From: Fischerella sp. CENA71
GTDB lineage: Bacteria; Cyanobacteriota; Cyanobacteriia; Cyanobacteriales; Nostocaceae
DNA: 64,000 nt
Direction: 5' to 3'
NCBI GenBank assembly: GCA_024239075.1
Contig: JANBVI010000053.1
Location: 153,064 to 217,063, forward strand
In this document: positions 1-64,000 of the stretch, in pieces
How the letters are laid out: the number at the start of each line of letters is the position of its first letter
How positions within the stretch are numbered: the first letter of the stretch is position 1
Position numbers and translations under genes: made by a program
The notes under the pieces: generated by a model
The model's input: the letters and a program-made list of their open reading frames with translations, nothing else
What the model was told of the DNA's origin: nothing
Databases searched by the model: none

Positions 1-1
1 A

Positions 2-724
2 GCTAAAGATTTAGAACAGCAGCAAAAAGAGCGGGTTCTTAATCCTATTGGACGCCCAACAGTGACTCAAGAACTGTCGGAAAACGTCATTTTAACCACA
101 GTTGATGATCTTTACAACTGGGCGCGTCTTTCTAGTCTTTGGCCTTTGTTGTTTGGTACAGCTTGCTGCTTTATTGAATTTGCAGCATTAATTGGTTCTC
201 GCTTTGACTTCGATCGCTTTGGACTTATTCCTCGTTCTAGTCCCCGACAAGCTGATTTGATTATTACAGCCGGAACAATCACGATGAAGATGGCTCCCCA
301 ATTGGTGCGTCTTTATGAACAAATGCCAGAACCGAAGTACGTGATTGCGATGGGAGCTTGTACAATTACTGGCGGGATGTTCAGCGTCGATTCTCCTTCA
401 GCAGTTCGTGGAGTCGATAAACTGATTCCGGTGGATGTATACTTACCTGGTTGTCCACCCCGCCCAGAAGCGATTATTGATGCAATTATTAAATTACGCA
501 AAAAAATCGCCAATGATTCCATCCAAGAGCGGGATTTGATCAAGCAAACCCACCGCTATTACAGTACGGCTCATAACATGAAATCAGTGCCACAAATCCA
601 CACTGGTGAGTACTTGCTCAGTGATACTCGTGTTGCACCACCGAAGGAATTGAGCGAAGCGATCGGTATGCCCATACCACCTGCTTTGTTGACAGAGAAT
701 AAGGAGGAGGTAAACCGTGGCTGA
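2..724 (+). CDS. ndhK: NAD(P)H-quinone oxidoreductase subunit K, 5' end outside window
   Basis: NdhK (NuoB/PSST family) is a peripheral-arm subunit of the thylakoid NDH-1 complex and holds iron-sulfur cluster N2. The protein shows the family core [14 protein letters not shown] with the tandem Cys pair, then [10 protein letters not shown] and [10 protein letters not shown], which carry the remaining cluster ligands. The frame is open to the left edge: the codons before the GTG at 62 read as NdhK-like sequence ([13 protein letters not shown]). The GTG is therefore internal and the true start lies upstream. The gene overlaps ndhJ by 8 nt, as expected for the cyanobacterial ndhC-ndhK-ndhJ operon; ndhC would lie just outside. 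Identification is firm; only the 5' end is missing. Confidence 0.96.
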
Positions 725-1244
725 AGAATCGAAACCAGTACCAGCAGCAGAAAAATCTTTAGAAATAGCAGCAGGTAAAGTTTCCCAGTGGTTAACGGAA
801 AACGGCTTTGCTAACGAACCTCTACAACCTGATGTTAACGGTGTAGAGATAATTAAGGTAGAGGCAGATTTCTTACTACCAACTTCCACTGCTTTGTATG
901 CCTATGGGTTTAATTATCTCCAATTTCAAGGAGGGATTGACTTAGGCCCTGGACAGGAATTAGTCAGCGTGTATCACTTAGTTAAACTTGGTGATAATAC
1001 TGACAAACCAGAAGAAGTGCGTGTCAAAGTTTTCTTGCCACGAGACAATCCGAGAGTACCTTCAGTTTATTGGATTTGGAAAACAGCTGACTGGCAAGAG
1101 CGCGAATCTTACGATATGTTCGGGATTATTTACGAAGGACACCCGAACTTGAAGCGGATTTTAATGCCGGAAGATTGGGTAGGTTGGCCCTTACGTAAGG
1201 ATTACGTTTCACCTGATTTTTACGAGTTGCAAGACGCTTATTAG
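717..1244 (+). CDS. ndhJ: NAD(P)H-quinone oxidoreductase subunit J
   Basis: NdhJ (NuoC, 30-kDa subunit family) is a hydrophilic connecting subunit of NDH-1, used in respiration and cyclic electron flow. The 175-residue protein has the family signature around residues 118-150 ([20 protein letters not shown]) followed by [23 protein letters not shown], and it ends typically in ELQDAY. The start is GTG at 717, preceded by a strong Shine-Dalgarno AAGGAGGAGG at 701-710, and overlaps the ndhK stop. A terminator follows 26 nt after the stop, so ndhJ is the last operon gene. Confidence 0.96.
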
Positions 1245-1270
1245 TAGTGAATAGCACCTCATTGTGTTAA

Positions 1271-1309
1271 CCCCCTTCTCCCGGTTAGTGGAGAGGGGGG
1301 TGGTTTTTT
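1271..1309 (+). terminator. Intrinsic terminator of the ndh operon
   Basis: An 11-bp stem (1271-1281 with 1290-1300, one G-T pair, 8-nt loop) is followed by a T-rich run at 1304-1309. It lies 26 nt after the ndhJ stop. Confidence 0.85.
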
Positions 1310-1380
1310 GGAACTTATACGCAGGTCACTCTAAAAATTACGAGGAGTTAGTCTTTTAGATTTTTATTTTTTGAATAAAG

Positions 1381-2406
1381 CTAAACAGCACCACTGTTTT
1401 TGTGAAACAGGATAGTTACTGTTTTTATAATCAGTTTCAAATCGTATAGCAAGCTCCAGTTTTTTTGATATTGCAAATCCAGACGAATTACATCCTCAAA
1501 TTTACGTACGCTAGATCGTCCATTAACTTGCCATTCTCCAGTCATACCCGGTTTTACATCCAAACGTTGCCATTCTGGGACTTCATAACGTTCTACTTCG
1601 TCGGGTGTGGGTGGCCTTGTACCGACTAGACTCATTTCTCCTTTGAGAACATTCCAAAACTGCGGTAGTTCGTCTAAACTTGTACGCCGCAAAAAGCGTC
1701 CTATTTTAGTAATTCTGGGATCATTGTCAATTTTGAAAAATGCCCCTTGTACTTGGTTATGTTTGGCTAATTCAGCCTTTCTGGCTTCAGCATTAACATA
1801 CATGGAGCGAAATTTCCAAATGCGAAACCGTTTACCCATCCAACCACAACGAATCTGACTGAATAAAATGGGGCCGGGATCGTCAATTGCGATCGCAACA
1901 GCAATAGGAATAAACAAAACTCCTATGATGACTAAACCTACCAATGCTCCAACAATATCAATTATCCGTTTCATCCAAGAACGGACAGAAGGATGTGTTG
2001 TCGGTAGCTGCTCTTCAAGTTGGTTCTTAGAGGGTACTGGAAGTGAGTTACTAGACTCAATGGGAAAAACCTTTTCCAGTCCTGTCAGGTTGAGTACAGC
2101 CATAACTTGGGGAGTTACATTCCGCAGTATAAATTCTATACCTTGATCTTGAGCGATTTTAAAGTTATTTACCAAAGCACCTAAACCACTACTATCCATA
2201 AAAGTAGTTTGCTGAAAATCAATGATGATTTTCTGCGGCATTGGTTGTGTTTGAGTGATATTTTGGCAAGTTTGCTTGAAGGCTACCGCCTCTAGCACGC
2301 TTAATCGCTCTGATACCTGCACTATTGCTGTGTCATGTAAGAACATCACTGGAAAATCTACCTCTTGGGGTTGGCTAATCATGAAACCCTGCACCTTCAT
2401 TGCCAT
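1381..2406 (-). CDS. STAS domain fused to a bacterial sugar transferase
   Basis: Two domains can be read. Residues about 15-115 look like a STAS/anti-anti-sigma domain (FMDSSGLGALVNNFK, with the Ser that is phosphorylated in SpoIIAA-type proteins). Residues about 145-340 are a polyprenyl-phosphate hexose-1-phosphate transferase (PF02397 type) with one hydrophobic hairpin (IVGALVGLVIIGVLFIPIAV), DPGPILFSQ, RIWKFRSM, TSLDELPQFWNVL and MSLVGTRPP. The catalytic half would load the first sugar phosphate onto undecaprenyl phosphate at the inner membrane for exopolysaccharide synthesis. The frame opens with TTG at 2415; ATG at 2406 is preferred, with no clear Shine-Dalgarno. The gene stands alone and is paralogous to the transferase at 25.1-25.8 kb, which lacks STAS. 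Confidence 0.88.
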   Translation of the reverse strand: MAMKVQGFMISQPQEVDFPVMFLHDTAIVQVSERLSVLEAVAFKQTCQNITQTQPMPQKIIIDFQQTTFMDSSGLGALVNNFKIAQDQGIEFILRNVTPQVMAVLNLTGLEKVFPIESSNSLPVPSKNQLEEQLPTTHPSVRSWMKRIIDIVGALVGLVIIGVLFIPIAVAIAIDDPGPILFSQIRCGWMGKRFRIWKFRSMYVNAEARKAELAKHNQVQGAFFKIDNDPRITKIGRFLRRTSLDELPQFWNVLKGEMSLVGTRPPTPDEVERYEVPEWQRLDVKPGMTGEWQVNGRSSVRKFEDVIRLDLQYQKNWSLLYDLKLIIKTVTILFHKNSGAV

Positions 2407-2711
2407 GTCAGTCAATGTAATATGCCAAATATTACTTAGTTTGAGTGAACCACTTAAACTGATGTGCGATCAGCTCAAATCATAACTAATCGCCAGTAGT
2501 CCGCTACCCAGGTTATGAACCGATTGAAAATGAGAAAAGATCAAAGGATAGTACCTCTTTACTTTTGCTCCACCCGTGAAACTGTCTTTTCCGGAAGGCT
2601 AGTTACTGGAGTTGAAATTGGAGACTGCCAGTAAAGTTCACAATAGAACTATAACTTCAGAAACATTCCTGCTTTTATGCCGAAAGGGCGCATACACCTT
2701 TTGCTCATCAA

Positions 2712-3509
2712 ATGACTACTAAAATTGGTATCACACCCACAGCACGCCTAGTAGAAGTCTTTTCCGCTATTCAAGGGGAAGGACTGAATGTCGGGACACG
2801 TCAGATTTTTATTCGCTTTGCTCTTTGTGATTTGCGCTGTCAATTCTGTGATAGCGCTCATACGTGGAATGCACCCACTACCTGTAGGATAGAGCGATCG
2901 CCAGGAAGACGCGATTTTGAAATCTATTCAAACCCTGTCTCTTTACCTATCTTACTCGAATGGGTCGAGCGGCAAAATATACCTTCTTTACACGATAGCA
3001 TTAGCTTGACTGGTGGTGAACCTCTGCTTCATGCTGGATTTTTAGTGGAGTTTTTACCACAGATACGTGCAATTACTGCTTTGCCTATATATTTAGAGAC
3101 TGGAGGACACCGTCCAGAACAGTTGGCAATGATTTTGCCTTATTTAGACTCTGTAGGTATGGATTTGAAATTACCCAGTACTAGTGGTGAAAATCGTTGG
3201 CAAGAACACAGCAAATTTCTCCAACTTTGTTATGAATCACAAGTAGAAGTTTTTGTCAAAATCATCATTTCTGATCAAACAAACCCAGCAGAACTAGAGC
3301 GTTCAGCTTTACTTGTGGCACAGGTTAGTCCATCGATCCCAATATTTTTACAACCCGTTACTCCTTTGCCTGCTTCTGAACAATTCACGACAAATCCTGT
3401 GCTTGCCCCTTCTCCAGAACAGGTATTGATGTGGCAAGCTTTGATCAAGCGCTTCGTTAAGCAGGTGCGGGTAATACCTCAAACACATAAGATGCTGAAT
3501 CAGCTTTAG
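2712..3509 (+). CDS. queE: 7-carboxy-7-deazaguanine synthase (radical SAM)
   Basis: QueE converts 6-carboxytetrahydropterin to 7-carboxy-7-deazaguanine on the route to queuosine. The N-terminus has the expected FSAIQGEGLNVGTRQIFIR. The radical-SAM cluster motif appears in the QueE form CDLRCQFCDSAHTWN (CxxxCxxC). SLTGGEPLLH follows at about residues 97-106, as the SAM-binding GGE motif. The length of 265 residues fits longer cyanobacterial QueE. It is monocistronic: the flanking STAS/transferase and phnE genes are on the other strand. No other queuosine gene is in the window. Confidence 0.9.
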   Translation: MTTKIGITPTARLVEVFSAIQGEGLNVGTRQIFIRFALCDLRCQFCDSAHTWNAPTTCRIERSPGRRDFEIYSNPVSLPILLEWVERQNIPSLHDSISLTGGEPLLHAGFLVEFLPQIRAITALPIYLETGGHRPEQLAMILPYLDSVGMDLKLPSTSGENRWQEHSKFLQLCYESQVEVFVKIIISDQTNPAELERSALLVAQVSPSIPIFLQPVTPLPASEQFTTNPVLAPSPEQVLMWQALIKRFVKQVRVIPQTHKMLNQL

Positions 3510-3857
3510 ATTTAATAATTTAGTGGTTATTAGTTATTTACTACTGACCACTATCTACTAACTAGCAATGTTCTTTTATAAAGATAAATGCAAGAATTAA
3601 GTAAAATTTGTGAATTTTTGATATAAAAAATGTACTTAGTTTAACAGTTAACCTAGTCTTAATACGGTATCTTAATTCTTGAACCAGTAATGTTTTGATA
3701 TTTAAGCGTAGCGACAAGAAGGACAAGGAAAGGGAGACACGGGGACAAGGGGACAAGGGGAAAGTTCCTAGTTATCTCACCGCGTCCTTTCTATCTTCGT
3801 GTCACTCCTTCACCGCTCTCCCTTGTCTCCTCCCAATGCCCAACACCCAACATCTAT
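3510..3857. other. Intergenic region with low-complexity repeats
   Basis: This is a 348-bp spacer between the convergent queE and phnE genes. It holds a 'tagttatt...tactaact' AT-rich repeat around 3520-3565 and a purine-rich stretch around 3720-3765 made of gacacggggacaagggg-like units, a dispersed cyanobacterial repeat type. Open frames here are repeat translations; I see no gene. Confidence 0.7.
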
Positions 3858-4646
3858 CTACATGGAATCAAGGCGTTTACGCAACTGACTGCTAAAGAAA
3901 TCTATGATAGTCACGACTATCAACAACACCAACATCATGGTTGTGGCTTTGTTATATTCAAAGCCATCTATATAACTTTTCAACTGAAAACCAATACCAC
4001 CTGCTCCAACTACACCCAACACAGAAGCAGCGCGGATATTGTACTCAAACATCCACAGTGTATATCCTAAGCCCAAAGGCAAGACTTGGGGTAAAATGCC
4101 ATATTGCGCTGTTTGTAATCTTGATGCTCCCGTAACTTGCAAAAATTCTATAGAACGAGAGTCTACTGCTTCGATCGCTTGTTGGTAAAACTTGGCAAGG
4201 TAGCCAATCGTATAAATGCTTAAAGCCAAAGTACCAGCAGGCGCACCCAGTCCAGTTGCGGCGACAAAAATTAAACCCAGAATAATCGAAGGAACCGAAC
4301 GCACTATATTTTGTAAAAGATTAGCCAACCATTGTAACCAAACAGGGGCAACATTGCGGGCGCTAGCAATAGCAATTGGTAGAGAAAGAATTGCTCCTAA
4401 AGTTGTTCCCCACAAAGACATTTGGATTGTTTCAATTAATGCTTGAATAGCAATATCTAAAACAGCCGGGTCTGGTGGAAATAATCTAGAAATAAAATCA
4501 CTTATATAGGGCCAACTATTTTTGAGAAGTTCAAAATCTACCTTCAGACCCTGCAAAGCCCAAGCGTAAATTGCTAATATTAGGCACAATATGAGTAGGC
4601 GACTCAGCCAAGCAAAACGCTGACAAAAACTTACAAAATACTTCAT
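3858..4646 (-). CDS. phnE: Phosphonate-type ABC transporter permease PhnE
   Basis: This is an inner-membrane permease of the BPD_transp_1 superfamily with about six hydrophobic segments. The cytoplasmic coupling loop is visible around residues 150-185 (TIGYLAKFYQQAIEAVDSRSIEFLQVTGASRLQ), matching the PhnE/PtxC pattern. It is the last gene of a phnD-phnC-phnE operon, 72 nt after phnC. The substrate could be phosphonate, phosphite or another reduced phosphorus compound. No phosphonatase, C-P lyase or phosphite dehydrogenase gene lies nearby to decide. Confidence 0.88.
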   Translation of the reverse strand: MKYFVSFCQRFAWLSRLLILCLILAIYAWALQGLKVDFELLKNSWPYISDFISRLFPPDPAVLDIAIQALIETIQMSLWGTTLGAILSLPIAIASARNVAPVWLQWLANLLQNIVRSVPSIILGLIFVAATGLGAPAGTLALSIYTIGYLAKFYQQAIEAVDSRSIEFLQVTGASRLQTAQYGILPQVLPLGLGYTLWMFEYNIRAASVLGVVGAGGIGFQLKSYIDGFEYNKATTMMLVLLIVVTIIDFFSSQLRKRLDSM

Positions 4647-4718
4647 TTTTATACAACTCAGTCACCAACGATTAATCTAAGCGAACATGATATTAATTCT
4701 GAGTAATTCTTTTTTCTT

Positions 4719-5450
4719 CTACTTTTTAATTACAGAAAACTGGGCTTGCAAATTTTCACAATGACCGTCATAAATAACACGTCCATTATCTAAGACGATC
4801 GCTCGTTGAGCATATTCTGCTGCTATACCCAAATCGTGCAAAACTGTGACAATAGTTATACCTTGTTGAGAATGTAATTGAGATAAGGTATCCATCACCT
4901 GTTTACAGGCCATGACATCCAAACCTGTAATCGGTTCATCGGCTAAAAGAATTTGGGGAGATTGAATTAAAGCACGAGCGATCGCTACCCGTTGTTGCTG
5001 TCCACCACTTAGTAAACTTGTTTTTTGATCAGCTTGCCCTTTCAAACCCAATTGTTCTAATATCTCTAACGCTTGACGGCGATCGCGTTTAGGAAAACCA
5101 AACAGGGTTTGCCAAGTTGTACGTGTACCTAGTTTCCCACACAAAACATTATCAATTGCCGGAAGTTGGGGAATTAATCCCCCACCTTGAAATAACATCC
5201 CGATGTCTCGCCTAATTTGCGTTAAAGTACGAGGATTCATCGGCACACCATTAATATTGATGCTTCCCTGCTCTAAGGGTACTAGTCCAACAAGCGATCG
5301 CAGTAGCGTAGATTTACCCGCACCATTGAGTCCTAGCAAAGCTACAAACTCACCATGATGAATTTGACAACTAATCCCATTCAAAATGGGGCGCTGTAAA
5401 GATAGTGAGTATGCTGTTTTTAGATTGTGACACTCAATAGCGGGATGCAT
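4719..5450 (-). CDS. phnC: Phosphonate-type ABC transporter ATP-binding protein PhnC
   Basis: This is the ATPase of the import system, bound to PhnE on the cytoplasmic side. Walker A is GLNGAGKST, the signature is LLSGGQQQR, Walker B is ILLADEPITGLD, and the H-loop lies in VTVLHDLG. The 243-residue length is normal for PhnC. The frame stays open upstream to 5564, but that part is translated from a purine-rich dispersed repeat (around 5500-5545) and has no family character. ATG 5450, just before IECHNLKTAYSL, is therefore taken as the start. The gene lies between phnD and phnE. Confidence 0.9.
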   Translation of the reverse strand: MHPAIECHNLKTAYSLSLQRPILNGISCQIHHGEFVALLGLNGAGKSTLLRSLVGLVPLEQGSININGVPMNPRTLTQIRRDIGMLFQGGGLIPQLPAIDNVLCGKLGTRTTWQTLFGFPKRDRRQALEILEQLGLKGQADQKTSLLSGGQQQRVAIARALIQSPQILLADEPITGLDVMACKQVMDTLSQLHSQQGITIVTVLHDLGIAAEYAQRAIVLDNGRVIYDGHCENLQAQFSVIKK

Positions 5451-5613
5451 GTTGTAAGGAGGTGAGGTAAGTGAGGAGAGTGTGGGGAGACGCACCGGAC
5501 GCGGAGATGGTGAGCAGAGGAGCAGGGGAGCAGGGGGGACAAGGGAGAATAACCTATTGACCAATGACTATTGACCAATGACTATTGACCATTGACCAAA
5601 AACAATTAACTTT

Positions 5614-6588
5614 TTAAGGCTGAATTCCTGCTAGTTGCAGGGCATTGCGTAAAGGTGCTAGATGTTGGTTATGGTCAACTTTGACCAATTCTGTAGAGTT
5701 ATATAAGTTACGCAGCAATTGGTTATTTTGTGACTGATTCAACAGCAGCATCGCGCTGATAATTTTGTCGCGTGTAGGGGTGGGAACGTCATCATCAATA
5801 GCAACGCCGTGAGCAGGAACGCCGGAGATTTTGTGGAGAATTCGCACTTGATTCTTTTCTGCTTCCGTAATGTACGGGGGGTTAAGTGCATATTCTGACA
5901 CCGCAGCTACATCCGCTTGACCACGTAACACAGCTTGTATGGCTTTGCTGTAATTACCACCATATGTAACTTGTCCAAAGAAATTATTCAAGCGATCGCG
6001 GTTTTCTACAAGTCCTTGTTTCACAAGTTCACCAGTGGGGAAAATAAACCCAGATCCAGAGGTGGGAGAAGTGAAAGCCATTCTTTTACCGCGCAATTGT
6101 GACAAAGTGGCTTTGGCTGTGGACTGGGTTTTAAAAGGGCTATTTTTGGGAACAACAAATACTGAGTTATAGGTATATTTCCCCGAATAAGTGGGGCGAA
6201 CCTCAGCCAGATACAAACGAGCATTTGCTAATTGTTCAGCTTTCAACGCCGGACGACTACTCAAGAAAGCGATATCAGCACGGTTGGCTCTTAGAGCTTC
6301 CACTGCTGCGGTGTCATCACCAATCTGTGCTTTGACTGGAACTCCTAACTGTTTAGACAAAAACGTAGCTACAGCATTGGCTTTACTTTGCAAATCTGTA
6401 GAGTCAGAACGACTAGGAAAGATTACTACTAATTCATTTGTCTTTCCTTGGGCGAGTAAGGTTTGCTCTTTTTGATTGGGAATGAGATTAGCGATCGCCG
6501 ACTTTTCTCCTAAAGCACTAGCCATTAAACCCATAAGCGCTAAAGATGACACACTTACACCCAGCACACCCTGTTTTGTGACTCTCAT
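5614..6588 (-). CDS. phnD: Phosphonate/phosphite-type ABC transporter substrate-binding protein PhnD
   Basis: This is the periplasmic binding protein of the operon, PhnD family (PF12974 type). A signal peptide spans about residues 1-35 (positive MRVTKQ, then a hydrophobic stretch). The mature part has FPSRSDSTDLQ near its start, RADIAFLSSRP, and TSPTSGSGFIFPTGEL, the ligand-loop region. I see no lipobox Cys. ATG 6588 has GGAG eight bases upstream, whereas the longer reading from 6618 has none, so 6588 is chosen. A 163-nt gap full of 'ttgaccaatgac' repeats separates it from phnC. Confidence 0.9.
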   Translation of the reverse strand: MRVTKQGVLGVSVSSLALMGLMASALGEKSAIANLIPNQKEQTLLAQGKTNELVVIFPSRSDSTDLQSKANAVATFLSKQLGVPVKAQIGDDTAAVEALRANRADIAFLSSRPALKAEQLANARLYLAEVRPTYSGKYTYNSVFVVPKNSPFKTQSTAKATLSQLRGKRMAFTSPTSGSGFIFPTGELVKQGLVENRDRLNNFFGQVTYGGNYSKAIQAVLRGQADVAAVSEYALNPPYITEAEKNQVRILHKISGVPAHGVAIDDDVPTPTRDKIISAMLLLNQSQNNQLLRNLYNSTELVKVDHNQHLAPLRNALQLAGIQP

Positions 6589-6740
6589 TTGTCTTTCTCC
6601 ATTGGGAATTATTATCAATATTTATGCGAATTTATTGCAATTGTTTTTCTTAAAACTTTAGAGTTTTGAGGAATCAAAGTCAAGATGAATTGTGTAAATA
6701 TCGCTTTTGATTTATCCACCAAGACAGCAATCAGAATTTT

Positions 6741-6852
6741 GGCGTTGCTGAATAAGGGGATGATTTAGGCTGACACGGAGACGGGGAGATGCGATGACAC
6801 GGTGATTATTTTTTATGCAAATTCCAAAATCATCCCGCAATTATGCAACGCC
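6741..6852. mobile_element. 112-bp MITE-like element with 8-bp target-site duplication
   Basis: The two ends are inverted repeats: the outer 8 bp (GGCGTTGC / GCAACGCC) and an inner 10-bp block (GGGATGATTT / AAATCATCCC) match exactly, with a diverged 8-bp spacer between. The element is flanked on both sides by the perfect direct repeat AGAATTTT (6733-6740 and 6853-6860), the footprint of transposition. It is too short to code for protein. A 76-bp copy of its left part recurs at 16727-16802 with one mismatch. The parent insertion-sequence family is not known to me. Confidence 0.85.
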
Positions 6853-6930
6853 AGAATTTTTACAACAAAGAGAACATGAGATGATATTTACTTTGCAGTC
6901 TGCAAAATATATCTGCTTGGCAATCAACCC

Positions 6931-7578
6931 ATGAGTCAAATCATCTGGATAGCAAGACACGCTAATCGCCTTGATTTTGTTAACCCTGATTGGTTTCTTA
7001 CCGCCGAACGACGTTATGATCCCCCTTTGTCTGAAGATGGTTTCATACAAGCGAAGCAACTAGCTAACCGTCTCAAGAAAGAAAAAATTGCCCATATTTT
7101 TGCTTCGCCTTTCTTGCGAACCGTACAAACGGCAAATGCTGTTGCAGAAGTTCTGGATTTACCAATTAAGCTGGAAACAGGTTTAAGTGAATGGCTCAAT
7201 CCTGCTTGGATGACAGAGGAACCAGAAAGGCTTTCTATTCCTACCCTAGCTGGACTATTCCCAAGAATAGATACTAGCTATACCCCTCGCATTGCTGCTA
7301 AATATCCAGAAACTCAACCACAAGTGCGAGCGCGTTCCGGACAAACTGCTAGATGTCTAGCCACAGAATATTCTCCAGATAATATTTTGCTGGTGGGACA
7401 TGGTGCATCTGTACTAGGCGCAGCGATGGGACTTGTTGGTGAAATTGCTGTAACGGAAGTTAAAGCATCTTTATGTAGCTTAGTAAAACTTGTGCGTCAA
7501 AATCCAGAATGGTTCCTTGAACTCAAGGGAGATACTTCCCACTTAACACAGGTCGAGGAATTTGTTCGGTTTAATTAA
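6931..7578 (+). CDS. Histidine phosphatase superfamily protein
   Basis: This is a phosphoglycerate-mutase-like fold. The N-terminal catalytic motif is ARHANRLD (RHA instead of the usual RHG). FASPFLRTVQTA follows at about residues 58-69, with the second conserved Arg. The second catalytic His is in LLVGHGASV near residue 159. The 215-residue length fits small cytosolic phosphatases of this group; the substrate cannot be told. ATG 6931 has no clear Shine-Dalgarno. The gene stands alone between the MITE and glk. Confidence 0.85.
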   Translation: MSQIIWIARHANRLDFVNPDWFLTAERRYDPPLSEDGFIQAKQLANRLKKEKIAHIFASPFLRTVQTANAVAEVLDLPIKLETGLSEWLNPAWMTEEPERLSIPTLAGLFPRIDTSYTPRIAAKYPETQPQVRARSGQTARCLATEYSPDNILLVGHGASVLGAAMGLVGEIAVTEVKASLCSLVKLVRQNPEWFLELKGDTSHLTQVEEFVRFN

Positions 7579-7654
7579 TGGATAATAACTAAATGTCTTT
7601 TAAATGTTTTTCTCGTGGTAGTTAGTGCTAAAAAATCAACTACTAACTACTGTA

Positions 7655-7683
7655 GGGTACCACAGCTAGCTAGCTGTGTACCC
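7655..7683. repeat. Near-palindromic hairpin between phosphatase gene and glk
   Basis: A 13-bp stem with one bulged C and a 2-nt loop is centred on CTAGCTAG. It lies 77 nt after the phosphatase stop and could end that transcript, but no T-run follows. Confidence 0.55.
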
Positions 7684-7730
7684 CTAGCAATTAGCAATCA
7701 GCAACCAGCAACTACCATATATATTTATCT

Positions 7731-8756
7731 ATGACTTTACTACTAGCAGGAGATATCGGCGGCACAAAAACCATTCTGCGAGTGATGGAGGAAACAGAAG
7801 CACCTCTTTTACGGACGGTGTATGAACAGCGTTACCGCAGTGGGGATTTTCCTGATTTAGTGCCAATAGTACAACAGTTTTTGACAGCAGCTAACACACC
7901 CATACCGGAAAAAGCTTGTTTTGCGATCGCTGGGCCTATAGTTCACAATACTGCCAAGCTGACTAATTTGGCTTGGTTTTTGGACGCCGAACGTTTACAA
8001 CAACAACTCGGTATCACTCATGTCTCTTTAATTAATGATTTTACTGCTGTTGCCTATGGCATTTTAGGTCTAGAAGCACAGGACTTTTATACACTTCAAC
8101 CTGGTAAACCAAACCCAGATGCACCCATTGGGATTCTTGGTGCTGGTACTGGTTTAGGACAAGGATTTTTAATCAAACAGGGAAATTTTTATCAAGCTTT
8201 TCCTTCTGAGGGTGGACACGCTGATTTTGCCCCTCGTACTGAGTTAGAGTTTCAACTGCTGAAATATCTGTTGGATAAACATGATATCCAGCGCATTTCT
8301 GTGGAACGGGTAGTTTCTGGTTTGGGAATTGTTTCCATTTACCAATTTTTACGCGATCGCAAAATTAGCAGCGAATCACCAAAGATAGCTGAAATAGTCA
8401 GAACTTGGGAACAAGAAGCAGGAAAACCAGAAAAAAGCGTTGATCCGGGTGCTGTCATTGGTAATGCTGCTTTACAAGGAAGCGATCGCCTTAGTGAACA
8501 AACAATGCAGTTATTTATAGAAGCTTACGGCGCTGAGGCTGGTAATCTTGCCCTCAAACTCCTTCCTTATGGTGGTTTATATGTTGCCGGTGGGATAGCC
8601 CCAAAAATCCTGTCTTTAATTCAAAAAGGTGAGTTTTTGTTCAACTTTACTCATAAAGGTAGAATGCGTTCGCTGTTAGAAGAAATACCAGTACATGTCG
8701 TAATAAATCAACAAGTGGGATTAATCGGTGCTGCTATTTATGCTTCTAGGCTTTAG
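7731..8756 (+). CDS. glk: Glucokinase
   Basis: This protein of the Glk family (PF02685, non-ROK) phosphorylates glucose at C6 with ATP. The phosphate-binding motif GDIGGTKT is at residues 8-15, INDFTAVAYG is at about residue 103, and GAGTGLGQG is at about 138-146. EGGHADFAP is at about 163-171, with the sugar-contacting Glu and His. VAGGIAPK is near residue 285. The 341-residue length is typical for cyanobacteria. Together with the invertase about 0.8 kb downstream it would bring glucose from sucrose cleavage into the hexose-phosphate pool, though the two genes are not cotranscribed. Confidence 0.93.
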   Translation: MTLLLAGDIGGTKTILRVMEETEAPLLRTVYEQRYRSGDFPDLVPIVQQFLTAANTPIPEKACFAIAGPIVHNTAKLTNLAWFLDAERLQQQLGITHVSLINDFTAVAYGILGLEAQDFYTLQPGKPNPDAPIGILGAGTGLGQGFLIKQGNFYQAFPSEGGHADFAPRTELEFQLLKYLLDKHDIQRISVERVVSGLGIVSIYQFLRDRKISSESPKIAEIVRTWEQEAGKPEKSVDPGAVIGNAALQGSDRLSEQTMQLFIEAYGAEAGNLALKLLPYGGLYVAGGIAPKILSLIQKGEFLFNFTHKGRMRSLLEEIPVHVVINQQVGLIGAAIYASRL

Positions 8757-8838
8757 TATATATACTTAGAAAAACAATGCTCTTTTTACACAATTTTACG
8801 GGTGCATCTAAACATTTTGTTAAGTTATAACAAACCTA

Positions 8839-8876
8839 TCAGCCTACGTAATATTAGTCAGCCTACGTAATATTAG
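8839..8876. repeat. Two tandem 19-bp repeats upstream of an exported-protein gene
   Basis: TCAGCCTACGTAATATTAG occurs twice in direct succession (8839-8857 and 8858-8876), ending 20 nt before ATG 8897. Each copy contains the palindrome TACGTA. It could be a paired operator or a recent slip duplication. Confidence 0.8.
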
Positions 8877-8896
8877 CAAGTGTAAAAGCAAAAACT

Positions 8897-9499
8897 ATGA
8901 CGAAAAGAGTGTTGTTTTCCTTAATTACTGTAGCATTACTATGTAGCGGATTTACTCGTGTCGAGGCACGTCCTCCCCAGCGCCCTCTTTCCCCAACCAA
9001 ACCAGCTCCGAATAAACCAATTAAGTCAGAATGGAAGCTATTCACTGCCCCAGATGGTAGCTTTACTGTCTTAATGCCGGGAATGCCTAAAGCGATTACC
9101 CAAACTCAACAGACCTATATGGGGGCAATAAATTTACAAGTTTTTGTTGGTCAACTAGCTAACCAAGAAGTGGCTTACGTAGTCGCATACAATGGCTTCC
9201 CCTATAGCTATGGTCAAATGACAAATCCCCAATTAATACTTAATAATGCCCAAACTTTGGCTGTTAAAGCTACCCAAAGTAATTTAATTGGACAACGTAG
9301 CATTAATAGTTCAAATGGTCATCCCGGCAAAGAAATTGAGTATATTAACTCTGCTGGGAAAATCACCAAAAACCGAATGTATGTTGCTGATGGACGTTTG
9401 TATCAAGTCATGGCGATCGCAACTACAAAACAACAGAAGACTTTATCTAAAACTATTGATGGATACTTGAATTCTTTCCAATTAGTTTTGAAAAAATGA
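8897..9499 (+). CDS. Exported protein of unknown function
   Basis: A signal peptide is clear at residues 1-25 (MTKRVLFSLITVALLCSGF...VEA). A proline-rich linker (RPPQRPLSPTKPAPNKP) follows, then one domain that begins WKLFTAPDGSFTVLMPGMPK and ends in a C-terminal helix. The phrase 'W..F..PDGSF.V..PG.P' recurs in small cyanobacterial secreted proteins whose role I do not know. No catalytic motif or cysteine pair is visible in the mature part. It is probably periplasmic or thylakoid-lumenal. The gene is monocistronic, with a tandem repeat just upstream. Confidence 0.75.
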   Translation: MTKRVLFSLITVALLCSGFTRVEARPPQRPLSPTKPAPNKPIKSEWKLFTAPDGSFTVLMPGMPKAITQTQQTYMGAINLQVFVGQLANQEVAYVVAYNGFPYSYGQMTNPQLILNNAQTLAVKATQSNLIGQRSINSSNGHPGKEIEYINSAGKITKNRMYVADGRLYQVMAIATTKQQKTLSKTIDGYLNSFQLVLKK

Positions 9500-9593
9500 G
9501 GATTAGGATTGACGCAAAGAAGACAGTGAAAGTTGGGATTGGACTTTAGAAATAACCAACAATCAACCACTAACTACTAATAACATAACAGGT

Positions 9594-11033
9594 TCAAGCG
9601 TCAAAACTGTTGATTTGAATTTCACAAGCCCTAAAAAACTGTTGTGTTACGAATTCCTCAAAACTAACTAATGGCAAACAAGAGGGATTTTTAATCAATT
9701 CTTTTGCTAATAAAAAGCCTGCAACTGTCCATGTTTGATATTTTCTTGCTTGTTTGCCTTGCAGTCGGCCTCTTCTACCGTCGTAATACTCTGGCCATTC
9801 ATCATCTCTAAGACGTTCTTGGGCAATTTCAATTGCTCTGTCTGCTAAATATACTCTTTTAGTTTTAATGGCTGCTGCTGCCAACATCCACATTAATACG
9901 GGCCAATTCCCACCGTTGTGATAAGACCAAGGTATATTCTTAGGATCGCAGCCAGTAATAATTCTATATTCTTCATTTTCCAAGGCTGGAAAAGTGATTT
10001 TCATCGGCATATCTCCGACTAAGTCATCCCAGCGTTTCTCAATTAAATTCATGATGGCTTGCGATTGTTCTTCGCTCGCAAGATCAGAAATAATTGCAAC
10101 TAAATTTCCTAATGTAAAAAAGCGGGTATCCATCTGTGATGGGCCAACATTTCCTGCTAGATAACCACCTTGTTTTGGCAGCCACCGATCTAATTCAGCA
10201 TAAGGAAGCGAATCTACATATATATTGAATTCATTAACGGCCTGTTTGCCATACTCTTCACCTTTGTAACGGTAAATAGCATTAAGACGATTTAAGTCTA
10301 TCCAGTAATGTTTACGGATATGAGCAAGTAAAATCGGTAAGCGATTATCAATAGCTGTAACAATATCTTGATTGTCTTGGCAAATTAGCAATTCTCGCCC
10401 AGCACGTAATGCTGAGTAAAATAGAGATTGTATTTCTAAAGGATGTCCGTATATACCCAGACGACGATCAATCATACAAGCACCGTCTGGAACCAATAGG
10501 GTAGGATACATATCAAAACGTGTCGCTAAGGAAAGTTCCATAATCAACTTGATTCCTTGTTGAAAATCGCTTTGATATGCCAATGAATAATCCTGGGTAG
10601 CTACTACATAAGCACGTAGCAGGATCATCCACCAAAAACATGAATCTACTGGTGTGACTCTAGCGATCGCATGTTCTCCAAAATCTGCTTCTAAATATTC
10701 TTCACCATTTTGAGATACAACTACTTTAAAGCTTGCTGGAATCATGCCTCGACCAGGTTTGTAGGCATCTAATTGATTTTCTTTTGGCTGTAGCTTTAAA
10801 GTTACTTCTAGAAAGTTACGAACAATTTCTGTTCTACCTTGAACGAGAAATAGTAGACCAGAAGAAACAAAATCGCGAATAAAACATTGATCGTAATTGA
10901 GCGCATCTATTGTACTATCAATGGCAGCGAGTGTCCCAACTGGACGACCTTGATAGTACATAATCGATTTTTCTAAAACTTCCCAAGCTTCTCTTTCTAC
11001 ATTTTCAATTGTTGCCAAATCTTCTAATTGCAT
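9594..11033 (-). CDS. inv: Neutral/alkaline invertase (glycoside hydrolase family 100)
   Basis: It hydrolyses sucrose to glucose and fructose in the cytoplasm. The 479-residue protein is full length for the family and reads as GH100 throughout. Visible stretches are [19 protein letters not shown] near residue 40, [13 protein letters not shown] near 130, and [16 protein letters not shown] near 365, the active-site region of plant and cyanobacterial neutral invertases. Heterocystous cyanobacteria have one or two such enzymes, one of them important in heterocysts; which one this is cannot be told here. ATG 11033 starts it. The gene faces away from a 1.9-kb gap that must hold its promoter. Confidence 0.93.
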
Positions 11034-12911
11034 CGTCTCAATATCTCCATATGAATTTTAAAGTTAATAGATAAAATTTAGTTTTTTCATTTCAATTTTT
11101 TCATCCTGATCAACAGTTTTTTAATTCAAAAACAAAGATAAATGCTAATTTAAAAAATCTTTTCACTGTTTAAACAATCAATTTTATTAATTTTTATGAT
11201 TTTTTATTATTTGCAATTTTAGCCTGAAAAAACGCATTTCTTGCTATTTTAATAAAAATAGCCAAGAAACCTGCTTGTTATAACCAAGCTCAATATATTA
11301 TTTAACACTTGGAGATTTCTCAGGATTTAATTACTTTTTACCATACAAAAACATATATGATACTAATTCTTCGTGAAGCTGCATAGAATTTTACCCCTCA
11401 CCAACCCTCCCCGATGTCTTGGGGAGGGTGCGCGTTAGCGCGGGTGGGATATTTGTATGCGTCTTCATATTAAATTGGTATGAGTATGAGTTTAATTTTT
11501 TGTAAATTTAAATACTTTAACAACAGAAGTACTTTTAGCTGTAAATAAATAATTTACTAACATATTAAAATTTATAACTATTTTTCATAATATGCAATAG
11601 TAATTTTAAAAATCATTTTTGATATTTAACATAGTAATTAATTTTACTTTTTATCTGCTAATCTTCTGTATAAAGAAATAAATTTAACTTAATATAGTGC
11701 ATCCAAAAATACACATTTAACCAAAAAACAATATATTTTGAAAATGAGCTATTTCAAGTAAATAACACATTTCATCATAGATAAATTATCGTCATACATT
11801 TCAAATATTTTTGATGAGCGGTAATTTTTTTCTTAATTCTTCTTTGCTAATTACCCCAAATAGTGGTCTAATAAAGCTATGCTAATCAGCAAGTTTACTG
11901 ATCAAAGTTTTTTTATGAGAGTTAGGAAAGAATGCAATCGTACAATGACCAAATAGATTAGAACGAAATTTTAGCTTCTTCGCCCTTATTATGGGAGTGC
12001 GATCGCATACTAAAAAGTTGGTAGATACAAAAAAGTAACTAGCTACACAAATGGCTATTCTGATAAACAACTAGATGAGAGAAGTGTTTATATTAAAAAA
12101 GCATATTATTTTGTAGCTATTGTTACTTGTATCATATCAAATTTCCGAAGTACATCAAGTACGGAAAACAAATATTTCCCAAAAATCTTCTTAAATCTTC
12201 CGGATAACAACTAAAGTTTCTGTATTTTACAAACAGAGGGAGTTCTGTATGGAAAAACTCCTAGTTCCCTGGATTAATAATTAAAAAACAATAAAGTTAA
12301 ATTCCGCGACCTAGCAATGTGCGCCCAGCGTGGCTGTTTGGAAAATCAAGGGTCTAAAGCCTGCCTTTGTTTAGAGGATTTGTTTCTTTCTCCACGACTG
12401 AGCATTGCCTGATACAAGAATCAACACAATAGAATTGCCTGTGTAGACTTCCAAAAATTTAACCCACCTTGCTTTAGTGATATAAATTTTAAAGCTATAT
12501 AGTTAAGCTACGATTAAGTAATATTTTGATTTGAGGTATTAATTTAGTATTCACAAATCTGGATTAGGTAATAAAAATAAAAAAGAAATCAAGAAGTCTT
12601 AGTCAAAATGACGATTTGAAAGTATTTGAGTCCACAAATAATAAACTCTTTGGCTAAAAGACTTGAAAAGTATTTATGGACGGTTTATATCAATAGTGGA
12701 AATAACTATAATAAGCGTACTAAATAGTATGATAGAAAATCTCACTTAATATTAATCGCAAATCCAATTTAATGAATTTAGATTATCTTATCATAAATAT
12801 TTATTTATTTAATTAAAATTACTTATTGTCTTAGAAAAATATTCCTAAGTAAACATATGAATTTGATTAATTGTACGGAAAAATAAAAAATAAACTCAAA
12901 AGGAAAAATTT
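11034..12911. other. 1.9-kb AT-rich region without protein genes
   Basis: This very AT-rich gap separates the 5' ends of the divergent invertase gene and the unknown gene at 12912. I find no frame with protein character. It contains a 9-bp G/C hairpin (11404-11412 with 11421-11429) within a dispersed repeat. Another hairpin pairs GGAGTT and AACTCC at 12239-12261. A candidate structured RNA near 12.3-12.4 kb is listed separately. The rest is unexplained. Confidence 0.6.
12311..12410 (+). ncRNA. Candidate rod-like structured RNA (strand uncertain)
   Basis: Four nested complementary pairs occur in order: GCAATG 12314-12319 with CATTGC 12403-12408; CGTGG 12329-12333 with CCACG 12392-12396; AAATC 12343-12347 with GATTT 12377-12381; TCTAAA 12353-12358 with TTTAGA 12370-12375. 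This is a rod with internal loops, a shape like 6S RNA, in the most GC-balanced patch of the gap. A small hairpin (ACACA with TGTGT) follows at 12424-12443. It rests on pairing alone; no promoter or terminator was pinned down. Confidence 0.35.
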
Positions 12912-13997
12912 ATGCTTAAAACAGTAGAAACTGTTAAAAATGCTCCGGTAGAACGCTTGCTCAAGCTTTGGGCAAAACGTTATACACTAGATTTCTCTCG
13001 TGTCTCACTAGACAAGTATGTTCATACTAGTTTAGTGGCAACCGCTTCACCAGAGGGACGAGCTTTTACATCTGCTAGGTTGACAAAGAATCTATTAGAT
13101 ATTAATTGCCAAATGGGATGTATACAAGCGAAAAGTTTTTATAGTTATATCCCCAACATTGTAGATTTGAATGAAGCAAGACTGATAACTCAATTTGCTT
13201 TTCGAGTATATAAAAAAACACTTGAATTTTACGAAAAAAACTCTCTTCAAGCACATTTATCAACAACAGAAATATTTGAAAGTAATAATATTGTCACATT
13301 TGGGATGGCAGAAATCACCGAATTAGCCTATTTACTTGAACCAGTATTACTTTTATTTCAAGAGCAGCACATAATTTCCAAAGACTGGCGTTCTCTTGGC
13401 TTTATGACTACGCAAATAAATTTTACAAATCAGTTAATTCTCAAAAAACTTACGTCAACAGAAAAAATATTACTAACTCCCTACTTAAAATTTGTTGAAG
13501 AACAAGTTGCCATGCCTTGGCAACAAGTCTGTGCTAGCGCTACCAAGTATGAGGTAGATTCACCGGAATTCAAGCTTGTAGAACAGATGATGTTAGCTAC
13601 ACCAGAGATTGCTGAATCGATTTATCGTCAACTGGTGGATTTATTACCCAATCACTATAGCCGCAGGGGAGAATTGACTAACCCAAGTATCAAACACTCT
13701 TGCCTTCGTGACTTGAATATGTTTCAAGCTTACTTGTGGTTGTGTTTTTTAGAAAAGAGCATGGAATCCATAGAAAGGGAACTTCTACCTTTGTGTGTGA
13801 TGGTTGTCAAGGGTGTGGGCATTAAATGGGAAATGACAGAAAAATGGTGTCAACTCTTGGTAGATGAAATTAGCAGCCACCTGAACGCAGAACAGAAGAT
13901 GTTATTGTGGCCTTATCTACAAGAAATGCAACAGCTATTTTTGAGGGAGCGATCGCGTTTGGGTTATAAAGAAGAATTAGCTGGCGGTGTAGTTTAA
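12912..13997 (+). CDS. Conserved-looking protein of unknown function
   Basis: The 361-residue soluble protein appears almost wholly alpha-helical, with no signal peptide, membrane segment or nucleotide-binding motif. I do not recognise a family. The start is supported by AAAAGGAAAAA just upstream of ATG 12912. The protein has long amphipathic helices (for example ELAYLLEPVLLLFQEQH near residue 140) and a conserved-looking C-terminus. It lies 67 nt upstream of lysS on the same strand and may be cotranscribed. Codon use looks like that of its neighbours. Confidence 0.7.
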   Translation: MLKTVETVKNAPVERLLKLWAKRYTLDFSRVSLDKYVHTSLVATASPEGRAFTSARLTKNLLDINCQMGCIQAKSFYSYIPNIVDLNEARLITQFAFRVYKKTLEFYEKNSLQAHLSTTEIFESNNIVTFGMAEITELAYLLEPVLLLFQEQHIISKDWRSLGFMTTQINFTNQLILKKLTSTEKILLTPYLKFVEEQVAMPWQQVCASATKYEVDSPEFKLVEQMMLATPEIAESIYRQLVDLLPNHYSRRGELTNPSIKHSCLRDLNMFQAYLWLCFLEKSMESIERELLPLCVMVVKGVGIKWEMTEKWCQLLVDEISSHLNAEQKMLLWPYLQEMQQLFLRERSRLGYKEELAGGVV

Positions 13998-14064
13998 CAG
14001 TTATAGTGTTGCCTACATTGCCAGCATCTATAATTAATTCTTGCCCTATGTTAGTTCGTTAATT

Positions 14065-15582
14065 ATGTCGGAAGAAGATATCCGTGCTACGCGGCTAGAG
14101 AAAGTAGAACAGTTTAGACAGTTAGGGATGAACCCCTACGCCTATCGTTGGGAATCTACCCATCACGCAGCGCAATTGCAGGAAAAATTTGCTGATTTAG
14201 CCAATGGAGAAGAAGTAGATATAGATGTAGCTGTGGCTGGGCGCATTATGGTGCGTCGCGTCTTCGGTAAACTAGCTTTCTTTGATATAGAAGATGAAAC
14301 TGGCAAAATTCAGCTTTATTTAGACAAAAACCGCGTCCAAGCAGGTATGGCAGATGTTGATGCTAATGCCTTTAATCATCTCAAACAGCTTACAGATGTT
14401 GGTGACTTCTTGGGTGCAAAAGGAACAATTAAACGGACTGAAAAGGGCGAATTATCAGTTTATGTTAAAGAATATACAATATTAACTAAATCTCTGTTGC
14501 CCTTGCCTGATAAGTGGCATGGTTTGACAGATGTAGCTAAACGTTATCGGCAACGCTACGTAGACTTAATCGTTAACCCAGAAGTTCGGCAAACTTTCCG
14601 CCGTCGCGCTCAAATTACTGCTGGTATTCGTAGATACTTAGAGGAACGTGATTTCTTGGAAATTGAAACTCCTGTTTTACAAGCAGAAGCAGGAGGTGCA
14701 GATGCGCGGCCATTTATTACCCACCACAACACCTTAGATATGGAGTTGTATTTGCGGATTGCCACAGAACTCCATCTCAAGCGATTGATTGTCGGTGGGT
14801 TTGAAAAAGTATTTGAACTAGGACGGATTTTCCGTAATGAAGGAATTTCTACCCGTCATAATCCAGAATTTACTACGGTGGAAATTTACCAAGCCTACGC
14901 CGACTACAACGATATGATGGCGCTAACGGAAGGAATTATTACTAGTGTTGCCCAAGAAACACTCGGCACATTACAAATTACCTACCAAGGACAAGCAGTT
15001 GATTTAACACCACCTTGGCGTCGTGTTACCATGCATGATCTTGTACAAGAATATACAGGATTAGATTTCCGATCCTTCCAAAGCTTGGAAGCAGCTAAAA
15101 CTGCATCTAAAAACGCTGGATTAGAAAAAATAGAAGATTGTCCTTCTATTGGTAAGCTGCTGAATGAAGCCTTTGAACAAAAAATAGAGGCTAACTTAAT
15201 TCAGCCTACTTTTGTAATTGACTATCCCGTCGAAATTTCACCCTTGGCAAAACCGCACCGTTCTCAGCCTGGTTTGGTGGAACGTTTTGAATTATTTATT
15301 GTTGGGCGCGAAACAGCCAACAGTTTTTCAGAACTTACCGATCCCATTGATCAACGCCAACGCTTAGAAGAACAAGCAGCCCGCAAAGCCGCAGGTGATT
15401 TAGAAGCTCAAGGAGTAGATGAAGACTTCCTAACAGCCTTAGAATACGGAATGCCTCCCACTGGAGGCTTAGGAATTGGTATTGACAGATTAGTAATGTT
15501 GCTGACTGACTGTGCTAGCATCCGGGATGCGATCGCCTTCCCCCTACTCAAACCAGAAAAATCTGAACAAATTGGAGAATAG
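14065..15582 (+). CDS. lysS: Lysyl-tRNA synthetase, class II
   Basis: It charges tRNA-Lys. The N-terminal OB-fold anticodon-binding domain spans about residues 60-150 ([21 protein letters not shown]). The class II core follows, with motif 2 [26 protein letters not shown] and motif 3 [14 protein letters not shown] near the C-terminus. The frame opens with TTG at 14041, but ATG 14065 gives the usual [14 protein letters not shown] start and 505 residues, so it is preferred. No strong Shine-Dalgarno is visible. Confidence 0.96.
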
Positions 15583-15616
15583 GAATACGGGATAGGAGAT
15601 CAAAGATCAGGTATAA

Positions 15617-15680
15617 ATCAGTTAACAGTTAACAGTTAACAGTAATCAGGTTAATTTGATAACTGATAACTGATAAGTCC
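15617..15680. repeat. Short tandem repeats between lysS and yebC
   Basis: It contains three GTTAACA units followed by three TGATAAC/TAACTGA units, i.e. heptanucleotide repeats of the type common in heterocystous cyanobacteria. It is followed by C-rich 'cccctttcccc' repeats to about 15725. Confidence 0.8.
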
Positions 15681-15750
15681 CCCTTCCAATCTCCAATCCC
15701 CTTTCCCCTTTCCCCTTTCCCCGATCCCTAACTGATAACTGTTTCAAAGT

Positions 15751-16506
15751 ATGGCAGGACATAGTAAATGGGCAAATATTAAACGCCAAAAAGCAGTAGT
15801 GGATGCCAAAAAGGGTAAGACATTTACTCAACTTTCACGGGCAATTATTATTGCTGCTCGTAGTGGTATTCCAGATCCAGCAGGTAATTTTCAACTGCGG
15901 ACAGCGATCGACAAAGCCAAAGCGGCGGGTATTCCCAATGAAAATATTGAAAGAGCGATCGCTAAAGGTGCGGGAACTTTTGCAGGTGATGGATCTCAAC
16001 TTGAAGCTATTCGTTACGAAGGTTATGGCCCTGGGGGCGTTGCTGTTTTAATCGAAGCCTTGACAGACAATCGTAATCGTACCGCAGCTGACTTACGCGC
16101 CGCCTTCAGCAAAAATGGCGGTAATCTTGGTGAAACAGGATGTGTCAGTTGGATGTTTGATCAAAAAGGTGTTTGTATTGTTGAGGGAGTAGAGGATGAA
16201 GAAAAACTTTTAGAAGCATCCCTAGAAGGTGGCGCAGAATCTTACGAGATGACCGATAAGAATAGTAGTGAGGTTTTTACTGAGGTGACAAACTTAGAAA
16301 ACCTCAACCAAACTCTCAAAGAAAATAATTTTCAGGTAACAGACGCCGAACTACGTTGGATTCCGAATAACAACGTTGAAGTTAACAACCCAGAACAAGC
16401 GCGATCGCTACTTAAATTAATAGATACTTTAGAAGGCTTGGATGATGTGCAGAACGTCACCGCCAACTTTGAAATGTCAGAAGAATTAATGGCTGTCATG
16501 TCTTAG
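15751..16506 (+). CDS. YebC/PmpR (TACO1) family protein
   Basis: The protein begins with the diagnostic [23 protein letters not shown], then [12 protein letters not shown] and a C-terminal [19 protein letters not shown]. It has 251 residues, full length. YebC-family proteins are DNA-binding regulators or ribosome-associated factors that help translation through proline stretches; which role applies here is not visible. It lies 168 nt after lysS, separated by repeats. A good terminator lies about 180 nt downstream. Confidence 0.94.
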
Positions 16507-16686
16507 CTTAAATTGCAATAGGAATTTCACATTAATTACACAGCACCGACATATTAGTTTGAGATATTGATATTGTTGATGACCAAATGTTAGTAACAGG
16601 TAGTGCCAAGCAACCAACAGCTAACCATTAACAATCAATAACAAGTAACTTTATCTTACTCTTCAACACACTTAAACACGGTTTTT

Positions 16687-16723
16687 ACCCTACTGCGTAT
16701 CTCATGCACCAGTAGGGTTTTTT
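16687..16723 (+). terminator. Intrinsic terminator downstream of the YebC gene
   Basis: A 9-bp perfect stem, ACCCTACTG (16687-16695) with CAGTAGGGT (16710-16718), is followed by six T residues (16718-16723). The truncated MITE copy starts 3 nt later. Confidence 0.85.
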
Positions 16724-16726
16724 ATT

Positions 16727-16802
16727 GGCGTTGCTGAATAAGGAGATGATTTAGGCTGACACGGAGACGGGGAGATGCGATGACACGGTGATTATTTTTT
16801 AT
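16727..16802. mobile_element. Truncated copy of the 112-bp MITE
   Basis: It is identical to 6741-6816 over 76 bp except for one base (A for G at position 18). The right third with the second inverted repeat is missing, and no flanking duplication can be identified. It sits directly after the YebC-gene terminator. Confidence 0.85.
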
Positions 16803-16917
16803 TTAATACCCTCTTCTTAAATTTTTAATTTTTAATTTTTAATTGTTTACTCCCCCTTGTCCTCTACGGCGCGATCGCGTAAAAATAATAATTAAAACGC
16901 TGTAATTTGTCTTAACA

Positions 16918-18201
16918 ATGGCGCAAGCACAGCTTCCACAAACTTTTTTCCCAAACCAGGTAGCTACAAGTAAACGGGAATACGACTATGATTTGGTCAT
17001 AGTCGGCGGCGGAATTATCGGCCTCACCTTAGCATCTGCTTTTAAGAACTCAGGATTGAGTATCCTGCTGATTGAAGCCAAACCAGAATCCGCAGCAGTA
17101 GCCAAGGGACAAGCTTACGCCGTACATATGCTGTCGGCGCTAATTTATCAAGGTATTGGAGTCTGGGACAAAATCTTACCCCAAATTGAAACTTACCGCC
17201 GCGTCCGGCTTTCTGATGCTGATCACCCAAATGTGGTGGAATTTACCACAGCAGACATCAATAAACAAGATTTGGGTTATGTGGCGGAACACCAAGCACT
17301 GTTGTATCCTCTACGTGAGTTTGTCAAAGAATGTCCAAATGTGACTTATTTGTGTCCAGCAGAAGTCATAAGTACTCATTATCACCAGGACACAGCTACA
17401 ATCAACATCAAAGTCGCCGGAGAAATACGGACAGTCCGTAGCAAATTGGTAGTAGCTGCTGATGGTTCGCGATCGGCTATTCGGCAAGCTGCTGGGATTA
17501 AAACTCGTGGTTGGAAATACTGGCAATCCTGCATTGTGGCATTTGTCAAACCAGAAAAACCACATAATCATACTGCCTACGAAAAATTTTGGTCTAGTGG
17601 CCCCTTCGCAATTTTACCTTTACCGGGAAATCGTTGTCGCATTGTCTGGACTGCCCCCCATGAAGAAGCAAAAGCCTTGTGTGCTTTGGATGATGAGCAA
17701 TTTCTCCGAGAATTAAGTCGGCGTTTTGGTAATCAGCTGGGTAAACTGGAATTGCTTGGCGATCGCTTTATTTTTCAGGTACAACTCATGCAAAGCGATC
17801 GTTACGCCCTACACCGATTAGCTTTGGTGGGTGATGCAGCACACAATTGTCATCCCGTGGGTGGCCAAGGTTTAAACTTGGGTATCCGCGATGCAGCAGC
17901 CTTAGCCCAAGTGATTCAAAAAGCACATCAAGCTGGTAAAGACATCGGTGATATAAAAATCCTCAAACAGTACGAACGTTGGCGGAAAAGGGAAAACCTA
18001 ACTATTCTAGGTTTTACAGATTTATTAGATAGAGTCTTTTCTAATACATTTTTACCCGTAATGCTAGTTCGTCGTCTTGGGTTATGGGTAATGCAGCGAG
18101 TACCAATCTTGAAAATATATACTCTCAAATTAATGATTGGCTTGAAAGGACGCACTCCCGAATTAGCCCAACATTATATAGCATTCCTAAATCATTCGTG
18201 A
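16918..18201 (+). CDS. FAD-dependent monooxygenase, UbiH/UbiF/COQ6 family
   Basis: This is a flavoprotein hydroxylase. The FAD dinucleotide motif is VIVGGGIIGLTLA near residue 25. The DG motif is VVAADGSRSAIR near residue 180. The ribityl-binding motif is ALVGDAAHNCHPVGGQGLNLGIRDA near residue 300 (first 20 residues diagnostic). In bacteria the family hydroxylates quinone rings; cyanobacterial members are probably linked to quinone or prenyl-lipid metabolism, which is inference. The stop codon lies inside the dispersed TTCGTGAACAACAATATC repeat, so the extreme C-terminus may have been altered by it. Confidence 0.88.
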   Translation: MAQAQLPQTFFPNQVATSKREYDYDLVIVGGGIIGLTLASAFKNSGLSILLIEAKPESAAVAKGQAYAVHMLSALIYQGIGVWDKILPQIETYRRVRLSDADHPNVVEFTTADINKQDLGYVAEHQALLYPLREFVKECPNVTYLCPAEVISTHYHQDTATINIKVAGEIRTVRSKLVVAADGSRSAIRQAAGIKTRGWKYWQSCIVAFVKPEKPHNHTAYEKFWSSGPFAILPLPGNRCRIVWTAPHEEAKALCALDDEQFLRELSRRFGNQLGKLELLGDRFIFQVQLMQSDRYALHRLALVGDAAHNCHPVGGQGLNLGIRDAAALAQVIQKAHQAGKDIGDIKILKQYERWRKRENLTILGFTDLLDRVFSNTFLPVMLVRRLGLWVMQRVPILKIYTLKLMIGLKGRTPELAQHYIAFLNHS

Positions 18202-18871
18202 ACAACAATATCTCCGAACTTAGCGATCGCCAGTGAATCAGCGATCTGGGATATTATACGATTTTGAATTTTGGATTACTCTGTCGAGTAGCCACGGAGT
18301 GGCTACTTGCACGCCTGTCGCTAACGCGCTTACCAAAGGTAGCCGCATCGAAGCGCGTCTATAGATTTTGGACTGAGAAACTCTTTATACATAAGAGTTC
18401 TGTAAGTCCATCTGTCACATTCTTTTTTCAAATTCATCTTACCCCTACTCGCCAGTTTTATTCTTCAAGAAGTTGGGGTTTATGTTTTTAATTTTTACAA
18501 CTCATACCATGTTTGATTAAACACTTATGCAATACTGACAGATTCAGGGTTTTTTGTCATAATTTTGGGTTTGTAGAGACGTTGCAGTTCAATGTCTCTA
18601 TTTTATTTAACTTTTTACTATGTTATTGGAGTTTCTACTTAAATAATAATACTTAAAAAGCATTCTTTTTTTTATCTTATTAAAGTAAAAAATGATACTC
18701 GTACAACTAAGCCATAAGTATTAAATTTTACTCAAATTTTAATAGCAAAGCACTGACATTGAGACAATCCAAGGAGAAAATTCAGATAGAAGTGCAATCT
18801 CTACCTGGAATGATTTTCAGGAAAAATTTGCTGAATTAGCCGGAAGCAAGGGTTGTTTTGATTAATTTGTT
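18202..18871. other. Intergenic region with dispersed repeats
   Basis: This is a 670-bp spacer. It holds the tail of the TTCGTGAACAACAATATC repeat (18193-18212), a patch around 18280-18362 with inverted GTAGCCAC/GTGGCTAC and repeated gcgcgt/acgcgc sequences, and a small pair AGAGACGTT/TGTCTCT at 18576-18600. No protein gene is seen. Confidence 0.65.
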
Positions 18872-20152
18872 ATGCGGATTTTAATTTACTCTTATAACTA
18901 CTACCCAGAACCAATAGGGATAGCCCCCCTAATGACTGAATTAGCAGAGGGACTCGTTAAACGAGGACATCAAGTACGTGTAGTGACTGCTATGCCAAAC
19001 TACCCAGAACGTCGAATATACGACGGGTATAAAAAAAAGTTGTATATGACCGAATATAAAAATGGCGTTCAAATTCAACGCAGTTATGTTTGGATTCGCC
19101 CTCAACCGAACCTTCTAGATCGGATATTACTAGACGCGAGCTTTGTGATTACAAGTTTTCTACCAGCCTTGAGGGGTTGGCGTCCAGATGTAATTCTTGC
19201 GACTTCACCATCTTTACCTGTGTGTCTTCCAACAGCCTTATTAGGATGGTTACAAAATTGTCCTGTGGTATTAAACCTTCAAGATATATTGCCAGAAGCA
19301 GCGATTCATGTTGGCTTGATAAAAAATCAATTACTTGTTAAAGCCTTTACAGCATTAGAAAAATTTGCTTACCACACTGCGACAAAAATTAGTGTCATTG
19401 CTGATGGATTCGTAGAAAATTTGATAGATAAAGATGTAAAAGCGAATAAAATTGTACAAATTCCCAACTGGGTCGATGTCAATTTTATTCGTCCTTTACC
19501 AAAAGAAAATAACTCTTTCCGCAGCGAACATCAACTAAATGATAAATTTTTAGTTTTATATTCTGGTAACATTGCTTTGACTCAAGGTTTGGAAACAGTA
19601 GTAAAAGCTGCCTCTACGTTGCAACATATTCCAGATATTAAGTTTGTAATTGTAGGAGAGGCAAAAGGTCTACAAAGATTGCAGCAAGAATGCCAAAAAT
19701 GTGGTGCAGATAACGTTTTATTGCTGCCTTTTCAACCCCGTGAACAATTACCAGAGATGTTGGCTGCTGCTGATCTTGGTTTGGTAGTACAAAAGAAAAA
19801 TGTGATATCCTTCAACATGCCATCCAAAATTCAAGTTTTACTTGCCAGTGGTAAAGCATTAATTGCATCTGTACCTGATAACGGTACTGCTGCGAGAGCA
19901 ATAAGACAAAGCGGCGGCGGTGTTGTTGTCCCTCCAGAAGATCCCGATGCTCTAGCTAGGGCAATTTTGGATTTGTACCAACATCCTCCAAAAGTTAAAA
20001 CTCTCGGTTATAACAGTCGCCAATTTGCCGTTGAACAATATTCTTTTGAGCAAGCTTTAAATTATTATGAGTCTTTGTTCTACACAATGATTGCTGATAG
20101 TCCAGCAATTGAATCCACTGTTGTTTCTAAACAAGAAGTTAAAATCAGTTAA
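18872..20152 (+). CDS. Glycosyltransferase family 4, WcaI-like
   Basis: A GT-B glycosyltransferase with the N-terminal MRILIYSYNYYPEPIGIAPL and VTAMPNYP, typical of colanic-acid-type WcaI proteins. The GT4 donor-binding half starts near residue 225 (FLVLYSGNIALTQGLETV). A conserved ADLGLVVQ..NMPSKIQVLLASGKALIA region lies near residues 300-330, with SK in the nucleotide-sugar site. It probably adds a sugar to a lipid-linked exopolysaccharide precursor at the cytoplasmic membrane face, which would fit the two sugar transferases in this window. It stands alone. ATG 18872 lacks a good Shine-Dalgarno. Confidence 0.87.
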   Translation: MRILIYSYNYYPEPIGIAPLMTELAEGLVKRGHQVRVVTAMPNYPERRIYDGYKKKLYMTEYKNGVQIQRSYVWIRPQPNLLDRILLDASFVITSFLPALRGWRPDVILATSPSLPVCLPTALLGWLQNCPVVLNLQDILPEAAIHVGLIKNQLLVKAFTALEKFAYHTATKISVIADGFVENLIDKDVKANKIVQIPNWVDVNFIRPLPKENNSFRSEHQLNDKFLVLYSGNIALTQGLETVVKAASTLQHIPDIKFVIVGEAKGLQRLQQECQKCGADNVLLLPFQPREQLPEMLAAADLGLVVQKKNVISFNMPSKIQVLLASGKALIASVPDNGTAARAIRQSGGGVVVPPEDPDALARAILDLYQHPPKVKTLGYNSRQFAVEQYSFEQALNYYESLFYTMIADSPAIESTVVSKQEVKIS

Positions 20153-20694
20153 CAATGATTTGTCTTGACCAATTAGGGCTTGATGGTACAAGCCCCGGAT
20201 TAATCCGTGGAATAAATCGAAAATCGAAAATTTCAAGGGGCGACAATCGCCTCTAAGCCCCGCCAACTAAAGAGTTAGAAGGCACAGACCCCTTGAAAAA
20301 TTTGGGTGCTTATTGAGAATGAACTGTATAGAGGTAGTAGACTCTTCTGTGGAGAGCGGTTTCGTGGTAAAAAAGAACGGTCTCGTATCAAAGAAAGAGG
20401 GTTTATTTCTCTGATGAAGAACATCTAAAACCTTAATTTTTATGCAAATTTAACTTTGATTATATTCTATCAGTTGTTTGTGTAATTAATTCTGCTTAGT
20501 TACTTATCGCTGACTTTTCAGACTTTTTTAGAAATGTATAAGCATCCTCAGTCTTGTTCCATGCAGCCCATAACCAGGAATTACCTAATGGACAGACACT
20601 AAAGGCAGGTGAACTCCACGACATAATTGAATTTTATTTAGTAAATATAATAACTAGTATTATACGCAAGAAATTTTTGATGTAATTAACTCTA
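20153..20694. other. Intergenic region with clustered hairpins
   Basis: This is a 540-bp spacer. It holds GGGCTT/AAGCCC (20176-20181 with 20190-20195), the 12-bp palindrome CGGATTAATCCG at 20196-20207, and a 10-bp inverted repeat TTTCAAGGGG/CCCCTTGAAA (20231-20240 with 20289-20298). It may be the structured end of a lost insertion sequence. No protein gene is seen. Confidence 0.55.
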
Positions 20695-20967
20695 CTATTC
20701 CAAAACTTCCATCAAGTTCTCAATCGTGATATCAAAAGCACGAGCTATTTCATACACTAGACTTAAATGAACAGTATTCAGTCCGTCATCACATTGAGTA
20801 TAGCTTTTGACAGTGTTGTAGTTGACTCCAGATTGATCAGCGACATCTTGCAACGTCCAACCCCGTTTTTTAGCTAATTCTCGATTTTTGAGGGTAACAA
20901 TACTAAAAGCGATCGCTCGTTGAGCCTGGAAAACTTGAGAGCGATCGCTATTCAAAACACATCCCAC
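20695..20967 (-). CDS. Small helix-turn-helix (Cro/C1-type) regulator
   Basis: A 90-residue protein. Residues about 33-85 form an XRE-type HTH (ELAKKRGWTLQDVADQSGVNYNTVKSY, then EIARAFDITIENLMEVLE). The first 27 codons contain two HIP1 palindromes and no ATG; the frame opens with GTG at 20967, so the start is uncertain. It stands alone downstream of frp on the same strand (141 nt), with no toxin or nuclease partner. It is probably a DNA-binding repressor; the target is unknown. Confidence 0.75.
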   Translation of the reverse strand: MGCVLNSDRSQVFQAQRAIAFSIVTLKNRELAKKRGWTLQDVADQSGVNYNTVKSYTQCDDGLNTVHLSLVYEIARAFDITIENLMEVLE

Positions 20968-21108
20968 AAATTGGGGAAGACTAACCTATGATATCAATCT
21001 CAAAATCAAATACTCATTTGTTAAGAAAAAGCAGTTAATTGATATTAGGTATTGTGAACTTAGCAAATTGCCACCAATGACTAATACCAATGACTAAACG
21101 AATAATAA

Positions 21109-21438
21109 TCATATACGGGTAAGAGCGGCTATTTTAGTCAGCTTATCTGTATTTAATCCCTTTAATTCATCAAGCTGTAGCCAACCTTCTTTGACCAACC
21201 TCGCAAATACAAAGATGAGAACTGAATATCTGTAGTCGTACTTGCCATCTATCTCATGTCTCCTTGCACTCAAGAAATTGTGTAATTGCCATATATGATC
21301 AAGTTCTGCGATCGCACTTGTTTTTTCGCGAACTTCTTTGATCAAAGTATCAATCTCTCGCTCATAAGCTCTCTCGAAAGCTTGTTTAGCTACTTCTTTC
21401 TCAGTCTTAGACCACTCAACGTCACTCACTTGCTTCAT
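21109..21438 (-). CDS. frp: Fluorescence recovery protein
   Basis: FRP binds photoactivated orange carotenoid protein and speeds its return to the resting form, ending energy quenching at the phycobilisome. The 109-residue protein matches the family along its length, with WQLHNFLSARRHEIDGKYDYR at residues 50-70. By recalled alignment with Synechocystis FRP, Trp50, His53 and Arg60 are kept, but Asn54 stands where Asp is expected. It lies 125 nt downstream of ocp on the same strand, the usual arrangement. ATG 21438 is the start. Confidence 0.93.
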   Translation of the reverse strand: MKQVSDVEWSKTEKEVAKQAFERAYEREIDTLIKEVREKTSAIAELDHIWQLHNFLSARRHEIDGKYDYRYSVLIFVFARLVKEGWLQLDELKGLNTDKLTKIAALTRI

Positions 21439-21563
21439 TAACCCTACAATCTATGCGGTCATTTGTTTTATCAAATTGTGCCATTTACCTCAAATAAGGG
21501 AGGGAGCGCCCTTACCACAGAGCGCTCACGCAATTAGTCAGGCTTACTTACACTGAGCTTTCT

Positions 21564-22523
21564 CTAGCGAACTAAATTCAAAAGTTCTTTGGGAGAAGCC
21601 AGCAAATCAATTGCTACAAAGAAAATCTTGCCTTTAGGATTGAGCAAGAATCGCCAAGCCATGTTCATTCCCACAGCAGCACCAAACCATGGAGTTTGTA
21701 CTTTACCAGTGACTTTCACCTGGGTGTAACCATCTTCTGCGGGTTCCGCAACACCTCGTTCGGGCATTAATTTGAGGTTTTGACATTCCTCATTAAAAAA
21801 TCTAAGAATGGCATCTCTACCAACAATTGGTTTTTGGAAAGGAGGTTGCAAAGCAGCATCAGGCGCGAACAGATCAATCAAAGCTCCAAAGTCATTGGCA
21901 TTCAAATTGTCCATGTAACTCAGCACCGTTGGATTGTCAATGCCTTCAATAGTGACTTGAGTTCGCTGTGAAACTTCTTTGGGAGCAACAACAGGTTCAG
22001 TAACTCTTTTATAGTCACCCAACTTGCTTGGATCAAACCCCATATCTACCACAGCACTACGTAAGACTGTAATTTGTTGACCCTGATCCAGTTCTCTAAC
22101 TGCTTGCAGCACTGCTGAAGCATTAGCAGAAAGCTGATAGCCTGCTGGGATTGGAGCGACGATACCCTGATCCATCCATTGTCCAAGTTGATACCAGAAT
22201 CCTAACTTGATGTTTGCAGACCAGGTAGCATAAGTACGGCAAATTGGTGTATCAGCATGGTTTGCTAGGTCACACATAACCTGCGTTTGCTCAGAGAAAG
22301 TCATTTGCCGAATTTGATTCAAAGTTGCTTCTGCAAACTGCATACTAGCAGCACCTGGAGCAGCAACCGTGATGGTTTTACCCATCTCTAGATAAGCAAA
22401 CCAAGTCCATGCTAGTTGGTCTTCAGCACTAAGCTGATTGAATCTAGCGATCGTGGCTGGTACTGCATCAGCAGATAGGGTTTTTGGGAAGATACCACGA
22501 GCTGAGTCAATAGTAAACGGCAT
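21564..22523 (-). CDS. ocp: Orange carotenoid protein
   Basis: This blue-light-activated carotenoid protein quenches phycobilisome energy. The 319-residue protein has the N-terminal carotenoid-binding helical domain (residues about 18-165), a linker, and a C-terminal NTF2-like domain (about 190-319). Carotenoid and interface residues are in place: Trp41, Tyr44, Trp101, Asn104, Trp110, Arg155, then Tyr203 and Trp290, which correspond to Tyr201 and Trp288 of the Synechocystis protein with a two-residue linker insertion. An frp gene follows, which suggests the OCP1 type that needs FRP. Confidence 0.97.
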   Translation of the reverse strand: MPFTIDSARGIFPKTLSADAVPATIARFNQLSAEDQLAWTWFAYLEMGKTITVAAPGAASMQFAEATLNQIRQMTFSEQTQVMCDLANHADTPICRTYATWSANIKLGFWYQLGQWMDQGIVAPIPAGYQLSANASAVLQAVRELDQGQQITVLRSAVVDMGFDPSKLGDYKRVTEPVVAPKEVSQRTQVTIEGIDNPTVLSYMDNLNANDFGALIDLFAPDAALQPPFQKPIVGRDAILRFFNEECQNLKLMPERGVAEPAEDGYTQVKVTGKVQTPWFGAAVGMNMAWRFLLNPKGKIFFVAIDLLASPKELLNLVR

Positions 22524-23055
22524 AAAAAAATTTACCTTACTAGGTTTGCAACTGGCAAAAAGATAACAAGGAGAGCATTTGGGCGATATAACTTATCTCT
22601 CGATCACCAAAATATCATAAAATATTACAAAAATTAACAAAAATATACTTTTGCGTCGATTCCGCGTAGCGCTAACAGGGGTGAAAGCTTGATACCACGC
22701 TTTTACAACAAGCTAAGGAACTAGCAACAGCCTGCGCGAAGTTCAATATTTTTTACAGCCGATAACCTTGATTTCTGTTTTTCCCTGTGTTTCAAAAACT
22801 AGTGCTTAGGATTGATGGAGTATAACGGTTCAGCCAAAATCTATTCAAAAAACCCAGAGTTCATAGCTACGTACAGAGTAGCTATAAAATCAAAATTTAC
22901 GCAAAATATCAAAACAACGTGGTAGGGTGAGAACCCCTGCCACGTTGTTTTGATAGATATTTCTAATAAATTAGAGATGCTGCTATGCAACATCTCTATT
23001 ACTTTATATATGCCTTCTTTAATTATGCGATCGCATTCACAAATACATAAAATTT
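22524..23055. other. Intergenic region with two strong hairpins
   Basis: This 530-bp spacer carries the ocp promoter region and two hairpins near the end of the next minus-strand gene. One is 8 bp (22863-22870 with 22878-22885). The other has a 20-bp stem (22908-22927 with 22935-22954, one G-T pair). Frames across it are not credible genes. Confidence 0.65.
22908..22954 (-). terminator. 20-bp stem hairpin, likely terminator for the 23.1-kb gene
   Basis: The stem is 20 bp with one wobble pair and a 7-nt loop, about 100 nt after the stop of the exported-protein gene at 23056. On the minus strand it is followed by ATTTTGCG, a weak T-run, so the termination role is likely but not certain. Confidence 0.55.
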
Positions 23056-23424
23056 TTAATAAACCACAGGTGCTTGACCACGCAAAGCACGTAGAGCATT
23101 CATACAATAAGGACAATCGCAACCAAATGTAGCAAGTGCAGCATCGCTTTCTTCTTCAGTAAAGTTGAGCATTGCTACTTTATCGTTAGAAAAATTGACT
23201 GCATTGAATTTAGATGCAGTAGAGTAACGAGGATCTACTTTGGAAGTCCGTATACACACAAAGCGATCATAACTAACGTGAGGATGTCTGATGCACGCTT
23301 CTCCGTCTTTGAGACGAATTACTGGTGAAGCTGCATGAGCAGGATTGACTATTCCGATTACGGATAATAAAGAAGTGAAAATGGTAGGACTTGCAAGCAA
23401 AGCTAATGCTAATTTCTTATTCAT
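23056..23424 (-). CDS. Small exported cysteine-containing protein
   Basis: The 122-residue protein has a signal peptide (MNKKLALALLASPTIFTSLLSV...HAA, cleavage near residue 32). The mature part has two separated cysteines in the first half (GEACIRHP and FVCIRT) and a C-terminal cluster, FGCDCPYCMNALRALRGQAP. The CDCPYC group could bind a metal or form disulfides. I do not recognise the family. The start is supported by GGAAAGG upstream of ATG 23424. It is monocistronic. Confidence 0.75.
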   Translation of the reverse strand: MNKKLALALLASPTIFTSLLSVIGIVNPAHAASPVIRLKDGEACIRHPHVSYDRFVCIRTSKVDPRYSTASKFNAVNFSNDKVAMLNFTEEESDAALATFGCDCPYCMNALRALRGQAPVVY

Positions 23425-23763
23425 GACCTTTCCAAAAAATCAAGTTTCTAAACGCTAGCAACTCTGAAATTAAGTTTCTAGCGTTAACAAAGATAATAAT
23501 CAAAGATAGCAGGAAAATCTATAATTTATGCAACTTTAATCTTTTTTATATCATAAAAAATAAACAATATGTTCGAGACAAAAGTTCATGTAATTTTTGT
23601 CCGAAATGAGGGTATGAAAATCTATTCCCTAATTCCCGTTGTCCCTTCGCTCCTAATCCCCAAAGGAGGTATTGAGTCCCCCAGAGAGAACCCCACCTTC
23701 CCTGATCTGTGTTACCTATTTCCTACTCCCCATTTTTGAAAGAATAAACAGTTGCTGTTTTTA
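23425..23763. other. Intergenic region
   Basis: This 339-bp spacer between two minus-strand genes contains an AT-rich leader for the exported-protein gene and C-rich repeat text around 23640-23730. No gene or clear terminator is seen. Confidence 0.6.
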
Positions 23764-24762
23764 CTAACTAGCTAAATAGCAACTAAGTTTATTCTGATGT
23801 CTTCGCAGAGTATTCAAAGCTTTTTGTTCTAATTGGCGCACTCTTTCTCGACTCATTCCAATCCGTTCGCCAACTGCTGCTAATGAGAGTTCATTTCCAT
23901 CAATTAAACCAAAGCGTAAAGTCAATATTTCCTGTTGTTGAGGAGGTAATTTAGATAATAAATTTTGAATATCTTGATTGAGAGATTTTTGAATTGTGTA
24001 GTTTTCAGGAGATAACCCATCATCTTCTAACATCTCCTGTAATTCTGTGTCTAATTCTGTTCCAACTCGCATTTCTAAAGAAACGGGTTGACGTGCAGAA
24101 AGCCAGTGTTGTCTAATTTCATCAGGTTCTAAATCAAGTACTTGGGCAATTTCTGCTGTGCTGGGAGTACGCCCTAATTTCTGCGATAATTCTCGTTGAG
24201 TAGATTTAATTTTGTTTAGTTTTTCGGTGATGTGAATAGGTAAGCGAATTGTACGTCCTTGTTGTGCGATCGCTCGTGTCATAGCTTGGCGAATCCACCA
24301 ATAAGCATAAGTCGAAAATTTGTAGCCCTTTGTCGGATCAAATTTCTCAATTCCTCGTTCTAAACCTAAAGTACCTTCTTGAATTAAATCTAACAAGTCT
24401 AGATTACGTTTTTGGTACTTTTTAGCAATAGAAACTACTAATCGCAAATTAGCTACTAGCATTTTATGCTTGGCTTGTTGCCCTTTACTTAACAAATCAA
24501 GCAATTGTTCTTCACTCATTTTGAGACTATTTGCCCACTCTTGTAGTGTGGGTTCACGCTTTAATTCCAATGCCAATTTATCCTGTACAGCTATTATGGC
24601 TATCATCTGCTGTACTTGTTTAGACAAAAAAATCTCTTGTTCATAATTCAATAGAGGAATACGCCCAATTTCATGAAGATAAGTACGCACCATATCAAAC
24701 TGAGATGTAGAGTTTTTAGTTTTAATATGAGCTTCTTTCTTTAGAGGTGTCGTATTGTTCAT
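23764..24762 (-). CDS. Group 2 RNA polymerase sigma factor (RpoD-like)
   Basis: This 332-residue primary-like sigma factor has no long N-terminal region 1.1. Region 1.2 is seen as DMVRTYLHEIGRIPLLNYEQE. Region 2 has NLRLVVSIAKKYQKRNLDLLDLIQEG and the -10 recognition helix YKFSTYAYWWIRQAM. Region 3 starts at IRLPIHITEKLNKI. Region 4 ends with the -35 HTH (SLAAVGERIGMSRERVRQLEQKAL). Cyanobacteria hold several such factors (SigB, C, D, E) for stress and nitrogen responses; I cannot assign which. It is monocistronic. Confidence 0.93.
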   Translation of the reverse strand: MNNTTPLKKEAHIKTKNSTSQFDMVRTYLHEIGRIPLLNYEQEIFLSKQVQQMIAIIAVQDKLALELKREPTLQEWANSLKMSEEQLLDLLSKGQQAKHKMLVANLRLVVSIAKKYQKRNLDLLDLIQEGTLGLERGIEKFDPTKGYKFSTYAYWWIRQAMTRAIAQQGRTIRLPIHITEKLNKIKSTQRELSQKLGRTPSTAEIAQVLDLEPDEIRQHWLSARQPVSLEMRVGTELDTELQEMLEDDGLSPENYTIQKSLNQDIQNLLSKLPPQQQEILTLRFGLIDGNELSLAAVGERIGMSRERVRQLEQKALNTLRRHQNKLSCYLAS

Positions 24763-25137
24763 AAATTGTTGTAGAAACTAAAACTCAATAATAGGAGGTA
24801 ATGTTGTGCATCAAAGTTTTTTCTGCCAGAGTACTAGTTTGCTAAATCTGAATTCATAGAACTTAGTCCTGAGCAAAACTAACTTGGCAGATTAGTACTA
24901 CTGTAAGATGTGATTCAAGATAATATTTGATGCTTATTTGATGCTCATTGAGTATATAAACACCAGCTTGAGGTGAATATGTTTAACTTAAAACCCTAAT
25001 GTTTCACAGATGTGTCAAACTATTGAAGAATAGATGTCAACAAATTTTAAATATAGTCAAATGAAAAATCAGATGAAGATGAAACCTCCATCTGAAAAAA
25101 TATGGTATATTATCAAACTAAGTATAAATGCTATTAC
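24763..25137. other. Intergenic region
   Basis: A 375-bp AT-rich spacer between the sigma factor gene and a sugar transferase gene on the same strand. It should hold the sigma gene promoter. I see no gene, strong hairpin or repeat. Confidence 0.6.
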
Positions 25138-25815
25138 CTAGAAAGCTCCAACTCTACCAACCAGAATATAGAAAGTTTTGGCGATTAAAAATAAGTCATA
25201 TAAGGGATGCCATTTTTTTTGGTATTGCAAGTCTAGATCGACAATTTGCTCAAAGTCTTTTATATGGGAACGGCCACTAGTTTGCCATTCACCAGTTAAA
25301 CCGGGTTTAACATTTAAACGTTGCCAATGACGTTGATTGTAGTGTGCTACTTCGTCATTTGTGGGTGGACGTGTTCCGACTAAACTCATTTCACCTACTA
25401 GGACATTCCAAAATTGTGGTAGTTCGTCTAAGCTGGAGCTTCGTAAAATCCGCCCAATTTTGGTTACTCGGAAATCATTTTTATTTTTAAATATAAGTCC
25501 GTTAGCTTCGTTTTTAACTAAGTACTTTAATTGTTCAGCCTCAGAAAGCATTGAGCGGAATTTACGAATATAAAACGGACGCCCGTATAATCCGTAACGT
25601 TTTTGTGTGAAAAAAATAGGGCCGGGACTGTCTAGTTTAATGGCGATCGCAATCGGTATAAATACAAGAGCTAGTATAAATAATCCAATTATGCTACCCA
25701 GAATATCTAAGCAACGCTTAAATTTAGACTTTACTGAAAGATGAGGATAAAATGATAAGTCCCATGTGTTAGAGGTTGCACCTTCAACAACGGTTGTAAA
25801 TGGTATTCCGTACAT
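25138..25815 (-). CDS. Sugar transferase (polyprenyl-phosphate hexose-1-phosphate transferase)
   Basis: This PF02397-type enzyme transfers a sugar-1-phosphate to undecaprenyl phosphate at the membrane. It has one hydrophobic segment (ILGSIIGLFILALVFIPIAIAI), then DSPGPIFFTQKR, FYIRKFRSM, SSLDELPQFWNVL, MSLVGTRPP and KPGLTGEWQ. The 225-residue form from ATG 25815 is used; the frame opens two codons earlier with TTG. It is paralogous to the C-terminal part of the gene at 1.4-2.4 kb but has no STAS domain. The gene stands alone. Confidence 0.9.
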   Translation of the reverse strand: MYGIPFTTVVEGATSNTWDLSFYPHLSVKSKFKRCLDILGSIIGLFILALVFIPIAIAIKLDSPGPIFFTQKRYGLYGRPFYIRKFRSMLSEAEQLKYLVKNEANGLIFKNKNDFRVTKIGRILRSSSLDELPQFWNVLVGEMSLVGTRPPTNDEVAHYNQRHWQRLNVKPGLTGEWQTSGRSHIKDFEQIVDLDLQYQKKWHPLYDLFLIAKTFYILVGRVGAF

Positions 25816-26447
25816 TGTCAAGCCGAGTGTTGAGTGAAAAACGTGTTTTTACGTATCTTATATTTTGACTATAGACTCAGCTTTCTTCTAATCATTCAAA
25901 CACAACCGTATATTCACTGAATCTTCATTTAGTTGATAGGGATCATCATTTTTTATAAATTTCACATAAAGCACATTTAATATATCTTATGGAAGATGAA
26001 AAATCATTTTGGGTGTGGATATTACAGGTAGTTGTGTTAGAATTTGCTATCAAATGTTTGTGATTATTGACACATTCAATTATTACCTGTTACATAAAAG
26101 TATCAGCTTAGAATCTTCCACTAAAATATTAGTCTCAAGGTTAGAGAAAGAGGATTTTGCCTTGTAGAAAAGGCAAATTAAATACTAAAAACGTGCAGTA
26201 AATCTGACGTTGGTTTTCTCTATCACAATCAAAAATGATATTCCGTGGTGGATAAAAATGACACTTTACTTTTTTGGAGTGTCGAGTTGAAAATTTGTAC
26301 TTCTGGGGCGTAACTTATCTTAATCGAAGTCTGGAAAAATCCCAGATTAATATGAAAGTGGCAATAGCTGCTTGCATTCAACTTATTTAAAAATAAAGCA
26401 ACAAGAAATTTAGTGTAATGCGATCTCAAGATTGAGGAGCGGGATAA
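25816..26447. other. Intergenic region
   Basis: A 630-bp AT-rich spacer between divergent genes. It contains no recognisable gene, repeat or strong hairpin. Short frames on the minus strand near 26.2-26.4 kb lack any coding signature. Confidence 0.6.
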
Positions 26448-26750
26448 ATGGTTATAGCAGGGGCGGAAATAAAAGTAGGTCGCTTAGAATCAATTGTTGA
26501 GCAAATTGGGGAAGCTGTACTCGCTACTACAGAAACTATCGAGCGTTTAGCTCAAAGAGTGGATAATCTCAGCACCCAAGTTGAAGAACAAGGAAAACAG
26601 TTACAGCAGCAGGGTTATCAAATCTTAGCTTTATGTGATGCAGTACAAACTCTGGCTGAAACACAAGATGATTCACTCCAAAGAATATCCCAATTGACAA
26701 AAAATCTCGACCGTTTGATGCAACTCATTGAAGCACCAGAAGATTCATGA
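26448..26750 (+). CDS. Small coiled-coil protein of unknown function
   Basis: This 100-residue, highly charged protein is predicted to be a single long coiled coil from residue 12 to 92 (heptads in IVEQIGEAVLATTETIERLAQRV and onward). It has no signal peptide or membrane segment. The start is well supported by GAGGAGCGGG just before ATG 26448. It is probably an oligomerising adaptor; no function can be assigned. Tandem repeats follow and separate it from the convergent surE. Confidence 0.7.
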   Translation: MVIAGAEIKVGRLESIVEQIGEAVLATTETIERLAQRVDNLSTQVEEQGKQLQQQGYQILALCDAVQTLAETQDDSLQRISQLTKNLDRLMQLIEAPEDS

Positions 26751-26751
26751 A

Positions 26752-26822
26752 CAGTGAACAGTGAACAGTTATCAGTGAACAGTTATTAAACTGATAACTG
26801 ATAACTGGTAACTGATAACTGA
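26752..26822. repeat. Heptanucleotide tandem repeats
   Basis: Repeated AGTGAAC/AGTTATC and then TGATAAC units fill the 73-bp gap between the coiled-coil gene and surE. They belong to the same repeat class as at 15.6 and 30.2 kb. Confidence 0.8.
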
Positions 26823-26823
26823 T

Positions 26824-27561
26824 TTACACTTTCAATTGGGTAACTGCTATTTTGCCTGAAAAGCAAACATCAACATCACTCCCAGGAATGCGATCGCGCT
26901 GTTGATAGACGCCAGCATAATGAAACTCATCACCTTCTATGCGGTAGTTAATCGGTAATGGTTTAGTACAAGGTTGACAAAATACAACTTCTGGATCGGG
27001 TTCTCCTGGTAAAAGATGGGGTAAATTCACATTCCAAAAACTTCCCGGTTCTAAAGGACGGTTGAGTAAATCAGCTAAAACATTCGCTGTCCACCCTGCT
27101 GCTACATCCCAATCAACATTGAGTTTTCTTTGGCGATAGTGAGAGACTGCAATCCCAGGAATACCATGCATTGCTGCTTCCCGTACCGCCGCAACAGTAC
27201 CAGAAATATAAGCATCTACTCCTAAATTACCACCAGCGTTGATACCAGAGATAACATATTTGACATGCTCACAGATATGTGATATTGATATTCTCACACA
27301 ATCAGCAGGAGTTCCGGCGATCGCATACTCATGATCTGAGCGATGGTGAACCTGTATCGGTTTAGTTGTGGTGACTTGATGACCACAGCCGGAGAGATGA
27401 TCTCTAGGAGCAGCTATGATTACTGATAAGGGAGTACTGGGTGCTGGGTATTTGCCATTGAACAGTTCCAAACTGCTAATACCAAGTTTGTTTACAGCTT
27501 TGTGGAGTGCTTGAATACCTGGAGCGTCAATACCATCATCATTAGTGAGAATTAAGGTCAT
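26824..27561 (-). CDS. surE: 5'-nucleotidase SurE
   Basis: This metal-dependent nucleoside 5'-monophosphate phosphatase of the SurE family begins with ILTNDDGIDAPG, the Asp-Asp metal site. It continues with VIIAAPRDHLSGCGHQVT and AIAGTPADCVRI (nucleotide pocket), then ISGINAGGNLGVDAYISGTVAAVREA. The 245-residue length is normal. It is cytoplasmic and monocistronic; ATG 27561 is the start. Confidence 0.95.
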   Translation of the reverse strand: MTLILTNDDGIDAPGIQALHKAVNKLGISSLELFNGKYPAPSTPLSVIIAAPRDHLSGCGHQVTTTKPIQVHHRSDHEYAIAGTPADCVRISISHICEHVKYVISGINAGGNLGVDAYISGTVAAVREAAMHGIPGIAVSHYRQRKLNVDWDVAAGWTANVLADLLNRPLEPGSFWNVNLPHLLPGEPDPEVVFCQPCTKPLPINYRIEGDEFHYAGVYQQRDRIPGSDVDVCFSGKIAVTQLKV

Positions 27562-27848
27562 AATATTTTGGCAATATCTAACTTTTTGATTTTCTCCCTT
27601 TTAACTCTGTAATTGCTGTTTGTGGATATATGGGAATAGGGAACGGGGAATTCTTAACAGGGAACAAATATTAAAAACCTTGGAAATATTTCATTTTTAC
27701 TGCAAGTGCGATCGCCGTAAAGCGGGTGTTACTCTTCGGGAAGTCCCTTTCAGGGTCTAATGCATCATCTCCTTTTTGAGAGAATCGCCTCCAACGAGTG
27801 CTGTTGCGCCATCGCTGTTATGATTGCGTAAATTACTGAAATCACAGA

Positions 27849-28133
27849 TCAATCAGCATGTTGAAAAAGTAAAGAGCCTGCTTGCTTATTTTCTTGCTGT
27901 TCTGCATGGCTAAATAAGCGTCCCACGATTTGCAGAAAATTGGTCATTTCTTGCTCTAATTTTTGAGCGCTAACTTTAACCGTATCTCCTACACCCTTGC
28001 TACTAGTCGTTTCCCTGATTTCATCTGTCCAGTCTCCTCCTCTACTAATCACGCCTCTAGTACCATCAGGGATAGAGATTTGAGGAGTTTCGTCGGTAAC
28101 AATCAAAATAGTATCTGAAGGTGTTTCTGGCAT
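27849..28133 (-). CDS. Small protein, possibly a truncated trypsin-co-occurring (trypco1-like) domain
   Basis: In this 94-residue protein a beta-rich N-terminal half (DTILIVTDETPQISIPDGTRGV) leads into a helix (VSAQKLEQEMTNFLQIVGRLFSHAEQ). That order resembles the CU044_2847/trypco1 domains found in bacterial conflict systems. The usual C-terminal strand region is missing: sequence resemblance stops at KQAG and the frame ends with SLLFQHAD. It could be a truncated member or an unrelated protein. There is no protease, ATPase or other conflict-system partner beside it. Confidence 0.5.
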   Translation of the reverse strand: MPETPSDTILIVTDETPQISIPDGTRGVISRGGDWTDEIRETTSSKGVGDTVKVSAQKLEQEMTNFLQIVGRLFSHAEQQENKQAGSLLFQHAD

Positions 28134-28238
28134 AATGCGTTAAATATATAGATAAAATTACCCATAAATTATATATACAACGCTAGATATGATGATTTCC
28201 ATCAAATGCTGGTTGTCTGTCCCATTAGTTTTGATAGG

Positions 28239-28294
28239 TTTGTAGTAAGCACTTTAGTGCTTAAATATTTGAGGACTGAAGTCCTCACTACAAA
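28239..28294. repeat. Three-way-junction repeat upstream of rsmA
   Basis: An outer 8-bp stem (TTTGTAGT with ACTACAAA) encloses two perfect hairpins. One is AAGCACT-TT-AGTGCTT (28247-28262) and the other GAGGACT-GA-AGTCCTC (28271-28286), with an AT-rich linker between. It ends 20 nt before the rsmA ATG, inside its leader. Confidence 0.85.
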
Positions 28295-28314
28295 CGCATT
28301 ACCCATCAAAATTA

Positions 28315-29133
28315 ATGATCCGACCGCGCAAAATATTTGGTCAACATTGGCTAAAAAGTGAAAAAGCACTTGCAGAAATTGTTGAAGCTGCAAAATTAAA
28401 ACCGAGCGATCGCATTCTGGAAATTGGCCCTGGTACTGGCATTTTAACTCGTCGTTTATTACCCTTAGTTGAATCTTTAGTTGCAGTCGAAATTGACCGC
28501 GATTTGTGTGAAAATTTAGCTAAAGGATTAGGTAAGCGCGAAAATTTTTTGCTTTTACAAGGGGATTTTTTAGAGTTGGATGTTCCATCTTTGTTAGAAG
28601 GATTTTCAACTTTTCAAAACCCGAACAAAGTTGTGGCAAATATTCCCTACAATATCACCGGGCCGATTATCGAAAAGCTTTTGGGGACAATTGCTCACCC
28701 CAATCCAAAACCCTATGATGCTATAGTTTTGCTGATTCAAAAAGAAGTCGCAGACAGACTTGTAGCTAAACCAGGTTCTAAGGCCTGTGGGGCGTTAACA
28801 GTGCGGGTACAATATTTAGCCGAGTGTGAGTTAATTAGTATTGTGCCAGCCAAAGCATTTTATCCACCGCCCAAAGTAGACTCTGCGGTAGTGCGATTGA
28901 TTCCCCGCAAAATCGAACCAGCAGCCGATGATCCGCGCCAACTAGATACTTTGGTAAAATTAGGCTTTGGAGCCAAGCGCAAAATGCTACGCAATAATTT
29001 GCAATCAATTGTAGAACGCGATCGCTTGACCGAATTACTAGAACAATTACAAATAAATCCTCAAGTTCGTGCTGAAGAACTCAGTATTGGGCAATGGGTT
29101 GCTTTAAGCAATCAGTTAGGGGTTAATGGTTAG
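28315..29133 (+). CDS. rsmA: 16S rRNA dimethyladenosine transferase
   Basis: RsmA/KsgA dimethylates two adjacent adenines near the 3' end of 16S rRNA with SAM. Motifs seen are FGQHWLKSEKALAEIV at the N-terminus, LEIGPGTGILT (SAM motif I) near residue 36, and VVANIPYNITGPI, the NLPY-type catalytic motif (here NIPY), near residue 107. The 272-residue length is standard. It is followed by ispE on the same strand 151 nt later, a neighbour pair common in bacteria. A structured repeat lies in its leader. Confidence 0.95.
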   Translation: MIRPRKIFGQHWLKSEKALAEIVEAAKLKPSDRILEIGPGTGILTRRLLPLVESLVAVEIDRDLCENLAKGLGKRENFLLLQGDFLELDVPSLLEGFSTFQNPNKVVANIPYNITGPIIEKLLGTIAHPNPKPYDAIVLLIQKEVADRLVAKPGSKACGALTVRVQYLAECELISIVPAKAFYPPPKVDSAVVRLIPRKIEPAADDPRQLDTLVKLGFGAKRKMLRNNLQSIVERDRLTELLEQLQINPQVRAEELSIGQWVALSNQLGVNG

Positions 29134-29284
29134 TGGGTAGAGACGCGATTATACTCTTACGAGAAGCCGCTCTTACGAGCGTCTACGCGTCTGTACAATT
29201 AATGGTCAATTGTCATTGGGTAATTGTCATAACTTCCTTGTTACCGCTCTCCGCTCCCCGATCCCCAATCCCCGATCCCCAAAA

Positions 29285-30232
29285 ATGCGTAGTTATACTC
29301 TCATCGCTCCTGCCAAAATTAATTTATATCTGGAAATCATCGGCGATCGCCCTGATGGTTATCACGAGTTAGCAATGATACTGCAAAGTATTAGCCTAGC
29401 TGACCAAATTGATCTGCGTGCAGGTAGTACAGAAGCGATTCGCGTTCACTGCGATCATCCGCAAGTACCGACAGACAAAAGTAATTTAGCATACCGGGCT
29501 GCTGAACTGATGGCAACGGAATTTCCTGATGCTTATGCTAAGTATGGTGGTGTAGATATTACAATTACCAAACGCATACCTGTTGCTGCTGGGTTGGCTG
29601 GAGGTTCGACAAATGCAGCAGCAGTGTTAGTTGGTATAGACTTATTGTGGAATTTGGGACTTACCCAGTCGGAATTAGAAGAACTAGGAGCAATTTTAGG
29701 TTCTGATGTACCATTTTGTGTAGCTGGTGGTACTGCGATCGCCACAGGTAGAGGTGAGCAACTTTCTACTTTGGCTGGTTTAAACAATATATATATAGTA
29801 TTAGCAAAATATCGTAGTCTAGAAGTATCGACTGCTTGGGCATATAAAACCTACCGTACCTCATTTGGTAGTTCGTATATCAAAGATAAAGAAAGTTTGA
29901 CAGCGCGTGCTGAGGCTGTACATTCTGGAGGAATGGTAAAAGCGATTTTACATCAAGATGTCAAAGAAATCGCCGACAAACTGCACAATGATTTAGAAAA
30001 AATAGTCTTACCAGCTTATTCACAAGTTTTGCAACTGCGTGAAATATTTGCAACTCAAGAAGGGGTTTTAGGAACCATGATGTCTGGTTCGGGACCGAGT
30101 GTATTTGCACTATGCGAGTCAAAGCAGCAAGCACAACAAGTTCAGCAGCGTGTCAGGGAAGCAATACCTGACGAAGATTTAGAATTATTTGTAACTGAGT
30201 TTGTGAGCCACGGTATTAAGATAGCATCGTAA
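29285..30232 (+). CDS. ispE: 4-diphosphocytidyl-2-C-methyl-D-erythritol kinase
   Basis: This GHMP-family kinase of the MEP isoprenoid pathway begins with the N-terminal APAKINLYLEIIGDRPDGYHEL. The ATP-binding motif PVAAGLAGGSTNAAAVL is near residue 100, and the C-terminal motif MMSGSGPSVFAL near residue 265. The frame is open back to 29210, but that stretch translates C-rich dispersed repeat sequence. ATG 29285 gives the normal IspE start and 315 residues. It probably follows rsmA in one transcript; the DUF3082-like gene follows. Confidence 0.95.
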   Translation: MRSYTLIAPAKINLYLEIIGDRPDGYHELAMILQSISLADQIDLRAGSTEAIRVHCDHPQVPTDKSNLAYRAAELMATEFPDAYAKYGGVDITITKRIPVAAGLAGGSTNAAAVLVGIDLLWNLGLTQSELEELGAILGSDVPFCVAGGTAIATGRGEQLSTLAGLNNIYIVLAKYRSLEVSTAWAYKTYRTSFGSSYIKDKESLTARAEAVHSGGMVKAILHQDVKEIADKLHNDLEKIVLPAYSQVLQLREIFATQEGVLGTMMSGSGPSVFALCESKQQAQQVQQRVREAIPDEDLELFVTEFVSHGIKIAS

Positions 30233-30307
30233 CAGTTAACAGTTAACTGATAACTGATAACTGCTAACTGATAACTGATAACTGATAACTGATAACTGAT
30301 AACTGTA
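30229..30307. repeat. Heptanucleotide tandem repeats (TAACTGA)n
   Basis: About eleven units of AACAGTT/TAACTGA-type heptamers begin inside the ispE stop and end just before the next gene. This is the longest such array in the window. Confidence 0.88.
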
Positions 30308-30313
30308 ATTTTT

Positions 30314-30619
30314 ATGAGTGATCCAGAAGAAACTCAAACGCAAGCTAAAGCTACTCCTTTACGTAGTTTAATTGGCGCTGTGATTTCAGGTGCTTTGGCA
30401 TTTGCTGCTTATTCTCTCATGATTTCCATCGCTACTAGTTTTGCTGCCAAGCCAATTCATTCTGATAATGTATTTGCGCTGAGAATTTCCTCAGCTGTAC
30501 GTACTTTAGTTTTGGGTATAGCTGCTTTGGGTTCTGGAGTATTTGCACTTGTGGCGATCGGTTTAGTAGCTTTGGCGATTCAACTATTTTTCCAGCAGTT
30601 AACAAAGCGTGAGTCTTAA
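30314..30619 (+). CDS. Small membrane protein, DUF3082-like
   Basis: The 101-residue protein has two hydrophobic segments (SLIGAVISGALAFAAYSLMISIA near residue 18 and LVLGIAALGSGVFALVAIGLVAL near 66) and short charged ends. It resembles the cyanobacterial/plastid DUF3082 proteins often found beside ispE. The function is unknown. ATG 30314 follows the tandem repeat array at 7 nt. A weak hairpin AACCCG/CGGGTT at 30667-30684 may end the transcript. Confidence 0.75.
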   Translation: MSDPEETQTQAKATPLRSLIGAVISGALAFAAYSLMISIATSFAAKPIHSDNVFALRISSAVRTLVLGIAALGSGVFALVAIGLVALAIQLFFQQLTKRES

Positions 30620-30814
30620 CGCTACTACACAAACAAAGTTCACCTAAGTAGACTAAATAAAACAACAACCCGCGTAGTCGGGTTTAGCTAATCCTTCTCT
30701 TACTTTTTCAGCAAGCCCTATATAGCAATTTTAAATTATTCGTGAACAACAATATCGCCGACTTCTCAAAGAAGCCGGGGGGCTGAAATCATATCTTTGT
30801 TTAATTTTGGTTAT

Positions 30815-32902
30815 TTATAATGGTGCCAAATTATTGCGATTCACTTCAATAATTTCTGTATACTCAAATTCATTAGGACTTTGTCTGACCAGAGGATATC
30901 TTTCTCCTCCTAATTCGATATAATCTTGTTCACAATCAGGTTTAGAAGAATAATAAACCAAGATATATTCTCTACCAATTCTTTCAGCTATTTCTGCTTC
31001 TACTTCACCTCGCCATTGGGTTTTAGTTACTAACACCACTAATTGATTTGCTAATTTAGGAATTACTCTCGCAATCTGACGGCGATTAATCACATCCAAA
31101 CTACCAAAGGGTGAATCCATGACGATTGGTAAGGTACTAGTATCTGGAACCATCAACATTCTTTTTTGACTCCATTCTCTTACCCTGTCGATAATTCCGC
31201 CGATAAAAGATAAACTGAGAATTTGATTTTCACCAGTGGAAGCAGCAACTGGTGATTCTATCCCTATTGTATTTTCTACTAGCGCCAGTTCGTATTTATC
31301 GCTGATTTTGGGAATGTAAGGTGTAAATGAGATTTCGCTAAATATTTCTTGGACTCGTTTTTCCAGCTGTAAACGAAATTGTTGTTCTTGGCGTGCTTTG
31401 ACTAAATTTAATCTATCAATTGCATCTTGGGTAGCAGTAATCCGGCGTTGTGCTAGTGCTTGGCGTTCTTCGTTAAATTTTTGTCTCGTAATTTGCTTAT
31501 TTAAGCTTTCAATTTCGGTTTTAGTGTTAGCAATTTGCTGTTGATTAGCGCCTTGTTCTAAGGTTAAATCAGTAATTTTCTCTTCTATTTCATCTAAACG
31601 CTTTTGTAAATTGCGAATTTCTTCACTAGGATCTTTTCGCAATCGTTCTTGAATACTATCTAAATCTGCTTCTATTTGAGAGATTGATTGTCTTAACTGA
31701 TTGATTCCTACTTGTTCTCGATCTACTTCTTCCCAAAATGCGATCGCTTGTTTATCAATTTCATCAACTTGAGCATTCATCCGAATCGCAGTTTCTTCTA
31801 CTACCGATGAACCTGCTTGACCTAGCAATATTTTAACATTTGTGTGGGAGTGAGTTCCTTCATGTAATTCTGCGCCACAAATACAACGTTGAGAGTCGAG
31901 TAAATTATCTAAGAATTCCCGCGAAATTCCAGGAGTTAATTCACCACGTTGCTTTAAATGTTGGATAATTTCTCGAAATTGCAGTGTAGTTTCTGATAGT
32001 AAAACAGTATAGCCACGTGTGGAAATTGTTTTTTTTAGTGTTTCCCACTTTTTTTTCAATTCTTCTTGATTGCGAGTTTTTTGTGATTCTAAACTCTGTC
32101 GTCTTTCTTGTAATTCTTTAGCGGCGCTGAGTTCTCGTAAACGGTTACTAGTTTCTTTTTTGATAGTTTGCTGATATTCTAGTTCTTGCTTTATTTCTGT
32201 TTGACGAGTGTTAATTCGTTCAACTTCTTGCTCGATTTTGGCTTGTTGTTTGAGCAACTGTTTTGTTTCCGAATCACCAATAACTTTCAATTCGTTTTCT
32301 AGGGTTTTCTTAGCTTCGCTTAAATGTCTAATTGAGCGGTTAATTACCTCAACTCCTAATAAAATTTTCGTAGCTTCAGCAATTTCAGCTTTTTTATCAG
32401 AACGCACAATATGTTCTATGCGTTCTCCATCAAAGAAGAAATATTGATGTAAGCTGCTAGGTAAAATTTGATTGATAATATCTTCTAGATTTTGATTGGG
32501 TGGGACAAAATACCACGAACCATCATCTCTACCTACCCACATACTCAATTCTGTTTTACCGGGTTCAAAATCAGTTTCATTTTTGTAAACCCGACAAGCA
32601 CGTTTAATGCGGTAGCGTTTATTATCATGTTCCCAGACAATTTCTACCCAACATTCGATAGGTTGTCCAATTTTTGCTTCTGTGATCGCACGCTTATTTA
32701 CTAATTGTTCTGATGAAGAAAAAGCCGCACTAAATTTTTCATAAAGCACCCAAGTAAATGCGTTCAAAAAACTAGTTTTTCCTGCGCCATTATTCCCATG
32801 AATTACTGTTGTGTTGTTAGCATCTCCATGAGCGAGGATGACTTCTGGAGTTTTACCATAAAAGGAGCGAAAGTTGCATAATTTAATAGAAATTAACTTC
32901 AT
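30815..32902 (-). CDS. DndD-like SMC/RecF-type ATPase
   Basis: This 695-residue ABC/SMC-type ATPase has Walker A GNNGAGKTS at residues 36-44, long coiled coils (about 200-330 and 380-520) and a central zinc-hook-like CICG near residue 345. The C-terminal signature is TGENQILSLSFIGG and Walker B is LPIVMDSPFGSLD. The FFFDGERIE stretch near residue 155 is typical of DndD of the phosphorothioation systems. No DndB, C or E is in the window. It overlaps the small upstream ORF by 4 nt, which suggests translational coupling, and is downstream of a helicase gene. Related RecN/RecF-like ATPases remain an alternative. Confidence 0.8.
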   Translation of the reverse strand: MKLISIKLCNFRSFYGKTPEVILAHGDANNTTVIHGNNGAGKTSFLNAFTWVLYEKFSAAFSSSEQLVNKRAITEAKIGQPIECWVEIVWEHDNKRYRIKRACRVYKNETDFEPGKTELSMWVGRDDGSWYFVPPNQNLEDIINQILPSSLHQYFFFDGERIEHIVRSDKKAEIAEATKILLGVEVINRSIRHLSEAKKTLENELKVIGDSETKQLLKQQAKIEQEVERINTRQTEIKQELEYQQTIKKETSNRLRELSAAKELQERRQSLESQKTRNQEELKKKWETLKKTISTRGYTVLLSETTLQFREIIQHLKQRGELTPGISREFLDNLLDSQRCICGAELHEGTHSHTNVKILLGQAGSSVVEETAIRMNAQVDEIDKQAIAFWEEVDREQVGINQLRQSISQIEADLDSIQERLRKDPSEEIRNLQKRLDEIEEKITDLTLEQGANQQQIANTKTEIESLNKQITRQKFNEERQALAQRRITATQDAIDRLNLVKARQEQQFRLQLEKRVQEIFSEISFTPYIPKISDKYELALVENTIGIESPVAASTGENQILSLSFIGGIIDRVREWSQKRMLMVPDTSTLPIVMDSPFGSLDVINRRQIARVIPKLANQLVVLVTKTQWRGEVEAEIAERIGREYILVYYSSKPDCEQDYIELGGERYPLVRQSPNEFEYTEIIEVNRNNLAPL

Positions 32903-33108
32903 CGCACAGCATCCTTCACTATCCTTAAAATATCATCATTGATATGGCTATTACTTTTTTTATCTAATCTGCTTTTTTCTAATTGCCATACTTGTTCAAT
33001 AATTTGCCGTACCTCTGGAGGAGCAGTTATTATTGGTTCTTGAACATCATCTATATTATTTGTCATTGGTAATTTGTCATTTGTCATTGGTAATTTGTCA
33101 TTTGTCAT
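32899..33108 (-). CDS. Small ORF coupled to the DndD-like gene
   Basis: A protein of 55-69 residues, depending on the start. The C-terminal part (PPEVRQIIEQVWQLEKSRLDK) is helical and looks like real coding sequence. The N-terminus is made of MTNDKLP heptapeptides from a 21-bp tandem repeat, which supplies three in-frame ATGs (33108, 33087, 33066). The last, giving MTNNIDDVQ, is the most conservative start. Its stop overlaps the next ATG by 4 nt. It is probably a partner of the ATPase; no family is recognised. Confidence 0.6.
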   Translation of the reverse strand: MTNDKLPMTNDKLPMTNNIDDVQEPIITAPPEVRQIIEQVWQLEKSRLDKKSNSHINDDILRIVKDAVR

Positions 33109-33121
33109 TGGTAATTTGTCA
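33059..33121. repeat. Three exact tandem copies of a 21-bp repeat
   Basis: The 21-bp unit runs 33059-33079, 33080-33100 and 33101-33121 without mismatch. On the minus strand it reads MTNDKLP and forms the start region of the small ORF, each copy bringing an ATG. Confidence 0.9.
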
Positions 33122-33204
33122 TTGGGAAGAGACTTGTTAAATAAATAATTCTCTCTTGTCTCCCCACACTCCCCACACTCCCTTGTCCCCGATCCCTAAT
33201 CCCT

Positions 33205-34719
33205 TCAAATATCCAATAATCCATACCTTTTTTGCAAATCAAGTAACTTAATTCTGGCTTCACCAGCATTATCTGCTAAATCAGCAAATTCTACAAAGCG
33301 TCGCAATTCTTTTCTTAATAAATTACGTTCTACTTCTAAAGTTTTTCTGTCTAAATCGGGTGGTAAAACAATCATGTCAAAAATTGTTGCTCGTTCTTTA
33401 CCAGGATGAGGACGTAAAACTCGTCCGCGTCGTTGGATAAATTGACGAGGGTTCCCAGAACTTGCCAAAATTACAGCAGTTTGAATTGCTGGAATATCTA
33501 CACCTTCATCCAAACAGCGAATTGCAACTAAACCCTGTAATTCTCCACTTTCAAATTGACGACGTAAAATTTCTCTCTCTTCTAAAGAAGTTTGAGCCGT
33601 GTAGGTATTGATTTTGTAACCTAATTCTACTCCTAAAATCTTGGCAACTTCTTTAAGTTGCTGTAAATTAGAACGCTGTCCTGCTTCTTGAGAACCGTCG
33701 CTACAATAGAACAGAGTATGAGTTGTTTCGCTACGAGTAGCCATTAGTTCACGCAACGCCTTGAGTTTATTTGCTGCTGCACCAATTAACCTAGCTCTTT
33801 GCATTAACAATGGTTTTAAATCTTCATTATCTTCAAAATAATTGGGATATCCGTTTTCTTTTTCTCTATATAATAAAGCCTTACCTATTTTCTGGGTTAT
33901 TTTTGCATAAGTACGGCTTTCGGTTTCCGTTAATTCTACTAAAATTGGATAATAAAGATAATGAACTAAAGCACCTTGATTAATAGCATCTTTTAAAGTA
34001 AACTCTGGCTGGAGAACCGAACCAAAATAATTAAAGACAGATTGGGTTCCAGTTTCATCAAAATATCTTTCTGGTGTTGCAGATAAAGCTAGGCGCAAAC
34101 CGATACGTCGGGGTAAACTTTCTTCGAGTTTGGGTGCGCCTAAATTATGAGCTTCATCACCAATAATTAAAGTTTTTTCGGGAAAATATTTGATTTGAGA
34201 TTGGAATCCATCACCGATTAAAGTGGAGTTAGTTGTAATTATTGTGATGAATGGTTGTGAACCAGAATGGACATTATAAAGTTGACTAGAAAGTTGACTT
34301 TGCCAGTTGCGTAAGTTTTCAAAAGCTAAGATGGGTTGTAAATTAAATTTTTCACATTCTCGCGCCCATTGGGTGACAAGATGACGGTAGGGACACACTA
34401 TCAGTAATGCTTGTAAGCGAATTTGTTTATATAACTCGCAAGCAACAGCAAGTGCAGTAATTGTTTTACCACTACCCGTTGCCATTTTTAGTGTACCTCT
34501 GCCGTTGTTGGCAAACCAATTATTGACAGCTTGACGCTGATATGGTCGCAATTGCAGATATACTGGCATTTGCGGACATCCTGGTAATGGTTGCTGAGTT
34601 TGGTAATTACCCTTACTTTCACCCGCAAACGGTAATTTCAGGCGATATTTTCCCGAAGGTTTATTAACTGTGGTTGTGAAAGTATTGATTGATCGGACTT
34701 TTGGCTGTATCAGATACAT
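33205..34719 (-). CDS. Superfamily 2 DEAD/DEAH-type helicase, possibly phosphorothioation-linked
   Basis: A helicase of the type III restriction/UvrB-like group: QRQAVNNW (Q-like motif), motif I MATGSGKT, motif II IGDEAHN, motif III LALSATPERYFDETG. The C-terminal RecA lobe has IRCLDEGVDIPAIQTAV and FIQRRGRVLRPHPGK (motif VI). Such helicases occur beside dnd genes in cyanobacteria as a putative restriction component, which fits the DndD-like neighbour; that link is inference. The frame is open to 34905 through repeat sequence ('acgcggagacgcgg'). ATG 34719, before YLIQPKVRS, is preferred, giving 504 residues. Confidence 0.83.
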   Translation of the reverse strand: MYLIQPKVRSINTFTTTVNKPSGKYRLKLPFAGESKGNYQTQQPLPGCPQMPVYLQLRPYQRQAVNNWFANNGRGTLKMATGSGKTITALAVACELYKQIRLQALLIVCPYRHLVTQWARECEKFNLQPILAFENLRNWQSQLSSQLYNVHSGSQPFITIITTNSTLIGDGFQSQIKYFPEKTLIIGDEAHNLGAPKLEESLPRRIGLRLALSATPERYFDETGTQSVFNYFGSVLQPEFTLKDAINQGALVHYLYYPILVELTETESRTYAKITQKIGKALLYREKENGYPNYFEDNEDLKPLLMQRARLIGAAANKLKALRELMATRSETTHTLFYCSDGSQEAGQRSNLQQLKEVAKILGVELGYKINTYTAQTSLEEREILRRQFESGELQGLVAIRCLDEGVDIPAIQTAVILASSGNPRQFIQRRGRVLRPHPGKERATIFDMIVLPPDLDRKTLEVERNLLRKELRRFVEFADLADNAGEARIKLLDLQKRYGLLDI

Positions 34720-34876
34720 TGATTGAGGAACGGGGAACGGGGAACAGGGAAAGGGGATTGGGGATTGGGAGAAGACGCGGAGACGCGGAGACGCAGTGAC
34801 GCGATGATGCGGAGAATCCATCAAAAATACTCTCCGTGTCTCCGTGTCCCTGTATCCCCGTGTCCTCCTTGTCCCC

Positions 34877-35482
34877 TTAACTACAAGTACGCCAGATACC
34901 CACAAGGGAACCCTGTACCTGTACCTGCATGGCTGGTACTTCGATAGGGTTATATTTAGGATTGGCTGGCTTGAGAATAATGCGATCGCCGTCTTTGTAC
35001 AATCGTTTTAATGTTGTACCGTATCCATCTACTCTCGCAGCGACAATTGTGCCATTTTTAAGTTGATCTGGTTCCGGTACGGGACGCAAAAATACTAAAT
35101 CTCCATCAACGATTGAATCTTCAATCATACTGTCGCCTGCTACCCGCAAAGCATAGGTTTGGGGTGGTAAGGACATATTGGAAAAATCAAGATGTTCGAC
35201 AGCATCGGTGAAGGGTTCTATTAATCCGCCAGCAGCAATTGTCCCTAAAATCGGTACACCTTGCTTTAATGGATGTAAAATTCTAATTGTGCGTGCTTTT
35301 CCTTCGCTCCATTCAATGTATCCTTTCGTGCGGAGATGTTCTAAGCGACTTTGAATAGGTGCTGGCGATTTTAAATTCATCGCTTCCATCATCTGCCTAA
35401 TTGAAGGAGAATGCTGGTGTTCTCGGATAAATTCTGCTAACCAATCGTAAAGTTCGCGTTGCGCTTCAGTTAGTCTTTCCAT
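34877..35482 (-). CDS. lexA: LexA repressor
   Basis: A self-cleaving repressor. The N-terminal winged HTH starts MERLTEAQRELYDWL and runs to about residue 65 (SIRQMMEAMNLKSPAPIQSRL). The cleavage site Ala-Gly is present in TIAAGGLIEP. The catalytic Ser is in VAGDSMIEDSI and the Lys in TTLKRLYKDG, so the full peptidase dyad is kept. Upstream codons to 35584 are not LexA-like; ATG 35482 gives 201 residues, normal for the family. A LexA box lies 35 nt upstream, implying autoregulation. Confidence 0.95.
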   Translation of the reverse strand: MERLTEAQRELYDWLAEFIREHQHSPSIRQMMEAMNLKSPAPIQSRLEHLRTKGYIEWSEGKARTIRILHPLKQGVPILGTIAAGGLIEPFTDAVEHLDFSNMSLPPQTYALRVAGDSMIEDSIVDGDLVFLRPVPEPDQLKNGTIVAARVDGYGTTLKRLYKDGDRIILKPANPKYNPIEVPAMQVQVQGSLVGIWRTCS

Positions 35483-35516
35483 AAATTTGTAGGGAGGTAA
35501 AAATAAATAGTTCCTT

Positions 35517-35530
35517 AGAACATTAGTACT
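35517..35530 (-). promoter_or_regulatory. LexA box upstream of lexA
   Basis: The minus strand reads AGTACTAATGTTCT, an exact match to the cyanobacterial LexA consensus RGTACNNNDGTWCB. It lies 35 nt before the lexA ATG, the position expected for autorepression. Confidence 0.85.
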
Positions 35531-35627
35531 ACAAAAAACCCCCCTATGGAAAGGTAAAAATAAAAAGTTAAAAGTAAAAGTCATAAATTTTGACCTTTGA
35601 CTTTTAAGTTTTAACTTTATAACTTGT

Positions 35628-36548
35628 TCACTCTGCTCCTAAAATACTAGCAAGCAAAGCTTTCTGCACATGCATACGATTTTCGGCCTGATCCCAAACT
35701 CTTGATTGTGAACCTTCAATCACTGCATCAGTAATTTCTTCGCCACGATGGGCTGGTAAACAGTGTAAAACGATCGCTTGTGAGTCAGCAATACTCAATA
35801 ACTGCTCGTTAATTTGGTAGGGTTGAAAAATAGGGAGGCGATCATCTGCTTCTGATTCTTGACCCATACTTGCCCAAACATCAGTGTAAAGTACGTGTGC
35901 GCCTTTGGTGGCAGTTTCAGGATCATTGGTGAGAATTACTTGAGTTTTATTATTGGCGATCGCTCGTGCTTTCTCAATAATTGTTGCATTTGGTTCAAAT
36001 CCATTTGGTGTGGCTACTCTTACATTCATCCCCACCAAAGCACAACCTAACAGTAAAGAATTGGCGACATTATTACCGTCACCAACATAAGTCAATGTTA
36101 GTCCAGATAAATCCCCAAAACACTCTTGAATTGTCAATAAATCTGCTAAAACCTGACATGGATGTTCTAAATCAGTTAAAGCATTAATGACAGGAATCTT
36201 GGCATAATTTGCAAAAATCTCTAATTCCTGTTGGGCAAAAGTCCGAATTGCTAAAATATCCAAATATCTATCCAGAACCCTAGCAGTATCTTGCACAGGT
36301 TCGCCGCGACTAACTTGTGTGACATTTGGATTTAAATCTATTACCTGTCCACCCAATTGATACATCGCCACAGAAAAACTCACTCGTGTGCGAGTAGAAG
36401 CTTTGGAAAACAACAGTCCCAAAACTTTATTACATCGTAAACTTAACTGTTGAGATTTCAAATGGATTGCCATTTGCAAGAGTTCTTTGACCTCTTGGGA
36501 AGTGATATCTGCCAGACTTAATAAATCTCGTCCGCTCAACAATGCCAT
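35628..36548 (-). CDS. argF: Ornithine carbamoyltransferase
   Basis: It catalyses ornithine + carbamoyl phosphate to citrulline in arginine synthesis, which also feeds cyanophycin. The carbamoyl-phosphate motif STRTR is near residue 50, HPCQVLADLLT near 129, the ornithine-side DVWASMGQE near 222, and the HCLPAHRGEEI motif near 262. The 306-residue length is normal. It is upstream of lexA on the same strand, 43 nt before the lexA-box region; probably separate transcripts. Confidence 0.95.
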   Translation of the reverse strand: MALLSGRDLLSLADITSQEVKELLQMAIHLKSQQLSLRCNKVLGLLFSKASTRTRVSFSVAMYQLGGQVIDLNPNVTQVSRGEPVQDTARVLDRYLDILAIRTFAQQELEIFANYAKIPVINALTDLEHPCQVLADLLTIQECFGDLSGLTLTYVGDGNNVANSLLLGCALVGMNVRVATPNGFEPNATIIEKARAIANNKTQVILTNDPETATKGAHVLYTDVWASMGQESEADDRLPIFQPYQINEQLLSIADSQAIVLHCLPAHRGEEITDAVIEGSQSRVWDQAENRMHVQKALLASILGAE

Positions 36549-36877
36549 GCTTCTCGTTTGTAAAGAAAAACTATATCTTTCCTGTTCTGTACACTGCCGT
36601 GCAAGAAGTAGCGCTCTAAAACTCTACCAAATATTTCTGCATCTCATCTATAAGTTGAGGCAACTTTGATGTTTATATTAGTTTATCGATGATATCAGTG
36701 TTGCAAACCACGATTTCCTCAAAAATTTCATCATCCTTTTGGTAGAAAAAGTTGGTGTTGGTTAATGGTTAACCATGCCCCATACCTAACACATAATATT
36801 GATACTTGACACTCAGCTGCCTTATGATATAATCAGAAATTAGTGCAACGCTTGATGTGAAATATCAGCAAAGTTAC
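36549..36877. other. Intergenic region between argF and tRNA-Thr
   Basis: A 329-bp region that should contain the divergent promoters of argF and the tRNA. The stretch TATGATATAATC near 36823-36834 could provide a -10 for the tRNA. No protein gene is seen. Confidence 0.55.
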
Positions 36878-36949
36878 GCCAGCATAGCACAGTGGTAGTG
36901 CATCCGACTTGTAATCGGAAGGTCGTCGGTTCAAATCCGACTGCTGGCT
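36878..36949 (+). tRNA. trnT: tRNA-Thr (anticodon UGU)
   Basis: A complete cloverleaf: acceptor GCCAGCA with TGCTGGC, anticodon stem TCCGA/TCGGA around loop CTTGTAA with anticodon TGT, and T arm GTCGG-TTCAAAT-CCGAC. No CCA is encoded. The CAST-like element begins 7 nt after its 3' end. Confidence 0.96.
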
Positions 36950-36955
36950 TTATAA

Positions 36956-37069
36956 TGTAGACCGACAAATTATTTGTTCGTAGCGACAGATTATTTGTCA
37001 AAAAGCAAAAACGACAAATTGTTTGTCATAGTTATTTTACTAGTGTTGAATAACTAATTGTCAAATAAC
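36956..37069. repeat. Left-end cluster of TnsB-like binding sites
   Basis: Four related sites are seen. They are GACAAATTATTTGTT (36963-36977), GACAGATTATTTGTC (36985-36999), GACAAATTGTTTGTC (37012-37026, a perfect 15-bp palindrome apart from its centre) and a diverged TAACTAATTGTC near 37048-37059. They are spaced like the left-end sites of CAST elements. Confidence 0.75.
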
Positions 37070-37443
37070 TACGGAAAATCTCAGTGATATTCAAGACAAG
37101 AATCGTTTTGATGTCATCTTGGCTAATCCGCCATTTGGGGGGAAGGAACGCAAGGAAGTACAGCAGAATTTCCTGATTAAAACAGGGGAAACGGTGTTTC
37201 TGTTTTTGTAGCATTTCATCAAAATGCTAAAAATTGGCGGTAGGGCTACGGTGGTAATTAAAAATAAGCTCCTATCAAATTCTGATAATGCTTCGCGGGC
37301 GTTGCGTCAAGAGCTTTTGAGTAGTTGCAATCTGCACACGATTTTGGATTGTCCGAGTGGGACTTTTATCGGGGCGGGAATAAAAACGGTGGTGCTGTTT
37401 TTTGAGAAAGGAAAGCCCTTCGATGCTGTTCAGGGAACGCCTT
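37066..37443 (+). pseudogene. Fragment of type I restriction methylase (HsdM)
   Basis: The reading frame contains RFDVILANPPFGGKE, with the NPPF catalytic motif of N6-adenine methylases. It then meets an in-frame TAG at 37209-37211 where HsdM has Gln, and resumes HFIKMLKIGGRATVVIKNKLL through GIKTVVLFFEKGKP. The N-terminal part with the SAM-binding motif is absent, and the C-terminus dissolves into a 'ttcggcttcgctcaacc' repeat. It is a non-functional remnant inside the CAST-like element. Confidence 0.85.
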
Positions 37444-37597
37444 TATTTTCTCAGGGAAATTTTGGCGGGGATTGGGGGAATGCTATAGGAAGCTGGTTTC
37501 GGCTTCGCTCAACCAGTACAGAGTCAATCGCTCAACCAGTCAAAGATGAGGGCTGAGCGAAGTCGAAGCCTGTTTTTTTGGCATGAGGTCATAAATA

Positions 37598-37945
37598 ATG
37601 CCCTATATGTATATTCTGGAATGTGCTGATGGTTCTTTCTATACAGGTAGTACAAAGGATTTATCTCGTCGTTTATGGCAACATCAAAATGGCTTGGGTG
37701 CAAATCACACAAAGAAGCGACTACCTGTAAAGTTAGTTTATGCAGAGCATTATGATCATGTAGTAGATGCTTTCTATCGAGAGAAACAGGTTCAGGGTTG
37801 GAGTCGGGCTAAGAAGATTGCTTTAATGAATAGTGATTGGGATCGCCTTCATATTTTGGCGGAGTGTCAAAATTATTCACATTATGAAAATGCTGGTTTC
37901 GACTCCGCTCAACCAGCAAAGAATTCAAAGGGTGATGATAATTAG
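37598..37945 (+). CDS. GIY-YIG nuclease family protein
   Basis: The small GIY-YIG (UPF0213-type) domain covers residues 1-80: YMYILECADGSFYTGSTKDLSRRL, with the YIL...FYTG form of the motif and the catalytic Arg, then KLVYAEHYD and REKQVQGWSRAKK. The last 20 residues or so (AGFDSAQPAKNS) are translated from a dispersed repeat, so the natural C-terminus has been replaced. It lies between the hsdM and hsdS remnants, inside the transposon ends. It may still be active; the role is unknown. Confidence 0.85.
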   Translation: MPYMYILECADGSFYTGSTKDLSRRLWQHQNGLGANHTKKRLPVKLVYAEHYDHVVDAFYREKQVQGWSRAKKIALMNSDWDRLHILAECQNYSHYENAGFDSAQPAKNSKGDDN

Positions 37946-37953
37946 GGTCAGGT

Positions 37954-38270
37954 ATGCAGTTGACAGTTGATAGTGGACAGTTGCCAATGGGATGGGAGAT
38001 TAAAAAACTCGCTGAAGTTTGCCAAATAGAAAAATCTCAAGGTATTTATGCAAATTTGCCTTATGTCGGCATGGAAAATATTGAATCTAATACCGCTAGG
38101 TTTATTGGCTCAACTGAGCCACAATCTGTAAAAAGTTCAACATTTAAATTTAGTCCTAAGCATATATTTATGGGAGACTTCGCCCATAACTTAATTGTCC
38201 TCCAGATTTTGCTGCTGGAATTAGAGGTGCAAGGATTTCCCACTCCATATCATTTAAGTCTGTCGGGTAA
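37954..38270 (+). pseudogene. Fragment of type I restriction specificity subunit (HsdS)
   Basis: The first part reads LPMGWEIKKLAEVCQIEKSQ and PYVGMENIESNTARFIG, typical of an HsdS target-recognition domain. Near 38165 the frame is broken: the expected YGRLRP continues in another frame, hits TAA directly after RP, and goes on with LNCPPDFAAGIRGARIS to a stop at 38268-38270. The rest of the roughly 400-residue subunit is missing. Its N-terminal residues (MQLTVDSGQ) come from a tandem repeat. Confidence 0.83.
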
Positions 38271-38384
38271 GACTTTCGACCCATGAGCAACTATGTAATT
38301 ACACTGTATATCGGCTATCTTATCCTTGCGACAATCGAATTCTACTCGCCTTTAGATTTAATTTATAAATGTTCACGATGCAGA

Positions 38385-38433
38385 AGTATGACAAATAATT
38401 TATCGATGTGGTCAATTAATTTGTCTCCCTACA
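38385..38433. repeat. Right-end TnsB-like sites
   Basis: Read on the minus strand from 38433: TGTAGGGAGACAAATTAATT, then a second site ATAAATTATTTGTC ending at 38386. This mirrors the left end, with fewer and more diverged sites. It stops 8 nt short of the stop codon of the neighbouring kinase gene. Confidence 0.72.
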
Positions 38434-38441
38434 GATTCGCA

Positions 38442-40649
38442 TTAAAATTCTTGATTCATAGGTAAGGTAAACCAAAAAGTTGCGCCTGCATTTGGTGTGC
38501 TATCAACACCAATTTCTCCGCCATGAGCCTTGATAATGCGTTTGCACAGATATAATCCTAATCCCAAGCTTAAAGAATTGCGGTTATTGCTACCCCGGAA
38601 GTATAAATCAAATAATCTTTCGGACTGTTTTTGACTCAAACCCACGCCATTATCGGTAACTGTGCAATAAATTTTATTTTCCTGGGCGATCGCATTGATG
38701 GTTATACTCAACCCTGGAGGATTATGTTTAACTGCATTGACAATTAAATTAGAAAATACTCGCCATAGTTGCGTTGAATCGCCATTCACTAAGGGTAGTT
38801 CATCTTTCACTAGGTCAGTCAAAGTGATTTGATTTTCTGTCAACATTGATTGTAGATCAGCGATCGCATCTTCAACAATTTTGTGCAATCTTACAGGTTG
38901 ACGTTGTAAAACAATACCTTGCACTTCGCTAATATGAGCTTCCATCAGTGAGTTAATTAAATTTAACTGTCGCTCACTGCTTTGTTGCATTCGTTCTAAT
39001 ATCGACCGAGGAACGGGAATTGAGGAAACAGAAGAAGACGCGGGGAGTGAAAGACGCTCTGACGCGGAGATATCTAAATTCTCCCTGTTCCCTTGTTCCC
39101 GTGTAAGTAAATTATTTAAAACCATGAGTGTACCCAAAACCGGGTTGCGTAAGTCATGGGAGACTGCATGGACAAATACTCGTAGTGCTTCTTCAGTACG
39201 TTTGCGATCGCTAATATCTAAAATTACTCCCACTAAACCACCAAGAGATTCGTCTGCTTTGCAAAAAGTTGCTTTGTAAAAAATCACATCGTGTTTTTTA
39301 CCATCTTTGTACAACACTGAATCTTCGTAACTCTGCACACCTCGTTGTAAAAATAAATTTGTATCTGCTTGTTGATATTTTGCTGCTAATTCTTTGGGCG
39401 ATAAATCATACTCTGTTTTGCCAATAATTTGCTCTTTCTTAAATCCCAAAGCTTCCTCAAAAGCTTTGTTACAACCTAGATACAAACCTTCAGGATTTTT
39501 ATAAAAAACTGGCGTCGGAATAGTATCAATTAAAACTTGTAAAAAATCTAATTGTTCTTGTAAAGCTGCCTCAGCTTGCTTACGTTGAGTGATATCTTCT
39601 ATTAATCCTTCGTAGTAAAGTAACTTCCCGTTTTCGTCACGAACTGCGTATGCTTTTTCCGAAATCCAAACGATACTACCATCTTGACGATAAATTTCTG
39701 ACTCAAATTCAGATACTTTTCCATATTCTTCAATTAAGCGCACAAACTCTGTACGTCTTTTGGGATCAACATAAAGTTGATGTTCTATATCAGTGAAATT
39801 TGTTGTTACTTCTGTTGAAGATGAGTATCCATAAATACGCGCTAATGCCGGGTTTGCAGTAATATAACGTCCATCAGGAGTACTTTGGAAAATACCTTCA
39901 ACAGCATTTTCAAATATACTGCGATATTTTGCTTCCGTTACTCTCAATTTTTGATAGGCAAATTCCAGTTCTTTCCGAGCATAAAATTCAGAGTGTTGTA
40001 GGCGCTCATATAAATAAACGCCGATATTACAAATCGCACAGAACCAGAACAAATATAAAATAAAGGTGACATTATATAATTCTGGATGTTCTGGTAGTGG
40101 TAATCTTAGCGCCAGTATTTTATTTAGACCAAAATAGTAAATAAATAACCCAAGTTGAGATGTGAAATGCAAATTCCAGCATACTGGTAAAAATATCGCT
40201 TGACTGAGAAACAAAAGTGACCAACCCAAGGTATCAGGTAGTGCAAAACCTTTGAAAGTTGCAAAAATTTGAGGGATCAGATTTATTGACCAAGATAAAC
40301 TTAAAAATACTATTCCTGGATACTGACGACCAAATTTTGTTTGACGCAAAGCCATGCATAAACCCAAACTCATAAACATTGCAATATCCATGAATAGTGC
40401 TTGAGTTCTCAGTACTTCTGGTAGTTTTTGCAATTCTTTGAGAGGGAAGAAAAAATTATAAATGTCTCGCAATGTAAACGTTAAGATACAAATGAGACCC
40501 AGCCATAACAATAAACCTAGTCTCTGCCATAAAAAGTTATTACGCCAATTTTGGTATTCATTAGCAATATAATCTGCTATTGGCGTTTTATTTTGATCAG
40601 AAACAACTTTTTTTCGCCATTTCCGCATTATTTTACATATGGTCTTCAT
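38442..40649 (-). CDS. Membrane-bound PAS sensor histidine kinase with repeat-derived insertion
   Basis: The 735-residue protein has about six membrane segments at residues 38-230, then two PAS domains (about 243-360 and 370-490). A DHp domain with H-box HAVSHDLRNPV follows (His498), then HATPase_c with N-box SNLIVNAVKHNPPG, DNGVGLSQ, LGLGLYL and FWFTLP. All kinase motifs are intact. Between H-box helix and second DHp helix are about 30 residues rich in Ser, encoded by the 'gacgcgg' dispersed repeat (about 39010-39105). It probably senses a membrane or redox signal; no response regulator is adjacent. Its 3' end abuts the CAST-like element. Confidence 0.9.
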   Translation of the reverse strand: MKTICKIMRKWRKKVVSDQNKTPIADYIANEYQNWRNNFLWQRLGLLLWLGLICILTFTLRDIYNFFFPLKELQKLPEVLRTQALFMDIAMFMSLGLCMALRQTKFGRQYPGIVFLSLSWSINLIPQIFATFKGFALPDTLGWSLLFLSQAIFLPVCWNLHFTSQLGLFIYYFGLNKILALRLPLPEHPELYNVTFILYLFWFCAICNIGVYLYERLQHSEFYARKELEFAYQKLRVTEAKYRSIFENAVEGIFQSTPDGRYITANPALARIYGYSSSTEVTTNFTDIEHQLYVDPKRRTEFVRLIEEYGKVSEFESEIYRQDGSIVWISEKAYAVRDENGKLLYYEGLIEDITQRKQAEAALQEQLDFLQVLIDTIPTPVFYKNPEGLYLGCNKAFEEALGFKKEQIIGKTEYDLSPKELAAKYQQADTNLFLQRGVQSYEDSVLYKDGKKHDVIFYKATFCKADESLGGLVGVILDISDRKRTEEALRVFVHAVSHDLRNPVLGTLMVLNNLLTREQGNRENLDISASERLSLPASSSVSSIPVPRSILERMQQSSERQLNLINSLMEAHISEVQGIVLQRQPVRLHKIVEDAIADLQSMLTENQITLTDLVKDELPLVNGDSTQLWRVFSNLIVNAVKHNPPGLSITINAIAQENKIYCTVTDNGVGLSQKQSERLFDLYFRGSNNRNSLSLGLGLYLCKRIIKAHGGEIGVDSTPNAGATFWFTLPMNQEF

Positions 40650-40837
40650 TAGTTGTGACCAAATATTTTCATATTTAAATAAAGTGTTTGGTTTATTCTT
40701 GACTGCTTATACATCCTCCAGTTTAATTTTTGGTTTTGGATGATATTGCTCTTTCTAAAGGAGAAAAATCTTAATTTTTAAGGTCGTATGACCATATACA
40801 TTACTCGAATTCAACAGATAACACAGATAACAAGGTA

Positions 40838-43009
40838 TTAAATTTTTTGTTTCATTGCTAATGGTAGTGTAAACCAAAAAATTACTCCACGCTTACGATG
40901 ACTCTCAACGCCAATTTCGCCACCATGGGCCTTAATAATTTGTCGAGACAGATACATCTTTAAACCAATACCTGTAGAAAAACGTGCTTGTGGCTCGTGA
41001 ACATATAACTCGAATAGGCGATCGCACTCCAACTTACTCATTTGAGTACCGTTAAATTTAATGCTACAACGCATCATACCTGCTTCTACTTTGGCAGTAA
41101 GTTGGAGGTCTAGACCTGGTGGATTACTTTGGAGAATATAAGTAAATAAATTAACAAATATCTTATGTAATTTTACAGCATCTGCTGATATCAACGGTAA
41201 ATCTCTTGCCACCAATGTTTTTAATTGTGACTGATTTTGTTTTAACATTGGCTCGACATTTTTGATGACTTCTCGAATAAATGTATTAAATTTGATAATT
41301 TCCTGATTGAGATTAATTCCCTCTACTTCAGTTGAATGTATTTCCAGTAATGAATCAATCATTCGTAGTTGACGATCATTACCATGAATCATGCGATCGA
41401 TGATTGAACGAGGAATGGGAATAGAGGAAGAAGACGCGGAGAAGGAGAGACACGGTGAGACGGAGATAGTTTTATTCATATTCCCCGCGTCCTCTTCATT
41501 AGTAGCCAATTCCGAACTTTTCAGCAAATTCTTCAGCACCATCAAATTACCCATTACCGTAGTTCGCAAATCATGGGAAACTGCGTGCAGAAGTACATCT
41601 TTGACTCGATTAATCTCTTGCAGTTCTTGCATTTTCTGCTGTAATTGAGCAGTGCGTTCTTCTACTTGCCGTTCTAGATTATTATTGAGTTGTTCTAGTT
41701 TTTGGTAAAGTTGCGCTTGCTCGATAGCAATAGCTAGTTGTTGTGAGAGTTGTTGGAGTAAATCAATTTCGATTTTTTGCCAATGACGTGGTTTCGCACA
41801 AGAGTTAGCTATTAACGCGCCAAACAATTCTTTACCTAGCATAATGGGTACAGCCAAACTAGCTTTAGTTTGAAATTGCTGATAGAGTGCTGCTAGTTGG
41901 GGAGACACTGCAATTTGAGTAATGTCTTCTACTACACGTACCTGATCTGTTAAAAGTTTAGTTCTTAATTCTTGCAAAAGAGTTGGATCTTGTTTCTTCC
42001 AATTCAAAACAGATGGATATTGCGAATCGACTGACTCGGCTATCATTTTAAATAAATCACGGCTATCATTAAGGGCAATAAATACCCTGTCTGCTTGCAA
42101 AAATTGCCGAACTTCAGTAACAGTATTTTGCAGAATTTCATCTAGGTTGAGGGATTGGCGAATTCGCATTAATGTTTTTGCTAACAAGCGATCGCGTTGA
42201 GAAGATAGGTGCAATAATTCCTCAGTTTGTTTACGTTCAGTGATGTCGCGACTGATTGCAAGTAAGCAAGGGATACCATCTAACTCAATGACTTCTGCCG
42301 CAACTTGTACTAAAATTACTTCACCAGATTTTTTCCGAAATCTAATTTCTTGGTTGCGAATAGATCCTTGATTTTGCAATTGTTGTAGTAAAATTGTGCG
42401 ATCGCTGGGCTTTACCCAAATGTCCAACTCAAAAGCTGTACGTCCAATAACTTCTGAAGCTTGATAACCACTCAGTTGTACAAAGCTATCGTTAACTTCT
42501 ATGTAGCGTCCTTCTTGAAGTGTACTAATTATGATTGGATCAGGACTACAACGAAAAGCTTTGGAAAATTTTTCAGCCAAACTTTGCAAAGCAATTTCTG
42601 TTTGCTTTGATTCGGTAATATCGCGGACGATTGCTAAGACTTCGTTTTCACCGCTTTTGACTAACCGGGCTTGATAATCTCGCATTCCCAAAGGCGTTGA
42701 CAATTGATATTCGCAAACTTGTAAAGTGTTAGCAGCCAAAGTTTTAGCGATCGCTTCTTGCTTAATCACAGCTACATTGTTAGGTAAGATATCACACAAG
42801 TTTTTACCAACAATCTCTTGTGTTATACATTCACTCTTGAAATCCAGATACTTTCCATCACGGCTGATACAGAACATCATATCGGGGATAGCATTTAAAA
42901 TCGCCTGATAACGCGCCTCAACCTGATGCAATTCCTCCTCCCTGAACTTGCGGTTTGTAGTCTTCATCTGCAATCCATCCCAGGTAAATAATTCAAATAA
43001 GAAATTCAA
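40838..43009 (-). CDS. PAS-PAS-GAF histidine-kinase-like protein with degenerate ATPase domain
   Basis: The 723-residue soluble protein has two PAS domains (about 30-145 and 150-270), a GAF domain (about 285-435, FLQADRVFIAL), a coiled linker, an H-box HAVSHDLRTTV (His479) and a HATPase_c region. The ATPase motifs are abnormal: the N-box reads HKIFVNLFTYILQSNPPG and the D-x-G-x-G box reads FNGTQMSK, while GIGLKMYL and FWFTLP remain. It may bind ATP poorly. A repeat-derived Ser-rich insert follows the H-box, as in the paralogue at 38.4 kb. ATG 42967 (MKTTNRK) is an alternative start. Confidence 0.87.
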   Translation of the reverse strand: MNFLFELFTWDGLQMKTTNRKFREEELHQVEARYQAILNAIPDMMFCISRDGKYLDFKSECITQEIVGKNLCDILPNNVAVIKQEAIAKTLAANTLQVCEYQLSTPLGMRDYQARLVKSGENEVLAIVRDITESKQTEIALQSLAEKFSKAFRCSPDPIIISTLQEGRYIEVNDSFVQLSGYQASEVIGRTAFELDIWVKPSDRTILLQQLQNQGSIRNQEIRFRKKSGEVILVQVAAEVIELDGIPCLLAISRDITERKQTEELLHLSSQRDRLLAKTLMRIRQSLNLDEILQNTVTEVRQFLQADRVFIALNDSRDLFKMIAESVDSQYPSVLNWKKQDPTLLQELRTKLLTDQVRVVEDITQIAVSPQLAALYQQFQTKASLAVPIMLGKELFGALIANSCAKPRHWQKIEIDLLQQLSQQLAIAIEQAQLYQKLEQLNNNLERQVEERTAQLQQKMQELQEINRVKDVLLHAVSHDLRTTVMGNLMVLKNLLKSSELATNEEDAGNMNKTISVSPCLSFSASSSSIPIPRSIIDRMIHGNDRQLRMIDSLLEIHSTEVEGINLNQEIIKFNTFIREVIKNVEPMLKQNQSQLKTLVARDLPLISADAVKLHKIFVNLFTYILQSNPPGLDLQLTAKVEAGMMRCSIKFNGTQMSKLECDRLFELYVHEPQARFSTGIGLKMYLSRQIIKAHGGEIGVESHRKRGVIFWFTLPLAMKQKI

Positions 43010-43275
43010 AATTTCAAAAATAAAAAATAGGGAAATTCTGTAATGATATAAGCATCCTAGTCACTTGATTTTAAATTATTTCTGCAAATAAATAAGCTTG
43101 CTAAATCTGAATCTCGTACTTCAAGCAAGCCACTCATGGAAAAATTCCATAACCAAGGATGAAAATCGGATTTCTCCTACACCCTTATACCCCCACACCC
43201 ATTTTCCAGCTTGTCTTCTGCTTTCAGAGTAGATTTTTCTGGGTGCGATCGTATTCACCCAAAAGGGTGAATCAC

Positions 43276-43306
43276 AAAAAGACGGTGGTTGCGAACCGCC
43301 GCCTTT
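43276..43306 (-). terminator. Intrinsic terminator for the 43.4-kb gene
   Basis: CGGTGGTT (43283-43290) pairs with AACCGCCG (43294-43301) around a GCG loop, extended by AAAG/CTTT after one mismatch. On the minus strand TTTTT (43276-43280) follows. It lies about 50 nt after the stop of the gene ending at 43356. Confidence 0.8.
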
Positions 43307-43355
43307 GGTAATTAATTTTCAAAAATTGGGATGCTTCCAATATCCAATAACAGAA

Positions 43356-43745
43356 CTATTCACTCATTACAGAGGTACAAATTTGAGCAGCAACCCAGAG
43401 TTTGTGGAGTAAAAACTCAGTGCGATCGCTCATTGCGGTGACAAACACACCTTGTGCATTTTCAGAACCATCCGATAGCCAAGAACCGCTAAGAGTGACT
43501 TCTACATACTCACAATCAGATACACATAAAGCGATAATTTTTCTTTCATCCCATCGCACTTGCACCTTAAGTTGTTCTAATCCTGGTAAATTCACAGGAA
43601 GCAAAAAGGAAGCAGTGCTAGGTTTAATAGATAGACTTTGACCGACTCTTAGTGCCAAAATCACTCGTTGCGCTACCCATTCTTCAACAGACAGAGTTAA
43701 ACACTCCAGGTGAAAACTCGTTTCGGTGTAAGTTAATTTCAGCAT
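43356..43745 (-). CDS. Small protein of unknown function
   Basis: The 129-residue protein is probably cytosolic and mostly beta-stranded (LTYTETSFHLECLTLSVEEWV at the N-terminus, LKVQVRWDERKIIALCVSD mid-protein), with no known motif. It is the second gene after the HNH nuclease gene, separated by 16 nt and ending at a good terminator, so the two are very likely cotranscribed. I do not recognise a family. Confidence 0.72.
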   Translation of the reverse strand: MLKLTYTETSFHLECLTLSVEEWVAQRVILALRVGQSLSIKPSTASFLLPVNLPGLEQLKVQVRWDERKIIALCVSDCEYVEVTLSGSWLSDGSENAQGVFVTAMSDRTEFLLHKLWVAAQICTSVMSE

Positions 43746-43761
43746 TCCTCATGCTCTCCTG

Positions 43762-44280
43762 TTATTCCAGGTTTATTTGCATGTCCATCCAAAACTGTTC
43801 CGCAAAAGCAATTGTTGGATGGACTGGTGCTTTTGGTTTAGTACGTAAGCGCATACCTGCTTCTTGAGGGGTTTTATCTCCTTTTTTGGAGTTGCACCGT
43901 TCGCAAGCAGCAACCACGTTATCCCAGGTATGCTGTCCACCACGAGAACGGGGAAGCACATGATCTAGTGTCAGATGTTTGCTGCTACCGCAATATTGAC
44001 AACTGTGATGGTCTCGCCGTAACACTTCTCGTCTATTTACTGGTGGAACTTTCCAAATGCGTTCACGGGAAGCAATTGTCAAGCGAATTTGTTTTGGTAC
44101 ATCGATAACCAAGCTAGGAGAGTGAATTTGCCAGCCGCTATTAGTATTAAGATGTAGCGGTTCCGCTTTGTTTGTGATTAAAAGTACGATGGCTCGCTTG
44201 ATGTTGACTCGACACAGTGGTAAGTAATTTTGAGAAAACACCACCACAGATTGATCTAAAACTTGCGTTGCGATCGTCAC
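43762..44280 (-). CDS. HNH endonuclease
   Basis: A 172-residue protein. The C-terminal HNH domain has the zinc pair CQYC, then LTLDHVLPRSRGGQHTWDNVV and AACERCNSKKG with the second pair. The N-terminal 60 residues are of unknown function. The frame extends to 44379, but a strong terminator-like hairpin with T-run ends at 44296. GTG 44280 has GAGGAG at an ideal 7-nt spacing, so 44280 is chosen over ATG 44295. It is cotranscribed with the 43.4-kb gene. The role is not known; no intron, intein or phage context is present. Confidence 0.87.
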   Translation of the reverse strand: MTIATQVLDQSVVVFSQNYLPLCRVNIKRAIVLLITNKAEPLHLNTNSGWQIHSPSLVIDVPKQIRLTIASRERIWKVPPVNRREVLRRDHHSCQYCGSSKHLTLDHVLPRSRGGQHTWDNVVAACERCNSKKGDKTPQEAGMRLRTKPKAPVHPTIAFAEQFWMDMQINLE

Positions 44281-44295
44281 GGTTTGACTCCTCAT

Positions 44296-44334
44296 TAAAA
44301 AACCCCCGCTTATTTCTTTGTGAAAGCGGGGGTT
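44296..44334 (-). terminator. Terminator-like hairpin abutting the HNH gene start
   Basis: A perfect 11-bp stem AACCCCCGCTT (44301-44311) / AAGCGGGGGTT (44324-44334) is followed on the minus strand by TTTTTT (44297-44302, partly in the stem). The T-run ends 2 nt before ATG 44295 and about 16 nt before GTG 44280. It is placed as an attenuator in the HNH leader or as the end of an upstream leader transcript. Confidence 0.8.
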
Positions 44335-44681
44335 GAGAATTGACCTTAAAAGTCTTTGATTCTTATATCGGTACAGCATCTCGGTGTCTGTACCTCCCGC
44401 TTTTGTGTTTTAGTTGTGGTGCTCGATTAACTACACCAATCCTGGCATATTTAGAATCATGATTATCCTCTGTAAATTTGCCCAGCATCAGGCAAATTAA
44501 CCCCATAAATAAATACTCCACTCCCATAGGCGCCGATTCCCAACTAGTTTGGGAGTGATTGGCACATAGAGAAGTAGAGATGGGGTAAATAGATATCACA
44601 GAAAATTTCACCTGTTGAACATTCCTTTAAACATACTACACTTGTATTACTATCCTGTCTATAGTTTTAGGAGAAAAACTG

Positions 44682-45017
44682 ATGCATACAATTACCCGCA
44701 CCCCTACCACCGACATGGAAGTCACCAGCATCCGTCTTGAGCGCGAATTAAAAGATAAGCTTAAGGATCTAGCAGGCAATCAGGGATATCAAGCTCTTAT
44801 CCGCGATATTCTTTGGAATTATGTTCAGCAAAAATCAGGAGAGTGGAAACCTCGATTTTCGAGGTCTGACATTCGAGCCAGCATAGCTGCTACAGCCCAA
44901 CAGGAAGAACGTTGTGTACTCACAGGTCAATTAATTCAACCGCAACAACCAATGCTGTTAGGACTAACGAGGACGGGCGATATGGTTCCTCTAAGTGTCG
45001 AAAGCTTAGTCGGTTAA
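44682..45017 (+). CDS. Ribbon-helix-helix-like small protein
   Basis: The 111-residue protein has an RHH-like N-terminal segment MEVTSIRLERELKDKLKDLAGNQGYQALIRDILWNYV (residues about 12-48), as in CopG/MetJ-type DNA-binding proteins. A C-terminal domain follows with EERCVLTGQLIQPQQPMLLGLT. The start is supported by AGGAG 9 nt before ATG 44682. It is divergent from the HNH gene across a 0.4-kb leader region, and could regulate it; that is inference. No toxin partner lies downstream. Confidence 0.78.
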   Translation: MHTITRTPTTDMEVTSIRLERELKDKLKDLAGNQGYQALIRDILWNYVQQKSGEWKPRFSRSDIRASIAATAQQEERCVLTGQLIQPQQPMLLGLTRTGDMVPLSVESLVG

Positions 45018-45910
45018 ATTTGGATTCCAGTGAATGCAGCTTAGTTAATCTCGTTCAAGCAAAACTAAGCTGTATTCACTATGAGCTAGGACTTCGACAA
45101 GCAAATAGTCTACAACGAGGGCGTGAAAAATAGGAGAAACACCAACGCATACCAATAAACTATAGATAGTTCACACCTTAGCTGCTAAGTTAATTCCCAT
45201 TCCCTATTTTCAAAACAGAACAAGTAAGCTCTTAAGTATAATCTTTGACTAGAGAAATTAATAATATTAAGTACTAAATCAATTTAAATTTATACGTAAA
45301 GAAAAACATAATTTCATACTATGTTGAAACTATTTAGATAATTAGTATGTTCTAGCACAGGGGGTATGACTACACTTGACAGATATAAAACATCAGCATA
45401 AAGATTAAATGATTCTAAAGAATAAGGAGTAAAGCAACTAGTTTTAGTAAACATTTTTTGTTGATCTTGTTTAGTTATCAAAAAGTTTGCTAGACCCTGA
45501 GGTTAATTACATTTACTGCTGTTTGATGTCGGAAAAAGTAAGCTGTCAATAGAGAGAAAATAAAATAAATATTACATTTTGATGGATTGCTTTCAGTATT
45601 AATGCGGAATCACTCACGAAGTCTTTGCTGTAAGTCTAGAGCAAATACGGTTTTTGTATAGTTAAAGACAAGTTATCCTAAGTAAATACTGGTAACAAAC
45701 ATAGGTGTGTCAATAAGCTCTAGTTATATTTGCTTGTGCTACTAAACTAATTCTTATGTATTTTATTATTCTAGGTTTTTGATAGAAAGAGATTTCACCA
45801 TCTCCAATAGAAAAGGGCTATAACAGGTGAGAGTTAAAGTTTAGAAGACAAGATGAACCATTTAATCGCAGGGTGCAGCCTTACAAAGGAATCAAGAATA
45901 TGGTAGGAGG
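45018..45910. other. Long intergenic region with one hairpin
   Basis: About 890 bp between the RHH-like gene and a kinase gene. A 16-bp stem (45031-45046 with 45063-45078, one G-T pair) lies 14 nt after the RHH stop and probably ends that transcript. The rest is AT-rich, likely promoter and leader of the kinase; no gene was found. Confidence 0.6.
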
Positions 45911-45925
45911 TTGGGTACAAAGAGA

Positions 45926-47986
45926 ATGGGTTCAATATCCAAAAGCGTACCAAAAATCAGCAAGCGTTTGTCTTCGTTGCCACAACGCGCAGATGAAATA
46001 GATAGGCTCACACACTACCCGGTTAATCTGATGCAGCAAGAGGAAGAGGCAGCCCTCCAGTTAGCTCAAAAAATCAATTACATCATTGCCAATCGCTCAA
46101 CACCAGCAATGATGCTGCAAGACATTGCCCAATTGCTAGGAGTGACATTCCAAGTAGATTGCTGCTGCTTAGTGACTGCACACAAAGAGGTAACTGGTAG
46201 TGAAGAATTTATTGCAAATTGGTGTCCCCAAGAGTATTTAAAATCGTCCCCAGATGAAATATTTTCATTAGAGCAGTTGGATTTACCAGTAGTGCAATGT
46301 GCTGCTGAACCAACGATAGAAGACATTGCCACAATTCAGAATAGCCTGAAAATAGGATGTCAACAATTGTCAATACCAGTTAAATCGGTGCTGGCAATTA
46401 CTACTCGTTTAGCAGACAAAAAGAACGGCGTCATTAACTTAATTAAGTCTCAAGTATATGATTGGAGTGATTCAGAAAAATATTTGCTGCGATCGCTAGA
46501 ATCAGTCTGCGCGATCGCTCTAGAACAGGTAGCACAAGCACAGCTAATCGCCTCACAACAAGAATATATAAAAACTTGCGGCAAGCATCAAAACTTGATC
46601 AAGCAATTGACAATACTCGGTCGTAGCAACTTGGAGATTAATCAGATGCTTCAGGTAGCGATCGCTTCTACTGCCGAAGCTCTAGAAGCCGACCGGGGTT
46701 TAATTATATTACTTAAATATACTGATCCCCTATTTAGAAATCTACGCAAAAAACAAATTCCGAAAGCAAAAGCTACAGTGATTGGAGAATGGTCTAGACA
46801 GCCAGAAGATTTTGACATTGAGCAACAAGATAGCGCAGACTATTCCTACTGGCTTTGCCATTGTGGTATTAGTCGGCGTGCCTTTACAGCAGAATCTGGC
46901 AAGCCTGTAATTATTAATGATACCGGAGATCGGCGCAAAGATACTTCCACAATTGCCCAAGTGTTTATCTTAGAAAAACTGCCTGCAATGCTGTTGATGC
47001 GGTTGGAGAATCAAGGCAAAATTTTGGGATTTTTGGCATTACAGCAAACCCAACCCCGTTATTGGGAGACAGCAGAAATTAACATGGTAGAAATGGTCTG
47101 CGCTCAACTCAGTAATGCCATCATTCAAACACAAACACTACGGCAAGTACAAATGTTAGTGGATGAGCGTACATCCCAGTTACAGCGCAGTCTAGACGTT
47201 CAAGCTAAACTCTATGAAAGAACAAAGCAGTATGTTGAGCAATTGCGAGAACTCAACCAACTCAAAGATGAGTTTTTAAGTAACATGAGCGATCGCCTGC
47301 GCTATCCTTTGACAAATATGCGTATGGCTCTACGGATGCTGCGTCAACCAGGCAGATCCCTTGAACAGCAAACCAGATATCTAGATATTCTGGAGGAAGA
47401 GTGTACCAAAGAAATAAATTTAATCAATGATCTATTGACACTCCAGAAACTAGACACTCATCAAGAACCTCCCCAATTTGCTACCCTGGATTTAAATCGC
47501 AGAATTCAAGAAATATCAGCATCTTTTGAGAAAAAGCTGCTAGAAAAAGGATTAAATATTTCTTATGAGTTACCAGAAGCACCCCTACAGCTACAAACAG
47601 AACCAGAAAGTTTTGACCGCATTTTGCAAGAACTCTTAACTAATGCGGTTAAATTCTCACAACGAGATACCATCATCCAACTAGAAGTCACACATCAACT
47701 TATTCAACAGGTTGATCGGGTTATTATTAAAATAACCAACGTTGGACATGGCATCTCAGAAGCAGAAGCTACCTATATATTCGATGCATTCCGTCGTGGT
47801 AGAGGAAGATGGACTCCTGGCACTGGCTTAGGACTTGCTCTGGTAAAATCCTTAATGCAGCATTTGAGTGGGGAAATTGCTGTGGAAAGTACCCCGATTG
47901 AGAATACAGAACTCAGTAAAATCTGTTTTACCTTGAATCTGCCCCAATTTTCTGACCAAGATCAAAGCTACTCCGAAAGTGACTGA
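45926..47986 (+). CDS. GAF-domain histidine-kinase-like protein lacking the phospho-accepting His
   Basis: The 686-residue soluble protein has two GAF domains (about 45-205 and 235-400, the second with EADRGLIILL), a coiled linker, a DHp-like region and HATPase_c. The H-box reads FLSNMSDRLRYPLTNMRM: Asp456 stands where His is expected. The ATPase keeps an N-box LLTNAVKFS and GTGLGLALV, but the D-box is TNVGHGI (Asn for Asp). It is likely a pseudokinase or signalling scaffold. ATG 45926 is chosen; TTG 45911 directly follows AGGAGG and leaves no spacing. It overlaps the SRPBCC gene by 8 nt. Confidence 0.85.
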   Translation: MGSISKSVPKISKRLSSLPQRADEIDRLTHYPVNLMQQEEEAALQLAQKINYIIANRSTPAMMLQDIAQLLGVTFQVDCCCLVTAHKEVTGSEEFIANWCPQEYLKSSPDEIFSLEQLDLPVVQCAAEPTIEDIATIQNSLKIGCQQLSIPVKSVLAITTRLADKKNGVINLIKSQVYDWSDSEKYLLRSLESVCAIALEQVAQAQLIASQQEYIKTCGKHQNLIKQLTILGRSNLEINQMLQVAIASTAEALEADRGLIILLKYTDPLFRNLRKKQIPKAKATVIGEWSRQPEDFDIEQQDSADYSYWLCHCGISRRAFTAESGKPVIINDTGDRRKDTSTIAQVFILEKLPAMLLMRLENQGKILGFLALQQTQPRYWETAEINMVEMVCAQLSNAIIQTQTLRQVQMLVDERTSQLQRSLDVQAKLYERTKQYVEQLRELNQLKDEFLSNMSDRLRYPLTNMRMALRMLRQPGRSLEQQTRYLDILEEECTKEINLINDLLTLQKLDTHQEPPQFATLDLNRRIQEISASFEKKLLEKGLNISYELPEAPLQLQTEPESFDRILQELLTNAVKFSQRDTIIQLEVTHQLIQQVDRVIIKITNVGHGISEAEATYIFDAFRRGRGRWTPGTGLGLALVKSLMQHLSGEIAVESTPIENTELSKICFTLNLPQFSDQDQSYSESD

Positions 47987-48551
47987 AGAAAAATACACAC
48001 CAGAAGAACTCGACTTCATCGCCATTGAAGATGAAATCAACCAAGAGGCGAATGATTTGCAGGCTGTGGCTATTCAAATCGAGAAGATCACTGACCGACA
48101 GCGACAAATTACCGCTACAATTCAAATTCCCCAACCAGTGACACAAGTTTGGGAATTACTCACCAATTATGAAGCCCTAGCCGACTTTATCCCTAACTTA
48201 GCCCAAAGTCGCTTGCTGAAACATCCCAACGGGGGTATTCGCTTGGAACAAATAGGTTCTCAGCGCTTTTTACGCATGAATTTTTCTGCACGTGTAGTTC
48301 TCGATCTTGAAGAACGCTTTCCCAAAGAAATCACTTTCCAGATGATAGAGGGTGATTTTAAAGATTTCTCTGGTAGCTGGTGTTTAGAACCATATTCTCT
48401 AGGTCAACAAATAGGAACTAATCTCTGCTACACAGTCAAAGTTTGGCCTAAACTGACTATGCCGGTGGGAATCATTGAGCGTCGCCTTGCCAAAGACCTA
48501 CAACTCAATTTACTGGCAATTTATCAGCGTTTAGAGAACTCCAAAAAATAA
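47979..48551 (+). CDS. SRPBCC (START-like) family protein
   Basis: The 190-residue protein has a polyketide-cyclase/coenzyme-Q-binding-like SRPBCC domain from about residue 40 (ITATIQIPQPVTQVWELLTNYEALADFIPNL) to the C-terminal helix. Such proteins bind hydrophobic ligands. GTG 47979 starts inside the end of the kinase-like gene (8-nt overlap, GTGACTGA), so the two are translationally coupled and probably act together. The ligand is unknown. Confidence 0.85.
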   Translation: MTEEKYTPEELDFIAIEDEINQEANDLQAVAIQIEKITDRQRQITATIQIPQPVTQVWELLTNYEALADFIPNLAQSRLLKHPNGGIRLEQIGSQRFLRMNFSARVVLDLEERFPKEITFQMIEGDFKDFSGSWCLEPYSLGQQIGTNLCYTVKVWPKLTMPVGIIERRLAKDLQLNLLAIYQRLENSKK

Positions 48552-48760
48552 ATTTAGGATTAGGGGGTGTGGAAGACAGGGGAGACAAGAAAGACAAGGA
48601 GGCTATTTTTCTGGCGTTGTCTTCCCTCACTCCCCACACTCACCACGTCACCGTGTCACTTCTTAATGCCCGGTGCCTGTTCCCTCTTAACGAAATAAGT
48701 TAAGCCCTGCTAGCAATTATGAGTGTCTAACAGGGCTTAATTTTACTTTATAACTGAGGA

Positions 48761-48833
48761 TACCCCCAGGGGAATTCGAATCCCCGTTACCTCCGTGAAA
48801 GGGAGGTGTCCTAGGCCTCTAGACGATGGGGGC
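48761..48833 (-). tRNA. trnE: tRNA-Glu (anticodon UUC)
   Basis: The minus strand folds with acceptor GCCCCCA/TGGGGGT (G1-U72 pair), discriminator A, anticodon loop CTTTCAC with TTC, and T loop TTCGAAT. No CCA is encoded. In cyanobacteria this tRNA also supplies glutamate for tetrapyrrole synthesis. Confidence 0.96.
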
Positions 48834-49193
48834 GCGGTTCACACTTTTATAAATTTAGCGGCTTTTACTTTTCTTGTCAACAGATTAAACGAATAATTTG
48901 ATAGCAAAATTTTAAATAGCAGCAGGTTAAACTTAGTGGAAGCAAAAGTGATTCATCGCCAATGGTTAAAAAATGCACTTTAGGAGGTAAATATGACACT
49001 CAAAGGCTGATAAATCAAGCATTAGCACCGTCTCTTTTGCATCAATCCGAAGAAAATACTGTATTATAGGCAACTAAGTAGAAAAATTTTTCTACTCAAG
49101 CAAAAAAACTAAGTTGTGGTGTTGCACCTGGTAAGTTAAATCTTTACAATTCTTTACAAGAGATTTTGAAAAACATAGCTCAAAATCTACAAC
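48834..49193. other. Intergenic region between tRNA-Glu and antiporter gene
   Basis: 360 bp carrying the divergent promoters. A-rich stretches and no repeats are seen; no small gene is convincing. Confidence 0.55.
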
Positions 49194-51122
49194 ATGGAAG
49201 CATCTTTTGAAATCACCTTGCAGATGGTTATAGCCGTCTTTGCGGGCATCAGTGCTCAGGTAATAGCTGCGTACCTCCGAGTACCCAGTATCGTATTTTT
49301 ATTACTATTTGGTATTTTGCTTGGCTCTGACGGCTTTGGACTATTGCATCCCCATTTGTTAGGCACAGGGTTAGAAGTTATTGTCGCTTTGGGAACGGCA
49401 ATAATTTTGTTTGAAGGCGGACTTAACCTAGAACTGCGAGAGTTAAACAAAGTTTCTACTAGTTTGCAATTACTCGTAACCTTGGGAACTTTAATCACCT
49501 TACTTGGTGGGAGCATGGCGGCTCACTGGCTGGGTGAATTTCCTTGGCCGATCGCTTTTCTGTTCGCCTCTCTAGTAGTTGTCACAGGCCCGACGGTAAT
49601 CAGTCCTCTACTTAAGCAAATTAATGTGGAACGACCAGTTGCCACATTATTAGAGGGTGAAGGAGTTTTAATCGACCCTGTGGGAGCGATTCTAGCCGTA
49701 GTAGTGCTGAACACGATCTTAAATGATAACGCCGACGCCTTTGGTGCCATCAGCAGCTTGGTTATGCGACTGGGTATTGGTGGGATAATTGGTGCTGTAG
49801 GCGGGTGGCTGATGGCGTTAATTTGCAAATATGCCAATTTTCTTTCCTTTGAGGTCAAAAACTTAGTCGTCTTGGCTGGTTCTTGGGGCTTATTTGTATT
49901 AGCACAAATGCTCCGTAGTGAATCAGGATTGATGGCGACTGTAGTGGCTGGCGTAGTGTTTGGAACCGCTTCGGTGCCAGAAGAACGGCTACTGCGACAC
50001 TTCAAAGGTCAGTTGACGATTTTCTGCGTTTCAGTCTTATTCATCTTACTGGCTGCCGATTTATCCATTGACAGTTTGTTTGCACTTGGTTGGGGCAGTT
50101 TATTTACTGTTTTGGCGTTGATGTTTGTTGTCCGTCCAATCAATATTTTGTGTTGTACCTGGAACAGTGATTTAAACTGGCAACAAAAACTATTCCTGAG
50201 CTGGGTTGCACCGAGAGGGATTGTTTCTGCTTCTGTAGCTTCTTTATTTGCGATTTTACTCACCCAACACGGCATTAACGGTGGTGATGCGATTAAAGCC
50301 CTTGTCTTCTTGACAATTATCATGACAGTTTTCTGTCAGGGGCTAACTGCTGGTTGGATTGCAAGGTGGTTAGAAATTACCTCCAAAGAGGCGACAGGGG
50401 CGGTAATTGTTGGTTGCAATCCTTTAAGTATTTTTATTGGTCGCCTGCTACAAGAGAGAGGAGAACCAGTTGTCATGATTGACACTGATCCTGAAGCAAG
50501 TCAACAAGCCCAAGCCGAAAACCTGCGAGTATTAACTAGTAGTGCTTTGGATGCCAATGTTTTAGAAGAAGCAGGATTAGCTTCGATGGGGACTTTTTTG
50601 GCAATGACCAAAAATGGTGAGGTGAATTTTGTGTTAGCCCAGCGAGCCGCAGAAGAGTTTAACCCACCCCGCGTCTTGGCAATTTTTCCCCGCGATCCCC
50701 AAGCCAATAACGGTAAAAAGAATACTAAAGTTAGTCAAGCTTTTATCTCAGACTTTCAAATTAAAACCTGGAATCAATATCTCAAAGATGAGCAAGTCAA
50801 GCTAGGGATGACGACACTCAAAGAACCTGGTTTTTCATTGCAAAAGGTGCAGTTGCAAGCATTAATCCGGACTGGGGAGTTAGTACCACTATTTTTAGAA
50901 CGGGACGAGAAATTGCAAATCATGCCGGCGGGTGAAGATTGGCAAAGTGGCGATCGCATTATCTACCTCTTGCATGATCCCAGACCGAATCTTTTGAAAC
51001 GTCTATCAGGTGGTAGAGATGCAAATCGCCTCTCTCTAGAAAAACTACCAGAAGTCGAAGAAATTCCAATCACTAAATTATCTCAATCTCAACTTTCTGC
51101 TAGTGATGCTCCCGCACCTTGA
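49194..51122 (+). CDS. Cation:proton antiporter with C-terminal TrkA-N domain
   Basis: A CPA1/NhaP-type inner-membrane Na+(K+)/H+ antiporter. Residues 1-395 form about 12 membrane segments, including FEGGLNLELREL, VVTGPTVISPLLKQ and the catalytic-site EGEGVLIDPVGAILAVVVL with the Asp of transmembrane segment 5. Residues about 400-520 form a Rossmann TrkA-N domain (AVIVGCNPLSIFIGRLL, DTDPEASQQAQ), which binds nucleotide and gates transport. A cytoplasmic tail of about 110 residues follows. Its last 34 bp overlap the convergent cytochrome-b-like gene. Confidence 0.92.
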   Translation: MEASFEITLQMVIAVFAGISAQVIAAYLRVPSIVFLLLFGILLGSDGFGLLHPHLLGTGLEVIVALGTAIILFEGGLNLELRELNKVSTSLQLLVTLGTLITLLGGSMAAHWLGEFPWPIAFLFASLVVVTGPTVISPLLKQINVERPVATLLEGEGVLIDPVGAILAVVVLNTILNDNADAFGAISSLVMRLGIGGIIGAVGGWLMALICKYANFLSFEVKNLVVLAGSWGLFVLAQMLRSESGLMATVVAGVVFGTASVPEERLLRHFKGQLTIFCVSVLFILLAADLSIDSLFALGWGSLFTVLALMFVVRPINILCCTWNSDLNWQQKLFLSWVAPRGIVSASVASLFAILLTQHGINGGDAIKALVFLTIIMTVFCQGLTAGWIARWLEITSKEATGAVIVGCNPLSIFIGRLLQERGEPVVMIDTDPEASQQAQAENLRVLTSSALDANVLEEAGLASMGTFLAMTKNGEVNFVLAQRAAEEFNPPRVLAIFPRDPQANNGKKNTKVSQAFISDFQIKTWNQYLKDEQVKLGMTTLKEPGFSLQKVQLQALIRTGELVPLFLERDEKLQIMPAGEDWQSGDRIIYLLHDPRPNLLKRLSGGRDANRLSLEKLPEVEEIPITKLSQSQLSASDAPAP

Positions 51123-51754
51123 ATATTACTTGATGCTAAGTTATCACCTTCAGAGTTGCTAAGTTGAGCTTTCATTTGTTTTTCTTGCCACAATACGCTC
51201 AATAAATGCACAACAGAAATGATAATGGCAGCAATGGAAAGAATATAACTGTGGATGGTGTAGAGTCTTTGGATCGTTAGTGTACTTATTGCACCACCAC
51301 CAGTCAGGATTTCGCGTAGCTGCGAACCAATCAAAGGAATCGCCTCAATGGTTCCCAATTCTATGCTAAAACGCCAGAATCCTTCTTGATCCCAGCTTAA
51401 AATCATTGCTGTCCAACTTAAGCCAATTACTGTTAAGGTGAACAAGATCGCACTCATCCAGGCTGATAACCAACTCTTGCGAAACTGTCTACCTAAAAAT
51501 AACACTACAATTTGCACGAGTGCGATCGCAATTACTCCATTACCAGCAATATTGTGAGCTTTGCGGAATAACCAACCATATTGCACCTGATCTGTTATTA
51601 GTTTTAACGACTGATAAGCTCTACCTGCTGCTGGTTCGTAGTAAATAGATAACAAAATGCCAGTAGAAGCTGCAACCAAAGATAAGGTAACAATCACAAC
51701 AGATAATACCGTGGCTATGCGCCGCAGAACCCTATTAAACTCGGTGCTTTCCAT
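51089..51754 (-). CDS. Cytochrome b N-terminal-domain protein
   Basis: A membrane protein of about 221 residues with four hydrophobic helices, similar to the cytochrome b/b6 N-terminal half: GILLSIYYEPAAGRAYQSL, FRKAHNIAGNG (heme-ligand His) and YTIHSYILS...VVHLLSVLW (further His ligands). It is not petB: that gene is normally beside petD and has a different start. It could be a b-type cytochrome for an alternative electron route. ATG 51754 or GTG 51757 may start it; AAGGAG is upstream. It is convergent with the antiporter gene and overlaps it. Confidence 0.85.
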   Translation of the reverse strand: MESTEFNRVLRRIATVLSVVIVTLSLVAASTGILLSIYYEPAAGRAYQSLKLITDQVQYGWLFRKAHNIAGNGVIAIALVQIVVLFLGRQFRKSWLSAWMSAILFTLTVIGLSWTAMILSWDQEGFWRFSIELGTIEAIPLIGSQLREILTGGGAISTLTIQRLYTIHSYILSIAAIIISVVHLLSVLWQEKQMKAQLSNSEGDNLASSNIQGAGASLAES

Positions 51755-51929
51755 CACTCACCGCTCCTTTTCTTAGCTAATAATGTACTTTCATAACAAT
51801 TTTAACTAAGAAATATTAAGAAAATATAATTGAAAATTAACAATCTAAGCAGAAAAGGGAGGGAGACACGGGGAATTCCTTGATAATTAGACATCTGGTG
51901 ATAATTAAATATGCATCAGCCAAAATCCT

Positions 51930-51983
51930 TGTAGAGACGCGTTCGCTTTTAGCGTTCCCGCAGGGTAATTTCGCGTCTCTACA
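51930..51983. repeat. Inverted repeat of the 'agagacgcg' family
   Basis: TGTAGAGACGCG (51930-51941) and CGCGTCTCTACA (51972-51983) form a perfect 12-bp stem around a 30-nt arm holding CGCTTTTAGCG. It lies between the cytochrome-b-like gene and cheR. Related shorter copies are at 29.14, 53.96 and 55.38 kb. Confidence 0.85.
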
Positions 51984-52039
51984 TTCTTTTTCGGAGATGT
52001 CTATTTCTCTGCCTCACCGCATCACCGTGTCTCTTCTCA

Positions 52040-52894
52040 TTACCCGATGCCTCTCGTTTCAGGATTATGCAATCGATAGCACATTCCCTTCTCTAATTGA
52101 ACTCGCTCAAATGATTGATCTAGGTTGATAGTTGTTTCACCACTACCGAGAAATAAGTAACCATCTGGTCTTAATTGCTGCTTAACTTTTTTCAGTAATG
52201 ATTTTTTGGTTGATATATCAAAGTAGATTAAAACATTGCGTAAAAAAATAACGTCGATTTTGGGTAGGGATGACCAAGATTGGACAATATTGATCTGACG
52301 AAACTCAACCATTTGGCGAATTTCTTCCTGAATTTGCCACTCACTATTTAGCTTTTGAAAGTACTGTTCACAGAAACTTTTAGGCAACCCACGCTTAATT
52401 TCCAGTTGGTTATAACGTCCTTGACGGGCCCGTGCTAACACCTTGCTGGAAAAATCACTAGCAATCAGCTTTACAGACCAATTGGCAAGCATGGGAAAAT
52501 AGGCGTGCAGCAGCATAGCAATACTGTAGGGTTCCTGTCCATGAGAGCAAGCAGCGCACCAAATATTTAGCGATCGCTCAATTGCTCGTTTTTTGATCAA
52601 CTCTGGTAACACAAATTGTTTGAGTGCTTCAAAGGGATAGCCATCACGGAAAAATGAGGTTTCGTTAGTGACTAGCGCCTCAACCGTCTGAATGTGCAAA
52701 TTGCTAAACGGTTGACTTTGCAGGTAACTTACCAAATGAGCGATCGCAGTAAATCCTGCCGATTCCGCAATTGGTTGCAAATGTAATTCCGCCAAGTAGC
52801 TTTTATCAGCATCCAACACAACTGCGGAATGACGATGAACTAATTGACGCAGATAGTCAAAATCAGTAGTGCTTATACTCATAGTCTGCTGCAT
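52040..52894 (-). CDS. cheR: Chemoreceptor methyltransferase CheR
   Basis: It methylates glutamates of chemoreceptors with SAM. The N-terminal helical domain (1-80) is followed by VTNETSFFRDGYPFE, the SAM site AACSHGQEPYSIAM, and FLRNVLIYFD near residue 218. The 284-residue length is normal. Its ATG overlaps the cheB stop by 1 nt (52894), so it is translationally coupled and last in the cheA-cheW-mcp-cheB-cheR order. No C-terminal TPR is present. Confidence 0.94.
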   Translation of the reverse strand: MQQTMSISTTDFDYLRQLVHRHSAVVLDADKSYLAELHLQPIAESAGFTAIAHLVSYLQSQPFSNLHIQTVEALVTNETSFFRDGYPFEALKQFVLPELIKKRAIERSLNIWCAACSHGQEPYSIAMLLHAYFPMLANWSVKLIASDFSSKVLARARQGRYNQLEIKRGLPKSFCEQYFQKLNSEWQIQEEIRQMVEFRQINIVQSWSSLPKIDVIFLRNVLIYFDISTKKSLLKKVKQQLRPDGYLFLGSGETTINLDQSFERVQLEKGMCYRLHNPETRGIG

Positions 52895-53949
52895 TACTGA
52901 TCCAAAAGAATTCGTCGCATGATCTCATCTGCCATGCGATCAAGTTCCACAACCTGATCGGCAAGCCCAGCATTCACAACTAAACCAGGCATTCCCCAAA
53001 CCACACTACTAGCTTTGTCTTGTGCCAGCACTTGTCCACCTGCCTCGCGGATGCATTGGCAGCCATGCAAGCCGTCTTGTCCCATCCCTGTAAGTATAAT
53101 TGCGAGTGTCCCAGCACCATACACCTGTGCAACCGAACGAAAGAGGACATCGACTGAAGGGCGACAGGAATTTTCTGGGGGTTTTTGATGGGTACCCAAT
53201 CGAACCACAGCTTGATCGCGTTGCACCACCATGTGAAAATCTCCTGGCGCAATCCAGACGTGTCCCGGTTCTACTACCACTCCAGAAACAGCTTCTTGGA
53301 CTGGGATTTGACACTTAGAGGATAATCTTTCAGCTAATAGTTTTGTAAACATCGGAGGCATATGTTGCACAATCAGGATCGGAACCGATAAATTGGCTGG
53401 AAGCTGAGAAAGTAGTGTAGCTAGAGCATTAGGCCCTCCAGTAGAAACCCCAATTGCTAGAACATCCACCCGATCTATCTTCGTACCGGGAGGAAAAGCA
53501 ACTGCATGAGCAATTGTGGTTGGCTTGGGAGAAGGACTATTTATAGCACCAAATACCTTGATTTTGGGAATCAAGTCCTCGCGGATATGTTGGTTAATTG
53601 CCTCCACACTTCCTAAGTTACTGGGTTTGGTTGCATAATCTGAAGCACCTAAAGATAGAGCTTCAAGTGTTGCACTCGCTCCGGTGTGTGTGGAGGTGCT
53701 GAACATAATCACTGACAGTTGGGGATAAGTTTGTCGGATAGCGGCTAAGACTTCTAAACCGTTCATCTCCGGCATCTCAACATCTAAGATCACAACATCG
53801 GGATTTACATGAGGAATTTTAGCAAGAGCAATGCGACCATTGGCAGCAACCCCTACAACTTCTAACTCTGGATCGCTGGACAAAATTTTACTAACTCGAC
53901 TGCGAACTACCACCGCATCATCTACAACCAGCACCCGGATTTTTGGCAT
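52894..53949 (-). CDS. cheB: Protein-glutamate methylesterase CheB
   Basis: A receiver domain (residues 1-120, VVDDAVVVRSRV, phospho-Asp in VILDVEMPEMNG) is linked to the CheB methylesterase domain. The esterase domain has GVSTGGP (catalytic Ser), VQHMPPMFT (His) and LTGMGQDG (Asp). The frame opens with TTG 53961, but ATG 53949 gives the standard MPKIRVLVVDD start. Full length, 351 residues. With cheR it provides the adaptation arm of the locus. Confidence 0.95.
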   Translation of the reverse strand: MPKIRVLVVDDAVVVRSRVSKILSSDPELEVVGVAANGRIALAKIPHVNPDVVILDVEMPEMNGLEVLAAIRQTYPQLSVIMFSTSTHTGASATLEALSLGASDYATKPSNLGSVEAINQHIREDLIPKIKVFGAINSPSPKPTTIAHAVAFPPGTKIDRVDVLAIGVSTGGPNALATLLSQLPANLSVPILIVQHMPPMFTKLLAERLSSKCQIPVQEAVSGVVVEPGHVWIAPGDFHMVVQRDQAVVRLGTHQKPPENSCRPSVDVLFRSVAQVYGAGTLAIILTGMGQDGLHGCQCIREAGGQVLAQDKASSVVWGMPGLVVNAGLADQVVELDRMADEIMRRILLDQ

Positions 53950-54050
53950 AAGAGTTATCAAAGACGCGATGAATCACGTCTGTACAATTTTCAATTTTCA
54001 ATTTTCAGATAATTTTGATTATCTTTAGCGTCAATTATTAATAGTATATA

Positions 54051-55355
54051 TTAATACTTAAAGCTATTGACAACTTTCTGTAAATCTACTGCCATACGAG
54101 CTAATTCTGTAGCTGCGTCAGATGTGTTACTGGCTCCAATTGTTGTACTTTGAGCATTGAGCGCTACAATCCCGATATTTTTGGCAATATCTGAGGTTCC
54201 TTTGGCTGCTTCAGCTATGTTGCGAGCGATTTCATTCGTGGTTGCTGTTTGCTCCTCAACTGCACTTGCGATCGCGCTTTGTAGGTCGTTAATTCGGTTG
54301 ATGATATCAGTAATCTGAGTAATAGCAGCAACTGCACCCTTAGTATCAGTCTGAATTGCTTCTATTCGCTGGCTAATATCCTCAGTAGCATTTGCCGTTT
54401 GCTTGGCTAATTCTTTGACTTCGTTGGCAACTACAGCAAATCCTCTGCCTGCATCTCCAGCTCTTGCTGCCTCAATTGTGGCATTAAGTGCGAGTAAATT
54501 TGTTTGTCCTGCGATCGAGGTAATAACTTTTATAACTTTGCCAATTTCAACGCTACTTTGACCGAGTTTGTCTATGGTTTCGTTGGTGCGATCGGCAGTT
54601 TTAACGGCTTCATTTGCCACCTTTGCTCCTTCAGCGACAGTTTTTGCTATTTCTCGAATGCTAGCATTCATTTCTTCCACCGCAGTTACAACTGTAGTAG
54701 TATTCTGACTCACCTGTTCTGCTGAGGCGGATGCAGAGGTGGCTTGTTCTGCGGTTTGTTTAGCATTTTCTGTCATTTCCTTACTAACAGCAGTCAGTTC
54801 TTCAGCAGAAGACGCAACTGCTGTCGCCACATCTGCCATTTGGCGGATTGATGAGCTTAAGTTGTGAATCATCTGATTGGCATTATCACTCAGCTGCTGA
54901 AACTCTCCAGCATTTGCTGCTTCGATACACTGGGACAAGTTTCCTTGGGCAACAGCAAGGGTGACTTCATTTATACTTTTGATCTGCTCTGTCAGATTTG
55001 CAGACATTTGGTTCAAGTTGTCGAGTAATTCTTGCCAAGAACCCTTAGCACCTTTAACAACTGCTTGAGAACCGAGTTTTCCCTCCGTACCAATTTCAGA
55101 TGCCATGCGAGCAACTTCTTTGGTAACATTTTGGTTCAAACTCACCCATTCATTAAAAACTGAGGCAATTTCACCCAAACCATTGTTCTCGACTGGTAAA
55201 CGAACAGTAAAATCACCGTTTTTGGCTGCTTTTAGTGCTTTCAGTAACGGCTGCAATTGCACATCTGTTGTAGTTTGATTTGTTTCGATCGCATCTGCAC
55301 TGTTGACCGAGGAAGATTTAGAGTTGACTGTTTTCCCAGATCGACTTGTAGCCAT
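54051..55355 (-). CDS. Soluble methyl-accepting chemotaxis protein
   Basis: The 434-residue receptor has no membrane segment. HAMP-like segments lie at about residues 35-160 ([18 protein letters not shown] and [13 protein letters not shown]). The signalling domain has the conserved hairpin tip [34 protein letters not shown]. The long helices contain Gln/Glu sites for CheR/CheB. There is no sensor domain, so input probably comes from a partner protein or from cytoplasmic conditions. It lies between cheW and cheB, so it is the cognate receptor of this array. Confidence 0.93.
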
Positions 55356-55449
55356 TTGCCAAGTACTCCTAAATTATCAGTTAGAGACGCGAGGAACATC
55401 GTGTCTGTATAGTTATCAGGTAATTCTCACTATTTTTACTGTTAATTGT

Positions 55450-55902
55450 TCACTGATTTAAAGTGTCTAGAATTTTTTCGGTGTCCAGAACTAACAAAAA
55501 ACCTTCTGCAAGGGGGTAGGCTCCTGCTAGCATTTGACGCATTTTACCTTTTAACGTTGTGGGTGGGGGCTGAAAGGTGTTCTGTGTAAACTCCAATACA
55601 TCCCCAACCTGATCAACGAGTAGGCTAGCTACTTCATGATCAGAACATACGATAATATTAAACCCCTGGGCTTCATCTCCGTAGTGAATTGTCGATCGCA
55701 TTGCCGATTCACCCATATCTAATCGCAGCTGTAAATCGATGACAGTGATAATTTGTCCCCGCAGGTTAATTAATCCACAAATATCTGCTGGTGCTAACGG
55801 TACACGAGTCATAACTTGAGGACGAATCACTTCTTGAACATGCTGTACATCGATACCAAAGCAAATTCCGTTGATCAAAAAGGTACACAGTTGTTGAGCC
55901 AT
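55450..55902 (-). CDS. cheW: Chemotaxis coupling protein CheW
   Basis: The single-domain 150-residue CheW links receptor and CheA. It has the start LCTFLINGICFGIDVQHVQEVI, the hallmark ICGLINLRGQIITVIDL at about residues 40-56, and IIVCSDHEVASLLVDQVGDVL. It lies between cheA (136 nt upstream, across a repeat) and the receptor gene. Confidence 0.94.
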   Translation of the reverse strand: MAQQLCTFLINGICFGIDVQHVQEVIRPQVMTRVPLAPADICGLINLRGQIITVIDLQLRLDMGESAMRSTIHYGDEAQGFNIIVCSDHEVASLLVDQVGDVLEFTQNTFQPPPTTLKGKMRQMLAGAYPLAEGFLLVLDTEKILDTLNQ

Positions 55903-55917
55903 TGTTTTTGAAGGGGA

Positions 55918-56040
55918 GGTGGGAAGAGGACACGGAGACGTGGGGAGATAGGAACGCGGGGAGACAAGGAGGACAGGGAAAGAATTATCATTATTTCACC
56001 GCGTCTTCGTGTCACCGGGTCTTTCCCTCTCCGTGTCTTA
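55918..56040. repeat. Purine/pyrimidine dispersed repeat pair between cheA and cheW
   Basis: 'ggacacggagacgtgggg' units on the left and their complementary forms 'ccgcgtcttcgtgtcac' and 'ctccgtgtctta' on the right can fold back on each other. The cheA stop codon lies in its right edge. Confidence 0.7.
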
Positions 56041-58245
56041 TTTGGTTGCTTGCAGCAAGTAGGGGTTAGTAATCTCAATCACGGCTTCTATGTCAAGAAT
56101 TTCAGTAATTTGATTTTGAATGACAGTACAGAAAAGAATACCTGGTCTACTGGGGATACCTTTTATTGTCAGTGGTTCTTCTACAATGTCGAGAATGCGC
56201 TCAACTACTAGCCCAACACTGAGTTGTGGGGAAGGGGAGACAATCACGATTGGGAGTGGATCGCTTACCGTTACTAAAGCTTGATCATCGAGATGATTTT
56301 GATGGCGATCGCCAAAAATATTTTGTAAATCAATTAATGGTAAAATTTCACCGTAAGAGCGCACTACATATTGGTTTCCCACTTTTTCTACAGCAGAAGG
56401 AGAAATTTCTTCGAGCCGCAAGGCGATTGTTAGGGGAATTGCCATACGTGCGCCTTGGGGACCCTCAAACAACAAAACCATCTGGCGATCGCTCACTTGC
56501 TCTTGGTTATTTTCAGGCGTTGCACTCGCTAATAGCTGTTTTTGTTTTGCACTCACACCAGCTTGATTCGCTAAAGCGATCGCATCAATAATCAATGCTA
56601 CTCTGCCATCTCCCAGAATAGTGGCTCCTGCAAATAGGGATAGCGCTTGCAACTGCTTTCCTAGAGGTTTCACAACAATGTCTTGGATGTCTTCAATTGT
56701 GTCTACGACTAATCCAAATTGATACTTATCAGCTTGGACAATTACCAAACTCAGTGTTTCTACGTCGCTGATTTTGTCTGGGAGTTGCAACACTTGATTT
56801 AAGTAAACCAATGGCACGAGATTACCGCGTAAGCGATACACGGGTACATCGTAAAATGTCTCAATACTATTTAGTGCTTGCTCTCCTTCTAAACGGACTA
56901 GTTCTTGTAAACTTGCTTGGGGAATGCCATAGTGATCGCCTCCACTGCTGACAATTAATGCTGGAATAATTGTCAAAGTCAAGGGCATCTTAATTTTAAA
57001 TGATGTTCCTTGTCCCGGCTGGCTGTAAATTTCAATACTACCGTTAAGTTTCTCGATATTGCTCTTGACAATATCCATCCCGACTCCTCGCCCGGAAAGG
57101 TGATTAACCTGTTCAGTGGTTGAGAAGCTAGGTAAAAAAATTAAATTCATAGCTTCCGATTCAGTCATCGCCGCCGCCTGCACAGCGCTGACTAAACCTA
57201 GTTGCTGCGATCGCTCTTTGAGTTGTTCTGGATCAAGACCACGACCATCATCACCAATTTCAATATTGACTTTACCACCTTCATAAAAAGCTCTGAGAAA
57301 TAGGCGTCCGATGCTTGATTTCCCATTAGCTACTCGCTCCGTCGGTGATTCAATACCATGAGCGATGCAGTTGCGGACTAAGTGAGTTAACGGGTCTTTA
57401 ATTGTTTCAATAATACTTTTATCTAGTTCCGTATCTGCCCCTTGCATTTCTACTTGGACTTGTTTACCGAGTGCGATCGCTAAATCACGAATCACGCGAG
57501 GGAATTTTTGCCAGATAGTACTAATTGGTTGCAGACGAGTTTTCATCACTCCTTCCTGCAAGTCGGCTGTAATTAAGTTAAGACGCTGGCAAATTGCAGC
57601 AAAGGTAGTATCTTGAAACTTGTTACTCAAGCTGCTCACCTGGTTACGGGTTAAAACAAGTTCACCCACCAAATTCATCAACTGATCAAGCAAATCAACA
57701 TTAACTCGGATATAGGAAGATTCTGACGCTGTTAAATTGGAAACTTCCAGGAGTTCACCATTGAGAAACTGTACAGGTTCACTAGGCTGTTGTACTTGAG
57801 TCTTCACAGCCAGCTGAGAACTGGATTCAGTCTGTTGTAATTCCGTCAAAGTTTTGATGAGTGCGGAATAATCGTTGTCCCCCTCATCCCTGGTATTCTT
57901 AATTTGAGATAGAATCTGTCGGATACTGTCAACTGTTTGCAGTAAGATATTAATGATTTGAGGAGTGAGTACTAAATTGCGATCGCTATCAGGTAGCTGC
58001 TTTGCTGCATCACGCACAGATGAAAGCAAACTCTCCCCTGCATGGGCAAGCGCTTCTAATTTCGGAAACGGTAAAAAGCCACAGTTTCCTTTTAACGTGT
58101 GGAGTGAGCGATAAATACGAATAAGCGCTTCTCCATCAGGAGATGCTTTTTCTAAATCGATAATATTTCGTTCAATTTGATCAAGATTTTCATAGCTCTC
58201 AACTAAAAAAGCCTCTATGTCATCGTCAATTTCTGCTAACTCCAT
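56038..58245 (-). CDS. cheA: Chemotaxis histidine kinase CheA with two CheW-like domains
   Basis: The 735-residue kinase has an N-terminal HPt domain (SLHTLKGNCGF, phospho-His49), a dimerisation domain around 185-245, and a HATPase domain with LVRNCIAHGIESP, DDGRGLDPEQ and GRGVGMDIVKSNI. Two consecutive CheW-like domains follow (about 435-565 and 590-735). The second CheW-like module replaces the receiver seen in many cyanobacterial CheA hybrids. It heads the minus-strand operon. There is no P2 CheY-binding domain of clear type. Confidence 0.93.
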   Translation of the reverse strand: MELAEIDDDIEAFLVESYENLDQIERNIIDLEKASPDGEALIRIYRSLHTLKGNCGFLPFPKLEALAHAGESLLSSVRDAAKQLPDSDRNLVLTPQIINILLQTVDSIRQILSQIKNTRDEGDNDYSALIKTLTELQQTESSSQLAVKTQVQQPSEPVQFLNGELLEVSNLTASESSYIRVNVDLLDQLMNLVGELVLTRNQVSSLSNKFQDTTFAAICQRLNLITADLQEGVMKTRLQPISTIWQKFPRVIRDLAIALGKQVQVEMQGADTELDKSIIETIKDPLTHLVRNCIAHGIESPTERVANGKSSIGRLFLRAFYEGGKVNIEIGDDGRGLDPEQLKERSQQLGLVSAVQAAAMTESEAMNLIFLPSFSTTEQVNHLSGRGVGMDIVKSNIEKLNGSIEIYSQPGQGTSFKIKMPLTLTIIPALIVSSGGDHYGIPQASLQELVRLEGEQALNSIETFYDVPVYRLRGNLVPLVYLNQVLQLPDKISDVETLSLVIVQADKYQFGLVVDTIEDIQDIVVKPLGKQLQALSLFAGATILGDGRVALIIDAIALANQAGVSAKQKQLLASATPENNQEQVSDRQMVLLFEGPQGARMAIPLTIALRLEEISPSAVEKVGNQYVVRSYGEILPLIDLQNIFGDRHQNHLDDQALVTVSDPLPIVIVSPSPQLSVGLVVERILDIVEEPLTIKGIPSRPGILFCTVIQNQITEILDIEAVIEITNPYLLQATK

Positions 58246-58943
58246 TTGGTTGATAGACTTGAATTTTTTTTCTATTTTGTGTTAATAGTAACTTGATTTG
58301 AAAATAACGAATAGGGAACTCTTAACAGGGAATCAGGGAAAATCCAAATTTTCATGCTACTTAGTACAACATTTCACAAATTGTAGCGAAGTCCAAGCCG
58401 AAAAACTCTGCGAACCTCCGAGCTTTCCTACATGTCCCTCTGCGTTTAATTATGAACCAATGTATCTCCTTAGAGAGATGTATGTATGATTTAATCCTGA
58501 AAAGATTAGATTTACTTGAAATGACAAATTGAAGAGGACGCTGAGATTAGAAGACGTACTGGCGCAGATACATCCCATGTCTCGCACCTAAATAAAGTCA
58601 AGAAAAAGATTAATTTCAATAAATTTCCCGACACTAAGCATTCTATTTTTAGTATTATTAAAATTCATAAACATTTTTGTTAATTAATCAAACTCTAAGG
58701 TTAGATTTTATTTAAATTAAAAAGCTTGATTTTAGCATATTAATTTTATACTTTATTTAGATAGAGATTAGTTAATTACTTATAATAAAATACTTCACCC
58801 ACCTCCGGTACCCCTCTCCTTGCTAAGGAGATGAGGTGAGGTTCAAGGGAAATTCTAAGTAATCATATGAACTTTATATTAAACATAGTATCACCAACCT
58901 AAAATTAATTGAGTATGAGTCAAACATCAAAAGGGTAAAGCTG
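58246..58943. other. Intergenic region between cheA and cheY
   Basis: 700 bp between divergent chemosensory operons, containing both promoters. A repeat-derived patch ('gccgaaaaactctgcg') is at about 58395-58440 and a hairpin-like CTCCTTGCTAAGGAG at 58816-58830. AT-rich elsewhere; no gene. Confidence 0.6.
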
Positions 58944-59309
58944 ATGGTACTAGTTCTCATTATTGATGATGCAGCTTTTTCTCGCAGAATGATTCGCAAA
59001 TTTCTGCAAATGGATGGATATGAGATTCTAGAAGCAACCAACGGACGCGAGGGATTGGAAATGGTTCACAACCATAAACCGAATTGCGTGTTAGCGGATC
59101 TTTTAATGCCAGATATGAATGGCTTTGAATTCCTCCAGACTTTACAAAATGAAGGATTGAAAGTTCCTACAATTATCATTTCTGCCGATATCCAGGAAGG
59201 ATCACGCAATAAAAGTTATAATTTGGGAGCAGTTAACTTTATCAATAAACCGCCAAAAGAACATGAATTGCGAGAGGCGGTTCAACAAGTTCTTCATAGC
59301 AAGGAATGA
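58944..59309 (+). CDS. CheY-like single-domain response regulator
   Basis: A 121-residue receiver domain: acidic pair IIDDAAFSRRM (Asp8, Asp9), phospho-Asp in CVLADLLMPDMNG near residue 52, switch Ser in TIIISADIQ and Lys in FINKPPKE. It has no output domain, so it acts by protein contact, probably as the phosphorylation target of CheA or of the hybrid kinase downstream. It is the first gene of the plus-strand operon; 7 nt separate it from cheC. Confidence 0.92.
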   Translation: MVLVLIIDDAAFSRRMIRKFLQMDGYEILEATNGREGLEMVHNHKPNCVLADLLMPDMNGFEFLQTLQNEGLKVPTIIISADIQEGSRNKSYNLGAVNFINKPPKEHELREAVQQVLHSKE

Positions 59310-59316
59310 AGCTCTC

Positions 59317-59922
59317 ATGAATGTGACAGCAGATCAACTAGATGCGTTACAAGAATTGATTAATATTGGAGTTGGTCGAGCAGCAAGTCTACTCAATGAA
59401 ATGCTTGATTCTCACATTCGTTTGGAAATTCCGTTTGTGAAAGTCTTAACTGCTGCGGATACCTATCATGAATTAGCAACACGATTTCAGAATGATAGTT
59501 TAGCAACTGTCAGGCTTGGTTTTACAGGATCTTTTTATGGTACTGCTGGCTTGATTTTTCCTACAGAGAGTGCATCCACATTGGTTGCAATTTTGACTGG
59601 AGAAGAACCAGGTTCAGCGGATCTTGATGCGGTAAAAATAGGCACTTTGAGCGAGATAGGTAATATTGTGATTAATGGAGTCATGGGTTCGATCAGCAAT
59701 GTGCTTAAGCAACACATGAATTACACGATACCTGTTTATTTAGAAGATACTATTGAAAATTTATTGTTATCTACCCGTGTAAGTGACTCCAACATTATAC
59801 TTGCTCAAGCAAGATTTGCTATTGAACAATTAGAAATTATCGGAGATATTATCTTAGTCTTTGAGGTAAGTACATTTGATGCGCTAATCAATGCAATTGC
59901 TAAAGAAATTAGCGTCACCTGA
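59317..59922 (+). CDS. cheC: CheC-type chemotaxis phosphatase
   Basis: The 201-residue protein has the CheC/CheX-type active helix DALQELINIGVGRAASLLNEML (first 20 residues show D-x3-E-x2-N) and a second copy EIGNIVINGVMGSI near residue 108. CheC removes phosphate from CheY-P. The frame begins earlier inside cheY, but ATG 59317 gives the family start. It follows cheY by 7 nt, so the two proteins form a regulator/phosphatase pair. Confidence 0.9.
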   Translation: MNVTADQLDALQELINIGVGRAASLLNEMLDSHIRLEIPFVKVLTAADTYHELATRFQNDSLATVRLGFTGSFYGTAGLIFPTESASTLVAILTGEEPGSADLDAVKIGTLSEIGNIVINGVMGSISNVLKQHMNYTIPVYLEDTIENLLLSTRVSDSNIILAQARFAIEQLEIIGDIILVFEVSTFDALINAIAKEISVT

Positions 59923-59978
59923 ACCGGATAATTATCATAAATTTTGGTGCAAAAAAATATAAAAATCGGTTTGATGTA

Positions 59979-61598
59979 ATGATGAACGAAATTGAACAAG
60001 CTCAGGAAAAATTTAGCCTTTTAGATCGAATTCCTTTAGGAGCTTTTGTTCTGCATTCAGATTGCACCGTTTTATTTTGGAACTGCTGTTTAGAGGAATG
60101 GACGAAAATTCCCAGGAGTAAGATTTTAGGAAACTCTATTTATGACTATTTTTCTCATCTAAATCAACCTCGCTATGCTAACCGCTTGCACCAAATTTTT
60201 GAAGGCGGCCCTCCTACAATCTTTTCTTCGCAATTGCATAAATATGTTCTTCCCGTACCGCTACCGCAGGATAGATACTGCATTCAACACACAACAGTAA
60301 CTGCTGTTCCTGCATTAGATGGAGATGGATTTTATGCTCTTTTTTCAATTCAAGATGTCACTGATTTAACGTTTCGAGTTCAAGAATATAAAAACTTGCG
60401 AGATCAGGCTTTAGCTCTAGCAGAAGAACGTCAACAAGCAAAAGAAGCAGCAGAAAAAGCAAACCGTGTTAAAGATGAATTCCTCGCCATTGTTTCTCAT
60501 GAATTGCGTTCTCCGCTTCATCCTATTTTGGGTTGGGCAAAACTTTTGAAAAAAGGCTCATTGAATGAAGTTGCTAAGGTTCGGGCTGTGGAAACTATCG
60601 AACGAAATGCAGAACTACAGGTACAATTAATTGATGATTTATTGGATATTTCGCGCATTCTTCGAGGTAAGTTAGCACTGAATTTAGAAACCGTTAATCT
60701 TGCTGCTGTGATTGAAGCTGCTTTAGAAACAGTGCAGTTAGCAGCCGAAGCTAAATCAATTCAAATAAGTCTGAATTTAGATAAAAAGATTGGACGGGTA
60801 AAAGGTGATAGCGGGCGTCTGCAACAAGTGGTTTGGAATTTGCTTTCTAATGCTGTTAAATTTACACCAACTGGTGGAAAAGTTGAAGTCTACTTAGAAC
60901 AAATTGATTCTTACGTACACATTCGAGTTCAGGATACAGGACAGGGTATTAGTTTTGACTTTTTGCCCTATGTATTTGAGTATTTTCGTCAGGCAGATAG
61001 TAGCATTACCCGCAGATCAGGTGGGCTAGGACTTGGTTTGGCGATTGTACGCCAGCTTGTTGAGTTACACGGTGGTAGAGTTTGGGCAGAAAGTCTAGGA
61101 GAAGGACAAGGTGCAACATTTACAGTTAGTTTACCAGTGTTGCGACAGAGTCAAGAATTAGTAAGTGCAGATCACAAACCATGTGATGATTCCTATCCAT
61201 TTTGTATGCTCCATGCGCCGCTCGAAGGTATACAGTTGTTAGTTGTGGATGATGATGCTGATACACGGGAGTTTTTGGCGTTTTTATTAGAAGAACAGGG
61301 AGCAAATGTGACGATCGCCACCTCAGCAAAGGAAGCATTAAGTGCGATCGCTCAATCCAAGCCAGATTTACTGTTAAGTGATTTGGGTATGCCAGAGTTT
61401 GATGGCTATGCTTTAATTCGCAAACTGCGATCGCTACCCAGCAATCAAGGCGGAGAAATTCCCGCGATCGCTCTGACTGCTTACGCCGCAGAAACGACGC
61501 AACAACAAGTTTTTGCAGCTGGCTTTCAAATGCATATTGCTAAACCGGCTGATCCTGCAAAATTGGTTGCAGCAATTGCAGCACTTGTGAAAAAGTAA
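59979..61598 (+). CDS. Hybrid histidine kinase (PAS-HisKA-HATPase-REC)
   Basis: The 539-residue soluble protein has a PAS domain (about 10-130), an H-box FLAIVSHELRSPLHPILGW, and HATPase_c with LLSNAVKFTPTGG, DTGQGIS and GLGLGLAIVRQL. A C-terminal receiver has LLVVDDDADTREF, the phospho-Asp in LLLSDLGMPEFDG, and HIAKPADPAKL. All catalytic residues are intact. It is third in the cheY-cheC operon (56 nt after cheC) and may feed phosphate to the CheY-like protein. ATG 59979 or 59982. Confidence 0.93.
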   Translation: MMNEIEQAQEKFSLLDRIPLGAFVLHSDCTVLFWNCCLEEWTKIPRSKILGNSIYDYFSHLNQPRYANRLHQIFEGGPPTIFSSQLHKYVLPVPLPQDRYCIQHTTVTAVPALDGDGFYALFSIQDVTDLTFRVQEYKNLRDQALALAEERQQAKEAAEKANRVKDEFLAIVSHELRSPLHPILGWAKLLKKGSLNEVAKVRAVETIERNAELQVQLIDDLLDISRILRGKLALNLETVNLAAVIEAALETVQLAAEAKSIQISLNLDKKIGRVKGDSGRLQQVVWNLLSNAVKFTPTGGKVEVYLEQIDSYVHIRVQDTGQGISFDFLPYVFEYFRQADSSITRRSGGLGLGLAIVRQLVELHGGRVWAESLGEGQGATFTVSLPVLRQSQELVSADHKPCDDSYPFCMLHAPLEGIQLLVVDDDADTREFLAFLLEEQGANVTIATSAKEALSAIAQSKPDLLLSDLGMPEFDGYALIRKLRSLPSNQGGEIPAIALTAYAAETTQQQVFAAGFQMHIAKPADPAKLVAAIAALVKK

Positions 61599-61627
61599 AT
61601 CTTTTCGTGAACAATAAGATCCCCAAT

Positions 61628-64000
61628 TTACCCATTTAATCTATCTTCAACTGCTTTCAATAATGTCTCAAAATTTGATTGTAGATGAACATCCGACGTC
61701 AGAGCATTCATGTCTTTCAGTAAATTGGTGAGTTTAGCAAACGTGTTGCGAATTTCGGTATATAAGTCGAGTTCTTCTCGAAATCCCTGCAAATTAGCAC
61801 TGCTTACTTCTTTCATCGCATCATCTAATTGTTTAATTCTATCTTCCCAATACTTAATATATTCAATTCTTGGAACCGATTTATAAATTTGAGCATCTTC
61901 TAAAACTATCGGAAAAATTCGGCCGTCAAATTCTCCATTTTTTGCAATTTCAACTAATTCATACATGCAATTTTCAGACTTCAAATACTGGTCGCTGATG
62001 ATTAAAATCACACATCTACCGCGACTTAATCGCTGCATAAATTCTTGAAATCTTTGTTTGTAGCCAACAGTATTTTTATCTCTAATAATTTTGATATCTT
62101 TTTCTTTGAATACTTGCTCGATTTGTTCAACAAACTTTTCACTATGCTCATCTCGCAACGTGTAAGAAATAAAAACTTCCTTTTGGTCGCTATTTTTTGG
62201 CTGATGCATTAATGATTTGTCTCTGCTTTGCTCCAATTCTCGCTGTAACGGAGTTACTTGAAAATCATGTTCTTTTTTGACATCAAAAGGTTGTAAATTA
62301 ACATCATCAATCAGACCGCGGACATCGACCATTTCATAGCTTTTATCACACTCAATCTGATACCGACCAGCTTTCAAGCGTCTATATAAATTATCTAGAG
62401 GATAAGAATAAGGTTCTGGACTTCCTGCACAAATTTCACAATTACAAGGAACAAGGGTTTTATATTTTAAACGTTCAAAAGACTTGTGGATTTTTTCGAG
62501 TTCGTGGGTGACGACTGCAAGCAATTCTTTCTTGCGGTTTCCGGCTACACGGACTTTAATTTCTTTTTTATTGTAATCTTCAATAATTTCAGCGCGGGTT
62601 TGGTCTTTATGGAGAACAACGCCACTTCTCCAAACAATACCGCTTTTCCAAACAAGCTTTGGTTGTTCAATCCAAGGGTGCGTTTCAACAATGAAGCGGG
62701 TGATAATACCCTTGGGCATGAATTCGTATTCGTAGCGCAAAATTAGGTTATTATTTTCGTCCCAATTATAATCGGGTTGGTTGATATCGAGTAGTTGGGG
62801 TGCAATATAATTGTGGGGACGATTAGGAATTGGGTAGCAAAGCTTAAACCGCATCATTAATTGTAGCAGTTCATCTCGCATATCAGCATATTTGCTATCT
62901 TTCCAGATATTAGCGAGATCATCTTTGGTGAAACAGCCGAGATTTTGTTTGACGGCTTTATTATCTAACACTTTGTAAACAGCAGTGGTTCCCCATTCGG
63001 GTTTGAGGATTACCCAGTGTTTCAGTGTAGGATCATCTTGAAAGTGCAGACAAACGCCGAGGTCGTGGAGATAGCGACTCAGCCGTTTCATGTCTTCAGT
63101 GTTAGTTAAATTATTAGTACGGCAAAGGTTCTCGTATTGGTAAAATTCAATATAGTTACGGGAATCGTTTTCTAAAGCAGCTCGAACTCTCACCCAAAGT
63201 TTTGGCAAAGGCGTACCGACGTGATCAAGTTTGCTGATGTAGTCTTGAATAGCTTGTTTAATTTCTGCTAAACCGCGATTATTGGCTAAGTTAGTTGCCA
63301 GAACTTTCTCCAGATTAGTAAATTCTCCGCGCAATTGGCGATCGTTGACTTCGCACTGACGGCCTTGTTTTTCGTTTTTGATGATTAGAACCGGACTTTT
63401 ATCACTCAAGAGTTCGACGACCTTCAGCCACCAGTAAAAATTGGTGTTTTCTTTGCGAGAATCGGCGACTAAAGCATAGAGAGAACGTTCGGTGAGAAAA
63501 AACTGGTGGGTTTGGTGATAAATTTCTTGTCCACCAAAGTCCCAGATATTAACACGAAAGTCTTTACCATTAGCTAGTGGGAATTTCCACTGGATGACAT
63601 CAATACCTTCGGTGGATTTCTCATCAGATTGGAGTTCGTAGGTTTCGTCTACAATTTTATTGGCTAAAGAAGTTTTTCCGGCTCCCCCTTCGCCGACTAT
63701 CAAGAATTTTGCTTCGTAGAAAGGTTCAGTTTCTTTAGGGTCTTGTACCCGAAAATAGAAATCGAGAATTTCATTTACATCACCTGGATCTTCTCGCCAA
63801 TCCTTCGGCCCCAAAATCTCAGGTGGAATGGGGACTGGATTACTACGCAAATCCAGTTTTTTCAAGTTTGTTAATTGACGAATTTCCGGTGGCAGACTGC
63901 TGAGTTGATTTCTGCTGAGGTCGAGGGTTTGCAAGTTGACCAGTTGGACTATTTCCGGTGGCAGACTGCCTGTCTCTTGATCACAAGTCTCGACGTCAGC
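61628..64000 (-). CDS. LRR-Roc-COR-TIR protein (Roco with TIR), 5' end outside window
   Basis: The frame is open to the right edge. Leucine-rich repeats are at the N-terminal side (SLPPEIVQLVNLQTLDLS, SLPPEIRQLTNLKKLDLR). The Roc GTPase has P-loop GEGGAGKTS and switch WDFGGQEIYH. A COR domain follows (WGTTAVYKVLDNK... region). A C-terminal TIR domain starts at KEVFISYTLRDEHSEKF and contains RGRCVILIISDQYLKSENCMYELVEI with the Glu used for NAD cleavage by active TIRs. At least 790 residues; the number of further LRRs is unknown. It resembles NLR-like immune or cell-death proteins of filamentous cyanobacteria. It stands convergent to the hybrid kinase gene, with no obvious partner. Confidence 0.92.
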   Translation of the reverse strand, partial: ADVETCDQETGSLPPEIVQLVNLQTLDLSRNQLSSLPPEIRQLTNLKKLDLRSNPVPIPPEILGPKDWREDPGDVNEILDFYFRVQDPKETEPFYEAKFLIVGEGGAGKTSLANKIVDETYELQSDEKSTEGIDVIQWKFPLANGKDFRVNIWDFGGQEIYHQTHQFFLTERSLYALVADSRKENTNFYWWLKVVELLSDKSPVLIIKNEKQGRQCEVNDRQLRGEFTNLEKVLATNLANNRGLAEIKQAIQDYISKLDHVGTPLPKLWVRVRAALENDSRNYIEFYQYENLCRTNNLTNTEDMKRLSRYLHDLGVCLHFQDDPTLKHWVILKPEWGTTAVYKVLDNKAVKQNLGCFTKDDLANIWKDSKYADMRDELLQLMMRFKLCYPIPNRPHNYIAPQLLDINQPDYNWDENNNLILRYEYEFMPKGIITRFIVETHPWIEQPKLVWKSGIVWRSGVVLHKDQTRAEIIEDYNKKEIKVRVAGNRKKELLAVVTHELEKIHKSFERLKYKTLVPCNCEICAGSPEPYSYPLDNLYRRLKAGRYQIECDKSYEMVDVRGLIDDVNLQPFDVKKEHDFQVTPLQRELEQSRDKSLMHQPKNSDQKEVFISYTLRDEHSEKFVEQIEQVFKEKDIKIIRDKNTVGYKQRFQEFMQRLSRGRCVILIISDQYLKSENCMYELVEIAKNGEFDGRIFPIVLEDAQIYKSVPRIEYIKYWEDRIKQLDDAMKEVSSANLQGFREELDLYTEIRNTFAKLTNLLKDMNALTSDVHLQSNFETLLKAVEDRLNG

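Follow-up and report, generated by a model that had tools for sequence, protein, structure and literature searches.

The element described here occupies positions 36956-38433 of the window, i.e. of the whole 64,000-nt stretch of DNA that was analysed (contig C53, 153064-217063), which comes from a 7.47-Mb draft genome of 95 contigs. It is about 1.5 kb long, starts 7 nt after a tRNA-Thr gene (36878-36949), exactly as had been claimed in the preliminary description, and terminates in inverted repeats of 45 nt (76% complementary) that begin with TGTAG at 36956 on the plus strand and at 38433 on the minus strand. The following features were identified at the locus:

36878..36949, plus strand: tRNA-Thr (TGT), the attachment gene (ARAGORN)
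36895..36914, plus strand: GTA (PAM position) and 17-nt protospacer position GTGCATCCGACTTGTAA, 58 nt before the left end
36956..37070, plus strand: left end, TGTAG, with TnsB-type sites at 36963, 36984 and 37012 and a weaker one near 37051
37071..37459, plus strand: hsdM fragment, interrupted by one in-frame stop (37209), with about 129 of some 504 codons remaining
37456..37459: deletion junction within hsdM, at which about 286 bp present in genome G013 are missing
37598..37945, plus strand: GIY-YIG nuclease ORF, 115 aa, open (Pfam PF01541, 5.6e-16)
37954..38195, plus strand: truncated start of a probable hsdS gene (element positions 996-1240)
38196..38370, minus strand: fragment of an IS4/IS5-type insertion sequence (element positions 1241-1415)
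38371..38433, minus strand: right end, TGTAG, with sites at offsets 7 and 28 counted from 38433
38434..38500: right junction, where the flank common to relatives resumes at the base after the right end (alignment of G002, G003 and G004)

The TnsB-type sites lie at offsets 7, 28 and 56 in the left end and at offsets 7 and 28 in the right end, and the site scanner reported one extra, weaker match per side (offset 95 on the left, 65 on the right). A strict end model, composed of TGTAG and two GACAAATTA sites at fixed spacing with at most 3 mismatches in all, identified exactly two ends within the window, both of them belonging to the element, and none in 100 dinucleotide shuffles of the window, which bears out the earlier claim of two TGTAG termini with ordered sites at these coordinates. 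In the entire genome, a 23-nt end pattern with at most 3 mismatches gave 8 matches, against 4 for the backward control; 2 of the 8 are the ends of the element, 5 are ends of short repeats and 1 is the right end of another CRISPR-associated transposon (CAST). The absence of tns, tniQ and cas genes from the element, also claimed beforehand, was confirmed by the Pfam analysis of four ORFs of the element, and the tblastn search of the whole window (E 1e-6) found no match to Cas12k, CvkR, TnsB, TnsC or TniQ.

An exact pattern covering both ends was searched for in a collection of 84,980 genomes of bacteria and archaea (from which records close to the window may be omitted) and was found in 45 stretches, 44 of them cyanobacterial by title and 1 from Bacteroidales, with no match in viral contigs. 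Within these loci, each of 8 kb or less, cas12k was identified in two (L112, L137), TnsB, TnsC and TniQ in another two (L115, L144), and in seven (L112, L117, L123, L128, L137, L143, L153) the end is located 6-9 nt 3' of a tRNA gene called by ARAGORN. The most informative arrangement is that of Nostoc foliaceum FACHB-393 (L112), in which the end lies 7 nt after a tRNA-Ala gene and is followed by an anchor spacer, which reads as the reverse complement of the tRNA, and by a CRISPR array (anchor, its orientation and array judged by eye). A left end of the TGTAG type also stands at a tRNA-Val gene in G046, together with an anchor spacer and a broken-up cas12k, while right ends of this type adjoin tnsB, tnsC and tniQ in Nostoc sp. 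T09 (L144) and in N. foliaceum (L115); the TnsB and TniQ of L144 obtain their best scores against V-K models. The left end of the element is identical at 40/45 nt to the CAST left ends of L112 and L153, and it shows 87% identity over 103 bp to the left end beside tRNA-Pro in G004. The right end is identical at 41/45 nt to the right end beside TnsB in L144 and at no more than 35/45 nt to the left ends compared, its own excepted, and hence its sequence clearly marks it as a right end. Against the left end of the element, the best-matching right end (L115) reaches 39/45 nt, barely less than the 40/45 for left ends, so the identity of the left end is read from its position and from its third site. 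A decayed 17-kb element in G036 is bounded by a left and a right TGTAG-type end arranged as in the window, and it encloses pieces of cas12k and tnsB.

According to these sequence comparisons, the ends of the element are type V-K CAST ends of the TGTAG clade, as had been proposed in the preliminary description, and the agreement (40/45 with L112, 41/45 with L144) is with ends that stand beside V-K genes. The derivation of the element from a V-K CAST is thus very likely. With the characterised type V-K systems (ShCAST, AcCAST, AnCAST) it shares TGT..ACA tips and arrays of GACAAATTA-type sites; it differs from them in that it lacks cas12k, tnsB, tnsC, tniQ, a CRISPR repeat, an anchor spacer and a 5-bp duplication, and its tip reads TGTAG, against tgtacagtgac in the ShCAST donor primer quoted in an excerpt of PMC9527255. 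To the CASTs of N. foliaceum (L112/L115) and Nostoc sp. T09 (L144) it is related by the end identities given above and by the same offsets of the first two sites, but in those strains the machinery is present, while 36956-38433 is a remnant.

The interior supports the same origin. The open part of the hsdM fragment matches the Pfam family N6_Mtase, and the fragment (element positions 116-504) is 94% identical to the hsdM gene inside an intact V-K CAST of G055 (L161), whose order is left end at +7 of tRNA-Val, cas12k, hsdM, TniQ, TnsC, TnsB and right end. In the relatives L077, L161 and L167 the hsdM ORFs comprise 504-506 aa. Two pieces of the element (116-504 and 501-1063) map to positions 8957-9345 and 9632-10211 of L077 (G013), which places the deletion junction inside hsdM. 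The segment 996-1240 is 89% identical to the DNA just downstream of hsdM in G118 (L167) and gave no Pfam match; from its position we take it to be probably the start of hsdS. The 175-bp insertion sequence segment occurs in three copies each in G017, G029 and G039 and exhibits a weak match to DUF4096 (E 0.012), below the curated cut-off. According to an excerpt of PMC9938897, AnCAST carries restriction-modification genes, and the cargo of the element is of the same kind.

The hsdM piece was found in 15 of the 16 loci examined, cas12k in two of them (L161, L162) and tns genes in one (L161). Inspection by eye revealed hsdM preceded by a CAST-type left end at a tRNA gene, of other end types than TGTAG, in G013 (L077), G036 (L164), G057 (L170), G085 (L168) and G045 (L171), and no cas12k in these five stretches, which are of 20 kb or less and some of which end with the contig. 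Because five loci exhibit a left end and hsdM without cas12k, the loss of the CRISPR part with the cargo kept may be common, i.e. cargo may be retained at tRNA genes after the CRISPR part has been lost. As a separate observation, type I restriction-modification genes follow a CAST-type left end (in L163 the tRNA only) in L077, L163, L164, L168, L170 and L171, and cas12k is absent from all six stretches.

With respect to the tRNA gene, the element is located where V-K CASTs insert. The distance from GTA to the left end is 58 nt here, 59 nt in G046, 59 nt in N. foliaceum, 57 nt in Scytonema hyalinum L128 and 61 nt in G004 (measured at the left end beside tRNA-Pro, whose tip is mutated to TATAG). 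All these values fall within the 46-82 nt from GTN in a tRNA gene, with one exception of 147, that are given for V-K CASTs in PMC9938897. The anchor spacers of G046 and N. foliaceum match, by eye, the DNA after the equivalent GTA. In our element the protospacer position is deduced by analogy, as no anchor spacer remains: no 10-mer of the tRNA was found in the element, and neither was a CRISPR repeat core (four short strings were sought). Since neither spacer nor repeat is left, it is the position that argues for RNA guidance. Core strings of an anchor spacer against tRNA-Thr were also sought across the retrieved loci, and the contexts shown read as tRNA-Thr genes. The left end of L128 stands at the same tRNA-Thr gene as the element, and in G001, G004, G057 (L170) and L128 this gene is followed, by eye, within about 10 nt by a Tn7-like or CAST-like end. 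The tRNA-Thr gene is therefore a repeated landing site, with ends of other types at it in G001, G004 and G057 (L170), as judged by eye.

The right junction is exact. The blastn matches of the right flank begin at 38434 in G002 and G003, at 38435 in G004, at 38443 in G001 and at 38461 in G011. The preliminary description had suggested looking for the empty site in related strains; G002 and G003, both of the same genus, are indeed uninserted, but they contain 1,176 bp and 318 bp, respectively, between the tRNA gene and the junction point; in both, the right flank continues uninterrupted into this DNA, which is absent from the window. The last ~27 bases before the junction point are common to G002, G003 and G004 and are not shared by G001. 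A clean uninserted site is available only from G002 and G003, of differing lengths, because G004 carries another insertion at the site of the element, whereas in G001 the flanks are split between two contigs and the DNA before the junction is unlike that of the other relatives. The 7 nt between the tRNA gene and the left end did not align to relatives. The right junction is read as made by the transposase in a second event, since a random deletion would hardly stop exactly at a transposon tip.

The flanks, TATAA on the left and GATTC on the right, comprise no 5-bp target duplication, whereas the V-K target duplication is 5 bp according to an excerpt of PMC9527255. Among the CASTs used as controls, none of them an intact TGTAG CAST flanked on both sides within a single contig, that of G052, with another end type, exhibits a perfect 5-bp duplication (ACATT / ACATT), and that of G055, with a third end type, only a 4-bp repeat (ATAT). 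The decayed TGTAG element of G036 has no target duplication. Since this element and the short repeats described below are alike in this respect, the TGTAG clade may simply leave no duplication, which, if true, would weaken the adjacent-deletion step proposed in the next paragraph.

Combination of these results suggests, with good though not complete confidence, that the element is a decayed type V-K CAST of the TGTAG clade, the right junction of which resulted from a second transposition event: V-K ends and remnants of V-K CAST cargo are found together at a V-K site. Intramolecular replicative transposition yields adjacent deletions. V-K CASTs are without TnsA and transpose replicatively (PMC11406308, in excerpt). 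An intact CAST would first have inserted 7 nt after the tRNA-Thr gene under the guidance of Cas12k and of an anchor spacer directed at the tRNA. Later, in a replicative intramolecular transposition, a second strand transfer would have joined its right end to DNA located 0.3 to 1.2 kb beyond; the DNA in between would thereby have been lost as an adjacent deletion, so that the flanks no longer match. The CRISPR array, cas12k, tnsB, tnsC, tniQ and the greater part of the type I restriction-modification cargo would subsequently have disappeared through internal deletions and the arrival of an insertion sequence. If so, the exact right junction and the clean loss of adjacent DNA make this relic a natural record of what may befall a CAST after its insertion. 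Among the titles and abstract openings covered by the literature searches, none dealt with relics of V-K CASTs or with V-K MITEs; the work of Hsieh and Peters on tRNA attachment sites and on cyanobacterial Tn7-like elements may describe such relics.

Alternatively, one TGTAG-clade CAST could have inserted after the tRNA gene and another 0.3 to 1.2 kb downstream, and the two could have recombined so that only a left end from one and a right end from the other were retained. Such a hybrid explains the non-matching flanks and the lost segment no less well than an adjacent deletion, and left ends in tandem can be recognised by eye in G052 and G055, but members of the same rare clade would have had to insert twice at a single locus, and no further end of the TGTAG type is left in the window. 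We consider this explanation unlikely, although it is the best of the alternatives to a single decayed CAST.

The preliminary description had left two options, a deleted relic or a mini-element mobilised in trans, of which the former fits best. In the latter case the element would be a non-autonomous mini-CAST that reached this site as a 1.5-kb unit, with TnsB/TnsC/TniQ and Cas12k provided in trans. Both ends have indeed kept their tips and sites, the genome possesses three open TnsB/TnsC/TniQ operons (C63, C88, C38) and two cas12k genes (open on C64, with one stop on C70), and the 98% similarity between short repeats bearing the same ends suggests past movement of such ends within this genome. 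Judging from these operons and cas12k genes, V-K machinery is present, but of other end types. It had been proposed that a TnsB of the same strain whose native ends share the sites of the element would support mobilisation in trans; the comparison turned out against it, as four CAST ends of the genome are identical to the left end at only 22-27/45 nt and to the right end at 24-26/45 nt, and the three full TnsBs of the genome are 43-50% identical to the TGTAG-clade TnsBs of L144 and L115, which are 85% identical to each other. No TnsB of the TGTAG clade was found in the draft genome. In a TnsB search of 100 genomes (E 1e-60) the only near-identical match was the query's own place in G059, the others listed reaching at most 59% over the matched part. 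The 1.5-kb unit has one full-length copy in the genome, and among the matches listed for 120 genomes there was no second one, only pieces. Furthermore, the element has no target duplication, DNA is missing exactly at its right end, and its interior is a chain of deletions of ordinary cargo. MITEs are small elements with transposon ends and no transposase, a feature that the element shares with prokaryotic MITEs, but it differs from them in being single-copy, in having decayed cargo as its interior and in the lack of a target duplication. Because of the single full-length copy and the lack of a clade TnsB in the genome, the element is likely a relic rather than a mobile mini-element, and its arrival as a 1.5-kb unit appears improbable, more so than the recombination of two CASTs.

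Finally, an origin of the ends by chance or from an unrelated insertion sequence, which the insertion sequence fragment in the interior and the short TGTAG repeats without a known mover might bring to mind, is for practical purposes ruled out by the empty shuffles, by the same ends adjoining V-K TnsB/TnsC/TniQ and cas12k elsewhere (L112, L115, L144) and by the almost exclusively cyanobacterial occurrence of the end pattern (44/45 stretches).

Two further candidates for a TnsB in this genome were rejected. The broken tnsB on C66 (59% over 249 residues in the initial comparison) resembles the other TnsBs of its own genome (63%) more closely than those of the TGTAG clade (46%), a TGTCG-type end lies upstream of it, and it was ruled out as a partner of the element; a shorter Mu-transpos_C match on C58 gave no match in tblastn with the TnsBs used. 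The region of C66 (80168-81600, L230) that contains this broken tnsB, with a multi-site TGTCG-type end upstream, is a further decayed Tn7-like or CAST element in its own right. Contig C64 carries, from position 174488 (L025:9489-12819), a V-K CAST with a TGTACA left end, a short CRISPR array, the open cas12k and, where CvkR would be expected, a small gene; it adjoins a tRNA that reads as tRNA-Val, and the Mu-transpos_C search of C64 gave no match. The V-K-like TnsB/TnsC/TniQ operon at C38:1820-5400 (L022) is preceded by CTCAAAATAGATTTCG-type repeats (by eye), which differ from the usual GACAAATTA sites, and no match to cas12k was found on contig C38.

The relic points to a wider set of tiny elements with the same kind of ends. 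Among the loci retrieved there are 15 distinct places, counted once if aligned in both orientations, with a full-length repeat of 191-210 bp bounded by TGTAG-type ends, besides truncated copies. These repeats of about 195 bp contain no genes and are spread in Nostocales. Their copies are located as follows:

Own genome, full copies: C7:23660-23854 and C38:50551-50744
Own genome, partial copy: C38:47439-47573
Elsewhere: L074, L111, L114, L123, L127, L129, L136, L138, L140, L150, L177, L178 and L180

The two full copies of the own genome differ at three positions, and one end of the repeat agrees at 42/45 nt with the CAST right end of N. foliaceum. Of 199 genomes, 28 match the repeat at least in part, in many cases only through its end sequence. 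None of the 15 repeats has a 5-bp duplication; L138 has a 4-bp repeat, and the other 14 lack even 2 bp. For the copies of the own genome no clean unoccupied flank was found among the matches listed for 13 genomes. One of the 15 is at the CAST position, namely the 198-bp copy of Nostoc sp. FACHB-892 (L123), which starts 7 nt after a tRNA-Pro gene and 58 nt from GTA, with its more right-end-like end facing the tRNA. The truncated repeats of L119, L126, L131 and L134 were considered as ends of a larger autonomous element and rejected, since their common part extends only ~290-316 bp inwards and lies in a stretch that reads, by eye, as a chromosomal phosphatase gene; transposase-like ORFs of other kinds occur further in, in L126 only among these four.

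The existence of miniature CAST derivatives, suspected in the preliminary description, is not supported by 36956-38433 but may hold for other loci: the ~195-bp repeats and the shorter units are better candidates for miniature CASTs than the 1.5-kb element, albeit candidates without target duplications. Perhaps the TGTAG V-K CASTs gave rise to a truly mobile miniature family (~31 to 210 bp), moved in trans, at least sometimes to the RNA-guided tRNA site, as in L123, in which case the element in the window would be a larger substrate of the same kind; this is a tentative and on balance doubtful proposal. If true, the missing target duplications would mean an unusual way of joining. Short repeats with V-K CAST ends are candidate minimal substrates that can be tested directly.

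Ultra-short units that comprise little more than two TGTAG tips back to back were also observed, of 31 bp (L124:4785-4815), 51 bp (L147:3688-3738), 63 bp (L118:6188-6250) and 70 bp (L133:1196-1265). The 31-bp unit adjoins the apparent 3' part of a tRNA gene, recognised by eye and not called by ARAGORN. In another arrangement, near position 13688 of L073 (G061), a TGTAG end after a tRNA-Pro gene is followed by the repeats of a quite different CRISPR array (GTTTCAATCCCTAATAGGGATTTT).
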